DNA of 47,932 nucleotides, taken from assembly GCF_900100605.1 (NCBI RefSeq), contig NZ_FNCN01000041.1:1-47932 (forward strand). Reading direction: 5' to 3'. The notes under the pieces are model-generated. The model was not told where the DNA came from. It ran no database searches and worked only from the letters and a program-made list of their open reading frames with translations. Both the position numbers and the translations under genes were made by a program. Positions within the stretch are counted from its first letter, which is position 1; every line of letters begins with the position of its first letter. The DNA comes from Sinosporangium album (GTDB lineage Bacteria; Actinomycetota; Actinomycetes; Streptosporangiales; Streptosporangiaceae). Positions 1 through 47,932 of the stretch are shown here, piece by piece.

Positions 1-227
1 TCGACTGTTCCGGCTCTGGTGTCCCATTCACGTGGCCGGTAGCCGTTGCGGTGGTTGACGCGGTCGTCGCTGCGCTCGCCGTAGCCGGCGCCGCACAGGG
101 TGTCGGCCTCGGCCGACATCAACGCGTCGGCCATGGTCTTCACCATGGATCGCAACATGTCGGGGTCGCCGGTCTCGATCTGCTTCGCCAGCCAGGCGGC
201 AGGGTTCACACTGTTGTTCGCGGCCAT
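1..227 (-). mobile_element. IS256-family transposase, N-terminal part (runs off the window)
   Basis: The minus strand opens with ATG at 227 after a GGAG ribosome site and reads MAANNSVNPAAWLAKQIETG, then LMSAEADTLCGAGYGERSDD and VNHRNGYRPREWDTRAGTV up to the window edge. The segment AD-x-LCGAGYGERS followed by NGYRPREWDTRAGTV is the N-terminus typical of mutator/IS256 DDE transposases. About 75 residues are visible; the catalytic DDE residues lie outside the window, so intactness cannot be judged. The element end probably lies near 330-345, where sequence of a disrupted regulator gene begins. Terminal inverted repeats cannot be confirmed with one end only. Confidence 0.85.
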
Positions 228-339
228 CGCCTGTTCTCCTTCGATCATGGTTTCAGCAACCTGAAGGATCACGCGATGGCCGTGTTCATTTCACGGTCGC
301 CACGCTTGTGGCCAGGTCAAACTCGTACACCACTTCCGT

Positions 340-861
340 GGACGCAACCCGTGGCAGCCGCTCCTTGTTCCGGGACTGCTGCAGACCGAGGACTATGCGC
401 GAGCCGTACTGCGGGGCATACCCGGCGCGACGGAGGAGGAGATAGAACAGCTGGTCCAAGCACGGATGGAGAGGCAGAAGATACTTACGCGCTCGAACCC
501 TCCGACGTTCTGGGTTGTGCTCGACGAAGGGGTGCTGCATCGGCCGATCGGAGGCAGAGAGGTCCTCCGGCTGGAGTTGGAGCATCTTATCCGGGCGGTC
601 GATTCTCGCCGCGTGTCCATTCAGGTGGTTCCCTTGTCGCTGGGAGTCGCAACGGGTCTGCTGGGAGGGTTCATGATCGCCCAACTCGCGAGTGGTGGAG
701 ATATCGTGTACTTGGAATCGCCTAATGGGCACGCTCAAGTTACGAACCGGGTCGAAGACGTCAAAGAGATCAAGTTCCGATACGACTCCATACGCGTTGA
801 GGCTAATCCCGCTCACGTATCGGTCGCGATGATCAGAGAGGCGGTGCAGGCGTGGACCTGA
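340..861 (+). pseudogene. 5'-truncated HTH-DUF5753 regulator (C-terminal half only)
   Basis: In frame from about 340 the translation reads PWQPLLVPGLLQTEDYARAV and continues to a TGA at 861. LLVPGLLQTEDYAR is the hallmark start of DUF5753, and the later LTRSNPPTFWVVLDEGVLHR and GDIVYLE also fit. Family members carry an N-terminal XRE helix-turn-helix of about 100 residues; here the frame is closed at 262-264 and the IS256-type sequence starts instead. An internal ATG at 466 could still give 131 residues, but it lacks the HTH and part of DUF5753. I read this as a regulator cut by the transposon next to it. The 3' end overlaps the DUF397 gene, as in intact pairs. Confidence 0.75.
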
Positions 862-1064
862 CTGACGAGCTTCGGAATGCTGCTTGGCGCAAAGCCACGA
901 AGAGCGGCCCCAGCGGAGGAGACTGTTTGGAGGTGGCCGCTCTGTCGGGTGGGCGTGTGGCTCTGCGTGATACGGAGAGTCCTGGGCAGGCGCCGTTCGT
1001 GGTGAGTGCCGGAGTCTGGGATGCGTTCATCGATGGCGCGAAGAACGGTGAGTTCGACTTCTAG
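852..1064 (+). CDS. DUF397 domain protein
   Basis: This 70-residue protein starts at a GTG that overlaps the end of the DUF5753 remnant by 10 bases. It shows AAWRKATKSGPSGGDCLEVA, then VALRDTESPGQAPFVVS and a W-x-AF-x-x-GAKNGEF end, which is the full DUF397 pattern. Such proteins are small partners encoded beside HTH-DUF5753 regulators in actinomycetes (the whiJ-type pairs that influence development). Here the partner gene appears intact while the regulator has lost its DNA-binding half, so it is probably an orphan. A hairpin terminator follows directly. Confidence 0.85.
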   Translation: MDLTDELRNAAWRKATKSGPSGGDCLEVAALSGGRVALRDTESPGQAPFVVSAGVWDAFIDGAKNGEFDF

Positions 1065-1077
1065 CCTCATCGAGCCC

Positions 1078-1110
1078 AATGTGAAGGCCCTGTCCCGGGG
1101 CCTTCACATT
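1078..1110 (+). terminator. Hairpin terminator after DUF397 gene
   Basis: A perfect 12-bp inverted repeat (AATGTGAAGGCC / GGCCTTCACATT) with a 9-nt loop begins 13 bases after the DUF397 stop codon. It has no long U-tract, as is common in high-GC actinomycetes. Confidence 0.7.
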
Positions 1111-1214
1111 GACTTACGTGGCCACGTCTCAATACGCCAGACTGGCGCTGCATCTGGCCTGACCCGGAACTCGGACCTACCGTCAGAGTGAATCGTCTTC
1201 TCTCGGAGGTTCCC

Positions 1215-1352
1215 ATGAGCATGCCGAGCGGTCTCCCCATGCGACCTTGAGGCTTGGGGCGGATGACTGAGCATCTCCCGGAGTCGCCGTCGCTGTACGA
1301 AATGGTTGCGCTCGACCCCGTCACCCAGATCACCCACTTCTACGATGCATAA
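1215..1352 (+). pseudogene. Possible fossil of an ATP-grasp-modified RiPP precursor
   Basis: After a GGAGG site, an ATG at 1215 reads MSMPSGLPMRP, then a TGA at 1248. In the same frame it resumes as GLGRMTEHLPESPSLYE, VALDPVTQITHFYDA, then a TAA at 1350. Read through, the first stop falls where a Trp (TGG) would give RPWGLGRM, and the DPVTQ-x-x-x-(F/Y)YD block recalls precursor peptides of ATP-grasp-modified RiPPs in Streptomyces and relatives. The usual GKHGTS-like core tail is missing, and no ATP-grasp or methyltransferase gene is seen nearby. The family link is from memory of the pattern only. An alternative is an unrelated 29-residue ORF starting at 1263. Confidence 0.3.
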
Positions 1353-1473
1353 GGAGAGGATAGGTCTGATCGGATGGTGCTGGTGTCGCGGTTTCCGCTG
1401 GTCGTGGCACTTGCGGGCGTAGGCGCTCGATGGTCACTTCCGCGCGCGCCATGCGTTGCCTTACCTCACTCCA

Positions 1474-1500
1474 CCTAGGGCTTTTAATGGTTTGCCTAGG
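1474..1500. promoter_or_regulatory. Paired CCTAGG palindromes upstream of FBP gene
   Basis: CCTAGG occurs at 1474-1479 and 1495-1500, exactly 21 bp apart (two helical turns), in an A/T-richer stretch just before the FBP-domain gene. The spacing suits a dimeric regulator binding one DNA face, but no factor can be named. Confidence 0.3.
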
Positions 1501-1528
1501 ACCTCTAGGAAAACTAGCGTCTCTTCTT

Positions 1529-2023
1529 ATGAGACCGGTGACCGAGCGCGAGGTCCGCGCGTCCTTCGTGAACTGCACCAAAGGTGAGGCGAAGCGCCTT
1601 GCCGTACCTCGGAATCTGTCCACGTGGCCGTGGGAGGACCTGGACTTTCTGGGCTGGCAGGACCCGGCCGCGCCGGAACGTGCCTACCTGGTCGCCGAGG
1701 TGGGTGACGGTCTCGTGGGGGTGGCGCTGCGGCGCGCCGCGCCGCATGCCGGGCATGTACGGCGCAGCATGTGTTCGCTGTGCCTGACCACGCACTCGCG
1801 CGACGGGGTTTCGCTGATGACCGCCGCCCGCAGTGGCCGGAACGGGCAGCAGGGTAATTCGGTCGGCGCGTATTTCTGCAGTGATCTGGCCTGCTCCCTC
1901 TACCTCAGAGGCAAGAAGCAGGTCGGCCCCGGCGGGCGGCCGCATGAGACGCTCTCTCTGGAGGAGAAGATCCAGAGGACCGCGGAGTACCTGGCCGGGT
2001 TCCTGGGCAAGGTCGTCGCTTGA
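1529..2023 (+). CDS. FBP-domain (treble-clef zinc finger) protein
   Basis: This 164-residue protein resembles actinobacterial FBP-domain proteins, whose C-terminal treble-clef finger is related to that of fusidic-acid/EF-G-binding proteins. Visible are the opening MRPVTEREVRASFVNCTKGE, the block LDFLGWQDP, and the finger cysteines in RRSMCSLCLTTH and YFCSDLACSLY. The ATG at 1529 is preferred because homology begins there; the frame stays open upstream to 1430 but reads as unrelated sequence. Direct EF-G binding is not established for the actinobacterial forms. The stop codon is 20 bases from the ATG of the next gene, suggesting co-transcription. Confidence 0.8.
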   Translation: MRPVTEREVRASFVNCTKGEAKRLAVPRNLSTWPWEDLDFLGWQDPAAPERAYLVAEVGDGLVGVALRRAAPHAGHVRRSMCSLCLTTHSRDGVSLMTAARSGRNGQQGNSVGAYFCSDLACSLYLRGKKQVGPGGRPHETLSLEEKIQRTAEYLAGFLGKVVA

Positions 2024-2043
2024 CAGAGAGGTCGATCACGATC

Positions 2044-2718
2044 ATGAAGGTGTTCCAGATCGGCGCCGCCGGCGGCGTGGGACGTCGGCTCGCCCGCCTG
2101 CTCGCCACCCTCGGTGACCAGGTGACCGGCATGCACCGCGACCCCGCCCAGGCCGAGATCGTGCGCGCCTCCGGGGCGGCACCGCTCGCCGGGGACCTCA
2201 TCCACGACTCGGTGGAGGAACTCGCGGCGAAGATCGGCGGGCACGACGCGGTCGTGTTCTCCGCCGGGGCGCACGGCACAGGAGTGGACAAGACCAGCGC
2301 GATCGATGGCGCAGGGTTGGAGAAGGCCGCCGCGGCGGCCGACCGGGCTGGGGTGTCGCGGTTCGTGCTCGTGTCGGCTTTCCCAGACGCGGGCCGCGGA
2401 CGCCAGACCACCGAGGGCTTCGAGCACTACATCCGGGTGAAGAAGGCCGCCGACGCCCACCTCGCCCGTACCGACCTCGACTGGCTCATCGTTCGCCCGG
2501 GCACTCTTCTCGACGACCCCGGCACCGGTCGTGTCACCGCCGGCCTCGCACTCGAATACGGCAGTGTGCACCGCGACGACGTGGCCGCCTTCCTCGCCGC
2601 CGCCCTCCATGAGCCGAGGCTGAACCGCGTCATCGTCGAACTCACATCCGGCGCCACCCCGGTCGCCGACGCGGTAGCCCACCTCGCGGCCACCACCCAG
2701 AGCCGTGCCGCCCGATAG
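2044..2718 (+). CDS. NAD(P)-binding atypical SDR (YhfK/YwnB type)
   Basis: The product (224 residues) is a Rossmann protein of the atypical short-chain dehydrogenase group. It starts KVFQIGAAGGVGRRLARLL, which holds the glycine-rich dinucleotide loop, and continues with AVVFSAGAHG, FVLVSAFPDAGRG and LDWLIVRPGTLLDDPGTG. There is no YxxxK catalytic pair, so it may act as an NAD(P)H sensor, flavin-reductase-like protein or epimerase-like enzyme; the substrate is unknown. The ATG at 2044 follows GAGAGG; a TTG at 2020 overlapping the FBP gene stop is an alternative start. Confidence 0.8.
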   Translation: MKVFQIGAAGGVGRRLARLLATLGDQVTGMHRDPAQAEIVRASGAAPLAGDLIHDSVEELAAKIGGHDAVVFSAGAHGTGVDKTSAIDGAGLEKAAAAADRAGVSRFVLVSAFPDAGRGRQTTEGFEHYIRVKKAADAHLARTDLDWLIVRPGTLLDDPGTGRVTAGLALEYGSVHRDDVAAFLAAALHEPRLNRVIVELTSGATPVADAVAHLAATTQSRAAR

Positions 2719-3076
2719 GGCCCGGTAGGACCCGGTAGGAATGGACGACCGCGGATGAGCGGCGTCCACGACGCGGGCCGCTCTCTCCGAGAGCGACCGG
2801 ATCAGCGTCCCCGTGGCCGGCGCCCCTGCGCGGCCACGCCTTCGGCGACGTCGTCGTCCTTGACGCCTGCGGGCTTGAGAGGTCACGCCCGCGAGCGCTC
2901 AAGGATGAGCGCTCCCTGGGCAGCGACGTGGCGTTGCGCGAACGCTCATTTCGCGGCCTGCGCCGACGCTGGTCCGGGCCGGGTTGGCGGTCGCCTCTGG
3001 GGAGGGGAGGTCCCACTGCAGCGGCCTTGTCGGGAGAGGTCGGGCCCGAGGTCGCCTCCGCGCGAAGGGCTTGGCG
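2719..3076. other. Intergenic region, no gene seen
   Basis: This 358-bp gap separates convergent genes. Near the start it has a short direct repeat (GGCCCGGTAGGACCCGGTAGG-like), and at 2893-2914 two copies of the palindrome GAGCGCTC separated by AAGGAT. Open frames here lack recognisable homology. Confidence 0.4.
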
Positions 3077-4597
3077 TTAGGGGAAGACGCGGTAGTGGTA
3101 GCTGTGCGAGTGGGTGAAACCGCTGCGGGTGTAGAGGCGGTGGGCGGCGGTGTTGTCCTCTTCGACCTGGAGGTAGAGGCGGGGGGCCGCGTGGGCGATG
3201 GCCCACTGGGCGGCGGCGTGGAGGAGGCTGCCGCCGACGCCGGTGCGGCGGTGGTCGGAGCTGGTGGTCATGCTGAAGATGCCGGTCCAGCCGGTGTTGG
3301 CGACGAGGAGGGCCATGCCGATGAGCTGGGCGTCCTTGACGGCGGTGAGCATGGCTGCGGGGGGAGGGGCGTGGCCGACGATGTCGGTGGCCACAGCGGT
3401 GCTGCCGGGGTTGCCGTCGAGTTGGGTGAAGACCTTGGCCATGGTGGCGGGATCGTCGGTCGCCCGGACCTCGACGGTGGGGGTGGTGGCGGTGATGACG
3501 TCGTGGGCGGCGGCTGTGAGCGCAAGGGTCGGGGCGGCGCGGCGGTAGCCCCGGTGTGCGAGAAGCTCGTCGAGCTGGGTGTGGTGTTCGGCGGGGCTTA
3601 CTTGGATGAGGGCGGAAAGGTCACGCTCCTCGTAGAAGCTCACGATGTGTTGAAGCTCCCGATCGACGTCCGCGGAGATCTGGTACGGCGGGAGCGCGGA
3701 GTTGGTCCGTTTCCTGGTGACGCCGGGGGTGTGCCTGAGAAGCCATCCGTGCAGTTTTTCGATGATGGGGGCCGGCCAGGCGAGGGCGGCGCGCTGTTCG
3801 ATCTGCCAGGGGGTGGAGGCGCGGCAGTGCCGTACGAGCTCGGGGATGAGTTTGGTGAGCAGGACGTGGTCTTCGGGACGCGCGGGTTCGTATTCGGTGA
3901 TGCCCAGACCGATGATCTCGAAGCGCTCGGCGAGGGCCGAGACATGCGTGATCAGCTCGTAGGGAAGGAAGCCGGAGGGTTCGGGGACGCCGACGGAGGC
4001 GAAGGTGTCGGGGTCGAGGACATCAAGGTCGATGTGGATATAGACCGCGCGTGCGCCGGTGTGCCGGACTGCCTCGATGAGGGCTGACATGTCGGGTTTG
4101 CTGATGTGGGTGATGCCCGAGGTGTTGACGTAGTCCTGCTCGGCGGGGTCCAGGGCGCGTGCTCCCGCCAAGATCACTTGTTGTGGGCGGAGCCGGTGCG
4201 GGGGCAGGAGGTCCGGCGGGCCTTCGCCGAGGAGGGTGCGCAGCACCATGCCGTGGAAGGCGCCGGAGGGGGAGGTGTCGGGGGTGTTGAGGTCGGCGTG
4301 GGCGTCGAACCACACCACGGCGAGGTCGTCGCCGTGCTCGCGCACGGCCGCCGAGACCGGCGCCAGCTCGACGCCGCAGTCGCCGCCGACCGTGACCGTG
4401 AATCGCTTGGCCGCGTCGGTGAACACGGCGTGGGCGCGAGCTGCCGTTTGGGCGAGCGCGGGGCCGGCCTCGACGGTTATGCGCTCGGTGCCGTGGGTGA
4501 GGTCGGCCAGGATCGCCGCGCCTTCCCGCAACCTTTCGGCTGTGGCGGAGGACGACCCCTGCCACTGGGGCACCTCGACGACGGTCATATCCGGCAA
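3077..4597 (-). CDS. Arginase-family / GNAT acetyltransferase fusion
   Basis: The 506-residue protein joins two enzymes. Residues 1-260 form a ureohydrolase (arginase/agmatinase) domain with GGDCGVE (71-77), WFDAHADLNTPD (97-108), IHIDLDVLDP (188-197) and ITEYEP (233-238), supplying nearly all Mn ligands. The first ligand is Cys74 where classical GGDH has His. Residues 270-506 carry GWLLRHTPGVTRKRTNSALP, as in Rv0428c/cg3035-type GNAT proteins, then a GNAT fold with the acetyl-CoA loop RRTGVGGSLL near 450. The TTG at 4597 has AAAGGA 7 nt upstream and is preferred to the ATG at 4588. Arginine-like guanidino hydrolysis coupled to N-acetylation is an inference; the real substrate is unknown. Confidence 0.85.
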   Translation of the reverse strand: MPDMTVVEVPQWQGSSSATAERLREGAAILADLTHGTERITVEAGPALAQTAARAHAVFTDAAKRFTVTVGGDCGVELAPVSAAVREHGDDLAVVWFDAHADLNTPDTSPSGAFHGMVLRTLLGEGPPDLLPPHRLRPQQVILAGARALDPAEQDYVNTSGITHISKPDMSALIEAVRHTGARAVYIHIDLDVLDPDTFASVGVPEPSGFLPYELITHVSALAERFEIIGLGITEYEPARPEDHVLLTKLIPELVRHCRASTPWQIEQRAALAWPAPIIEKLHGWLLRHTPGVTRKRTNSALPPYQISADVDRELQHIVSFYEERDLSALIQVSPAEHHTQLDELLAHRGYRRAAPTLALTAAAHDVITATTPTVEVRATDDPATMAKVFTQLDGNPGSTAVATDIVGHAPPPAAMLTAVKDAQLIGMALLVANTGWTGIFSMTTSSDHRRTGVGGSLLHAAAQWAIAHAAPRLYLQVEEDNTAAHRLYTRSGFTHSHSYHYRVFP

Positions 4598-5402
4598 CTG
4601 TCCGTCCTTTCACCATAAGGATGGTTACGGGGTTCTTCTCCTATGGTCGCATCGTCGTAGAGAGATGTGGTGTCTCCGCGATCTGCTGGCTGCGTGGTGC
4701 TTGCGTGTCAGGAGGGGGAATCGGGCCTCGGCGGGCTGCTGAGAGTGTCTGTGGTGAAAGCAACTGTTTCAATCGCGTGCTCGAAGTCTCTGGCGAGGTG
4801 GTGGAATTGCCGGAGGCATCGAGGCTTCGCCAGGCGGACGTGCCGCTCTTCGTGCCGGCCGTGGGAATGATCGGCACCATCGGAGGGCGGTCGGCGGTCG
4901 ACGCGGACCGTGTATTCGAGATGCTGCCGCGACCGGTGTGGGCACCCGATGTGGTTGTCCGGTGGGGCATGGGCGGTGGGGCATGGGCGGTGCTGCATGG
5001 GCGGTGGGGCGTAGGCGGTGCTGCGTCCGCTGATCGCCGTGGCCGGTCGGCCGGCCTGGCCGGCGAGGGCGTGGCCGGGTCGGCGAGGTGAGGGCGTCGC
5101 GCTCCGCCACGGTGGTCGGTCTATGCGCTGCGGCTCGTGTGCAACATGCCGTGGGCACCGGTGCTTTGTGGGCTTGGCGCTTTTCTGTCGTGCGGCACAC
5201 GGCATGGCCTCGCGCTGATCGTCGCGCTGTCCGGGATTGATCGCGGTCGGCGCGATGAGGGCGGATCAGGCGGTCGGCTGGGGTGCTGCTTGTGCCGTAT
5301 GTGCCGGGGGTGACTTCGCTGCGGCCTTGAACGCGGGGGTGTGGCGGCTCAATCAGAGGGCGACCGGGTGGAGGGAAGGCGCCGGGGCTCCGGTCGGGTG
5401 GG
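4598..5402. other. Long gene-poor region with degenerate repeats
   Basis: About 800 bp lie between two minus-strand genes. Open frames on both strands have low-complexity translations and no recognisable domain. From about 4962 to 5030 there is an imperfect direct repeat built on GGTGGGGCATGGGCGGTG. The first 30 bases hold the ribosome site of the arginase-GNAT gene. Confidence 0.5.
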
Positions 5403-6110
5403 TCAGGGGGTGTCGCCGAGCAGGGTGTCGATGAATTCCTGGACGCTCAGGTGGACGTCGGTCTCGGGGAGTTTGATCGGACGGCGTGTGGTGGGACGCA
5501 GGTCGAGTGTCACCAGGCGGGGCGGGAGTGAAAGCTCGGGGTCGGGGGCGTCAAGGCCGGGGATCTCTACCTCGACGGTGTTGACGAAGCCGTCGGGGGA
5601 GATGGTCACTTTGCCGGTGGCGCGCTGCCGGGAGAGGCCGGGGTGGTTTTCCTCCAAGCCCTCCTTCAGGGTGGTGCCGAGGCTGGGAGGGGAGTCGTGC
5701 ACGACCTTGGCGAAGTCGACGTCGATCTCGATGGAGCGGGTGGCGGGCCCGGCGGTGCGCTCGGTGGCCGAGGTCACGCCGTAGAGCCAGTAGAGGGGGG
5801 CGACGGGGGTGACGCCGATGCCGTGGACCTCGATCTCGACCCACTGGACGGGCTCTTCGCTGACGCGCTGGAAGACCGACTGGTGTGAGAAGAAGCCGGG
5901 CATCGTGACGATGTCACCGCCCTCCTCGGACAGCACGTCGAGCACCATGCTGGTCGCGACGGCGGGGATGGCGAGGTCCATGTAGCCGTTGCCGCTGCCG
6001 CCGAGCGAGACCCCCTCGCGGGTGCCGACGAACCAGTCGAAGTTAAATGTTCCATGCTTGAGGGTCTTTCCCAGCGCTGTCTGGATTTTTCCGATTTGGT
6101 TGGTTGTCAC
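5403..6110 (-). CDS. Uncharacterised 235-residue protein
   Basis: I do not recognise this protein. It starts at GTG (6110) with GGAG six to seven bases upstream and ends at 5403. There is no signal peptide and no transmembrane segment. It contains VSLGGSGNGYMDLAIPAVAT near residue 34, several acidic stretches and regular beta-type alternation, suggesting a soluble, mainly beta protein. It stands alone, flanked by 800 bp and 490 bp of gene-poor DNA. Its codon use looks like that of the genuine genes (G/C at third positions), which supports it being real. Confidence 0.6.
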   Translation of the reverse strand: MTTNQIGKIQTALGKTLKHGTFNFDWFVGTREGVSLGGSGNGYMDLAIPAVATSMVLDVLSEEGGDIVTMPGFFSHQSVFQRVSEEPVQWVEIEVHGIGVTPVAPLYWLYGVTSATERTAGPATRSIEIDVDFAKVVHDSPPSLGTTLKEGLEENHPGLSRQRATGKVTISPDGFVNTVEVEIPGLDAPDPELSLPPRLVTLDLRPTTRRPIKLPETDVHLSVQEFIDTLLGDTP

Positions 6111-6598
6111 TGCTGTCTCCTGGTGGTGCGTGTGTCATTCCCGGTTCCCTGATAGGCGAGATTTACAGGTCGATCGGGGGCCCATTAATGGTCGGGGCCT
6201 GGCGCTAAGGAAGTTTACCCGCACTATCGACCGCTGATCGACGGGTAGTCGATCAGAAATTTCTCTCCTCGACCCCCATTGGAGACGGTGCCGTGTTTTC
6301 TGCCTTTTCTCGGTTAAGGGTTGGAAGCCGGGAATGGTGGTGATCGGATGGGGATGAATACCCGTAGGGCTCTGGTCTGGAGCGAAAGAAGAGCTCGCCG
6401 GACGAGCCCCGGAGGGCGCGGGCCGCAAACGACGAGTGGCCTGGTCGTGGTCGCGAAAACGCTGCCACGGCCAGGCCACATCATCGGACAATGCCACCGG
6501 GATCGGCTTACGGGTGCGGTGCGGGGAAGGGCTTTCGCTCCCACTTTCGCCCGTCGGCTCCGGCATGGACCGGCTGACGGGCGAACGCGCCCCCGGTG
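6111..6598. other. Intergenic region, no gene seen
   Basis: A 488-bp gap between two minus-strand genes. Apart from the palindrome at 6234-6256 I see no gene. The part nearest 6111-6350 is A/T-richer than its surroundings and probably holds the promoter of the gene ending at 5403. Confidence 0.4.
6234..6256. promoter_or_regulatory. Perfect palindrome, possible operator
   Basis: CTGATCGAC and GTCGATCAG form a perfect 9-bp inverted repeat around a 5-bp centre, 124 bp upstream of the start codon of the minus-strand gene at 5403-6110. A dimeric repressor site is the simplest reading; a hairpin in an RNA is the alternative. Confidence 0.4.
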
Positions 6599-7555
6599 TC
6601 ACCAGAAGCGTCTGCAGCCCCCGTGACAGCTCCGCGCCTTGGAACCGCACACGGCCACCATGCACGCGAGAACAGCCGACATGAATATCAGTCCCCTGCA
6701 CCGCATGGCGGGCGCGGCGCAATTGGCTCCGACACAGGCCAACATGCAACTGAAATACTGCCGCGACCCGGCGGGGGCCGCCAGGGCACTCGGCTCGGCC
6801 GCGCTGATCGTGAAATCGTTGCGGTCGACAGTGTTCTTCTTCTTGATGACGTCAAGGTCGGCGGCCACATGTTCCACAATGGTCTTCGGGCGATCGAGGT
6901 CACCGCCGAACTCGTGGGAGAGCACGGCGGCCCGAACCCTTGCCTCCCTCCTGTCCTCCGGAGCGAAGAAGAGCATGACGAGTGTCGAGCCGGCGTCGGT
7001 GGCGAAGGCCACGGTCTCCTTGATCTCACCGCCGAACCCGCTTTGCGGAAGCCGGGCGATGGCGTCCTTCACCTGATCGGTCGAAGTGGCGGTCCGGACG
7101 GCCCGCTTGAGGTCCGTGCCCTTGAGGAGACCGGACGGGTCGTCGGCCGAAGATCGCGCGGCGGAGGTGCCGGTGCCGAGGGTGAGGCCGAGGAGGGCGA
7201 GTGCGCCGGTGCCGGTGGCGCGGAGCATGGCGCGGCGGCTGGTGCCGCCGCCGGCGGCGGCGGTGGCGGTTTCGCGGGTGATGCGGCGGGCGATGCGGGC
7301 GGCGCGGCGGATGCCGACTCCGGCGGTGAGGCGGGCGGACATGGCCAGGCCGGTGGCGATGTGGACGGTGGTGCCGTCGTCGATGACGAGGGTGGGCCGG
7401 TGTTTCCAGCCCGGCTTGTGGGTGTCGAGCAGGGCCTTCATTTCGGGATCGTGGAGGCTGCGGGTTTCGAGCCACTGCCCGGCCTCCTCGTCGATGCCCT
7501 TGGCCGTCGAGGTGCAGACGTGACACCCGTCGTCGAACAGCAGGTATCGCTTCAC
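6599..7555 (-). CDS. CxxC domain + internal Tat-like signal + Cys-rich tail (halocin C8-like architecture)
   Basis: This 318-residue protein has three parts. Residues 1-80 form a thioredoxin/DCC-like domain starting KRYLLFDDGCHVC with Cys11 and Cys14 as a CxxC pair. Residues 105-132 hold TSRRAMLRATG followed by a hydrophobic run, which looks like a twin-arginine signal placed inside the protein. The last 55 residues carry eight cysteines (about 270, 274, 279, 286, 298, 303, 310, 314) in a small hydrophobic module. Haloarchaeal halocin C8 is likewise made as a Tat-signal/immunity-domain/Cys-rich-tail precursor, so a bacteriocin-like peptide released from the C-terminus is plausible but unproven. 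GTG at 7555 follows GGAAAGAGG; the frame stays open upstream to 7882 with low-complexity sequence. Confidence 0.65.
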   Translation of the reverse strand: MKRYLLFDDGCHVCTSTAKGIDEEAGQWLETRSLHDPEMKALLDTHKPGWKHRPTLVIDDGTTVHIATGLAMSARLTAGVGIRRAARIARRITRETATAAAGGGTSRRAMLRATGTGALALLGLTLGTGTSAARSSADDPSGLLKGTDLKRAVRTATSTDQVKDAIARLPQSGFGGEIKETVAFATDAGSTLVMLFFAPEDRREARVRAAVLSHEFGGDLDRPKTIVEHVAADLDVIKKKNTVDRNDFTISAAEPSALAAPAGSRQYFSCMLACVGANCAAPAMRCRGLIFMSAVLACMVAVCGSKARSCHGGCRRFW

Positions 7556-8608
7556 GATGTTCCTCTTTCCGATCGGTGGAAATATCTCGGGCTGCTCATC
7601 GGCCTCCTTGGTCAGATCCGTGAGTCGCAAGACGTGTTCCGCGGATCGCGAGGGGGCCTGGTTCTTCGTCTCCTCAAATGCCGGATTTATCGTGGCGATG
7701 GGGGCGGCACGGGTGTTCCCCGGGCCGTGTGATCCGCCTGGGCCCGATCCCGTTCGGGGTCGGTGGCGGACATCTGGATGAGCGGTGTTCTCTGAATAGG
7801 CGTATTGCGGTCGGGTCGAGGACGGAGAAGGCGACGGCGGTGGAAGGCGGTGAATTCGGTTTGCGCTTGCTTCGGTGCTCATAGGCAGTGCGATCGGCGA
7901 ATCGGCGAATCGGCGAATGAATCACGGATGGCAGGCCGAAAGAAATTGTTATGGCTTGACTGAAGAGTGCTGGGCAGGCGGCAGGCCGTCGATGCCGTCG
8001 GTGTAATTTTTTCGGGTGCCTGTCGGGTCGCGCACAACAGTATCTTGCTCTATTAGGCCGAGCCGAACATCCACGGGGAGAACTCCGAGGGTGTGTCTCA
8101 TGGCAGAGGCGGAAAAATCACCTCAATTTCGGGAGTGGGGGACGGGAGATGTGAGGAATCTCCTAGACTCCCTTTCGGTTCCTGAGTTACTTGAAACTCG
8201 GATTTGTCACGCCATTCCAGAGGAACAGCCGGTCCGGTCCGCCGCCCGTGAAGGTGGCCACGCGCTTCCGGCGTCCACTGCCGGGCCGCTGCCCCGTTGA
8301 ACGCCCGCCTGTCGATGCCCACCCCGTCGAACGTCCGCCCCGTGCGCGCCTGGCGGGTGCCGTGCGGCGGGTGCCGTACGGCGGGTGCCGTGCGGCGGGT
8401 GCCGTACGGCCCCGGCGAGGCCGTGCGGCCCGGGCGGAAGCCGTACGGCTGAAGGCGCCGCGCCCGAAACATGCCCCGAAATATGGCGTTATCGCTGGCA
8501 GTGCCCCCAGCAGTCGCCCAACGAACAGGGGGGATCGCCCACGCACGGAGGCACCTTCATCACATACTGAAGCGTAAGAGAAGCGTTACGTAACCGCAGG
8601 GGGCGACG
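7556..8608. other. Long intergenic region with repeats
   Basis: About 1 kb between divergent genes. It holds three tandem copies of CGGCGAAT at 7895-7918 and a 14-bp tandem repeat at 8352-8407. The stretch 7920-8100 is A/T-richer and may contain promoters. A 66-residue open frame starting at ATG 8100 lacks a ribosome site and known domains, so it is not called. Confidence 0.4.
8352..8407. repeat. 14-bp tandem repeat, four copies
   Basis: The unit GGCGGGTGCCGT(G/A)C is repeated four times, the variable base alternating G, A, G, A, so the true period may be 28 bp. It lies in the intergenic region before the glycosyltransferase gene. Confidence 0.85.
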
Positions 8609-10483
8609 GTGGCGAGTCTGATCAGCCGTATGGCGAGGCAGTCGAGACCTCCAGAGGCGGGCGGGGGCCCTCACCGCATCGACGAGGGCGATATCGACGT
8701 CACCGTGATCGTGCCCGTGCGCAACTGCCGCCCCTACCTCGACACCTGCCTGACGTCCATCCTGGTCCAGCGGGTCGCCAAGGAGATCGTCGTCGTGGAC
8801 GACGGCTCGACCGACGGGTCGCGCGAGCTGCTCGACCTCTACGCGAGCTACCACCGCGGAGTGGTCAAGGTCGTGCGGCACGAGCACTCCGGGGGCGCCG
8901 GCGGACCGCGCAACACGGGGCTGGCGCACGCCCGCGGGCGCTATGTGTTCTTCTGCGATGCCGACGACCACATGGGGCCGGAGGCGTTGGAGCGCATGCT
9001 CGCCATGGCCGACGGCAACGGCTCGGACATCGTGCTGGGCCGCATCGTGGGGCACGGCCGTCGGGCGCCCGAGTCGATGTTCCACCAGAACCTCGACCGG
9101 GCCGATCTGGGCGACAGCCCCGTCTACAACAGTCTGAGCTGCTTCAAGCTGTTCAGGCGGGAGATGCTCGTCAAATACGGCGTCCGCTTCGACGAGAGGC
9201 TTCTCGTGGGGGAGGACATCGTGTTCACCACCCACGCCTACTGCCACGCCGACGTCATCTCGGTGCTCGCGGACTACGACTGCTACCACCTCGTGGACCG
9301 TCCCGACGGCAGCAGTGTCATGCAGCAGCCCGGAAGCCGAGACCCCGTGGCGTGGCTGCGCATGATCAAGGGGCCGATCGAGCTCATGACCAAACATGTC
9401 CGGCCCGGGCCGCTCCGCGACCACCTGCTGCGGAGGCATTTCCGGCTCGACGCGCTCGCGCAGCTCGGACGGCCGTTCCTCGTGGCCGAGGAGGTCGAGC
9501 GCAAGCAGATCGCCGAGGAGGTGGCCGAGCTGTGCGACGAGTGGATGACCGAGGGCGTGCGCAAGCGGCTGCCTTCGATCGACCGCCAGCGCCTCGAATC
9601 CCTCGCCGACATCGACAGGCTCGTACGGCTGGCGCAGATCGAGGCCGCCTCCGTGGACAGCAGGCTCACCGGGCTGTGGTGGCAGGAGGGCAGCCTCGCG
9701 GTCGCCGGCACGGCGACGCTCGAAGGGCTGGAACCCCCCGGCGATTACGAGGTCGCCCTGGTGCTGCGCCTCCGCCGGGGAGGGCTTCACGATGTCACGG
9801 TGCCGGTGTCCGGGGGGCCGCGCGGGTTCACCGCCTCCGTGGAGGTCGCCGGGTTGGCGTCGGGCGTGTGGGACATCTACGCGGCGGTCACCTGTGAGGG
9901 CGTGACACGGCTCGGCCGGCTCGGCGCGGACCGCGACGAGAAGGTCGTACGGCCGTCGGCCCGCGTACACGACGACATCGTGCTCATGCCGTACTTCACG
10001 CGCACGCACGGCAACCTCAGCATCGACGTCGGCGGGCATGTGACGTCGGTGCCGGGGCGGGTGCGCCTGCGCGGCACGCGGTGGGCGTTCGGGCACAGGC
10101 TCGTGGTGGACGGCGAGGTCAAGGTGGGGGAGGGCGAGATCGGAGGCGGCGGTCTGCGGCATCTGGTCTGGCGTGAGCGCACTTCGGGGCAGGAGCACCT
10201 TGAGCGGGTGGTCGCGCACCCGGGTAACCTGTTCGCCGCGCGGACCGCCGCCGGTCGGCTCGGTCCGGGCACGTGGGACGCTTATCTGGAGGTCCGGCTC
10301 GGCGGCCCGCCCGCGAGGTTCAGGATCGAGGCCGAGCCCGAGGCAGTGACGAGGCCGAGGAGCTGGTGGCGAGGGCCGGTGCGGCGCACGGTGCGGCCCT
10401 ATGTGACGAACGGCAAGGGCAGGCTGAGCGCGACGGTGAGGGTCATGAGGCCGACCGCCGCCCTCAGGCGGTTCATAAGTTGA
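8609..10483 (+). CDS. Family 2 glycosyltransferase with C-terminal accessory domain
   Basis: The 624-residue protein begins with a GT-A fold. VTVIVPVRNCRPYLDTCL opens it, VVVDDGSTDGS (about 61-71) binds the nucleotide sugar, and FFCDADD (115-120) supplies the DxD metal motif; VGEDIVFTTHAYC is the likely acceptor/base region. Residues 340-590 look like beta-sandwich repeats (for example LTGLWWQEGSLAVAGTATLE), as in teichoic-acid-type GT2 enzymes with binding domains behind the catalytic part. There is no signal peptide or clear membrane span, so a cytoplasmic enzyme making cell-wall glycopolymer or glycan is the best guess. GTG at 8609 follows a G-rich site. The gene appears monocistronic. Confidence 0.85.
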   Translation: MASLISRMARQSRPPEAGGGPHRIDEGDIDVTVIVPVRNCRPYLDTCLTSILVQRVAKEIVVVDDGSTDGSRELLDLYASYHRGVVKVVRHEHSGGAGGPRNTGLAHARGRYVFFCDADDHMGPEALERMLAMADGNGSDIVLGRIVGHGRRAPESMFHQNLDRADLGDSPVYNSLSCFKLFRREMLVKYGVRFDERLLVGEDIVFTTHAYCHADVISVLADYDCYHLVDRPDGSSVMQQPGSRDPVAWLRMIKGPIELMTKHVRPGPLRDHLLRRHFRLDALAQLGRPFLVAEEVERKQIAEEVAELCDEWMTEGVRKRLPSIDRQRLESLADIDRLVRLAQIEAASVDSRLTGLWWQEGSLAVAGTATLEGLEPPGDYEVALVLRLRRGGLHDVTVPVSGGPRGFTASVEVAGLASGVWDIYAAVTCEGVTRLGRLGADRDEKVVRPSARVHDDIVLMPYFTRTHGNLSIDVGGHVTSVPGRVRLRGTRWAFGHRLVVDGEVKVGEGEIGGGGLRHLVWRERTSGQEHLERVVAHPGNLFAARTAAGRLGPGTWDAYLEVRLGGPPARFRIEAEPEAVTRPRSWWRGPVRRTVRPYVTNGKGRLSATVRVMRPTAALRRFIS

Positions 10484-10493
10484 TGCCACCCTC

Positions 10494-10521
10494 TTGCAGG
10501 TGCGAATAGACGGCGTAACGT
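10494..10521 (+). promoter_or_regulatory. Probable promoter of the cbiMN-cbiQ-cbiO operon
   Basis: TTGCAG (10494-10499) and TAACGT (10516-10521) are spaced 16 bp and lie 30-58 bp before the cbiMN start codon. The imperfect palindrome TTGCAGGTGCGAA overlaps the -35 box and could be a metal-regulator site. A 7-bp hairpin (CGTGGTG / CACCACG, 10519-10542) touches the first base of the ribosome site. Confidence 0.4.
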
Positions 10522-10551
10522 GGTGGGCGATCCAGCACCACGGAGGCCACT

Positions 10552-11559
10552 TTGCATGTTCCCGATGGCTTCTTCAACCTCGCCGTTTCCCTCTCGGCGG
10601 GTGTGGTCGCAGCAGCCGGTGTGGCGGTGTGCCTGCGCGGCGCCCGGAGGGAGCTCGACGATCGCGCCGCCCCGATGGCCGGGCTCGTCGCCGCCTTCAT
10701 CTTCGCGGTTCAGATGCTCAACTTCCCCGTGGCGGCGGGGACCAGCGGTCACCTCCTCGGCGGGGCGCTGGCCGCGATCCTCGTCGGCCCCTACACCGCG
10801 GTGCTGTGCATCACCGTCGTGCTCGCCGTACAGGCGTTCTTCTTCGCCGACGGAGGGCTCACCGCGCTGGGCGTCAACATCACCCTGATGGGCATCGTCA
10901 CGGTGCTGGTGGGCTGGGGAGTGTTCAAGCTTATCGCCCCGCGTAGGCCGCCCGCGGTGGTGGCAGCGTCGTTCGTGGCGGCTCTGGTGTCGGTGCCGGT
11001 CTCCGCACTGGTCTTCACGCTTCTGTTCTGGATCGGAGGCAATGCCCCGATCGAGGTTTCCACGGTCGCCGCGGCCATGGGCGGCGTTCACGTGCTCATC
11101 GGTCTGGGCGAGGGCGCGATCACCGCGCTCACCGTGGGGGCGGTGCTCGCGGTGCGCCCCGATCTCGTGTACGGCGCCCGCCGCCTGGCCCCCGCCCTCA
11201 CCTTGAGGACGGCCGACGGCGAGGTGCCGGTGGCGGGTGCCGCGGCGGGCGGGGCGCCGCGCCCGGCCCGGCCGGGCGGTTTCATGGTCGCCGGCATCGT
11301 CGTCACCGCGCTGCTCGCCGGGGTGCTCAGCTTCTTCGCCTCGGCCTCTCCCGACGGGCTTGAGCGTGTGGCGCAGGACCAGGGGTTCGGCAGTGCTGCG
11401 GTCGATCACGCCCTGGGGAGTCAACCATTCGCCGACTACGGTGAGGCGGGCGGCGTCCCGGTCGGCGTCGCCGGGGTGATCGGCGCGGGCGTGACGCTCG
11501 GCGTCGGCGGCGGCCTGTTCCTCGCCGTACGGCGCAGGCGCCCGAAGGCCCAGGTCTGA
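10552..11559 (+). CDS. cbiM: Cobalt/nickel ECF transporter substrate-binding protein, CbiM-CbiN fusion
   Basis: The 335-residue membrane protein is the S component of an energy-coupling-factor transporter for Co2+ or Ni2+. It begins MHVPDGFF, the N-terminal Met-His-x-Pro-Asp-Gly metal site whose free amine and His2 bind the ion, so the TTG at 10552 (GGAGG 5 nt upstream) is certain. Residues 1-215 carry about six membrane helices (CbiM). A linker rich in Ala/Gly/Pro follows, then a C-terminal CbiN/PDGLE-type part with the ASPDGLERVA motif between two helices. Fusion of CbiM and CbiN in one chain occurs in other actinobacteria. Motifs cannot separate cobalt from nickel. Confidence 0.92.
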   Translation: MHVPDGFFNLAVSLSAGVVAAAGVAVCLRGARRELDDRAAPMAGLVAAFIFAVQMLNFPVAAGTSGHLLGGALAAILVGPYTAVLCITVVLAVQAFFFADGGLTALGVNITLMGIVTVLVGWGVFKLIAPRRPPAVVAASFVAALVSVPVSALVFTLLFWIGGNAPIEVSTVAAAMGGVHVLIGLGEGAITALTVGAVLAVRPDLVYGARRLAPALTLRTADGEVPVAGAAAGGAPRPARPGGFMVAGIVVTALLAGVLSFFASASPDGLERVAQDQGFGSAAVDHALGSQPFADYGEAGGVPVGVAGVIGAGVTLGVGGGLFLAVRRRRPKAQV

Positions 11560-11562
11560 CCT

Positions 11563-12324
11563 GTGGGAGCGGGGCACCACCACCGGATCTTCCGGCCAGG
11601 GGATTCGGTCGTCCACCGGCTGCCGCCGGAATGCAAGATCCCGGCGCTGGCCGGGTTCGTCCTGGTCGTTGTGGCCACTTCGCGCGAGTGCATGTGGGCG
11701 TTCGGCGTCTACGCCCTGCTGCTGGCCGGTGTGGCGGTCGCGGCGCGCGTACCCGCCGGGTTCGTTCTCAAGCGCATGGTGATCGAGACCCCGTTCGTGC
11801 TGTTCGCCGTGATCATCCCGTTCATCGGGCTGGGTGAGCGGGTCGAGGTGGCGGGGCTGTCGCTGAGCGTCGAGGGCCTCTGGGCGGCGTGGAACATCCT
11901 CGCCAAGGCAACGCTCGGCGTGGTGGCCGGCATTCTGCTGGCGGCCACCACAGAGCCGCGTGCGATGCTCCTGGGGGCGCGGCGGCTCAAGGTGCCGCCC
12001 CTGCTCGTGCAGATCGCGATGTTCATGCTGCGCTACATGGACGTGATCGTCGATGAGATGCGCCGCATGCGCGTCGCCCGCGAGTCGCGCGGGTTCACCC
12101 CCAGGGACATCAGGCACCTGCCCGTGGTGGCCCGCTCGGCGGGGGCGTTGTTCATCAGGTCCTACGAACGGGGGGAGCGCGTGCACCTGGCCATGATGAG
12201 CAGGGGATACGCGGGCGCGATGCCGATGGCCGACGGGCCGGGCGCCTCATGGCGGCAGTGGGCGACCGCGGCGGCGCTGCCGGCGGCGGCGCTGGTCGTG
12301 GCCGTCGCGGGGAGCCTGTGGTGA
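11563..12324 (+). CDS. cbiQ: ECF transporter T component CbiQ
   Basis: This 253-residue membrane protein is the transmembrane coupling subunit of the same transporter. It begins GTG at 11563, three bases after the cbiMN stop. It shows about five hydrophobic segments and the EcfT coupling motifs RRMRVARESRGF (about 167-178) and MMSRGYAGAMP (near 212-222), whose Ala-Arg-Gly-type helices contact the ATPases. The terminal bases overlap the next start as GTGA, so the subunits are translationally coupled. Confidence 0.92.
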   Translation: MGAGHHHRIFRPGDSVVHRLPPECKIPALAGFVLVVVATSRECMWAFGVYALLLAGVAVAARVPAGFVLKRMVIETPFVLFAVIIPFIGLGERVEVAGLSLSVEGLWAAWNILAKATLGVVAGILLAATTEPRAMLLGARRLKVPPLLVQIAMFMLRYMDVIVDEMRRMRVARESRGFTPRDIRHLPVVARSAGALFIRSYERGERVHLAMMSRGYAGAMPMADGPGASWRQWATAAALPAAALVVAVAGSLW

Positions 12325-13112
12325 ACGCACCGCCGTCCCCGTCCCCATCCCCGTCCCCGTCGCGGTCGCCGTCCCCGTCGCCGCCGTCGCTCGCGGTCCG
12401 ATCGCTCGCCTACGCCTACCCGGACGGCACCCAGGCGCTGTACGGCGTGGACCTCACGATCGCGCGCGGGGAACGCGTCGCCCTGCTCGGGCCGAACGGC
12501 GCGGGCAAGACCACGCTCGTGATGCACCTCAACGGCATCCTGACCGCCGGGCACGGCTCGGTGAGCGTCGCGGGCCTGCCGGTGCGGCCCGACACGGTCA
12601 AGGAGATCAGACGCCGGGTCGGCCTGGTGTTCCAGGACCCCGACGATCAGCTTTTCATGCCCACGGTCAGAGACGACGTCGCCTTCGGACCGGCCAACAT
12701 GGGCCTGCGCGGCGAAGCGCTGGACCACCGGGTCAAGCACGCGCTCGACCGGGTGGGCATGCTGGACGTCATCGACCGGGCGCCGCACCACCTGTCGTTC
12801 GGGCAGCGGCGGCGGGTGGCCGTGGCCACGGTCCTCGCGATGGAGCCGGAGATCCTCGTGCTGGACGAGCCGTCGTCGAACCTCGACCCGTTCTCACGCC
12901 GAGAGCTGGGCGAGATCCTGCGGGGGCTGGACATCACCCTGCTCATGGTCACCCACGACCTGCCGTACGCCCTGGAGCTGTGCGAGCGGTCGCTGATCCT
13001 GTCGGGCGGGGTGATCGCGGCGGACGGCCCGACGAGGGGCGTCCTCGCCGACGCCGAACTGCTCGCGGCGCACCGGCTGGAACTGCCGTACGGCTTCGCG
13101 CCCCCCACCTGA
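12321..13112 (+). CDS. cbiO: ECF transporter ATPase CbiO
   Basis: The 263-residue ATPase powers the cobalt/nickel transporter. Walker A is GPNGAGKTT (57-65), the Q-loop is LVFQDPDDQLF, the signature is LSFGQRRRV, Walker B is ILVLDEPSSNLD, and the switch His is in MVTHDLP. GTG at 12321 overlaps the cbiQ stop by four bases and has GGGGAG upstream. Residues 5-22 are an unusual Pro-Ser repeat absent from typical CbiO. The stop codon directly abuts that of the convergent channel gene, with no space for a terminator. Confidence 0.93.
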   Translation: MNAPPSPSPSPSPSRSPSPSPPSLAVRSLAYAYPDGTQALYGVDLTIARGERVALLGPNGAGKTTLVMHLNGILTAGHGSVSVAGLPVRPDTVKEIRRRVGLVFQDPDDQLFMPTVRDDVAFGPANMGLRGEALDHRVKHALDRVGMLDVIDRAPHHLSFGQRRRVAVATVLAMEPEILVLDEPSSNLDPFSRRELGEILRGLDITLLMVTHDLPYALELCERSLILSGGVIAADGPTRGVLADAELLAAHRLELPYGFAPPT

Positions 13113-14141
13113 TCAACTGTGGGTCTGGCCGGTGTCCGGCGCGTGGATCACGACGAGCCGGTCCCCGATCTTGAGCGTGGCGGCGCGCGGGTCGGCAAAG
13201 GTCATCACGGTCCCGTCGCGCACGACGGCGACGATGATGTCGACGGAGTCGCGCGGGGATCCGCCGATCTCCTCCGCCCTGACGGTCCGCTCGCAGAGGT
13301 CCAGGCCGCTCCCGTAGACCAGGAAGTCCTCGATCATGGAGCTGACGGCCGGGCTCTGCGTGGCGATGCCCAGCATGCGGCCCGCGGCCTCGGAGGAGGT
13401 GATGACGACGTCGGCGCCGCTCTGCCGTACCAGGGGGTCGTTCTCGGCCTCGCGGACGGCGGCCACGATCGTGGCGGCCGGGTTGAGCTGGCGGGCGGTG
13501 AGGGTGACCAGCGCGCTGGTGTCGTCGCGCTGGGTCGCGATGATCACCTGCCTGGCCTCGGCGATGCCGGCGCGGTTGAGCACGTCGCTGCGTGTGCCGT
13601 CGCCGACCACCCCGGCCAGGCCGTCGCGGTTGGCCTCCTCCACGGATTCGGGGCGGGGGTCGACGACGACGATGGTCTCTTTGGTCCGCTCGTTCTCCAG
13701 CAGGGTGCGGATCGCGGCCCGGCCCTTGGTGCCGTATCCCACCACGATGGTGTGGTTGCGCAAGCGTGACCTCCAGCGTTTGGCAGCCATCTCTTCCCGC
13801 GTGCGCCTGGTCAGCACTTCAAGGGTGGTGCCCACGAGGATGACCAGGAAGACGACCCGTAGGGGAGTGATCGCCACGATGTTCACTAATCGGGCCGTCG
13901 GTGTGACCGGGGTGATATCACCGTAACCTGTCGTCGAAACGGTGACCGTGGCGTAGTAAAGCGCGTCCAGGAGCGACACGTCCCCGTCGTAGTTGTCCTT
14001 GTAGCCATCAAGATCGATCGCGACCAGCAAGAACACCACGGACAGCGCGACTGCCGCGTAAAGCACGCGGAACATGACCGCACCGAACGGGCTCACCGCA
14101 ATAGACGGCAGGCGGACGGCGGTTCTCTTGTCCCCCTTCAT
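13113..14141 (-). CDS. Two-helix potassium channel with RCK (TrkA-N/TrkA-C) domain
   Basis: The 342-residue protein has a helix at about 22-42, a pore region with selectivity filter TVSTTGYGD (67-75), and a second helix at 87-107, i.e. an MthK/KcsA-like pore. A Rossmann RCK domain follows, starting TIVVGYGTKGRAAI (131-144) with VVDPRPESVEEANRDG, then a TrkA-C domain after about 250. It is likely a K+ channel or regulated K+ uptake/efflux subunit gated by nucleotide or ion. The ATG at 14141 is preferred (AGGA 8 nt upstream); the frame extends to 14225. It is divergent from the STAS gene. Confidence 0.88.
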   Translation of the reverse strand: MKGDKRTAVRLPSIAVSPFGAVMFRVLYAAVALSVVFLLVAIDLDGYKDNYDGDVSLLDALYYATVTVSTTGYGDITPVTPTARLVNIVAITPLRVVFLVILVGTTLEVLTRRTREEMAAKRWRSRLRNHTIVVGYGTKGRAAIRTLLENERTKETIVVVDPRPESVEEANRDGLAGVVGDGTRSDVLNRAGIAEARQVIIATQRDDTSALVTLTARQLNPAATIVAAVREAENDPLVRQSGADVVITSSEAAGRMLGIATQSPAVSSMIEDFLVYGSGLDLCERTVRAEEIGGSPRDSVDIIVAVVRDGTVMTFADPRAATLKIGDRLVVIHAPDTGQTHS

Positions 14142-14237
14142 GTAGATGATCCTAGAGTTGCGTGCCGTCGCCTCCGGTGATGGCCGAGTAAAGTGGGGCT
14201 GCCTCATCGCCGCGATATCCGCCATGAGGAGGACTGG

Positions 14238-14576
14238 ATGAAGCTTCGGCTAGCGCGGCGCGTCATCGACGGCGCCGTAGTGGTGGCCGTCGAAGGCGAG
14301 CTCGATCTGTATACGGCCCCCGTTCTGCGGGATGAGGTGCGGGAGGCGATCCGCCAAGACGGTCCGCGACTGGTGCTCGACCTCGAATCCCTCTCGTTCA
14401 TGGACTCCAGCGGCCTATCCGTCCTCATCGAGGCGTGGCGCCTCGCCACGGGCGACGGGGGCGGCGTGTGCCTGGCGAGGCCGCAGTCGCCGGTGGCCCG
14501 CATCCTCGCCACGACAGGGCTCGACCGGCGCATCAAGGTCTATCCGGACGTGCAGGCCGCCGTCGACGGCGTCTGA
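14238..14576 (+). CDS. Anti-anti-sigma factor (STAS domain)
   Basis: The 112-residue protein is a single STAS domain like SpoIIAA/RsbV/BldG. It contains VVAVEGELDLYTAPVLRDEV, then LVLDLESLSFMDSSGLSVL, in which the serine pair of MDSSGL holds the residue phosphorylated by an anti-sigma kinase. ATG at 14238 follows GAGGAGG. No anti-sigma kinase or sigma gene is adjacent, so its partners lie elsewhere. A weak hairpin (GGCGGG/CCCGCC, 14578-14597) follows the stop. Confidence 0.9.
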   Translation: MKLRLARRVIDGAVVVAVEGELDLYTAPVLRDEVREAIRQDGPRLVLDLESLSFMDSSGLSVLIEAWRLATGDGGGVCLARPQSPVARILATTGLDRRIKVYPDVQAAVDGV

Positions 14577-14654
14577 CGGCGGGCCTGAGGACCCGCCCTC
14601 GGCAACCGGCACCCCGTGGAGAACTTTCTTCGGTGCCCGCGTTATGGTCCCGTC

Positions 14655-15428
14655 ATGGACCTCAATGGAGCAGGAGCAATCGTCACCGGCGGCGCCAGCG
14701 GTCTCGGCGCCGCCACGGCCCGTGAACTCGCAGGCCACGGTGCGAAAGTCGTCATCGCCGACCTCGGCGAGGAGAAGGGCAAGGCTCTCGCCGACGAGAT
14801 CGGCGGCGTCTTCGTCAAGTGCGACGTCTCCGACGAAGACCAGGTGCAGGCGCTCGTGGACGCCGCGGTCGCCTCCGGCGCCCCGCTGCGCGTCGTCGTC
14901 AACAGCGCGGGCATCGGCTGGGCCGGCCGTACGGTGAACCGCGACGGTTCCCCGCACGCCCTCGCCGACTACCGCAAGGTCATCGAGGTCAACCTCGTCG
15001 GCACGTTCAACGTGATGCGCATCGGCGCGGCGGCCATCGCCAAGACCGAGCCCACCGACGCCGACGGCCAGCGCGGCGTGATCGTCAACACGGCGTCGGT
15101 CGCCGCCCTCGAAGGCCAGACCGGGCAGATCGCCTACTCCGCGTCCAAGGGCGGCATCGTCGGTATGACGCTGCCCGCCGCCCGCGACCTCGCGGCGATC
15201 GGCGTGCGCGTCAACACCGTCTGCCCCGGCATCATCGACACGCCGATCTACGGGTTCAACCCCAACGCCGAGGAGTTCAAGGCCAAGCTGGTCGCGCCGG
15301 TCGTGTTCCCCAAGCGGATGGGGCAGCCGGCGGAGTTCGCCCACCTCGTGCGCGCGCTGATCGAGAACGACTACATGAACGGCGAGGTCATCCGTTTCGA
15401 CGGCGGCATCCGATTCCAGCCGAAGTGA
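14655..15428 (+). CDS. Short-chain dehydrogenase, 3-hydroxyacyl-CoA dehydrogenase type
   Basis: The 257-residue enzyme is a classical [17 protein letters not shown] is the cofactor loop, [10 protein letters not shown] the NAG-type motif, and [20 protein letters not shown] gives the catalytic Ser-Tyr-Lys. The closest pattern I recognise is type II 3-hydroxyacyl-CoA dehydrogenase (HSD17B10-like), with [16 protein letters not shown] after the second strand favouring NAD+. The next gene, a crotonase, begins 7 bases downstream, so the pair probably performs consecutive beta-oxidation steps. The ATG at 14655 is chosen by homology; a clear ribosome site is lacking. Confidence 0.88.
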
Positions 15429-15435
15429 GGGGCCA

Positions 15436-16209
15436 GTGTCTGACGAGGTAGACGAGGTACTCGTAGAGTCCGCGGACGGCATCGCCGTCATCACGATCAA
15501 CCGGCCTCGGGTCAGGAACGCCGTCAACGGCGCGGTGGCCAGAGGCATCGCCGCGGCGCTCGACGAGCTGGAGGAGCGGTCCGACGTCTCCGTCTACGTG
15601 CTGACGGGCGCCGGCGGCACCTTCTGCTCAGGGATGGACCTCAAGGGTTTCCAGGCCGGTGACATCCCGCGCGTCGAGGGGCGCGGCTTCGCCGGCATCG
15701 CCGAGGCCCCGCCGCGCAAGCCGATCATCGCGGCGGTCGAGGGCTACGCGCTGGCGGGCGGGTTCGAGCTGGCGCTGTCCTGCGACCTCATCGTCGCCTC
15801 GGAGCAGGCCGTCTTCGGGCTGCCCGAGCCCAAGCGCGGGCTGATCGCCTCGGCGGGCGGGGTGCTGCGGCTGCCGAGGCGCGTGCCGTACCACGTCGCG
15901 ATGGAGATGGCTTTGACCGGTGACCACTACCCGGCCGCCAGGCTCTACGAGATCGGCCTGGTCAACCGGGTTACCCCCGTCGGGGAGGCGCTCGCGACGG
16001 CCAAGGAGCTCGCCGCGCGGATCGCCGCCAACGCGCCGCTGGCGCTCGCGGGGACCAAGCGGCTGATCGTCGAGTCGCGTGACTGGCCCCTTGGTGAGAT
16101 GTTCGCCCGGCAGAGGGAGATCACCGACCCGGTGTTCACGTCCAAGGACGCCCTGGAGGGCGCGGCGGCCTTCACCGAGAAGCGCGCTCCGCGCTGGAAG
16201 GGCGAATAG
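15436..16209 (+). CDS. Enoyl-CoA hydratase/isomerase (crotonase) family
   Basis: The 257-residue protein has the crotonase signatures ITINRPRVRNAVNG, AGGTFCSGMDLKGF (oxyanion loop) and AAVEGYALAGGFELALSCDL. A Glu appears in FGLPEPKRGL, at the position of one catalytic glutamate in hydratases. It starts with GTG at 15436 after GAGGGG, seven bases behind the SDR gene. Likely role: hydration or isomerisation of enoyl-CoA in fatty-acid or amino-acid degradation. The exact substrate cannot be read from sequence. Confidence 0.9.
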   Translation: MSDEVDEVLVESADGIAVITINRPRVRNAVNGAVARGIAAALDELEERSDVSVYVLTGAGGTFCSGMDLKGFQAGDIPRVEGRGFAGIAEAPPRKPIIAAVEGYALAGGFELALSCDLIVASEQAVFGLPEPKRGLIASAGGVLRLPRRVPYHVAMEMALTGDHYPAARLYEIGLVNRVTPVGEALATAKELAARIAANAPLALAGTKRLIVESRDWPLGEMFARQREITDPVFTSKDALEGAAAFTEKRAPRWKGE

Positions 16210-16231
16210 GCCGGCCTTCTTCCTTCCCGCG

Positions 16232-16330
16232 GTCCCGTGGTCCCCGGTTCCGCGGTCCTCTCATGGTCCCGTGGTCCCGCGGTCCCAGGCCCCTCTCGTG
16301 GTCCCAGGCTCCTCTCGTGGTCCCCGGTCC
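16232..16330. repeat. Degenerate GTGGTCCC direct repeats
   Basis: The 281-bp gap between the crotonase and rhomboid genes holds at least six imperfect copies of (C/G)GTGGTCCC(A/C/G)G, including two copies of CTCTCGTGGTCCC. No gene is seen. An expanded simple repeat is the likely explanation. Confidence 0.6.
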
Positions 16331-16490
16331 GGCGAACGGGCCGGGGACCGCGCGTGATGGGGCCGTTTCGCCGTACGGCGGGCTCAAGTGTGTGCGAGGC
16401 GCGATTTTTCGTATGCGAGGCAGAATGGTCCACAAGAGCAGTTGTGCGGCCGACCCCGCATAACGCCGGTTCCACAGGCCAGGAGTGCGC

Positions 16491-17138
16491 ATGACTGGAC
16501 TTCCCCCCGCAGGCCGATCCCCGTATGACGACGCCCGGAGCCGTTCCGTCAGTCTGCTGGCCGGGGCGGCGGGCAGTGCGATCCTCATGGTCCTGATCGT
16601 CGCCGCCATGTGGGCGGTGGAGATCGCGGACTATCTCCTCCCGGGCGACCTCGACCGGTTCGGCATCCGCTCCTGGGACCCGGACGGCCTGCCCGGCATC
16701 CTGTTCGCGCCGTTCCTCCACGCCGGCTTCGGCCATCTGATGGCCAACTCACTGCCGCTGCTGGTCCTCGGCTTCCTTGCGGCGCTCAGGGGGGTCGGCA
16801 GGTTCGTCGGGGCCAGCGCCATCATCGTGCTGGTGAGCGGCATCGGGGTGTGGCTGACGACGCCGCCGTTCTACATCACGGTGGGGGCAAGCGGCCTGGT
16901 GTTCGGGTATTTCGGGTTTGTGGTGGCCCGGGGGCTGTTCGACAGGCGGGCGTTCGACATCGTCGTGGGGATCGTGGTCGCGGCGGTCTACTACTCGCTG
17001 CTGTGGGGCGTGCTCCCGAGCGAACAGGGCATCTCCTGGCAGGGGCACCTGTTCGGCCTGATCGGAGGCGTGATCGCGGCCTGGGTCCTGCGCCGCAAGC
17101 GCCCCGCCGTCACCCCGGTGCCGTCGCCTTACCTCTGA
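16491..17138 (+). CDS. Rhomboid-family intramembrane serine protease
   Basis: The 215-residue protein has about six membrane helices. Rhomboid marks are HAGFGHLMANSLPL (the His/Asn of the oxyanion region), GASGLVFGYFGF with the catalytic serine, and WQGHLFGLIGGVIAAW with the catalytic histidine. ATG at 16491 has AGGAG five bases upstream. It would cleave membrane-protein substrates within the bilayer; no substrate is evident from neighbours. The short form without an N-terminal zinc ribbon is usual for one of the actinobacterial paralogs. Confidence 0.9.
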   Translation: MTGLPPAGRSPYDDARSRSVSLLAGAAGSAILMVLIVAAMWAVEIADYLLPGDLDRFGIRSWDPDGLPGILFAPFLHAGFGHLMANSLPLLVLGFLAALRGVGRFVGASAIIVLVSGIGVWLTTPPFYITVGASGLVFGYFGFVVARGLFDRRAFDIVVGIVVAAVYYSLLWGVLPSEQGISWQGHLFGLIGGVIAAWVLRRKRPAVTPVPSPYL

Positions 17139-17321
17139 GGCGCCGCGGCCTTGGAGGAGCCCCCATCACTGAGGCTCTGTGATCTTTGAGGCGCCGTCGC
17201 CGCACTGCCGTGCCGCCTGCGCGTCGCCGGTGTACGGCCTGCGCCCGGCCGACAGGGACCGCCTCGGCGTGCGGGGTGCCCGGTGGCGGGGGCTGTGCCC
17301 TACAAGCCCTTGGAAGGCGTG

Positions 17322-17346
17322 GAGGGGCGCCGGAACGGCGCCCCTC
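17322..17346. terminator. Hairpin between convergent rhomboid and serC genes
   Basis: A perfect 10-bp stem (GAGGGGCGCC / GGCGCCCCTC) with a 5-nt loop lies 24 bp from the serC stop. It can serve both converging genes. Confidence 0.7.
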
Positions 17347-17369
17347 ACGGGCCGGTCGGCGACGCGCGG

Positions 17370-18855
<1,486 letters not shown>

Positions 18856-19962
18856 TCAGACCTTGCCGACGACCTCGGAGGCACCGGGGACCTCGTCGAT
18901 CGACCGCTGCGGAGGTCCGACGTAGTTCGCACTCGGGCGGACCAGCCGACCGGTGCGCTTCTGCTCAAGGATGTGCGCCGCCCAGCCGGCCGTGCGCGCG
19001 CACGTGAACATCGACGTGAACATGTTCGCGGGGACGTCGGCGAAGTCCAGCACGATGGCCGCCCAGAATTCCACGTTCGTGGCGAGGGTCCGGTCGGGCT
19101 TCCTGGACTGGAGTTCGGCGAGAGCGGCGTTCTCCAGCGCGACCGCGACCTCGTAGCGCGGTGCGTTGAGCTCCCTGGCGGTACGGCGGAGCACGCGGGC
19201 CCGCGGGTCCTCCGCGCGGTAGACGCGGTGGCCGAAGCCCATGAGCCGTTCGCCCTGGTCGAGGGCCTGCTTGACGTAGACCTCGGCGTTGCCGATGCGC
19301 TCCACCTCTTCGATCATGTGGAGCACACGGGCGGGGGCGCCGCCGTGCAGCGGGCCTGACATGGCGCCCACCGCACCCGACATGGCGGCGGCGACGTCGG
19401 CGCCGGTGGAGGCGATGACGCGGGCGGTGAACGTCGAGGCGTTCATGCCATGTTCGGCGGCGGAGGTCCAGTAGGCGTCGATGGCCTTGACGTGCCTGGG
19501 GTCGGGCTCACCGCGCCAGCGGATCATGAAGCGCTCGACGATCGACGTGGCCTCGTCCACCCGGCTCTGGGGAACCATGGGCAGGTCGAGGCCGCGCGCG
19601 GACTGAGCCACGAACGACAGCGCCAGGACGGAGGCGCGCGCCAGATCTGCCCTTGCCTGCTCGTCGGAGATGTCGAGCAGCGGCTTGAAGCCGTAGGCCG
19701 GGGCGAGCATGGCGAGTGCGCTCTGCACATCGACGCGGATGTCACCGGAGTGGACGGGAACGGGGTACTGCTCCGCAGGGGAAAGACCCGGCTGGAACTC
19801 GTTGTCGACGAGCAGGCCCCACACATGTCCATAGGAGACATGGCCGACCAGCTCTTCGATGTCGACGCCCCTGTAACGAAGAGCGCCCCCTTCTTTGTCC
19901 GGTTCCGCGATCTCGGTCTCGAAAGCTACGACGCCTTCGAGCCCGGGTTTGAAGTCGGACAT
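18856..19962 (-). CDS. citA: Citrate synthase (citrate synthase 2 type)
   Basis: The 368-residue enzyme condenses acetyl-CoA and oxaloacetate. It has SAAEHGMNASTFTARV (catalytic His), GPLHGGAPARV (second His), GFGHRVYRAEDPRA (oxaloacetate site) and MFTCARTAGWAAH (Arg). The start MSDFKPGLEGVVAFETEIAE is typical of the shorter actinobacterial citrate synthase 2. ATG at 19962 has GGGAGG upstream; the frame extends further but loses homology. It is divergent from pdxH, an arrangement I recall from Streptomyces. Confidence 0.92.
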   Translation of the reverse strand: MSDFKPGLEGVVAFETEIAEPDKEGGALRYRGVDIEELVGHVSYGHVWGLLVDNEFQPGLSPAEQYPVPVHSGDIRVDVQSALAMLAPAYGFKPLLDISDEQARADLARASVLALSFVAQSARGLDLPMVPQSRVDEATSIVERFMIRWRGEPDPRHVKAIDAYWTSAAEHGMNASTFTARVIASTGADVAAAMSGAVGAMSGPLHGGAPARVLHMIEEVERIGNAEVYVKQALDQGERLMGFGHRVYRAEDPRARVLRRTARELNAPRYEVAVALENAALAELQSRKPDRTLATNVEFWAAIVLDFADVPANMFTSMFTCARTAGWAAHILEQKRTGRLVRPSANYVGPPQRSIDEVPGASEVVGKV

Positions 19963-20162
19963 TCTCGGCTGCCTCCCTTTCATAGCGGTTCTTGATCCAA
20001 ACGGGCAAAGCCTTGATGTCGAGATACCGGCGCTCATATTCAACCCCCTGCCTTGCTCTGCTCCGCCCCCGGACCCGCCCAAAGGCCATCCTCGCTGGTA
20101 GGAGCCCTGTTTTTGATGGGTGGGCACCGCTTGCCCGGTCAGGCGAGGAAGAATGCCTAACT

Positions 20163-20816
20163 GTGAACGCCACTTCCCGCCCGCCCTCCTTGGCGGGGCT
20201 CCGCCGTACCTATGAGGGTGAGCCGTTGATCGAGGGAGACCTCGCGGCCGACCCTGTGACGCAATTCACCTTGTGGTTCGCCGATGCGGTCGCCGCCGGG
20301 CTGCCCGAACCCAACGCCGTCGTGCTGGCCACCAGCTCCGCCGGGGGGCGCCCCTCGGCCAGGACCGTGCTGCTCAAGGGGTTCGACCAGCGAGGCTTCG
20401 TTTTCTACACCAACTACGAGTCACGCAAGGGCCGTGATCTGGCCGAGAATCCCCGCGCCTGCCTGATGTTCCCGTGGCATCAGATCCGCCGGCAGGTCCG
20501 GGTCGAGGGCCAGGTCGTACGGCTGCCGCGCGAGGACTCGGCCGCCTACTTCCACTCCCGCCCGTACGGCTCCCGCATCGGGGCCTGGGCCTCCCGCCAG
20601 TCGGCGGTGGTCGCCTCGCGGGAGGAGCTCGACGCTCGTTACGTGGAGCTGGCGGACCGGTGGCCCGAAGATCCACCCATGCCAGACTTCTGGGGTGGTT
20701 TCCGGGTGATTCCCACGGAGGTGGAGTTCTGGCAGGGCCAGACCGACCGGATGCATGACCGGCTGCGCTACCGCCGTACCGCCGTCGGATGGGTTCTGGA
20801 GCGTCTCGCGCCCTGA
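20163..20816 (+). CDS. pdxH: Pyridoxamine 5'-phosphate oxidase
   Basis: The 217-residue FMN enzyme oxidises PNP/PMP to pyridoxal phosphate. It contains VLATSSAGGRPSARTVLLKG, FVFYTNYESRKGRDLAENP (FMN phosphate contacts), FHSRPYGSRIGAWAS and VEFWQGQTDRMHDRL with the C-terminal substrate residues. GTG at 20163 begins the conserved part and follows GAGGAAG at a slightly long spacing; upstream residues in the same frame are not conserved. Transcription is divergent from citrate synthase, with about 200 bp shared promoter DNA. Confidence 0.93.
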   Translation: MNATSRPPSLAGLRRTYEGEPLIEGDLAADPVTQFTLWFADAVAAGLPEPNAVVLATSSAGGRPSARTVLLKGFDQRGFVFYTNYESRKGRDLAENPRACLMFPWHQIRRQVRVEGQVVRLPREDSAAYFHSRPYGSRIGAWASRQSAVVASREELDARYVELADRWPEDPPMPDFWGGFRVIPTEVEFWQGQTDRMHDRLRYRRTAVGWVLERLAP

Positions 20817-20836
20817 GAGGCCCTGAGACACTGGGA

Positions 20837-20897
20837 CCTGAGGCGGAAGCCCTGAGGCGGAAGCCTTGCGGCGGAGGCCTTGACTCAGCCCTGAGTC
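20837..20897. repeat. 14-bp tandem repeat and short hairpin after pdxH
   Basis: CCTGAGGCGGAAGC occurs twice in tandem (20837-20864), followed by a degenerate third copy to 20878. A 7-bp hairpin, GACTCAG/CTGAGTC with a 2-nt loop, lies at 20882-20897 and may end pdxH transcription. Confidence 0.7.
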
Positions 20898-21111
20898 GCC
20901 GTCACGCACAGTGACTTGTTGTCCCAAATGTGTGCGGTGAGTGTTTAGGGAAGCAAGATGGCCCCTCCGGTGTTGCTGTCCTTTGCCACCGTGCACCGTT
21001 CTGCCAATAGGGTCGGCAGCAGCGTTAAGGGAAACGAGCTTGGAACGCTGCCATGGCCACGGGGAACACACGGTGCGACGGACGTAGCATCGAGGTAGGA
21101 CGGGAGGAACC

Positions 21112-21816
21112 TTGACCGCACATGGCTTGATCGACACGACGGAGATGTATCTCCGGACGATCTATGAGTTGGAGGAAGAGGGGATTGTCCCGCTGCGTGC
21201 GCGTATCGCCGAGCGCCTGCAGCAGAGCGGCCCTACCGTCAGCCAGACCGTCGCCCGTATGGAGCGAGATGGCCTGGTGAGGGTCGAAGGGGACCGTCAC
21301 CTTGCGATGACCGAGCTCGGGCGCACGCTTGCCACGCGTGTCATGCGCAAGCACCGTCTCGCGGAGCTCCTGCTGACCCAGGTGATCGGCCTTCCATGGG
21401 AAGAGGTCCACGTGGAGGCGTGCCGCTGGGAGCACGTCATGTCCGAGTCCGTGGAGGCGCGCCTCATCGTGCTCCTCGACAACCCTGTGATGTGTCCTCA
21501 CGGCAACCCGATCCCCGGCCTTGAGGAACTGGGCATGAAGACCGGGCCGGACGCCGGTGAGGACGCCATCCTGACGATGGTCGAGGCCGCGGGCCCGAAA
21601 GACGTGCCCGTTGTGGTGCGTCGAATTAGCGAACAAGTGCAAAGTGATCCTGCTGTGATGCTTAAACTCAAGCAAGTTGGGATACAACCCGGACGCGAGG
21701 TCACGCTCGCGGCGAGCGACGACGGTGTGCGGGTGACAGGTGACGAGAAGGCGGATGGCACTCCTGCGGACCTCCCGCGCGACGTCGCCGTACACGTCTT
21801 CGTCTCCAAGCGCTGA
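21112..21816 (+). CDS. Iron-dependent repressor of the DtxR/IdeR (DmdR) family
   Basis: The 234-residue regulator starts at TTG after GGGAGG. Residues 1-70 form the winged helix: LIDTTEMYLRTIYELEEEG and ERLQQSGPTVSQTVARMERD are near-identical to IdeR/DmdR1. All metal ligands are present with a +2 offset from DtxR numbering: Met12, Cys104, Glu107, His108 for the ancillary/primary pair, and His81, Glu85, His100. The C-terminal SH3-like domain follows residue 150. With Fe2+ bound it would repress siderophore and iron-uptake genes. I saw no iron-box sequence in this window, so its targets lie elsewhere. Confidence 0.93.
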   Translation: MTAHGLIDTTEMYLRTIYELEEEGIVPLRARIAERLQQSGPTVSQTVARMERDGLVRVEGDRHLAMTELGRTLATRVMRKHRLAELLLTQVIGLPWEEVHVEACRWEHVMSESVEARLIVLLDNPVMCPHGNPIPGLEELGMKTGPDAGEDAILTMVEAAGPKDVPVVVRRISEQVQSDPAVMLKLKQVGIQPGREVTLAASDDGVRVTGDEKADGTPADLPRDVAVHVFVSKR

Positions 21817-21933
21817 ACCCGGTCCTGCTTGGTTGAATCCCCGCCGGGAGACCCTCCTCTCCCTTCAGGCCAAGACTGCAGGAGCGCCCGTGGCCCCCTT
21901 TGCGCACATGCCTCCCCGAGGAGTGGTCCCCCG

Positions 21934-24162
21934 ATGAAGAGATGGGGGGACCTGTCGAAGGACGTGGCTGAGCACCTTGAGGCTGATGCCGTGCTCGACC
22001 ACGCCGAGATGGCGGTGGTCGTCACCGACAGGTTCAGCAATCTGCTCTACTGGAACCCCTACGCCGAGACGCTCTTCGGACGGCCGGGCACCTCCGGCGG
22101 TCGCGACCAGTCGCTGCTGGGCGCCGGAATCACGGAGAAGGACCACCCGCTCGCGGTGGAGCTCGCCAAATACGTCCTGAAGGGCGGGGTCTGGGAGGGC
22201 ACCTTCGACGTCAAGCGCGGCGACGGCACGATGATCTACGTGCGTGCCCAGGCCGTGCCACTGCGGCATCCGTCGGGTTCGGTGTCGGGCATCGTGATCA
22301 CCGCCCGCGAGGCGATGCGCAGCAACGAGCGGGAGAAAGACCGCTTCGGCCTGCTTGAGCGCATCGGAGAGCGCCTCGCAGGCTCCCTGTACGTCGAGGA
22401 GACGCTCAAGCGCGTCGCGGAGATGCTTGTCCCGCAGTTCGCCGACCACTGCTTCATCGAGCTGGTGGAGGGCGACCGGATGATCCGCCGGGTCTCCCAG
22501 CACGTGCAGGGCTGGACGCCCCCGCCCGGCACCTGGACCCCCATCGGCGGCGACATCCGCTATCCGGCCGGGCATTACGCCGACACCGCCGTGCGCCGCC
22601 AGGAGACCATCCTCGTCGAGGACTTCTCACAGGTGAGCTACCCCGCTCCGAGCCCCGGCAGCGCGCGCCTCGCCGGCGAGATCGGTCTGACCTCGGCCAT
22701 CGTGGCGCCGCTGTGCGTGCGCGGCCAGACCCTCGGGCTGATGTATCTCGGCCTGTCCAACCTGACCGACCGGCGCAGCCCCCACTACGACGCCTTCGAC
22801 CGCGACTTCGTCGGAGCCATCGCCACCCGGGTCGCCCTCGCCGTCGACAACGCGCTCCTGTTCGAGGAGGAGCGCCACACTGCCGAGTCATTCCAAAAGC
22901 ACCTCCTGCCGCGCGAGCTTCCCCAGCTCGACGGCATGGAGATCGCGGTGCGCTACGAGCCGGCGGCGCCGCTGGCGAGCCACGGGCAGGGCATCCAGAC
23001 GCAGGTCGGTGGCGACTGGTACGACGTGATCCCTCTGTCGGCGGGCAGGGTCGGCATCGTCATCGGCGATGTGGAGGGCCGGGGCCCCAAGGCGGCGGCC
23101 ATCATGGGGCAGCTCCGCGCGGCGCTGCGGGCGTTCGCCCAGGACGACAAGCCGCCCGCGGAGATCCTCGCCAGGCTCGACGAGTGGACGCGCATCCTCG
23201 CCACCCCCGAGCGCGACGAGACGGGGGCCGACATCGGTGTCCCGCCCATCGTCACCTGCCAGTACATGGTCTACGACGCGTGGTCGCGGGAGCTGTCGCT
23301 CGCCAACGCCGGGCACGCCCCACCGCTGCTCCTGGCCGACGGCGCATGCGGCGAGCTGGCGCTCAGCGAGGTCGGCCAGCCGCTCGGCGTGAGGGCCAAG
23401 GGCATGCCGGTGGACCTTGTCTACAAGGAGGAGTGCATCACCCTCGCGCCGGGGGCGGCTCTGCTGCTCTACACCGACGGGCTGGTGGACCGGCGTCCTC
23501 TCCGGGACGCGGATGGCAGAGCACAGGAGGAGGACATCGTCCTCACGACGCTGTGCGAGAAGCTGGGCAGGATGTCGGGCGCCTCGGTCGAGGCGATCGC
23601 AGACAGCGCCACCCAGGCGGTGCCCGGCGACATCGACGACGACATGGCCGTGCTGGTGGTGCGCTCCAGCGCCGTCGACCTCGATGTCGAGGAGCGGGTG
23701 TTCCCCGCCCAGCCGATCATGGTCGGTGAGGCGCGGCGCATGGCGGCCGAGGCGTTCGCGGGATGGGATGTCCCCGAGGAGCGGGCGGAGCTCGCCTGCC
23801 TGCTCGTCTCCGAGGTGGTTACCAACGTGGTGCTGCACGCCGCCGGAGCGGGGGTGCCGCGCCGTGAGCTGTCCATGGACGGTCCGCCACTGCCGTTCGA
23901 CGAGTCCTGGGACGTGCCGGGGTTCGAGGACGAGGTGAACGGCGACAAGGAGTTCACGCTGAGACTGCGGCGCGGCGCCAAGGCGGTCTGGGTCGAGGTC
24001 TTCGACCAGGATCTGCGCCTGCCGCGCATCCGCAGCGCGGGGGAGAACGACGAGGGGGGCCGCGGCCTCTACCTCGTCGACCAGCTCGCCCGGCGCTGGG
24101 GCTCGCGTCCGACGCGGGAGGGCAAGGCGGTCTGGTTCGAGATCCCGATGAGGAGCCGCTGA
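21934..24162 (+). CDS. PAS-GAF-PP2C(SpoIIE)-HATPase signalling phosphatase
   Basis: The 742-residue protein has, in order, a PAS domain (about 15-130; VVVTDRFSNLLYWNPYAETL), a GAF domain (145-305; GLTSAIVAPLCVRGQTLGLM), a SpoIIE/PP2C phosphatase (330-545) with GGDWYDV, VIGDVEGRGP, NAGHAPPLLL, LYTDGLVDRR and DDDMAVLVV giving the metal-binding aspartates, and an anti-sigma-type ATPase (560-740) with LLVSEVVTNVVLHA and GGRGLYLVDQL. This is the partner-switching design: dephosphorylate a STAS protein and possibly phosphorylate it or bind sigma. The STAS protein at 14238 is a conceivable partner. ATG at 21934 starts the conserved part. Confidence 0.92.
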   Translation: MKRWGDLSKDVAEHLEADAVLDHAEMAVVVTDRFSNLLYWNPYAETLFGRPGTSGGRDQSLLGAGITEKDHPLAVELAKYVLKGGVWEGTFDVKRGDGTMIYVRAQAVPLRHPSGSVSGIVITAREAMRSNEREKDRFGLLERIGERLAGSLYVEETLKRVAEMLVPQFADHCFIELVEGDRMIRRVSQHVQGWTPPPGTWTPIGGDIRYPAGHYADTAVRRQETILVEDFSQVSYPAPSPGSARLAGEIGLTSAIVAPLCVRGQTLGLMYLGLSNLTDRRSPHYDAFDRDFVGAIATRVALAVDNALLFEEERHTAESFQKHLLPRELPQLDGMEIAVRYEPAAPLASHGQGIQTQVGGDWYDVIPLSAGRVGIVIGDVEGRGPKAAAIMGQLRAALRAFAQDDKPPAEILARLDEWTRILATPERDETGADIGVPPIVTCQYMVYDAWSRELSLANAGHAPPLLLADGACGELALSEVGQPLGVRAKGMPVDLVYKEECITLAPGAALLLYTDGLVDRRPLRDADGRAQEEDIVLTTLCEKLGRMSGASVEAIADSATQAVPGDIDDDMAVLVVRSSAVDLDVEERVFPAQPIMVGEARRMAAEAFAGWDVPEERAELACLLVSEVVTNVVLHAAGAGVPRRELSMDGPPLPFDESWDVPGFEDEVNGDKEFTLRLRRGAKAVWVEVFDQDLRLPRIRSAGENDEGGRGLYLVDQLARRWGSRPTREGKAVWFEIPMRSR

Positions 24163-24182
24163 GACCGTCGGTCGGTCGGTCG

Positions 24183-24217
24183 GCCGCCCCGCCGACCCTG
24201 TCGGCGGCTGGGGCGGC
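24183..24217. terminator. Bidirectional hairpin terminator
   Basis: GCCGCCCC (24183-24190) pairs with GGGGCGGC (24210-24217), extended by GCCGA/TCGGC around a short loop. It lies between the stop codons of the phosphatase gene and the convergent small membrane protein gene. Confidence 0.65.
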
Positions 24218-24229
24218 GGACGCGCGACG

Positions 24230-24391
24230 TCAGCCGTGTGACTGGGCCCAGACCAGGCCCATGAAGACGATGAAGGCGATCATGACGGCCGAGTAGGCGG
24301 CCGGGCCGAACCCGAGCCGTCTGCGCACCCGGTTGAGCAGCCAGGCGAACAGGAACGCCAGGAAGAAGAGCAGGATCAGGCCGCTGTTCAA
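24230..24391 (-). CDS. Small two-helix membrane protein (53 residues)
   Basis: Reading the minus strand, TTG at 24391 starts a 53-residue frame ending in TGA at 24230. It gives LILLFFLAFLFAWLLN, a basic loop RVRRRLGFGPAAYS, and VMIAFIVFMGLVWAQ, i.e. two transmembrane helices joined by a short basic turn. GGAGG lies ten bases upstream. The regular hydrophobic pattern and G/C third positions support coding. I do not recognise the family; small proteins of this type are widespread in actinomycetes. It is convergent with the phosphatase gene. Confidence 0.6.
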   Translation of the reverse strand: MNSGLILLFFLAFLFAWLLNRVRRRLGFGPAAYSAVMIAFIVFMGLVWAQSHG

Positions 24392-24625
24392 TCGTTCACC
24401 GCCTCCGGGAGGAACGTCCGTTCCCAGTATGCGGTGACGATCGCCCCCATGGGGGGTGTGTCGCGCGACCAGATCACAACTCCGCCACGGTCAACGCTGT
24501 TCACAGGCATTCCCCTGAAAGTTGAAAGTCTTATGATCTACTTTCGTTTGCTTGCACTTTATGTGCGCAACGGAAGTTGATCCAGTACGGCACAGCCGAA
24601 AAGACGTCGTGAACGGAGCGTTGTC
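24392..24625. promoter_or_regulatory. Promoter region of the surface-protein/sortase cluster
   Basis: The 234 bp between the divergent small membrane protein and the first secreted substrate turn A/T-rich at 24510-24590. GAAAGT (24524-24529) and ACTTTC (24540-24545) form an inverted repeat with a 10-bp centre, a plausible operator. A specific -10/-35 pair cannot be chosen. Confidence 0.35.
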
Positions 24626-25891
24626 GTGGACCGGTGGGGAACTGGGCTCCGAAGAGCGGCCCTGGCCGCCTCCGTAGGGCTGACGACGGCCGCCGTCGTG
24701 GTGATCCCGGGGAGCGCGAGCCATGCGGCCGGGCCGTACTGGTTCGAGTGCAGCGGCCCGCTCGCCCAGGGCGGGAAGGTGGCCGTCGACATCGCGCTGT
24801 CCTCACGAGAGCTGTCGCTCGGGGAGCCGTTGCAGGTGACCTGGCGGCTCGGCGAGCCGCAGTCCCCGCTGGGGGTGCCGAACCCGAACGACCCCAACCT
24901 CGACCAGGGCGCCCACCTCGCCGTCACCGGCCGGGTGGGTGTGCACGACCTGTGGACGGGCGGCGGCACGATCGACGCGACCGGCACCCGCGTCGTGGAC
25001 GCCGCCCGGCTCCGGGACGACAAGCCTTTGGAGTTCGGCACCCTCAACACCGGGCGGGTCGTGGCCGACAAGGTCGGAACGGGAACGGTGTCCGTGGGGT
25101 CGCTCATTCTCGACCTCGCGCCTGTCGAGTCGACCTACAACGACATGTTCACATCGGTCGGTGATTTCTCGGCGAACTATCCGGGCACGTGGTCGCCATC
25201 GACGGATTCCAGTGGTCTCGGGCACTACAACGGGGACGTCCAGGAGAGCACTACCGACGGTGACAAGGCTGAGTTCACCTTCGTCGGGACGGGCGTGGAC
25301 CTGATCACCGACCGGCACGTGGACATGGGCAAGATGGAACTGGTCGTGGACGACCTGAACCGGCCGGTCACCGAGGTGCAGACCCTGGACGCCTATCAGG
25401 CGCCCGAGGTGCCCCGGAAGGTCCAGCAGAAGTTCACGGTGGCGAGCGACCTGCCGTATGGGAAGTACCGGCTGACCGTCACCAACAAGACCCAGGACAA
25501 GCACGCCCGCATCGATGCCTTCCGCGTGCGTGCGGGGACGGCCAACAATCACGCGGTGTCGCCGTACCGGACGGTGTGCGAGCCGACGGGCACCCTGCCG
25601 AAGATCCAGATCACGGTGAAGGGCCCGGACTCCACGCCTACGCCCACGCCCCCGGCGACACCCACACCGCGGCCGACGAAAACGCCGACGCCGACTCCCA
25701 CGGGCACGGGCACTAAGCCGCCGTCCGGTGCCGCGGCTCCGGTGCCGTGGGGCACCCACACGAGCGTGAGCGTCTACAGCTCCAGCACTCCGCGCCCGAC
25801 GACGACGGTGACGGCCACCGTGACGGCGCGTCCGCAGGTCACCGTGACGCCGAAGGGCGGCGCCGACACCGGGGAAGGACACGGCGGATGA
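24626..25891 (+). CDS. Secreted protein, candidate sortase F substrate 1
   Basis: The 421-residue protein begins at GTG (GGAG 7 nt upstream) with a signal peptide ending near SASHAAGPYWF. Residues 36-185 form one domain. Residues about 188-305 look like a galactose-binding-type beta-sandwich, with AEFTFVGTGVDLITDRHVDM and KARIDAF-like ends. A Thr/Pro linker with TPTPTP repeats and a TVTATVTARP stretch precede the end VTPKGGADTGEGHGG. The PKGGADTG motif matches the second substrate downstream, but here no hydrophobic helix or basic tail follows. Its stop overlaps the sortase start as ATGA, so the two are translationally coupled. Role: probably a cell-surface or extracellular protein. Confidence 0.75.
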   Translation: MDRWGTGLRRAALAASVGLTTAAVVVIPGSASHAAGPYWFECSGPLAQGGKVAVDIALSSRELSLGEPLQVTWRLGEPQSPLGVPNPNDPNLDQGAHLAVTGRVGVHDLWTGGGTIDATGTRVVDAARLRDDKPLEFGTLNTGRVVADKVGTGTVSVGSLILDLAPVESTYNDMFTSVGDFSANYPGTWSPSTDSSGLGHYNGDVQESTTDGDKAEFTFVGTGVDLITDRHVDMGKMELVVDDLNRPVTEVQTLDAYQAPEVPRKVQQKFTVASDLPYGKYRLTVTNKTQDKHARIDAFRVRAGTANNHAVSPYRTVCEPTGTLPKIQITVKGPDSTPTPTPPATPTPRPTKTPTPTPTGTGTKPPSGAAAPVPWGTHTSVSVYSSSTPRPTTTVTATVTARPQVTVTPKGGADTGEGHGG

Positions 25892-26682
25892 GCGGGATCG
25901 ACTCCGGGTCGGCTTTCAGGAGCGCCGGCCCCGACAAAACCCCCCGCGGCCGGCTGATCGCCGCGCTGCTCGTGGCGGGTTCGCTCGGCACGATCGCCGT
26001 CATCATGGCCGCGCTGCTCACCTACCTCGCGCCGCCCGCGCCGCAGCCCGACGTTCAGGCCGACGGCGCGGAGCTGTCGCTGACGAACATGGCCGAAGCC
26101 GGGTACTTCGCCCCCGTGGTGGGGCCCGGCGGCCCCGGCGTGCTCCTCACCGCCGCGCAGCCCAGCGCGCCGCCGCCGGCGCCCGCCGTACGGCCCGTCG
26201 CCGGGTTCGCCAAGAACTCCAAGGTGCGGCCGTCGCGCATCGTCATCCCGTCGATCGGCGTCTCGGCTCCGCTGACATCGCTGGGGCTCCAGCCTTCCGG
26301 CGCGGTCCAGGCGCCCTCGAAGAGCCGCCCCAACCTGGCCGGGTGGTACAAGCACGGCCCTGAACCCGGTGAGACCGGCCCGGCGGTGATCCTCGGTCAC
26401 GTCAGCACCAAGCGCGGCGCCGCGGTGTTCAACCGGGTGAAGGATCTGCAGAAGGGGCGCAAGATCCGGGTCGTACGGTCGAACGGCACCGTGGCCGAGT
26501 TCACCGTCAGCGGCATCGAGCAGGTGCGCAAGGACGCGTTCCCGACGCAGCGGGTCTACGGCAACGTCAACCGGGCTGAGCTGCGGCTTGTCACGTGCGG
26601 CGGGGTGCTCAATGCCAAGGACCACTCCTACAGCGACAACATCATCGTCTACGCCACGCTCTCGGCTAAACGCGCGCGGTAG
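25888..26682 (+). CDS. Class F sortase 1
   Basis: The 264-residue transpeptidase has a cytoplasmic start, one membrane anchor (about 22-47), a Pro-rich linker, and a class F catalytic domain from residue 115. IPSIGVSAPLTSLGL opens it, PAVILGHVSTK holds His171, FPTQRVYGNVNRAELRLVTCGG holds Cys237, and it ends YSDNIIVYATL. At the position of the third catalytic Arg of most sortases the sequence has Asp-Asn, as in its paralog downstream; I believe this is usual for class F. ATG at 25888 overlaps the substrate stop by four bases. Likely job: attach or process the neighbouring surface proteins. Confidence 0.88.
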   Translation: MSGIDSGSAFRSAGPDKTPRGRLIAALLVAGSLGTIAVIMAALLTYLAPPAPQPDVQADGAELSLTNMAEAGYFAPVVGPGGPGVLLTAAQPSAPPPAPAVRPVAGFAKNSKVRPSRIVIPSIGVSAPLTSLGLQPSGAVQAPSKSRPNLAGWYKHGPEPGETGPAVILGHVSTKRGAAVFNRVKDLQKGRKIRVVRSNGTVAEFTVSGIEQVRKDAFPTQRVYGNVNRAELRLVTCGGVLNAKDHSYSDNIIVYATLSAKRAR

Positions 26683-26833
26683 TCGAGTGGCTTAAGTGAA
26701 TTTTGGGGTGGTTTTTCGGTCTTTCTCGCATTGGTGGGGATCTCTCCGTAGGATCGCTACCAAACCGTGATCAGAGCCTGTAACCCTGGTATGCCATCGA
26801 GAACCGGTCCCCGCCCCGAAACGGAGATTGATA

Positions 26834-27721
26834 GTGCTCAAGTCCAAGGCGCGACGGCGTGCGATAGCCGCTAAATCAGCCATGGCGGGAGCACTGGGCG
26901 CGGGCGCTTTTCTCGCCGTCTCGGTTATGGCCAACGTGGCGGGTGCCGACACCAAGACCGTCAGCTACGCCTGCGCGCCTCCCGCGGCAGGAAGCACTAC
27001 CTCCACGCCGCAGATCGGGGTCACCCTGACCGCCCCGGCCCAGACTCCGACGATCAACCAGGGAGTGCCGCTCACCTGGGTCAACGGCACACCTGCGCAG
27101 TCGCCGCTGGTGGCTCCGACGGCCATGGTGTCGGGGGACAGGGTGGTGTTGGAAGGCGAGATCATCGTGACCGGGCCCAACCCCACCGCCACGGTGACGG
27201 TCAAGGCCTCCGGCGTCGCGACGATTCCCGCCGTCGGTCTTGCTCAGAACAACCCTCTTCCCATGCCCACCATGCTGGCCACCGTGACGCCCACCGCCTC
27301 GGGCACGACGTTGGCGAAGGTCGGCAGCTTCTGGCTGAAGGTCGGGTCGGGTGTCGCGCAGCCGACGGAGATCTACAAATGCACGATCGCGACCGCCGGC
27401 ACCAACATCCAGCCCGCCTCCGTGCAGTTGGTGATCGGGGCCTCCGCGTCGCCTACCACCCCCTCGTCGTCGCCGACCACGCCGACGTCCACCCCCACGA
27501 CACCGAAGCCGACCATCACCGAGACCAAGACCAAGTACGTCACCCCGGAGCAGGACCAGGACGCGGACGAGGAGAGCACCACGCCCAAGGGTGGTGCCGA
27601 CACCGGCGGCGGTGGCGCGGCGGGTCCGGACGGCAGGATGTTCGTCCTGGTCGGGTCGCTGATGGTGGGTGCCGCGGCGATCGGTGGCCTTTTCCTGCGC
27701 CGACGTGCCATCGGGCGCTGA
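26834..27721 (+). CDS. Secreted protein with C-terminal sorting-like signal, substrate 2
   Basis: The 295-residue protein starts at GTG 26834 (GGAG 7 nt upstream; a TTG at 26828 is too close to it). The N-terminus KSKARRRAIAAKSAMAG and a hydrophobic run ending near VAGADTKTV form a signal peptide. Residues 35-180 are one beta-type domain with paired cysteines (SYACAPP and YKCTI). A Ser/Thr/Pro linker and an acidic stretch lead to TTPKGGADTGGGG, then a hydrophobic helix VLVGSLMVGAAAIGGLFL and the basic end RRRAIGR. This is the layout of a sortase sorting signal with PKGGADTG in place of LPXTG/LAXTG. It lies between two class F sortase genes. Confidence 0.8.
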   Translation: MLKSKARRRAIAAKSAMAGALGAGAFLAVSVMANVAGADTKTVSYACAPPAAGSTTSTPQIGVTLTAPAQTPTINQGVPLTWVNGTPAQSPLVAPTAMVSGDRVVLEGEIIVTGPNPTATVTVKASGVATIPAVGLAQNNPLPMPTMLATVTPTASGTTLAKVGSFWLKVGSGVAQPTEIYKCTIATAGTNIQPASVQLVIGASASPTTPSSSPTTPTSTPTTPKPTITETKTKYVTPEQDQDADEESTTPKGGADTGGGGAAGPDGRMFVLVGSLMVGAAAIGGLFLRRRAIGR

Positions 27722-27733
27722 TCGGGCGTCGCG

Positions 27734-28537
27734 GTGACGATGCAGGGGCCTCCGGGCGGCTACGCTGGCGGGCCCCCGCCGTACGGCTATGGGCCTCCGT
27801 GGGAGGAACCGCAGCCGGAGCCGGATCGCGGCGGCAGGATCCTGCGGTCGACGCTGCTGATCGCCGCCCTGGTGGGGGTCGTCACCGTGATCGCGGGTCT
27901 GCTCATGGTGTTCGGCAATCCGGAGGAGTACGGTCTGGCGGACGAGCGGACGGCGCTGGAACTGCAGGTGCAGCCGAGCGGGAGCCCCGCCGATTCCGGA
28001 ACGGCGCACTATTTCACTGGGCCGCCCGAGGCCGCCGCGCCGCTGCCGGACATTGTGGCGGCCCCTCCGATGATGCCCGCCACGCCGAAGCGCATCACCA
28101 TCAAGAAGCTCGGTGTGAACGCCCCGATCACGTCGGTCGGGTTGAACAAGCGCGGCGCGGTGGAGGTGCCGCCGGTGTCGAACGCCAACCTGGTCGGGTG
28201 GTACCGCAACATGTCGACGCCGGGCCAGGCGGGGCCGGCGGTGCTGCTCGGGCACAAGGACACGCGGACCACGCCCGCGGTGTTCCGGCGGCTGGGGGAG
28301 CTGCGCCACGGCGACGTGATCGAGGTGGAGCGGCAGGGCGGCACGGTGGCGGTGTTCACCGTGGGCGGGGTCGAGCAGGCGGACAAGAGGCTGTTCCCGA
28401 CCGAGCGGGTCTATGGGAAGTATGACAATCCGCAGCTTCACCTGGTCTCCTGCGGCGGCACCTACAACCATTCCACCGGGCACTACACGGACAACATCAT
28501 CGTGTACGCCACGATGACCTCGTCGTACCGGCGCTGA
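27734..28537 (+). CDS. Class F sortase 2
   Basis: The 267-residue protein has a Gly/Pro/Tyr-rich cytoplasmic tail (residues 1-33), one membrane helix (about 38-60), a linker, and a catalytic domain from 118. ITIKKLGVNAPITSVGL, PAVLLGHKDT (His174), FPTERVYGKYDNPQLHLVSCGG (Cys240) and YTDNIIVYATM define class F. It shares the order of motifs with sortase 1 but differs in the cytoplasmic tail and linker, so this is an old duplication or separate acquisition. GTG at 27734, or ATG at 27740, begins it 12 bases after the substrate 2 stop. Confidence 0.88.
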   Translation: MTMQGPPGGYAGGPPPYGYGPPWEEPQPEPDRGGRILRSTLLIAALVGVVTVIAGLLMVFGNPEEYGLADERTALELQVQPSGSPADSGTAHYFTGPPEAAAPLPDIVAAPPMMPATPKRITIKKLGVNAPITSVGLNKRGAVEVPPVSNANLVGWYRNMSTPGQAGPAVLLGHKDTRTTPAVFRRLGELRHGDVIEVERQGGTVAVFTVGGVEQADKRLFPTERVYGKYDNPQLHLVSCGGTYNHSTGHYTDNIIVYATMTSSYRR

Positions 28538-28582
28538 GGGCGGGGCTCCCGCCGGAAAAAGATTCTGTTGTAGCCTCGAAAA

Positions 28583-28600
28583 TACCGAACGCTACTCGGT
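28583..28600 (+). promoter_or_regulatory. Candidate operator before thiolase gene
   Basis: ACCGA and TCGGT form an inverted repeat with a 7-bp centre in TACCGAACGCTACTCGGT, 40-57 bp before the thiolase start, just downstream of an A/T-rich promoter-like stretch. TetR-type fatty-acid or acyl-CoA regulators bind sites of this size; the factor is unknown. Confidence 0.4.
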
Positions 28601-28639
28601 TTGATGTGGCTATGTGCGGGATCGGATCCTGGAGGCATC

Positions 28640-29785
28640 GTGACAGAGGCGTACATCGTCGGAGCGGTCCGCACCCCCGTCGGACGGAGAAAGGGCGGAC
28701 TGTCCACCGTTCATCCCGCGGATCTGGCCGCGCATCCGCTGAAGGCACTGATCGAGCGCACCGGGGTCGACCCGGCGGCCGTCGATGACGTGATCATGGG
28801 GTGCGTTTCGCAGTTCGGCCCCCAGACCATGGATATCGCCCGTACGGCATGGCTTTCGGCGGGGCTGCCGGAAAGCGTGCCCGGCGTCACCATCGACCGG
28901 CAATGCGGCTCCTCGCAGCAGGCGATTCACTTCGCCGCCCAAGGCGTGCTCTCCGGCACCCAGGACCTTGTCCTGGCCGCCGGCGTGGAGTCGATGAGCG
29001 TCGTCCCGATGGGTTCGACGGTCACGGCCGCGCTGGAGGCCGGTTTGCCGCTGCCGTACGGCGAAGGCTGGGCCGAGCGCTACGGCACCCAGGAGATCTC
29101 GCAGTTCCGGGGCGCCGAGCTGATGTGTGAGAAGTGGGGTTTCTCCCGCGATGAGCTGGAGCGGTACGCCTACGAGAGCCACCAGCGCGCCGCCAAGGCG
29201 GTGGCGGGCGGCCATTTCGCCGACCAGATCGCCCCGCTCGCCGGTGTGACCGACGATGAGGGGCCGCGCTCCGACACCACCCTGGAGAAGATGGCGGGGC
29301 TCAAGCTTCTGCGGGAGGACGGCAGGCTGACCGCGGCCACGTCGTCGCAGGTGTCCGATGGAGCCGCCGCGGTGCTGATCGCGTCAGGCCAGGCCGTACG
29401 CGATCACGGCCTCGCGCCGCGTGCCCGCGTCGTCACCCTCACCCTCGCCGGCGACGACCCCGTCTACATGCTCACCGCGCCCATCCCCGCGACCCGCAAG
29501 GCACTCAAGCGGGCCGGGCTGACCATCGACGACATCGACGTCGTCGAGATCAACGAGGCGTTTGCGCCCGTGCCGCTGGCCTGGCTGAAGGAGCTCGACG
29601 CCGACCCCGCCAAGACCAACCCGAACGGCGGCGCCATCGCCCTCGGCCACCCGCTCGGCGCGACGGGGGCCGTCCTCATGACCAAGCTCCTGCACGAGTT
29701 GGAGCGCACCGGCGGACGCTACGGCCTGCAGACCATGTGCGAGGGCGGCGGTCAGGCCAACGTCACCATCATCGAGCGCCTCTGA
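28640..29785 (+). CDS. Acetyl-CoA acetyltransferase (thiolase)
   Basis: The 381-residue thiolase has the active-site Cys89 in TIDRQCGSSQQAIHF, NEAFAPVPLAW, His337 in ALGHPLGATGAV, and the second Cys367 in MCEGGGQANVTI. It forms or cleaves 3-ketoacyl-CoA in fatty-acid or related acyl-CoA metabolism. The pattern (PMGSTVTAALEAGLPLPYGE insert) is that of the FadA-like acetyl-CoA acetyltransferases of actinobacteria. GTG at 28640 has GGAGG 4-5 bases upstream. It is monocistronic with a strong terminator behind it. Confidence 0.92.
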   Translation: MTEAYIVGAVRTPVGRRKGGLSTVHPADLAAHPLKALIERTGVDPAAVDDVIMGCVSQFGPQTMDIARTAWLSAGLPESVPGVTIDRQCGSSQQAIHFAAQGVLSGTQDLVLAAGVESMSVVPMGSTVTAALEAGLPLPYGEGWAERYGTQEISQFRGAELMCEKWGFSRDELERYAYESHQRAAKAVAGGHFADQIAPLAGVTDDEGPRSDTTLEKMAGLKLLREDGRLTAATSSQVSDGAAAVLIASGQAVRDHGLAPRARVVTLTLAGDDPVYMLTAPIPATRKALKRAGLTIDDIDVVEINEAFAPVPLAWLKELDADPAKTNPNGGAIALGHPLGATGAVLMTKLLHELERTGGRYGLQTMCEGGGQANVTIIERL

Positions 29786-29794
29786 CGGCTCTGA

Positions 29795-29844
29795 ACGCGC
29801 GGCGGCCCGGTCCCCGAGATCTCGGAGACCGGGCCGCCGCGCGT
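29795..29844. terminator. Long bidirectional hairpin terminator
   Basis: An almost perfect inverted repeat of more than 20 bp per arm, with one mismatch, begins ACGCGCGGCGGCCCGGTC and ends GACCGGGCCGCCGCGCGT. It lies between the thiolase stop and the convergent permease stop. Confidence 0.85.
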
Positions 29845-29957
29845 CCGACGTTCGATCGGTCGGATCGCGTGGGATGGGACTCTCGCGGGGTTGTGGCCTG
29901 CGAGGTGGGGGCCGGGGCGGCCGGGTACGGAGCCCCGGGGGTGGCGGGCTGCGCGCG

Positions 29958-30860
29958 TTACTTGATCGATCCCGCGGTGAGGCCGCCCACGACCTTCCGC
30001 TCGATCAACGCGAACAGGATGATCACCGGGATGGTGGCGATGACCGATCCGGCGAACAGGTTCTGCCAGTCCACTTCGTACTGCCCGATGAAGGAGTTCA
30101 GCGCCACGGTGAGTGGCTGATTCTCCGGGGAGGTCGTCAGGGTCAGTGCGACGACGAACTCATTCCACGCCGCGATGAAGGTGAAGATCAACGCGGTGAT
30201 GACACCTGGCAGGGCCAAGGGCAGCGTCACCCTGAACAGGGCGCCCCAGCGGCCGTTGCCGTCTATGAAAGCCGCCTCCTCCAGCTCCCGCGGGATCGAG
30301 CTGAAGTAGGCGTTGAGGATCCATACGGCGAACGCCAGGTTGAACCCGCCGTTCACCAGGATCAGCGACCAGATCGTGTCGATCAGACCGAACTGGTAGA
30401 ACTCCCGGTAGATGCCCACGAGCATCGCGGTCGGCTGGAACATCTGGGTGATCAGCACGACGATGAGGAACGCCGTGCGGCCCCGGAAGTTGTGCCGGGC
30501 GGTGTAGTAGGCGGCCGGGAGGGCCACGATCAGCACCAGGATGGTCGAGCCGGCGGCGACCTGCAGGGTGACCCACAGGTTGCCGGCCAGGCCGCTGGTC
30601 CAGAAGTTGGTGAAGTTCGACCAGGCGAAGGTGCTGGGGAGGTAGGTCGCGTCCTGGAGTTCGTCCTGCGGCCGGAGCGCGGTGAGGATCATCACCAGGT
30701 ACGGGAACAGGAAGATGAACGCGACCAGATATGCGCTCGCCGCGATGATCACAGTCTTGATCTTGGGCAGAACCCGGTTGGGTCGGGGCCTACCGCCGTG
30801 GCGGGAGACCTGACCGCTCGCGCGGGGGCGGGACACGGTGGGTGTTGTTGTCGTCGTCAT
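29958..30860 (-). CDS. Sugar ABC transporter permease (MalG/DasC type)
   Basis: The 300-residue protein has six membrane helices and the EAA loop RELEEAAFIDGNGRWGALFR followed by LPLALPG, which contacts the ATPase. It belongs to the CUT1 carbohydrate family. It overlaps the upstream permease gene by four bases. No ATPase gene is adjacent, as is normal for actinomycete CUT1 systems that share MsiK. Given the dre-like sites upstream of the operon, a chitobiose/N-acetylglucosamine transporter of DasABC or NgcEFG type is the favoured reading. Confidence 0.88.
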   Translation of the reverse strand: MTTTTTPTVSRPRASGQVSRHGGRPRPNRVLPKIKTVIIAASAYLVAFIFLFPYLVMILTALRPQDELQDATYLPSTFAWSNFTNFWTSGLAGNLWVTLQVAAGSTILVLIVALPAAYYTARHNFRGRTAFLIVVLITQMFQPTAMLVGIYREFYQFGLIDTIWSLILVNGGFNLAFAVWILNAYFSSIPRELEEAAFIDGNGRWGALFRVTLPLALPGVITALIFTFIAAWNEFVVALTLTTSPENQPLTVALNSFIGQYEVDWQNLFAGSVIATIPVIILFALIERKVVGGLTAGSIK

Positions 30861-31762
30861 CGGGCCACCTCGGTGTTCCAGCGGCTGACCTTCAGGAATA
30901 CGGCCGTCAGCACGATCACCATGCCGAAGTTGACCACGGACATGGCGGCGGACTCGCCGATGTCGGTGCCCTTGAGGATGAACATGAAGATCGTCGATGT
31001 GGCGGTCGAGTAGCCGGGCTGCCCGTGGGTCATCGCCCAGATGATCGGGAAGTTGTTGAAGACGTTCATCACGTTGATCAGCGCCGCGACGGTGAGGGCC
31101 GGCCGCAGCAGCGGCAGCGTGATCGACCAGTACACCCGCAGTTTGCGCGCGCCGTCCATCTTGGCCGCCTCGTAGACGTCAGAGGGGATGGTGGCGAGCC
31201 CCGCGAGCAGGGCATATGTGGTGAACGGCAGGGATACGAAGACCGCGACGAAAACCAGCCACGGCATCGCCGTACTCGCCTTGCCGAGGGGGTCGGCCTC
31301 GGCCCCGCCGAGCGCGTCGAGCAGGCCGAGGTCGACGAGGATCATGTTGACGAGCCCGGCCTCGGGGTCGAGCATCCACTTGAAGATGATCGCCGTCATC
31401 AGGACCGAGGCGGCCCAGGGGGCGATGAGCGCCCACCGCGCGACCCGTTTGAGGGGAAACTTCTGATTGAAGAGCTGCGCCAGGGCCAGCGACAGCACGA
31501 CGGTGAGCACCACGACCGCGACGACCCAGATCAGGCTGCGGAACATCACGCCGCCGAAGTCGGGCTCGTCGAACAACTTGGTGTAGTTGTCGAACCCATT
31601 GCCCCCTTGGACCACGCCGAACCGGCTGATCTTCTGGAAGGAGGACTGGATCATCACCACGACGGGCCAGATGACGACCACGGCGATCAGGATCACCGCA
31701 GGCCCGATCCAGATGAGCGGCGTCAACGCCCGGCTCATCCGGCTCTGGGATTTCTGATGCAT
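30857..31762 (-). CDS. Sugar ABC transporter permease (MalF/DasB type)
   Basis: The 301-residue permease has six membrane helices, with the EAA motif VYEAAKMDGARKLRVYWSI followed by LPLLRPAL. ATG at 31762 lies 70 bases behind the binding-protein gene, separated by a perfect 18-bp hairpin. It pairs with the following permease to form the membrane channel of a CUT1 importer. Typical length and motif spacing are intact. Confidence 0.88.
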   Translation of the reverse strand: MHQKSQSRMSRALTPLIWIGPAVILIAVVVIWPVVVMIQSSFQKISRFGVVQGGNGFDNYTKLFDEPDFGGVMFRSLIWVVAVVVLTVVLSLALAQLFNQKFPLKRVARWALIAPWAASVLMTAIIFKWMLDPEAGLVNMILVDLGLLDALGGAEADPLGKASTAMPWLVFVAVFVSLPFTTYALLAGLATIPSDVYEAAKMDGARKLRVYWSITLPLLRPALTVAALINVMNVFNNFPIIWAMTHGQPGYSTATSTIFMFILKGTDIGESAAMSVVNFGMVIVLTAVFLKVSRWNTEVAR

Positions 31763-31785
31763 GACTGCGAGTCCTTATGGATAGT

Positions 31786-31829
31786 CGTACGGCTTGCGCC
31801 GCCCGAGCGAAGGCGGCGCAAGCCGTACG
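31786..31829 (-). terminator. Intra-operon 18-bp hairpin
   Basis: CGTACGGCTTGCGCCGCC pairs perfectly with GGCGGCGCAAGCCGTACG around an 8-nt loop, three bases after the binding-protein stop and before the permease genes. It can act as a partial terminator or 3' RNA stabiliser, giving more binding protein than permease. Confidence 0.8.
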
Positions 31830-31832
31830 GGT

Positions 31833-33104
31833 TCAGCTCCCCGTCGCGATCTTCTGGATCTTGCCGAGGACCTCGGCGGCGTCCCCTGTGATTGCGCCGC
31901 CGATGGACTGCTTGACCTCGGTGTTCACCTCGGTCCACTTGGGGTCGGTGAACGGGTAGAAGGTGGCGTTGGGGAGCGCGTCGAGGAACGGCTTGAGCTT
32001 CTCGTCGCTGCTCAGCTTCTGGATGCCGGAGGTGGTCACCGGGAGCAGCTTGTAGGTGTCGCTGATCTTCTGGGCAGCGGTGCCGGAGTAGAAGAAGTCG
32101 AAGAACTTCTTGATCTCCGCCGCGCGGCCGTTCTTGTTGAAGGCCATGATCCAGTCCTGGACGCCCAGCGTCGTCTCCAGCACGGCGCTCTTACCGGGGA
32201 TCGGGGCGACGCCGAAGTTGGTGAGCCCGGCCTTCTCGAACTGCGGGATCGACATGGGGCCGCCGAAGGCCATGCCGACCTTGCCGGCGCCGAAGTCCTC
32301 CCAGACGTCCTTGCGGTTCTTGGTGCCGGGGTTCGGCGTGGTCAGCCCGGCGTCGTGCAGGCCCTTGAGATACTTGAACGCCTCGATGTTCTGCGGCGAG
32401 TTGATCGCCCAGTTGCCCGAGGCGTCCTTGTATCCGCCGCCGGCGCCCATGAACCACAGGAACGACTCGCCCTGGGCCTCCTCGTTGCCGAGGGGAAGAC
32501 CGAACGGCTGGGCGACGTCGGCCTTCTTCAGTTTCTCGGCGGCGGCCTTGAGCTCGTCCCAGGTCTTGGGGGGTTCGGCGATGCCGGCCTTGCTGAACAG
32601 GTCCTTGTTGTAGAAGAGGCCGCGCGCGGAGGACACGAACGGGATGCCGTAGGCGGCGCCGTCGACCTTGCCGAACTCGGCGAACTTCGGCAGCAGGTCG
32701 GCCTGGGTCTGCGGAGACAGGATCTCGTCGACCTTGTGCAGCAGACCTTCCTTGACGAATCCGGAGTAGTCACCGGTCTGCAGAATGTCGGGGAACTGCC
32801 CGTTTTGCACCATCGTGGCGACCTGCTTGTCGATGTCGTTCCAGTTGATGACCTGAACGTCGACCTTGATGTTGGGGTTCGCCGCGGTGAACTCGTCGGT
32901 CACGCCCTTCCAGAACTTGGCGCCGGAGTCCTCCGCGGTCGGGCCGCCTCCATAGTCGGCTGCCACCATCTTGAGCGTCACCGTGCCGCCGCCCGAGCCC
33001 TTGTCGCCGGAGCCGGTCCCGCTCTCGCCGCCGCTTCCGCAGCTAGTCAGTACCAGTGCTGCGGCCACACCCAGCGTGGCCGCGCCCACGAGCTTCTTGT
33101 TCAC
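31833..33104 (-). CDS. Sugar-binding lipoprotein of ABC transporter (DasA-like)
   Basis: The 423-residue protein begins with a lipoprotein signal, LVLTSC with Cys22 as the lipidated residue, then a Gly/Ser linker and a type-1 solute-binding domain (VTLKMVAADYGGG, FTAANPNIKVDVQVINWNDI, GMAFGGPMSIPQFEKAG). It would capture an oligosaccharide outside the membrane and deliver it to the two permeases. GTG at 33104 is the start. The promoter carries two dre-like sites, so the likely ligand is chitobiose or N-acetylglucosamine; the sequence itself does not prove this. Confidence 0.88.
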   Translation of the reverse strand: MNKKLVGAATLGVAAALVLTSCGSGGESGTGSGDKGSGGGTVTLKMVAADYGGGPTAEDSGAKFWKGVTDEFTAANPNIKVDVQVINWNDIDKQVATMVQNGQFPDILQTGDYSGFVKEGLLHKVDEILSPQTQADLLPKFAEFGKVDGAAYGIPFVSSARGLFYNKDLFSKAGIAEPPKTWDELKAAAEKLKKADVAQPFGLPLGNEEAQGESFLWFMGAGGGYKDASGNWAINSPQNIEAFKYLKGLHDAGLTTPNPGTKNRKDVWEDFGAGKVGMAFGGPMSIPQFEKAGLTNFGVAPIPGKSAVLETTLGVQDWIMAFNKNGRAAEIKKFFDFFYSGTAAQKISDTYKLLPVTTSGIQKLSSDEKLKPFLDALPNATFYPFTDPKWTEVNTEVKQSIGGAITGDAAEVLGKIQKIATGS

Positions 33105-33275
33105 CGTTGCTACCGCCTTGGTCGTCGGACGTCGGACGTTGGATCAACGGAGGCCGGTAGCCGGTCCGTACCAGTGGGATCCGCCGTCCCAGGGGGGTCG
33201 AAACCGCCTGAGCAGGCCCATCTGCGATGCCGTAGCTCAGATCGGTGCCCTCACAGTAGGCGCGATTTTGCGATC

Positions 33276-33287
33276 TGGTCTATACCG
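33276..33287. promoter_or_regulatory. dre-like operator 1 (DasR) on the -10 box
   Basis: TGGTCTATACCG differs from the DasR consensus core TGGTCTAGACCA at two positions. It covers the minus-strand -10 box TATAGA (33279-33284), so a bound repressor would block RNA polymerase. Confidence 0.65.
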
Positions 33288-33306
33288 GTTGATATCGTTT
33301 TGACAA
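33279..33306 (-). promoter_or_regulatory. Promoter of the sugar ABC transporter operon
   Basis: On the minus strand TTGTCA (33301-33306) and TATAGA (33279-33284) are spaced 16 bp, close to the sigma-70-type consensus. It lies about 175 bp upstream of the binding-protein start, leaving a long 5' leader. Confidence 0.65.
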
Positions 33307-33328
33307 CGGCACATCGAATCTGACGAAT

Positions 33329-33340
33329 CGGTCTAGACCG
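33329..33340. promoter_or_regulatory. dre-like operator 2 (DasR)
   Basis: CGGTCTAGACCG is a perfect 12-bp palindrome that keeps the GGTCTAGACC core of dre sites. It lies upstream of the -35 box, 53 bp centre to centre from operator 1 (about five helical turns). Confidence 0.65.
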
Positions 33341-33474
33341 CTGAGGGAGAAATTCAGCGATATTGGGGGCCTGAGCTGGGGAGACCGGTCCGGATCTCTG
33401 GGCGGCCCGCATCACCGAACGCGGCGATTCATTGCGACGCACGCCAAACTCAGCCCGCATTCATCAACGAATCC

Positions 33475-33519
33475 GGCGCATACGAGTACGGCGCATACGA
33501 GTACGGCGCATACGAGTAC
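33475..33519. repeat. 15-bp tandem repeat, three perfect copies
   Basis: GGCGCATACGAGTAC is repeated three times without change and runs straight into the methyltransferase terminator, whose left arm starts with the same GTACGGCGC. Confidence 0.9.
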
Positions 33520-33554
33520 GGCGCGGCCCCCGTGGTCCGGGGGCCGCGCCGTAC
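33516..33554 (-). terminator. Terminator after methyltransferase gene
   Basis: GTACGGCGCGGCCCCC pairs perfectly (16 bp) with GGGGGCCGCGCCGTAC around a 7-nt loop, 33 bp downstream of the stop codon on the minus strand. Confidence 0.85.
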
Positions 33555-33586
33555 TCAGATCGCGTGGGCGGGGAAGCGGTGGTGGG

Positions 33587-34318
33587 TCAGCCGGGAACGC
33601 GCGCCACGCAGAGGACGGTCTGGCCGAACGGCGGGCGCACGAAACGCTCGATCAGTCGCGTCGCCGGCACGACCGTGCGGTCGTAGATCTTCACGAGGCG
33701 GGGGTCGGGATAGCCGACGCCGCCGCGGCGGACGGCCAGCCACCACGCGATGCCGCCGAGGAAGTTGATGGGCTTGAGCACCTCGGCGTGGAGACCGGCG
33801 GCCACGACGGTCCTGGCCAGCGTCTTCGGGGTGTAACGGGTGACATGGCCGACCTTGCGGTCGAAGTCACCGTAAAGCTGCATGTAGCCGGGCACCCAGA
33901 TGATGATGCGACCGCCCGGCGCGGTGACACGTGCCAGGGAACGCAGCGCCTCGACATCCTCCTCGATGTGCTCAAGCACGTTCATCAGTACGACCGTGTC
34001 CACCTTGTCCGCGAGGGGGATGTCGGTCGGCAGGCCGAACTGGAGCACATCAACGTCGTCACGCGGGCCGAAACGCTTGCGGAGCTGTTCGACGCAGTAG
34101 GGGTCGAAGTCACTCACCACGAGGCGATCGAGACGCGGCAGGAACAACTCGGCGAAGTGCCCGAGCCCCGAGCCGATCTCCAGCATCGACTTGCCCACAT
34201 GCGGCGCGACCGTATCGAACTCGTATTTCCGGTAGTTCTTCCCCTCGTCTCCTCCGAGGTGGTTTTCCAGCGCCCCGTCTCCGGCCGCCGGTTGTACTAC
34301 ACGGTCATAACCAGACAT
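33587..34318 (-). CDS. Class I SAM-dependent methyltransferase
   Basis: The 243-residue enzyme has MLEIGSGLGHFAELFLP (motif I), VVSDFDPYCVEQLRKRF (acidic end of strand 2), DTVVLMNVLEHIEEDVEALRS (motif around strand 4) and APGGRIIIWVPGYMQLYGDFDRKVGHVTRY-type sequence after it. These last residues match methyltransferases often linked to glycan or lipid modification, in particular those near glycosyltransferases, but the substrate is unknown. It stands alone; upstream lies about 900 bp without a confident gene. Confidence 0.85.
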   Translation of the reverse strand: MSGYDRVVQPAAGDGALENHLGGDEGKNYRKYEFDTVAPHVGKSMLEIGSGLGHFAELFLPRLDRLVVSDFDPYCVEQLRKRFGPRDDVDVLQFGLPTDIPLADKVDTVVLMNVLEHIEEDVEALRSLARVTAPGGRIIIWVPGYMQLYGDFDRKVGHVTRYTPKTLARTVVAAGLHAEVLKPINFLGGIAWWLAVRRGGVGYPDPRLVKIYDRTVVPATRLIERFVRPPFGQTVLCVARVPG

Positions 34319-35223
34319 GCGGTTCCGTCCAGCTCATTCATACAAAACCGTGGCCCACGGGCCACGGACCGGTCGGGGCGAGTCTAGTGTCTGCATACTT
34401 CAGCCACTCCGCTTCCCGAAGACCGAGTCACCCCGTCGAGTCAAGTGTTCAACGCCGAGTCGCCGGCACGGCGGCGCCGAACGGGCCTGCCCGCCATGTG
34501 CCGCTCCGCGACCCGCCGGGGTGGACCGCGAGTCGTGCGCGCCGCCGGAGAGACCGCCGTGGCCTATATGTGCGTGTGGCCTATATGTGCGATTGAGGAT
34601 TGAACACGAAAATATCAGCCGGGCGACCGAGTTTTTCGTCAACGAGTCAGGTGCCTTTGAAACCGGGCTCGAACTCACCGGCTCGCTCCGGCGCCTCCGA
34701 TTCGCCGCGCGCCTCAGCGAAGGGCTTCGGTGAAGGGCCTCAGTGAAGGGCTTCGGTGAAGGGCGGCAATATCTTGAACGCGCACCCCGATCGTCCACGG
34801 ATTCCACGTCCATTCTTTTAAAGGGCTGGGGCGCGACCTTCCGAGAGGTGTCCGGAGGGGTGCGCGGGGGGATGTCCGGAGGGATGCCGGGAGGGATGTG
34901 TGGAGGGATGCCGGGAGGGATGTGTGGAGAACGGCAGGGCGGGGGAGCCGGACGAAGGGTGCAGGGCGGTCGATCGTCGGCGGTGCCGTACAGCTCGTGG
35001 GCACGCACGTTCCCCCACCTGCACGGTGGGACACCGGTCGGCAAGTCACCCCGAGGTAAGAGTCCCCATGCCTCGATTCCGCGCGTGCGGTGCCCGGACC
35101 TCACCGCGACGGTGAAACGTTCGCTCCGGAAGAAGAACTCTTCACCCAACCTGTGTATGCGGCCATTTCTATGAAGTTCTCCATGGTTAGCTACTAGCCG
35201 TTTCACGCGAGAGGCGGGAATCG
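34319..35223. other. Long gene-poor region with repeats
   Basis: About 900 bp between divergent genes. Open frames give low-complexity Pro/Arg or Gly-rich products and no domain. It holds GAAGGGC(T/C)TC(G/A)GT repeats at about 34717-34765 and a 24-bp tandem repeat at 34854-34925. The A/T-richer stretch at 35120-35210 (TTCTATGAAGTTCTCCATGG) probably holds the promoter of the NB-ARC gene. Confidence 0.5.
34854..34925. repeat. 24-bp tandem repeat
   Basis: Two identical 24-bp units (34878-34901 and 34902-34925) starting GGAGGGATGCCGGGAGGGAT are preceded by a degenerate copy from 34854. No coding function is evident. Confidence 0.85.
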
Positions 35224-37311
35224 GTGACTGAGACACCACTATGGCGCCCGGGTGCGGTCCCGGCGGAGACAAGCAGTTTCGTGGGACGGCAGCGTGAATG
35301 CGATGAAGTCCGGGAACTGCTGCTGCGGTCGAGAGCCGTCACGCTCACCGGTCTCCCCGGCGTGGGAAAAACCCGGATCGCCCTCAAGGTCGCGGGGGAC
35401 GCGCGGAGCTCCTACCCCGACGGCGTGTGGGTCGTCGACCTGTCCGCCGAACGCGACGGCGACCTGGTGCCCCACGCCGTCGCGGGCGTCCTCGGACTGC
35501 GCGAGCAGTCCACGCGGCCGCAGACCGAGGTGCTCGCAGAGTTCACCAAGGACAAGGACATGCTGCTCGTGCTCGACACCTGCGAGCACCTGCTCGGCGC
35601 CTGCAGGCAACTGATCAACCGGCTCCTCGCCGAGTGCCCCCGCGTGCGGGTCATCGCCACAAGCCGTCAACCCGTGGGCGTGGCGGGCGAACAGGTGATG
35701 GCCGTCGAACCGCTTCCCGTCCCCGAACCCGGTGACACCGACCCCGCGAGCCACGACGCGGTCGTCCTTTTCGCCGAACGGGCACGCGCGCTCATGCCCG
35801 ATACCGCGCCCGACCCCAACATGGTCGCCCGCCTGTGCCGCCTCCTGGACGGGATCCCCCTGGCCGTCGAACTGGCCGTGTGCCACCTCCGCGCCCTGAC
35901 CGTCGAGCAGATCGCCGAACGGCTCGACGACAGGTTCGCACTTCTCGCCGGCGGCCGCCGTACGCCACTGGGGCGGCACCGGACGCTGCGGACCGCGGTC
36001 GGGTGGAGCCATGAGCTGTGTACGCCGGACGAGCGACTGCTGTGGGCGCGCCTGACGGTGTTCGCGGGGTCCTTCGACGTCGAAACGGCCACCGCGATCT
36101 GCGGCGACGAATGGGTCGACGAGGTGAGCGGCCTGATCCGCCGCCTCGTCGACAAGTCGCTGCTCATCAGCGAGGGCGGGCGCTACCGCATGCACGGCGC
36201 CGTCCGCGACTACGGGCGCGAATGGCTGCGCAGGCTCGGCGAAGAGGACATGATGGTCCGCCGCCACAGCCTGCACTACCTCACGCTCGTACGGCGTGCC
36301 GCCGCCGAATGGTACGGCCCTGACCAGCTCGCCTGGGCGGCCTGGGCCCGGGCCGAACTCCCCGACCTGCGCCTCGCCCTCGGCCGCAGCCGAACCGAAG
36401 ACACCGGCCTGGAACTCGCGGGACTCCTGTGGTTCGCCTGGGTGTCCTTAGGTGAGCTCCGCGAGGGGCGCCACCACCTGGACCGCGCGATCGGGCCGCA
36501 CACCGAACCCCGGCCCGCCCATACACGGGCGCTGTGGGTACGGAGCTGGATCGCCGACGCCCAAGACGACCTCGACCTGCGCGGACAGGCGGAAGAGGCG
36601 CTGGTCGTCGCCATGGAGCAGGACGACCACCTGGCCGCGGGATACGCGGCGCGCACCGTCGCGGTCTTCGCCCTCCGCGCCGGGGAGTTCGACAGGGCCG
36701 CCGCGGCCCTCGCGCGCTCGTCCGAGCTCTTCGACCGCGCCGGCCGGCCCGCCGTCGGGCCGGCCGTCACCGAGGCCACCCAGGCGATGCTGTTCAACGC
36801 GCAGGGGCGCTACGAGGAGGCGGCAGCCGTACTCCAGAAGCAGTGGGCCCGCTGCGCCGAACGCGGAGAGCTGTGGGCGCGGGCATACGGCGACCGGGTG
36901 AGGTCCCAGGCCGAGCTCGGGCGGGGGGAGATCGGCGCGGCGGAGGCGCACGCCCGCGCCGCGCTGGACACGGCGTGGCGCTTCGGCGACGTCGCGGCGA
37001 GCGCGACGGTGTTGGAGCAGCTCGCCGCCACCGCGGCGGCGGGCGGCGACGGAGGGGCCGCCGGCCACCTGCTCGGCGCCGCGCGGCGCATGCGGACGAC
37101 GTTCGGGCTGCCGCGGGACGGGGTGCCCGGGTGCGCAGGGCTGAGGGACGACACCGAGCGCCGCGCCCGGGAGCTCGTCGGGGACGCGGTTTTCGAGGAG
37201 GAGCTCTCCCGTGGTCTGACCGTGCCGCCGGACACGGCGGTGGCGGGCGTCCGCGGGGGAGCACCGTTGCGCGACACCGTCGACCAGCGGCCTTTCACCC
37301 CCAAGGCTTGA
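35224..37311 (+). CDS. NB-ARC/AAA-type ATPase regulator with TPR-like C-terminus, no HTH
   Basis: The 695-residue protein has a STAND-type ATPase at the N-terminus: SSFVGRQRECDEV, Walker A GLPGVGKTR (43-51), Walker B LLVLDTCEHLL (114-124), sensor VIATSRQP and GIPLAVELA. A winged-helix-like part (LTVFAGSFDVETATAICG; RYRMHGAVRDYGRE) and helical TPR-like repeats from about 380 follow. In most actinomycete relatives an N-terminal SARP/OmpR or C-terminal LuxR DNA-binding domain is fused; here the chain ends at TPFPK-like sequence without either. It may act through a partner or lack direct DNA binding. GTG at 35224 lacks a strong ribosome site. Confidence 0.8.
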   Translation: MTETPLWRPGAVPAETSSFVGRQRECDEVRELLLRSRAVTLTGLPGVGKTRIALKVAGDARSSYPDGVWVVDLSAERDGDLVPHAVAGVLGLREQSTRPQTEVLAEFTKDKDMLLVLDTCEHLLGACRQLINRLLAECPRVRVIATSRQPVGVAGEQVMAVEPLPVPEPGDTDPASHDAVVLFAERARALMPDTAPDPNMVARLCRLLDGIPLAVELAVCHLRALTVEQIAERLDDRFALLAGGRRTPLGRHRTLRTAVGWSHELCTPDERLLWARLTVFAGSFDVETATAICGDEWVDEVSGLIRRLVDKSLLISEGGRYRMHGAVRDYGREWLRRLGEEDMMVRRHSLHYLTLVRRAAAEWYGPDQLAWAAWARAELPDLRLALGRSRTEDTGLELAGLLWFAWVSLGELREGRHHLDRAIGPHTEPRPAHTRALWVRSWIADAQDDLDLRGQAEEALVVAMEQDDHLAAGYAARTVAVFALRAGEFDRAAAALARSSELFDRAGRPAVGPAVTEATQAMLFNAQGRYEEAAAVLQKQWARCAERGELWARAYGDRVRSQAELGRGEIGAAEAHARAALDTAWRFGDVAASATVLEQLAATAAAGGDGGAAGHLLGAARRMRTTFGLPRDGVPGCAGLRDDTERRARELVGDAVFEEELSRGLTVPPDTAVAGVRGGAPLRDTVDQRPFTPKA

Positions 37312-37322
37312 AACACCGCCCT

Positions 37323-37390
37323 GATCAGTGACGTGCTCTGATCACTGACGTGCGTCGATCACTGACGTGCGTCGATCACTGACGTGCTCT
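37323..37390. repeat. 17-bp tandem repeat, four copies, overlapping the add stop codon
   Basis: GATCACTGACGTGCGTC is repeated four times (37323-37339, 37340-37356, 37357-37373, 37374-37390) with small changes. The last copy overlaps the 3' end of the adenosine deaminase gene and includes its stop codon. Confidence 0.9.
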
Positions 37391-38431
37391 GAGCACTCGC
37401 GTCTCGTCGTGCGGGTCGGGTGCGGCCAGCCAGGCGTCCACACCCGCCAGCAGCTCCTTGCGCACCCCCTCGGGCGCGGCCGACGACCTGATCGACTGCC
37501 GGGCCAGTTCGGCCAGCTCGGCGTCGCTGAACCCGAACTCCTCACGGGCCAACTCGTATTGCGCGAGCAGCCGCGACCCGAACAGCAGCGGATCGTCGGC
37601 CCCGAGCGCGATCGGCACCCCCGCGTCGAACATGGCGCGCAGCGGTACGGCGGAAGCGTGCTCGGCCACCCCCAGCCCCACGTTGGACATGGGGCACACC
37701 TCACAGGTGACCTGGCGGTCGGCCAGCCGGTCGAGCAGCCGCGGGGACTCCGCCGCGCGCACCCCGTGGCCGACCCGGTCCGCGGCGAGGTCGTCCACGC
37801 ACTCGCCCACGCTCACCGGCCCTGACAGCTCGCCGCCGTGCGGAACCGACAGCAAGCCGGCGCGGCGCGCGATGCGGAACGCGCCGTCGAAGTCGCGCGC
37901 CCGCCCTCGCCTCTCGTCGTTGGAAAGGCCGAACCCCACCACGCCCCGATCTGCGTACTGCGCCGCGAGCCGGGCCAAGGTCTTCGCGTCCAGGGAGTGG
38001 CGTGTGCGGTTGGCCGCCACGATCAGCGCGATGCCGACGCCTGTGGCCTGCGACGCTCGATCGACAGCGTCGAGGACCAGTTCGAGGGTGGGGGTCAGGC
38101 CGCCGAACCTCGCGGCGTATCCCGACGGGTCGACCTGGATCTCCAGCCATCTGGAGCCCTCCGTCGCCTCGTCTTCGGCGGTCTCGCGCACCAGGCGGTA
38201 AACGTCATCCGGGGTGCGCAGCACCGAGCGGGCCGTGTCGTAGAGCCGCTGGAAACGGAACCATCCCCGCTCGTCGGTGGCCCGCAGTTTCGGTGGCCAG
38301 TCTCCGACGAGCGCCTCCGGGAGATGCACGCCCTGCTCGGCGGCGAGCTCAAGCAGCGTCTCGTGACGCATTGATCCGGTGAAGTGCAGGTGGAGGTGGG
38401 CTTTCGGCAGCTCGGCGAGGGGACGTGGCAT
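37376..38431 (-). CDS. add: Adenosine deaminase family protein
   Basis: The 351-residue metalloenzyme removes the amino group of adenosine (or a related purine). It has LPKAHLHLHFTGSMR with His14 and His16 as zinc ligands, SVPHGGELSG with the catalytic Glu, DRVGHGVRA, CEVCPMSNVGLG and ALGADDPLLFGS with the terminal Asp-Asp pair. HFTG rather than HLDG is a variant I know from actinobacterial members. ATG at 38431 (AGGA 7 nt upstream) is preferred over 38437; the frame stays open far upstream with no homology. The 3' end runs into a 17-bp tandem repeat. Confidence 0.88.
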   Translation of the reverse strand: MPRPLAELPKAHLHLHFTGSMRHETLLELAAEQGVHLPEALVGDWPPKLRATDERGWFRFQRLYDTARSVLRTPDDVYRLVRETAEDEATEGSRWLEIQVDPSGYAARFGGLTPTLELVLDAVDRASQATGVGIALIVAANRTRHSLDAKTLARLAAQYADRGVVGFGLSNDERRGRARDFDGAFRIARRAGLLSVPHGGELSGPVSVGECVDDLAADRVGHGVRAAESPRLLDRLADRQVTCEVCPMSNVGLGVAEHASAVPLRAMFDAGVPIALGADDPLLFGSRLLAQYELAREEFGFSDAELAELARQSIRSSAAPEGVRKELLAGVDAWLAAPDPHDETRVLRARQ

Positions 38432-38617
38432 TTCCATATCCTGCCGTATCTCGCGCGCTTCCCGCCGGGATCTTCCCTCATCCCCGGAAGCGTCCTCGGA
38501 CTCGTTTCCCCGGCTCATCCGCTCGGGCTCATCCGCTCGGGCGTGGTTCTCCGGTGTGGTCGTCCGGTGTGGTCGCCCGGGGCGGTTCTCCGGTCGGCTC
38601 GCGGGCGGGAAAGGCGA

Positions 38618-38658
38618 ACGGCCCGGCGGGTGGCGCTGGGCGCCTCCTGCCGGGCCGT
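38618..38658 (-). terminator. Terminator after aspartate aminotransferase gene
   Basis: ACGGCCCGGC pairs with GCCGGGCCGT, extended by TGGCGC/GCGCC inside, in the 275-bp gap downstream of the aminotransferase stop on the minus strand. Confidence 0.75.
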
Positions 38659-38705
38659 CGTCGATGCCCATTGGTCCGCTTGGTCCGCTGGGCGTCCGCT
38701 GAGGG

Positions 38706-39914
38706 TCAGCGGGCCTGCGAGAGCAGCTTGGAGATGCGGGTGACGCCCTCGACGAGGTCATCGTCGCCCAGAGCATAGGAAAGGCGGACGTATCCGGGAG
38801 TGCCGAACGCCTCGCCCGGGACGACCGCGACCTCGGCCTGCTCCAGGATCACCTCGGCGAGCTCGGCGGAGGTCTGCGGGCGCGTGCCGCCGATCTCCTT
38901 GCCGAGCACGGCCTTGACCGACGGGTAGACGTAGAACGCGCCGAGCGGCTCCGGGCAGACCACGCCGGGGATCTCATTGAGCATCCGGACCATGATCTGG
39001 CGGCGGCGGTCGAATGCCTCGCGCATCTCCGCCACGGCGGAGAGATCGCCCGTCACGGCCGCGAGCGCCGCGGCCTGGGCCACGTTCGAGACGTTGGACG
39101 TGGAGTGCGACTGGAGGTTGGTCACGGCCTTGACCACGTCGGCGGGGCCGATCAGCCAGCCCACCCGCCAACCGGTCATGGCGTAGGTCTTGGCGACGCC
39201 GTTCAGGATGACGACCCGGTCGGCGAGCTCGGGCACCGCCGTGGCGATGGAGGTGAACTTCGCGTCGCCGTAGACCAAGTGCTCGTAGATCTCGTCGGTC
39301 ACGACCCACAGGTCGTGCTCGGCCGCCCAGCGGCCGATCTCGATCGTCTGCTCGGCGGAGTAGACCGCGCCGGTGGGGTTGGACGGCGAGACGAAGAGCA
39401 GGACCTTGGTGCGCTCGGTGCGCGCCGCCTCAAGCTGCTCGACCGAGGCGAGGTAGCCCGTCGTCTCATCGGTCACCACGTCGACCTGGACCCCGCCGGC
39501 AAGCTTGATCGCCTCGGGGTAGGTCGTCCAGTACGGCGCGACCACGAGAACCTCGTCACCCGGGTCGAGCAGGGCCGCGAAAGCCTCGTAGACGGCCTGC
39601 TTGCCGCCGTTGGTCACGACGATGCGTGAGGCGTCCACCTCGTAGCCGGAGTCGCGCAGGGTCTTCTCCGCGATGGCCTGCTTGAGCTCCGGCAGGCCTG
39701 CGGCCTGCGTGTACTTGTGGAACCTGGGCGTACGGCACGCCTCGACGGCGGCCTCGACGATGTAGCCGGGGGTCGGGAAGTCGGGCTCGCCCGCGCCGAA
39801 GCCGATGACCGGCCGTCCGGCGGCCTTCATCGCCTTGGCCTTGGCGTCCACGGCCAACGTGGCCGACTCGGAGATGGATGAAATGCGCGCTGAGACGCGG
39901 CGTCGCGTGGTCAT
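38706..39914 (-). CDS. aspC: Aspartate aminotransferase, class I/II PLP enzyme
   Basis: The 402-residue enzyme interconverts aspartate/2-oxoglutarate with oxaloacetate/glutamate. It shows [62 protein letters not shown] (PLP lysine), and the C-terminal [14 protein letters not shown]. The start [20 protein letters not shown] matches actinobacterial AspC; ATG at 39914 (GGGA close upstream) is chosen, with ATG 39923 possible. Position next to tRNA-Trp/secE matches Streptomyces gene order. Confidence 0.93.
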
Positions 39915-40058
39915 GGTTCCCATCGTTTCAGACGTGGCGAACGGGTGTCCGCCCGATATCGGCATGTGGGCGGTGGCGCCGCCGTACATCCCCGGAGGGG
40001 AAGGCGTTCGGGGGCGCAAGACCCCCACCTGGGCGATCATCCCGGATAGCGGCTCTGG

Positions 40059-40088
40059 TTCGACGCGGGGGGCAATCCTGCGTACACT
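40059..40088 (+). promoter_or_regulatory. Probable promoter of tRNA-Trp and secE
   Basis: TTCGAC (40059-40064) and TACACT (40083-40088) are spaced 18 bp, about 90 bp before the tRNA. The divergent aspC gene reads the other way from the same 263-bp region. Confidence 0.4.
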
Positions 40089-40177
40089 CCTGCTTGGTTC
40101 TGCTGACGCCTGTCGGCAGAGCCGTGGTGTGCCACCGACATTCTTCCGGCTCGTCGGGGTATGGTGGTTCACAACCT

Positions 40178-40250
40178 AGGGCACTAGCGCAATTGGTAGC
40201 GCACCGGTCTCCAAAACCGGCGGTTGGGGGTTCGAGTCCCTCGTGCCCTG
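40178..40250 (+). tRNA. tRNA-Trp (anticodon CCA)
   Basis: A complete 73-nt cloverleaf: acceptor arms AGGGCAC and GTGCCCT, discriminator G40250, anticodon arm CCGGT-CT-CCA-AA-ACCGG with CCA at 40211-40213, and T-loop GTTCGAGTCC. No CCA tail is encoded. tRNA-Trp directly before secE is the standard actinomycete arrangement. Confidence 0.97.
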
Positions 40251-40326
40251 CGGAGTGCGGTCCGCGCATCAAGGGCGTGTCAGCGCGCCGCATGTTGCGA
40301 TGGACACGACAGAGCAGGTGAGGACT

Positions 40327-40578
40327 GTGGCGATCGACACGCGCGGCGAAACCGCAGACAAGCCAGGCAGGCCGAGCGGAGAGAAGAAGCGTACTTCTCC
40401 CGCCCTTTTCTATCGGCAGGTTGTCGCGGAGCTGCGCAAGGTCATTTGGCCCACGCGCAAGAATCTCATTAATTACACCATTGTTGTCCTGGTCTTCGTT
40501 TTGATCATGGTGGCTATCGTGTCCGGGCTCGACGCCCTTCTCACTGAGGGTGTGCTGGCGGTCTTCGGCGGAAGCTGA
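40327..40578 (+). CDS. secE: Preprotein translocase subunit SecE
   Basis: The 83-residue protein is the single-helix SecE of the SecYEG channel. FYRQVVAELRKVIWPTRKNL is the conserved amphipathic segment, followed by the membrane helix YTIVVLVFVLIMVAIVSGLD. GTG at 40327 gives AIDTRGETADKPG at the start and follows AGGTGAGG; an ATG at 40300 without a ribosome site would add nine residues. nusG follows after 70 bp, as in most bacteria. Confidence 0.95.
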   Translation: MAIDTRGETADKPGRPSGEKKRTSPALFYRQVVAELRKVIWPTRKNLINYTIVVLVFVLIMVAIVSGLDALLTEGVLAVFGGS

Positions 40579-40648
40579 GCCGAATGAGCGGCGGCCCCGC
40601 CCAGCCGGGAGCCACCAGTCCGACCGACGTTAGAGAGAAAGAGCCACC

Positions 40649-41440
40649 GTGTCCGAGTCCCCGCTTTCCTCCGGTGATTCCCGCAAAGAGTGGGAAGGTA
40701 AGCCGGAAGAGGCCACCGACGCCGTCTTGGCCGCCGAGGAGTCCGCCGGCGACGACGCGCCCGCCGATGGCACCGACGAGAGCGGTGCCGCAGGCGAGGA
40801 CGCCGCCGCCGAGGCTGCTTCCGTTGACGAAGACGGTGACATCGTCCCAGACGTCGACCCCGTGCAGGAGTTCCGCGCCCAACTCGTCGGCCTGGAGGGC
40901 GAGTGGTACGTGATCCACTCCTACGCGGGTTACGAGAACCGCGTGAAGTCCAACATCGAGAGCCGCACCGGTTCGCTCAACATGGAGGAGTTCATCTTCC
41001 AGGTCGAGGTGCCGACCCACACGGTGCTTGAGACCAAGAGCGGCAAGAAGACCCCGGTCAAGGAGCGTGTGCTGCCGGGTTATGTGCTCGTCCGCATGGA
41101 CCTCACCGACGAGTCGTGGGCCGCGGTGCGCAACACGCCGGGCGTGACGGGATTCGTCGGCCTGTCCAACAAGCCGAGCCCGCTGAGCCTCGACGAGGTC
41201 GCCAAGCTTCTCGCGCCCGAGCCGACCGAGGAGGCCAAGAAGGTCTCCGCCAAGGCGGCCTCCGCCACGGTCGACTTCGAGATCGGCGAGTCGGTCACCG
41301 TCATGGACGGCCCGTTCGCCACCCTGCCCGCGACGGTCAGTGAGATCAGTCCCGAGTCCCAGAAGCTCAAGGTGCTCGTGTCGATCTTCGGCCGCGAGAC
41401 CCCGGTCGAGCTCTCGTTCAACCAGGTCTCCAAGATCTGA
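40649..41440 (+). CDS. nusG: Transcription termination/antitermination protein NusG
   Basis: The 263-residue protein has an N-terminal acidic extension of about 80 residues ([20 protein letters not shown]), then the NGN domain ([32 protein letters not shown]) and a C-terminal KOW domain ([20 protein letters not shown]). It binds RNA polymerase, modulates pausing and links it to Rho or ribosomes. The long acidic extension is typical of actinomycete NusG and absent in E. coli. GTG start. Confidence 0.96.
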
Positions 41441-41444
41441 GGTT

Positions 41445-41477
41445 CCGAGACGCGCTGGATCATCCGGCGCGTCTCGG
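41445..41477 (+). terminator. Hairpin after nusG
   Basis: CCGAGACGCGC pairs with GCGCGTCTCGG (11 bp) around an 11-nt loop, directly behind the nusG stop. It separates the secE-nusG transcript from the ribosomal genes. Confidence 0.75.
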
Positions 41478-41675
41478 CCTTCCAGCATGCGTCACCCGCG
41501 GCCGTCCCACCCTCGCCCGTGAGGGCGGGGGCTTACGTCGTCGGCCCTCCCAGCAGGGGGTTCGGGCGGTTGAGGCCCCGGTGCTCGCATAGACTGGCCA
41601 GTCGTCCCGTGAGCGTGGGAGCAGTTCACCGCGCCTACGGGGGTTTTGTAGGACAAAGGACCCGGAGAAGGATAA

Positions 41676-42107
41676 ATGCCTCCGAAGAGGAAAGTCGCCG
41701 CGCTGGTCAAGGTTCAGCTTCCCGCCGGCCAGGCCACGCCCGCCCCGCCGGTCGGTACCGCGCTCGGCCCCCACGGCGTCAACATCATGGACTTCGTGAA
41801 GCAGTACAACGCTGCCACGGAGGCTCAGCGGGGCAACATCATCCCCGTTGAGATCACCATCTACGAAGACCGCAGCTTCACCTTCATCACCAAGACGCCG
41901 CCGGCGCCTGAGCTGATCAAGAAGGCCGCGGGTCTCGACAAGGGTTCCGCCAACCCGCTTCGCGACAAGGTGGGCAAGCTGACCAAGGACCAGCTCCGCC
42001 AGATCGCCGAGACCAAGCTGCAGGACCTCAACGCCAACGACATCGAGGCCGCCGAGAAGATCATCGCCGGCACCGCCCGTTCCATGGGCATCACGGTCGC
42101 CGACTAG
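41676..42107 (+). CDS. rplK: 50S ribosomal protein L11
   Basis: The 143-residue protein forms part of the GTPase centre on 23S rRNA (the thiostrepton site). Visible: [40 protein letters not shown] and the C-terminal RNA-binding part [19 protein letters not shown], with proline-rich linker at [16 protein letters not shown] at 41676 follows GGAGAAGG. The 235-bp gap before it holds the nusG terminator and probably a promoter of its own. Confidence 0.98.
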
Positions 42108-42258
42108 TCGACTCGACGTTCGTTTCGAAGATTCCAGAAGAACGAGCCCCCGCATCCACGGACATCCCGGTGATATCGGATGATCCTCGATGAGAAGGCT
42201 CAGTGGGGTGGGCCAGGCGCTGGCCCTCGAACCACGGACTCCGCGAAGGAGAGAGCAA

Positions 42259-42978
42259 GTGAAGCGCAGCAAGGGCTACCGCAACGCATCGGCCCAGGTG
42301 GACCGCGACCGTCTCCACACGCCTGTCGAGGCGGCCAAACTGGCCAAGGAGACCTCGGTCACCAAGTTCGACGCCACCGTCGAAGTGGCTCTGCGCCTGG
42401 GTGTCGACCCGCGCAAGGCCGACCAGATCGTCCGCGGCACCGTCAACCTCCCGCACGGCACCGGTAAGACCGCCCGGGTCCTGGTCTTCGCGACCGGCGA
42501 CCGTGCCGAGGAGGCCCGCCAGGCCGGCGCCGACATCGTCGGCGCCGACGAGCTGATCGACGAGATCAGCAAGGGCAACCGCCTGTCGGAGTTCGACGCG
42601 GTCGTCGCGACCCCCGAGCTCATGGGCAAGGTCGGCCGCCTCGGTCGAGTCCTCGGTCCCCGCGGCCTCATGCCGAACCCCAAGTCCGGCACCGTCACGC
42701 CCGACGTGGCCAAGGCCGTCACCGACATCAAGGGCGGAAAGATCGAGTTCCGTGTCGACCGGCACGCGAACCTCCACTTCGTCATCGGCAAGGTCTCCTT
42801 CCCCGAGCGCCAGCTCCTGGAGAACTACTCCGCAGCCCTCGACGAGGTTCTCCGTCTCAAGCCGTCCGCCGCCAAGGGCCGCTACCTCAAGAAGGTCACC
42901 TTCTCGACCAGCATGGGCCCCGGCATCCCGGTCGACCCCAGCGTGACGCGTGGCGTGACCTCCGAGCTCGACGCCTGA
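42259..42978 (+). CDS. rplA: 50S ribosomal protein L1
   Basis: The 239-residue protein binds 23S rRNA at the L1 stalk and usually represses its own mRNA. It shows VKRSKGYRN at the start, [52 protein letters not shown] and a C-terminal [20 protein letters not shown] at 42259 follows AAGGAG; the 151-bp gap after rplK may contain the autoregulatory L1 site, though I cannot place it exactly. Confidence 0.98.
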
Positions 42979-43019
42979 CAGCCGCCCGGAGCCGCCTCTG
43001 CGGCTCTGAGCGCGCTTCT

Positions 43020-43045
43020 GAGCCCCTGCCGTACGGCAGGGGCTC
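43020..43045 (+). terminator. Terminator after rplA
   Basis: A perfect 26-bp palindrome, GAGCCCCTGCCGT followed by its complement, and then TTCTT, 42 bp after the rplA stop. It contains the word CCGTACGG that recurs through the window. Confidence 0.85.
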
Positions 43046-43246
43046 TTCTTATGCGATGCCGTACGGCGAGAGCCTGGTCCGCCCTTCCGTGCCTGCGAGT
43101 GGCCGACTCCCGGGACCGGGGGTCCTGGGCCTCCACCAAATGGCCATTTTTCCGGGCAGCCAATCCTCCCTTTGGTGGACGCGGATCGCCCGGCCGGTGC
43201 GTAGGGTCGAGGCTAAGTGAACGGGGACACGAAGGGACTAACACCG

Positions 43247-44089
43247 ATGCGCCGGACAACGCTTGCGATCGCCGCCCTGGGATCGGCCGCTCTTCTGGCG
43301 GTCACCGGGTGCGGATCGAACAGCGTGCAGTCTCTGGGCAACATCCAACTGAGCGCTGCGGAAGCCGTTGCCGCGAGCGCAGAGAAGGTTCAAGAGGTCA
43401 CGTCCTACACCGTCGACGGCGTCGCCAACTTCAATGGAGGCGATAGCGAGACGGGCAAGGTTCAGGGCCGCATGATCTACCAGGGCAAGCCCCAGCTCGC
43501 GGTGGACATCAACGTGGACAGCGCGTCGTTCGGCAGCCAGAGCCTGCCCGGAGGGGCGCGGGCGATCCTTCTCGGCGACACGGTCTACGTGAAGCTGGAC
43601 ATCCTTCAGAAGGTCGCGGGTGCCACCAAGCCGTGGATCAAGGTGCCGCTGTCCGAGGCCGACAAGGAGGGCGTCGACACCGGACAGCTCCTCGGCCAGG
43701 TGCAGCAGTTCGACCTCGCCAACGCGACCAAGATGCTGTCGACCTCCAAGGACGTGAAGGCGGTCGGCACCGAGACCGTGGGAGGCGTGGAGACCACCCA
43801 CTACAGCGGCACCTTCCCGGTCGACGCGGCGGTCGCCCAGCTGCCCGCCGAGGCCAAGGAGCGCGCCACGCGGAACTTCGCGGAGCTCAAGAACGTCAAG
43901 TTCGACCTTTGGGCCGACGCCCAGAGCCTGCCTCGCAAGATCACCCTGAGTGGTGGCGACGAGCATGGCAAGGCCGACCTCGCGCTCGAGTTCAAGGGCT
44001 TCAACGAGCCCGCAGACATCAGCGCTCCTCCCGCCGACCAGGTGGGCGAGTTCCCCAAGGAAGCGCTCGGCCGCGCTGCCCACAACTGA
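43247..44089 (+). CDS. LppX/LprG-like lipoprotein
   Basis: The 280-residue protein has a lipoprotein signal with lipobox LLAVTGC (Cys22), then a beta-rich domain: AAEAVAASAEKVQEVTSYTV, MIYQGKPQLAVDINV, ILLGDTVYVKLD, and VDAAVAQLPAEAKERATRNF. This fits the LppX_LprAFG family, which in mycobacteria binds lipids at the outer face of the membrane. A lipoprotein of this kind between rplA and rplJ is conserved in Streptomyces and relatives. ATG at 43247 is chosen so that the signal peptide is compact; GTG 43217 would add 10 residues. Confidence 0.85.
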   Translation: MRRTTLAIAALGSAALLAVTGCGSNSVQSLGNIQLSAAEAVAASAEKVQEVTSYTVDGVANFNGGDSETGKVQGRMIYQGKPQLAVDINVDSASFGSQSLPGGARAILLGDTVYVKLDILQKVAGATKPWIKVPLSEADKEGVDTGQLLGQVQQFDLANATKMLSTSKDVKAVGTETVGGVETTHYSGTFPVDAAVAQLPAEAKERATRNFAELKNVKFDLWADAQSLPRKITLSGGDEHGKADLALEFKGFNEPADISAPPADQVGEFPKEALGRAAHN

Positions 44090-44132
44090 ACCTGAATCGA
44101 TGACCGACCGCGGGCCAGGCGGTCGGCATGCC

Positions 44133-44166
44133 GTGCCCGGCGATCTCGATCGAGATCGCCGGGCAC
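44133..44166 (+). terminator. Terminator after lipoprotein gene
   Basis: A perfect 34-bp palindrome, GTGCCCGGCGATCTCGA and its complement, 44 bp behind the stop codon. Confidence 0.85.
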
Positions 44167-44299
44167 GCCCATGTTCACAGGGCCACGTTCACCGGGTTCT
44201 CGGGCACAGGGTTCTCGGGCCAAGGGGCGGTCGGTGCGGTCTGCGGGAATGTGGCTTGGGACGGTTTGCTCTCGGGGGCGGGGGAGGGTAGCCTGTCCG

Positions 44300-44437
44300 T
44301 GCCGAAGACCGCCGGTCGTCGTCGAGTGCCCTTATGCCTTGACGGCCGAAGAGTTCACGTGAGTGGACGGCCAGCGCAGGTTGTGATTCGAGTTTCCATG
44401 TGGTGGATGCGGCCCTGGGCCGCCGTCCTCGCGTGAG
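44300..44437 (+). promoter_or_regulatory. Ribosomal protein L10 leader
   Basis: The region has the elements I associate with actinobacterial L10 leaders: GCCGAAGACCGCCGGTCG at 44301, TGCCTTGACGGCCGAAGAG near 44335 and CAGCGCAGGTTGTG near 44371. L10(L12)4 binding to this RNA represses rplJL translation in other bacteria. The exact fold was not computed. Confidence 0.55.
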
Positions 44438-44472
44438 AGCCCCGTGCGCCTGCGCCGGGGCTTGTTTGTTTT
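44438..44472 (+). terminator. Attenuator hairpin with U-tract before rplJ
   Basis: AGCCCCG and CGGGGCT form a 7-bp stem around TGCGCCTGCGC, directly followed by TGTTTGTTTT. The U-tract is unusual for such GC-rich DNA and sits 40 bases upstream of the rplJ start, so it probably regulates read-through into rplJL. Confidence 0.7.
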
Positions 44473-44511
44473 CCTCTGTCCTTCGCCGGCGGCACATCTG
44501 GAAGGAGGCCC

Positions 44512-45036
44512 ATGGCGAGGGCGGACAAGACGACGGCGGTCGCCGAGCTCAAGGAGCAGTTCTCGACCTCTCAAGCCGCTGTCCTGACCGAGTACCGCGG
44601 TCTCACCGTCGCGCAGCTCAAAGAGCTCCGCGTCTCTCTCGGTGGGAATGCGAAGTTCGCCGTGGCGAAGAACACGCTGACCAAGCTCGCGGCCCGTGAG
44701 GCCGGGGTGGCCGTGCAGGAGGACCTCCTGCAGGGCCCGACCGCCATCGCCTTTGTGAAGGGCGACGTGGTCGAGGTGGCCAAGGGTCTGCGTGACTTCT
44801 CCAAGGCCAATCCCCTTCTGGTGATCAAGGGTGGCGTCGTCGACGGCAAGTCGATGACCCCGGCCGAGATCACCAAGCTTGCCGACCTCGAGTCGCGCGA
44901 GGTTCTCCTCGCCAAGCTGGCCGGGGCGATGAAGGCGAAGCTCGGCCACGCGGCCGCCGTCTTCAACGCGCTGCCCACCAACATGGCTCAGCTCGCCGAG
45001 GCGCTTCGCGCCAAGCGCGCGGAGTCCGGCGAGTAG
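44512..45036 (+). CDS. rplJ: 50S ribosomal protein L10
   Basis: The 174-residue protein anchors the L12 stalk. [33 protein letters not shown] and [16 protein letters not shown] match the 23S-binding N-terminal domain, and the C-terminal helix ([18 protein letters not shown]) carries the L12 binding sites. ATG at 44512 follows AAGGAGG. It is co-transcribed with rplL 72 bp downstream. Confidence 0.98.
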
Positions 45037-45108
45037 ATCCCAGGGGATTCACCCGCACACCGCGGTTCTCGTTCCCAAGTTTTTCAAGACCCACATGGAG
45101 GAACCACC

Positions 45109-45501
45109 ATGGCGAAGCTCAGCAACGACGAGCTGCTCGACGCTTTCAAGGAGATGACCCTCCTTGAGCTCTCCGACTTCGTGAAGCTGTTCGAGGACAC
45201 CTTCGACGTCAAGGCCGCCGCGCCCGTGGCCGTGGCCGCCGCCCCCGCCGCCGGCGGTGCCGGTGAGGCCGCCGCCGAGGCCGAGGAGCAGGACGAGTTC
45301 GACGTCATCCTCGAGGCCGCCGGCGACAAGAAGATCCAGGTCATCAAGGAGGTCCGCGCCCTCACGAGCCTCGGCCTGAAGGAGGCCAAGGACCTCGTCG
45401 ACGGCGCTCCGAAGCCGCTCCTCGAGAAGGTCAACAAGGAGGCCGCTGAGAAGGCCAAGGCCGCCCTTGAGGGCGCCGGCGCCACCGTCACCGTCAAGTG
45501 A
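45109..45501 (+). CDS. rplL: 50S ribosomal protein L7/L12
   Basis: The 130-residue stalk protein recruits translation factors. [20 protein letters not shown] is the dimerisation domain; an Ala-rich hinge ([20 protein letters not shown]) follows; the C-terminal domain has [20 protein letters not shown] and [23 protein letters not shown] at 45109 follows GGAGG. Highly biased codon use fits strong expression. Confidence 0.98.
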
Positions 45502-45552
45502 CCTCAAGCCACCTTGTTTGACCGGGCCGGTTCGCCGGTCCGCAGCACGCCT

Positions 45553-45601
45553 CGAAACGGGGCGGATCCACCTAGGTGCCGGGTGGATCCGCCCCGTTTC
45601 G
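45553..45601 (+). terminator. Terminator of the rplJL operon
   Basis: CGAAACGGGGCGGATCCAC pairs perfectly with GTGGATCCGCCCCGTTTCG (19 bp) around an 11-nt loop, 52 bp behind the rplL stop. Confidence 0.88.
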
Positions 45602-46095
45602 CATGTCCGGACTCCGGCGGCCTCCCTGCTGCTCTTCTGTGCTTTCGCGGCATGGGGGATCTTCGGTTGCGGGGACAGAGGTCCGTGTCGTCCCGCAGGC
45701 GGGGTGCGGGGGTGTTCGGCTCGGAGGCCGGTGCCGTACGCGTGGGGGACGGGAGAGGGCGGACCCCCGGCGGGAGCCCGGCGCGTTCGATCGGGACAAT
45801 TGGAAAATCGTGTTATTCAACGGAAATAGAGGATTTGTAGAGATCTGTGGTCGCTTTTAGTCCTTGTGGGTGATTTTGGGGAGTACGGGGATAGGTTCGA
45901 CCTGGGTGAGTCATGTGAACGGGGCAGTCGTTGGTGGCGTGGTACGGGGGGAAATGGCCTGCCGTCGGGAAAGGCGGCTGTGCCGATGAAGGCAGCGGGT
46001 TATGATCCGGCGACTGGCGGGCCGAGTGACCCCGAAGGGCGGTGGCGCGTGCGCAAGAGGCCGTGTTCGACCGGCTACGGGAGGGACGGGGGCGC
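45602..46095. other. Intergenic region upstream of the Mce-like operon
   Basis: About 490 bp; the part at 45790-45880 is A/T-rich (GGAAAATCGTGTTATTCAACGG) and probably holds the promoter for the small operon that follows. No gene is called; a GTG at 46042 could extend the next ORF upstream by 18 residues. Confidence 0.4.
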
Positions 46096-46251
46096 ATGGC
46101 GGTGAGATCGGGCGGTTCTCCCCAGCCGATCGAGGCGGCGGCGGAGTTGATCTATGCTTTTGAGGACACCTTGCCCTCCGGCGGGCATATCCGTATCAAC
46201 CCAATTCCGCGGAGCTTCAGCCTGATGAGGCCGTACCTGGGGTTGATATGA
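46096..46251 (+). CDS. Small uncharacterised protein coupled to Mce-like genes
   Basis: A 51-residue frame from ATG 46096 reads AVRSGGSPQPIEAAAELIYA, then FEDTLPSGGHIRI and RSFSLMRPYLGLI. No domain is recognised, and there is no signal or membrane helix. Support comes from context: its TGA overlaps the ATG of the next gene as ATGA, and that gene in turn overlaps its follower the same way. GGGAGGGA lies upstream. An upstream GTG (46042) would give 69 residues. Confidence 0.45.
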   Translation: MAVRSGGSPQPIEAAAELIYAFEDTLPSGGHIRINPIPRSFSLMRPYLGLI

Positions 46252-46742
46252 GGAGCGGCCGGGTCGGACTGGTCATCCTGGCGGCCCTGGGCACTCTGAT
46301 CGTCGTGCTGGCCCTGCTGGCGGTATGGCTGTGGTGGCGGCTCTCGGACGCGCAGGAGGCCGCGGACACCCGTGCGGGAGCGCTGCGCGCGGCGGGGCTT
46401 CATGCCGTGAATATGCTGTCCGTCAGCCATACGAGCGTGGATGACGATATCAAGCGTGCACTCGGCAGTTCGACGGGGAAGGCAAGGGAAGAATTCGCCC
46501 AAAGTTCGGCGTCGCTCAGAAAGACAACTCTCGACAACAAGGTCCGTCAGGACGGGGTGCTCCGCGCGACGGGGCTGGTCAGCAGCGACGGCCGCACGGC
46601 GACCGTGCTGGTCGTCGCCGACTCGCTGGTGAGCAGGGAGGGCTCCAAGGCCGCTCCTGAGACGCGTTACTTCAGGTGGAGCGTGGAAGTGACCAAGGTC
46701 GGGGAGTCGTGGCTGGTGTCCGACATGGTGCCTGTGTCATGA
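46248..46742 (+). CDS. Mce-associated-like membrane protein 1
   Basis: The 164-residue protein has one N-terminal membrane helix (LVILAALGTLIVVLALLAVWLWW) and an extracytoplasmic domain of VirB8/NTF2-like kind: AADTRAGALRAAGLHAVNML, then SVDDDIKRALGSSTGKAREEF and YFRWSVEVTKVGESWLVSDM. That pattern (helix, Ala-rich stalk, then V-x-K-x-G-x-x-WLVSD end) is seen in Mce-associated proteins of actinobacteria. No mce genes are in the window. ATG overlaps the previous stop. Confidence 0.7.
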   Translation: MRSGRVGLVILAALGTLIVVLALLAVWLWWRLSDAQEAADTRAGALRAAGLHAVNMLSVSHTSVDDDIKRALGSSTGKAREEFAQSSASLRKTTLDNKVRQDGVLRATGLVSSDGRTATVLVVADSLVSREGSKAAPETRYFRWSVEVTKVGESWLVSDMVPVS

Positions 46743-47287
46743 GCGGGGAGTGGGAGCCGGGGCGCGGCGGTGCCGTACGATCTTCGCCGGTCGCGACCTG
46801 GGTCGTCGCGCTGCTCGCCGCTGTGGCGCTCGCGCTCGGGGCCGCCGTCGGAGTGATGTGGATGGACCTCGGAAGGCTGCAGGCCACGGAGACGCTCGGG
46901 CGGGAGGCGCTGGCGGCGGCGCGCATGGTGGCTCCCGACATGCTGTCCTACGACTACCGCACGATCGAGCAGGACATGAGTCGGGCGCAGGGTCAGACCA
47001 CAGGAGATCTCACGCGGCATTACCGCGAACTCGCCCAGACGCTGGTGCCGAGGGCTAAAAGCCAGCAGGCCGCCCAGCAGGCGACGGTGTCAGGGGCGGC
47101 TGTGGAGCGGGTTGAGGGCGACCGGGTGGACGTGTTGTTGTTCATGAACATCGAGGTGACCAAGACTCCCGAAGGGGAGAAGGAACCACGTCATGAGTTC
47201 ATGCGTAATCGTGCACGGTTCGTAATGGTGAAAAGTGGATCACGTTGGCTCGTCGCGGTCGTGTCGACGCTCCTAGGCACGGCCTGA
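46739..47287 (+). CDS. Mce-associated-like membrane protein 2
   Basis: This 182-residue protein starts at an ATG that overlaps the previous stop (ATGA). One membrane helix, TWVVALLAAVALALGAAVGVMW, is followed by a domain with ETLGREALAAARMVAPDMLS, YDYRTIEQDMSRAQGQTTGD, DVLLFMNIEVTKTPEGE and a final FVMVKSGSRWLVAVVSTLLG. It parallels the preceding gene product, so the two are probably divergent copies acting as a pair. An A/T-rich gap and the rpoB promoter follow. Confidence 0.7.
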   Translation: MSGEWEPGRGGAVRSSPVATWVVALLAAVALALGAAVGVMWMDLGRLQATETLGREALAAARMVAPDMLSYDYRTIEQDMSRAQGQTTGDLTRHYRELAQTLVPRAKSQQAAQQATVSGAAVERVEGDRVDVLLFMNIEVTKTPEGEKEPRHEFMRNRARFVMVKSGSRWLVAVVSTLLGTA

Positions 47288-47711
47288 CCTGCGGTTACTT
47301 AATTGTTAGCAAAGTGTGTGTTTGGACATCCTGGGCTCTTGGGTAGTTCTGCCACAGCAGTGTCGATCGTTGGCAAGGGTTCGACCCTCCGCACGACTGG
47401 GCGTTAGCCGCTTCAACTCGCGGGTATCGTCTTGGACTCGGTGGCGCTTTCAGGCCGTGCGAGGGGGAATTCCCAGCGTGTCGGTTGTAGCTGGTTGAAA
47501 TGTCGGCTCTCGGGCTTGACGTTTCGGGCTGGACGGGCGATGCTGCGACCAACGTGGAGCATGCAGCGAGAGTTGAGTGGACAGGTGTATGCCGTTCGGC
47601 TACACTGCCCCTTTGCGCTGCCCTTTGACGACCCGCTTCTCAGAGTAACTGTTGCGTTGTCGTCTGGCGTGCGTGTAGTCAGTCCGCCGCGAGCCCTCGG
47701 AAGGACATCTG
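47288..47711. other. rpoB upstream region
   Basis: 424 bp without a gene I would call. It contains the promoter at 47578-47606 and an earlier TTGACG/GATGCT pair (47519 on, 17-bp spacer) that could be a second promoter. Confidence 0.4.
47578..47606 (+). promoter_or_regulatory. Promoter of rpoB
   Basis: TGGACA (47578-47583) and TACACT (47601-47606) are spaced 17 bp, close to the actinomycete principal-sigma consensus, leaving a leader of about 100 nt before the rpoB start. Confidence 0.6.
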
Positions 47712-47932
47712 TTGGCAGCCTCGCGCATCGCCTCCGCCGTACCCGCCGGTCCCCGTCGCGTCTCCTTCGCACGGATCCAGGAACCGCTTGAAGTTCCGGA
47801 CCTCCTCGCCCTGCAGACCCAGTCGTTCGACTGGCTCCTCGGCAACGAGAAGTGGAAGGGCCGGGTCGAGGCGGCTCGCCAGGCCGGGCGCAAGGACGTT
47901 CCGACCCAGTCAGGTCTCGAAGAGATCTTCGA
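47712..47932 (+). CDS. rpoB: RNA polymerase beta subunit, N-terminal part
   Basis: TTG at 47712 (GGAAGGA 6-7 nt upstream) starts [40 protein letters not shown] and [13 protein letters not shown] before the window ends. EPLEVP[16 protein letters not shown] is the conserved actinobacterial RpoB N-terminus. About 73 residues are visible; the rifampicin region lies beyond the window. The gene order rplL...rpoB is normal except for the intervening Mce-like operon. Confidence 0.97.

Follow-up and report, generated by a model that had tools for sequence, protein, structure and literature searches.

What class F sortases of actinomycetes act on, and by what rule they recognise it, is the question raised by a gene cluster of the soil bacterium Sinosporangium album. 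In the passages covered, two reports call the role of class F sortases unknown (PMC13251363, PMC6998099), five such enzymes are predicted in Streptomyces coelicolor (PMC5148588), and the quadruple class F deletion of Actinoplanes missouriensis gave no phenotype, class E being the sortase that matters in Actinoplanes (PMC13251363). No named actinomycete class F substrate appeared in the literature searched, most subscription papers being outside its scope. The window analyzed here is the whole stretch of 47,932 nucleotides at the start of contig NZ_FNCN01000041.1, in which two class F sortase genes each follow the gene of a secreted protein bearing the same motif, PKGGADTG. The sequence comparisons described below make it quite probable that this is a double class F module, in which each sortase serves the secreted protein of the preceding gene, cuts its motif and links the Thr to the cell surface.

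The initial annotation had proposed the order substrate, class F sortase, substrate, class F sortase, with PKGGADTG near the C-terminus of both secreted proteins. The open reading frames together with the scores against the class F profile NF033748 bear out the order, and direct reading of the translations confirms the two motifs (Table 1). The membrane helix and RRR tail announced for substrate 2 are present as well, its C-terminus running from PKGGADTGGGG through a hydrophobic helix to RRRAIGR, which makes its sorting signal complete; that substrate 1 has no anchor had been missed. In substrate 1, a signal peptide, recognized by eye, precedes two beta-sandwich regions and a Thr/Pro linker, after which come the motif and then the stop, six residues past the motif Thr, with no C-terminal membrane helix. 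The C-terminus of this reading frame, by direct reading, is TPKGGADTGEGHGG, immediately followed by the stop. This TGA and the SrtF-1 start codon overlap (ggATGAgc), and 12 nt separate substrate 2 from SrtF-2.

Table 1. Features of the double class F module, in positions of the window
Feature	Position	Strand	Basis or remark
Substrate 1 (ORF, 421 aa)	24626..25891	+	ORF list, direct reading
PKGGADTG motif, substrate 1	25850..25873	+	only EGHGG then stop after motif
SrtF-1, class F sortase	25888..26682	+	NF033748 profile match; start overlapping substrate 1 stop
Substrate 2 (ORF, 295 aa)	26834..27721	+	signal peptide (by eye), beta-sandwich, linker, complete sorting signal
PKGGADTG motif, substrate 2	27584..27607	+	direct reading; pattern search
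Substrate 2 membrane helix (model residues 265-293) and basic tail RRRAIGR	27626..27718	+	sequence, model
SrtF-2, second class F sortase	27734..28537	+	NF033748 profile match

In the AlphaFold models (mean pLDDT 75.6 for substrate 2 and 65.7 for substrate 1), the motif of each substrate lies in a low-confidence stretch after the beta-sandwich regions, and in substrate 2 the helix 265-293 comes directly after this stretch. The second beta-sandwich region of substrate 1 is perhaps CBM-like, on a weak match, and a Pfam scan gave weak CE2_N matches in 3 of 17 aligned members, a mere hint from an alignment that contains one wrong-strand row. A likeness of substrate 1 to glycosyl hydrolases was rejected, the best fold-search E of 9.4e-6 being accompanied by a TM-score of only 0.24, and the fold search with the substrate 2 model found no convincing homologue (best E 6.5e-3). 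After the module, the window holds a thiolase-like gene and two transport-permease-like genes (28601-31762); permease C-termini likewise adjoin the double cluster at three other loci (L075, L085 and L123).

Both enzymes score as class F sortases, with NF033748 scores of 200.1 bits for SrtF-1 and 198.9 bits for SrtF-2 (cut-off 166). In the alignment they retain the active-site His and Cys and have Asn where other sortases have Arg, a replacement reported for actinobacterial class F enzymes in the passages covered of PMC6998099. Across the class F sortases of the host family, His and Cys are kept in 144/144 and the Asn is found in 132/144. The catalytic domains of SrtF-1 and SrtF-2 agree at 76 of 154 aligned positions, and SrtF-1 begins with an N-terminal membrane helix, judged by hydropathy, rather than a lipobox. 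Among solved structures, the SrtF-1 sequence matched (E up to 0.01) one distant sortase only, 2kw8. Searched against the named genomes, a single-protein query found no relative, and the named loci used below were retrieved with an alignment query instead.

The whole 7.06 Mb genome encodes four class F sortases above the cut-off and one further sortase whose best match is class E. The pattern CCNNNNGGNGGNNNNGAYACNGG matches this genome five times, each time at the locus of a class F sortase; the reversed pattern, run as a control, has 0 matches. Two of the P-x-G-G-x-D-T-G copies are those seen in the window by the initial annotation; the remaining three, beyond its view, lie inside the third class F gene, on contig C16. 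This gene combines in a single reading frame its own catalytic domain and, ahead of it, three PRGGVDTGAGG motifs set in a poly-aspartate stretch, and its product passes both the sortase model (188.4 bits) and the GVDTG model (38.2 bits). The fused sortase (locus L061, 4001-4438) has a counterpart in the other genome examined of the genus (L073), 74% identical and also with three motifs. No other clear fusion of sortase and motif was found among the 144 host-family sortases, and three more motif matches within the frames of sortases are probably fortuitous. C16-type sortases mostly have as partner a distinct protein, exported and rich in poly-aspartate, in which 3-7 motifs spaced 20-28 residues apart precede a helix (seven at L084, five at L185, three each at L113, L120 and L135); in the host-genus form, the catalytic domain replaces the helix and tail. 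The fourth class F gene (C33) is preceded by that of a small exported protein ending in PKAGGGGTAAGGG, a helix and RRRRT.

Family-wide, the bare DNA pattern is unspecific, being present in 48 of 61 genomes, many of which contain its reversed control too. Co-occurrence was counted with the NCBIfam model NF058571 (GVDTG_CTERM), a motif-covering match being one at E up to 0.01 that starts at model position 10 or earlier. In this sample of 61 host-family genomes, 50 have class F sortases over the cut-off, one more has a match at 138.9 bits, and 10 have none; four of these ten give weak class F matches, probably from other sortase classes. The count used 120 rows and left out 15, which were further tandem motifs in or adjoining counted frames, all beside class F sortases. 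Motif-covering matches were present in 46/51 genomes with class F versus 0/10 without (Fisher P 3.3e-8). As to position, 31 of the 35 over-cut-off matches have a class F sortase within 3 kb, as do 64 of the 81 starting at model position 4 or earlier, 14 of the 21 starting at positions 5-10 and none of the 18 to the helix part alone. The outcome that would have contradicted the initial annotation, motif proteins being as frequent at a distance from class F sortases as beside them, did not occur. The pairing is not exclusive, since 17 of the 81 motif-covering matches are not near such a sortase, which suggests that some substrates are used in trans or that some contigs are short.

The recognition rule was derived from the neighborhoods of 144 class F sortases of the host family (126 stretches, 50 genomes), scored with a position matrix. 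This matrix took the place of an earlier regular-expression pass, which had reported motif plus helix at 98/144 (96, plus 2 flagged fused by a loose chance match) and had missed the Ala-type and divergent cases; two of its four rows with motif and no helix, L146 and L172, were judged spurious. With the matrix, a helix-tailed motif gene is found at most 1.6 kb upstream of 118/144 sortases (114 co-directional, 4 divergent), a count that is partly circular because the matrix was trained on the same family loci. The 118 cognate motifs have Pro at P7 in 111, Gly at P5 in 91, Gly or Ala at P4 in 112, Ala, Pro or Val at P3 in 110, Thr (92) or Ala (22) at P1, Gly at P1' in 117 and Gly at P3' in 100. 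As read from these sequences, the rule is P-x-G-[GA]-[APV]-x-[TA]-G-x-G-G, with a predicted cut between the [TA] position and the following Gly; it resembles LPXTG minus the leucine, with Pro-x-Gly ahead and Gly-rich residues behind.

The 26 family misses comprise two anchorless and two fused cases of the host genus, five with less than 600 nt of upstream contig, and 17 others; nine of the latter have an NCBIfam motif match within 3 kb and eight no clear partner (L153 being borderline). Four class F sortases with no clear motif partner nearby (L080, L111, L146 and L161) are grouped on the tree and perhaps serve substrates encoded elsewhere in the genome. Counted per sortase, 28/191 helix-tailed ORFs outside the upstream slot score too, mostly as the substrate of the neighboring sortase. 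Counted per ORF, with the assigned substrates set aside, 3/278 helix-tailed family ORFs score, two of them extra substrates inside clusters.

The same matrix, trained only on the host family, was positive at 47 of 60 class F loci chosen from the rest of the phylum (36 genomes; three loci below the sortase cut-off). Elsewhere in these loci, it scored a single one of 56 helix-tailed ORFs, a motif gene that directly follows the sortase gene. This gene accounts for one of the 13 misses (L236). Among the others, L212, L213 and L239 are anchorless, L234 is anchorless by eye, and L207, L244, L247 and L252 show motif plus helix by eye, under the threshold; at L222, L237, L246 and L250, neither matrix nor eye finds a motif partner. 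In the named genomes, 66/80 loci were positive, in a set that is not independent because it overlaps the others and at least 6 of the 80 seem to repeat records already used. Outside the upstream slot 22/147 scored, the 14 shown being all downstream, mostly in the double-cluster layout. The 14 named misses consist of seven anchorless loci, two anchorless by eye (L310 and L328), two having by eye a motif with an odd tail (L298 and L317), and three with no motif partner (L312, L332 and L315, the last with only 215 nt upstream). Records L288 (titled Rhodococcus rhodnii) and L289 (titled Kibdelosporangium aridum) have in common the motif upstream, the length of the substrate, the spacing and the N-terminus of the sortase, and one of them may be mislabelled or contaminated. 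The suggestion that such neat pairing could reveal a recognition rule was fruitful, a rule derived in the family holding at 47/60 loci outside it. Combined with the proximity of 64/81 matches to class F sortases and their absence from the 10 genomes devoid of class F, this comparison supports the initial view that these sortases would act on these proteins.

Sortases and motifs also vary together. Between genomes, sortase distance and motif distance correlate with r = 0.461, when within-genome shuffles of the motifs give a mean of 0.023 (sd 0.019) and 0/2000 reach the observed value. In 92 of 104 cases, the motif of the nearest foreign sortase is closer to a sortase's own motif than to those of its sister sortases. 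The clades of the sortase tree match motif classes: P-x-GGAQTGE-type for SrtF-1, GGxxTGGGG for SrtF-2, APxAGGGGT for the C33-type and GGVDTG for the C16-type. Linked inheritance of neighbors alone could give r = 0.46, so that this co-variation supports a lasting pairing and is no proof of contact.

In the double module, SrtF-1 and SrtF-2 would each read the rule in the protein encoded just upstream. The sortase Cys would cut between Thr (or Ala) and Gly, and the Thr carboxyl would then be joined to an amino group of the cell surface, most likely that of peptidoglycan diaminopimelate. For substrate 2 the usual route would apply, the helix and basic tail at its C-terminus keeping it in the membrane up to cleavage. 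Substrate 1 appears to have lost this anchor while its motif, close to the C-terminus, was retained; the protein is probably still in use, the overlap of the two genes coupling it to SrtF-1.

The most serious competing explanation, which we consider unlikely and by no means negligible, is that substrate 1 is decaying or re-purposed: the anchor would have been lost in the ancestor of the genus, the protein would be freely secreted with its motif as a relic, and SrtF-1 would act in trans on others. Indeed, 15 of 15 substrate 1 orthologs from other genera in the alignment (row L187, on the wrong strand, excluded) end with a helix and an RRR-type tail, and the two host-genus genomes examined both encode a substrate 1 devoid of anchor, ending in TGEGHGG in the window and in TGEGHHE in the other. 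Against a relic speaks the pN/pS of 0.19 found for the last 19 aligned codons, versus 0.54 for the folded part and 0.51 for the linker, despite the 64% identity of the two proteins, in a comparison limited to two genomes and in which some of the constraint may come from the overlapping start of the sortase gene. So does the recurrence of such proteins in other lineages. A scan of 284 sortase sites (including a few duplicates) detected 12 whose upstream gene ends 6-11 residues past the Thr with no helix: two in the host genus, three in two other families, and seven in Amycolatopsis, Labedaea and Kutzneria. In another genus with an anchorless substrate, the feature is present in 4/4 genomes examined, and pN/pS is 0.10 for the motif, 0.46 for the body and 1.6 for the five residues after the motif (six pairs summed, non-independent, with few sites). 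Judged by these ratios, the anchorless motif of that genus is under purifying selection.

That another enzyme, a class E sortase or a different protease, reads the motif while the class F sortases are merely adjacent seems to us very improbable. The genome does have a class E-like sortase, and class E is the one reported to matter in Actinoplanes, in the passages covered of PMC13251363; but motif-covering matches are found in 0/10 genomes without class F (weak class F matches occurring in 4/10), and the motif, without the Leu of LAXTG, varies with the class F clade. At the anchorless loci, the substrate gene's stop touches or overlaps the first codon of the sortase in 11/12 (offset -1 to +7), and a lipobox is carried by 9/12 sortases (L212, L213, L239, L299, L304, L305, L316, L319 and L330, with L280 as a tenth by eye) versus 33/236 of those with helix-tailed partners (Fisher 7.8e-6, kinship uncorrected, five of the 236 assigned by eye). 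These automatically found overlaps, along with the true fusion fixed in the C16 sortase of both examined host-genus genomes, could also hint at frameshifting that would produce a part-fused substrate-sortase chain, for which we see only a slim chance, as fusion would bury the sortase's own lipobox in 9 of the 12 loci.

With the dedicated module as the preferred reading, a broader proposal can be put forward tentatively, at somewhat less than an even chance: actinobacterial class F sortases might use soluble anchorless substrates, a motif P-x-G-[GA]-x-x-T-G-x-G-G, cut between Thr and Gly and located no more than about a dozen residues from the C-terminus, being enough, and the overlap of the two genes standing in for retention, with a sortase that is in most cases a lipoprotein. 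These enzymes would also act on tandem poly-aspartate motifs and, in the host genus, on motifs of their own chain. Since each cut would leave Gly-x-Gly-Gly as a new N-terminus, which a sortase could use as nucleophile, chains might be joined together. If anchorless sorting signals are real, the membrane helix and basic tail that textbooks require are not always needed. With a rule predicting the substrate of most class F sortases, the function of these enzymes can be tested directly, and new ligation tags become available.

The module itself is of a known kind; new, as far as searched, are the anchorless motif substrates, the sortase fused to three motifs and the poly-aspartate substrates with 3-7 motifs. 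Literature searches on GVDTG, repeated LPXTG, anchorless substrates and lipoprotein sortases returned nothing relevant by title. The core motif is not new, NCBIfam already having a GVDTG sorting-domain model. Substrate 2 resembles this model, NF058571, in its C-terminal motif, membrane helix and basic tail, and scores 28.5 bits by hmmscan and 32.9 by whole-genome search (cut-off 29). The model also matches the three motifs inside the C16 sortase and gives no match to substrate 1, which has no post-motif helix. At E 0.01 it matches 11/20 substrate-2 family members and 1/16 substrate-1 family members; it covers only part of these families, and the rule found here is therefore wider. Neither window substrate, with no Leu at P4, matches the LPXTG model Gram_pos_anchor (PF00746) at E up to 1, and one of 20 substrate-2 family members does (E 0.034). 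GlyGly-CTERM is among the other C-terminal signals. Within the passages covered, a motif is reported for a single class F enzyme, SrtF of Cutibacterium acnes, said to read LPXTG (PMC13257024), which, like the absence of phenotype in the quadruple deletion of A. missouriensis, counts against the module reading; the motif described here differs by Gly or Ala at the position of Leu and by Pro-x-Gly ahead. The class E enzyme SrtE1 of S. coelicolor reads LAXTG, with Ala instead of Pro at P3, in the passages covered of PMC5148588. Both systems thus pair an actinobacterial sortase with a motif in which Ala takes the place of Pro at P3. LAXTG has Leu at P4, whereas the window motifs both have Gly there and 112 of the 118 cognate motifs Gly or Ala. 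Unlike the class E system, the class F system is characterized by mostly one substrate gene per sortase and by anchorless and multi-motif substrates.
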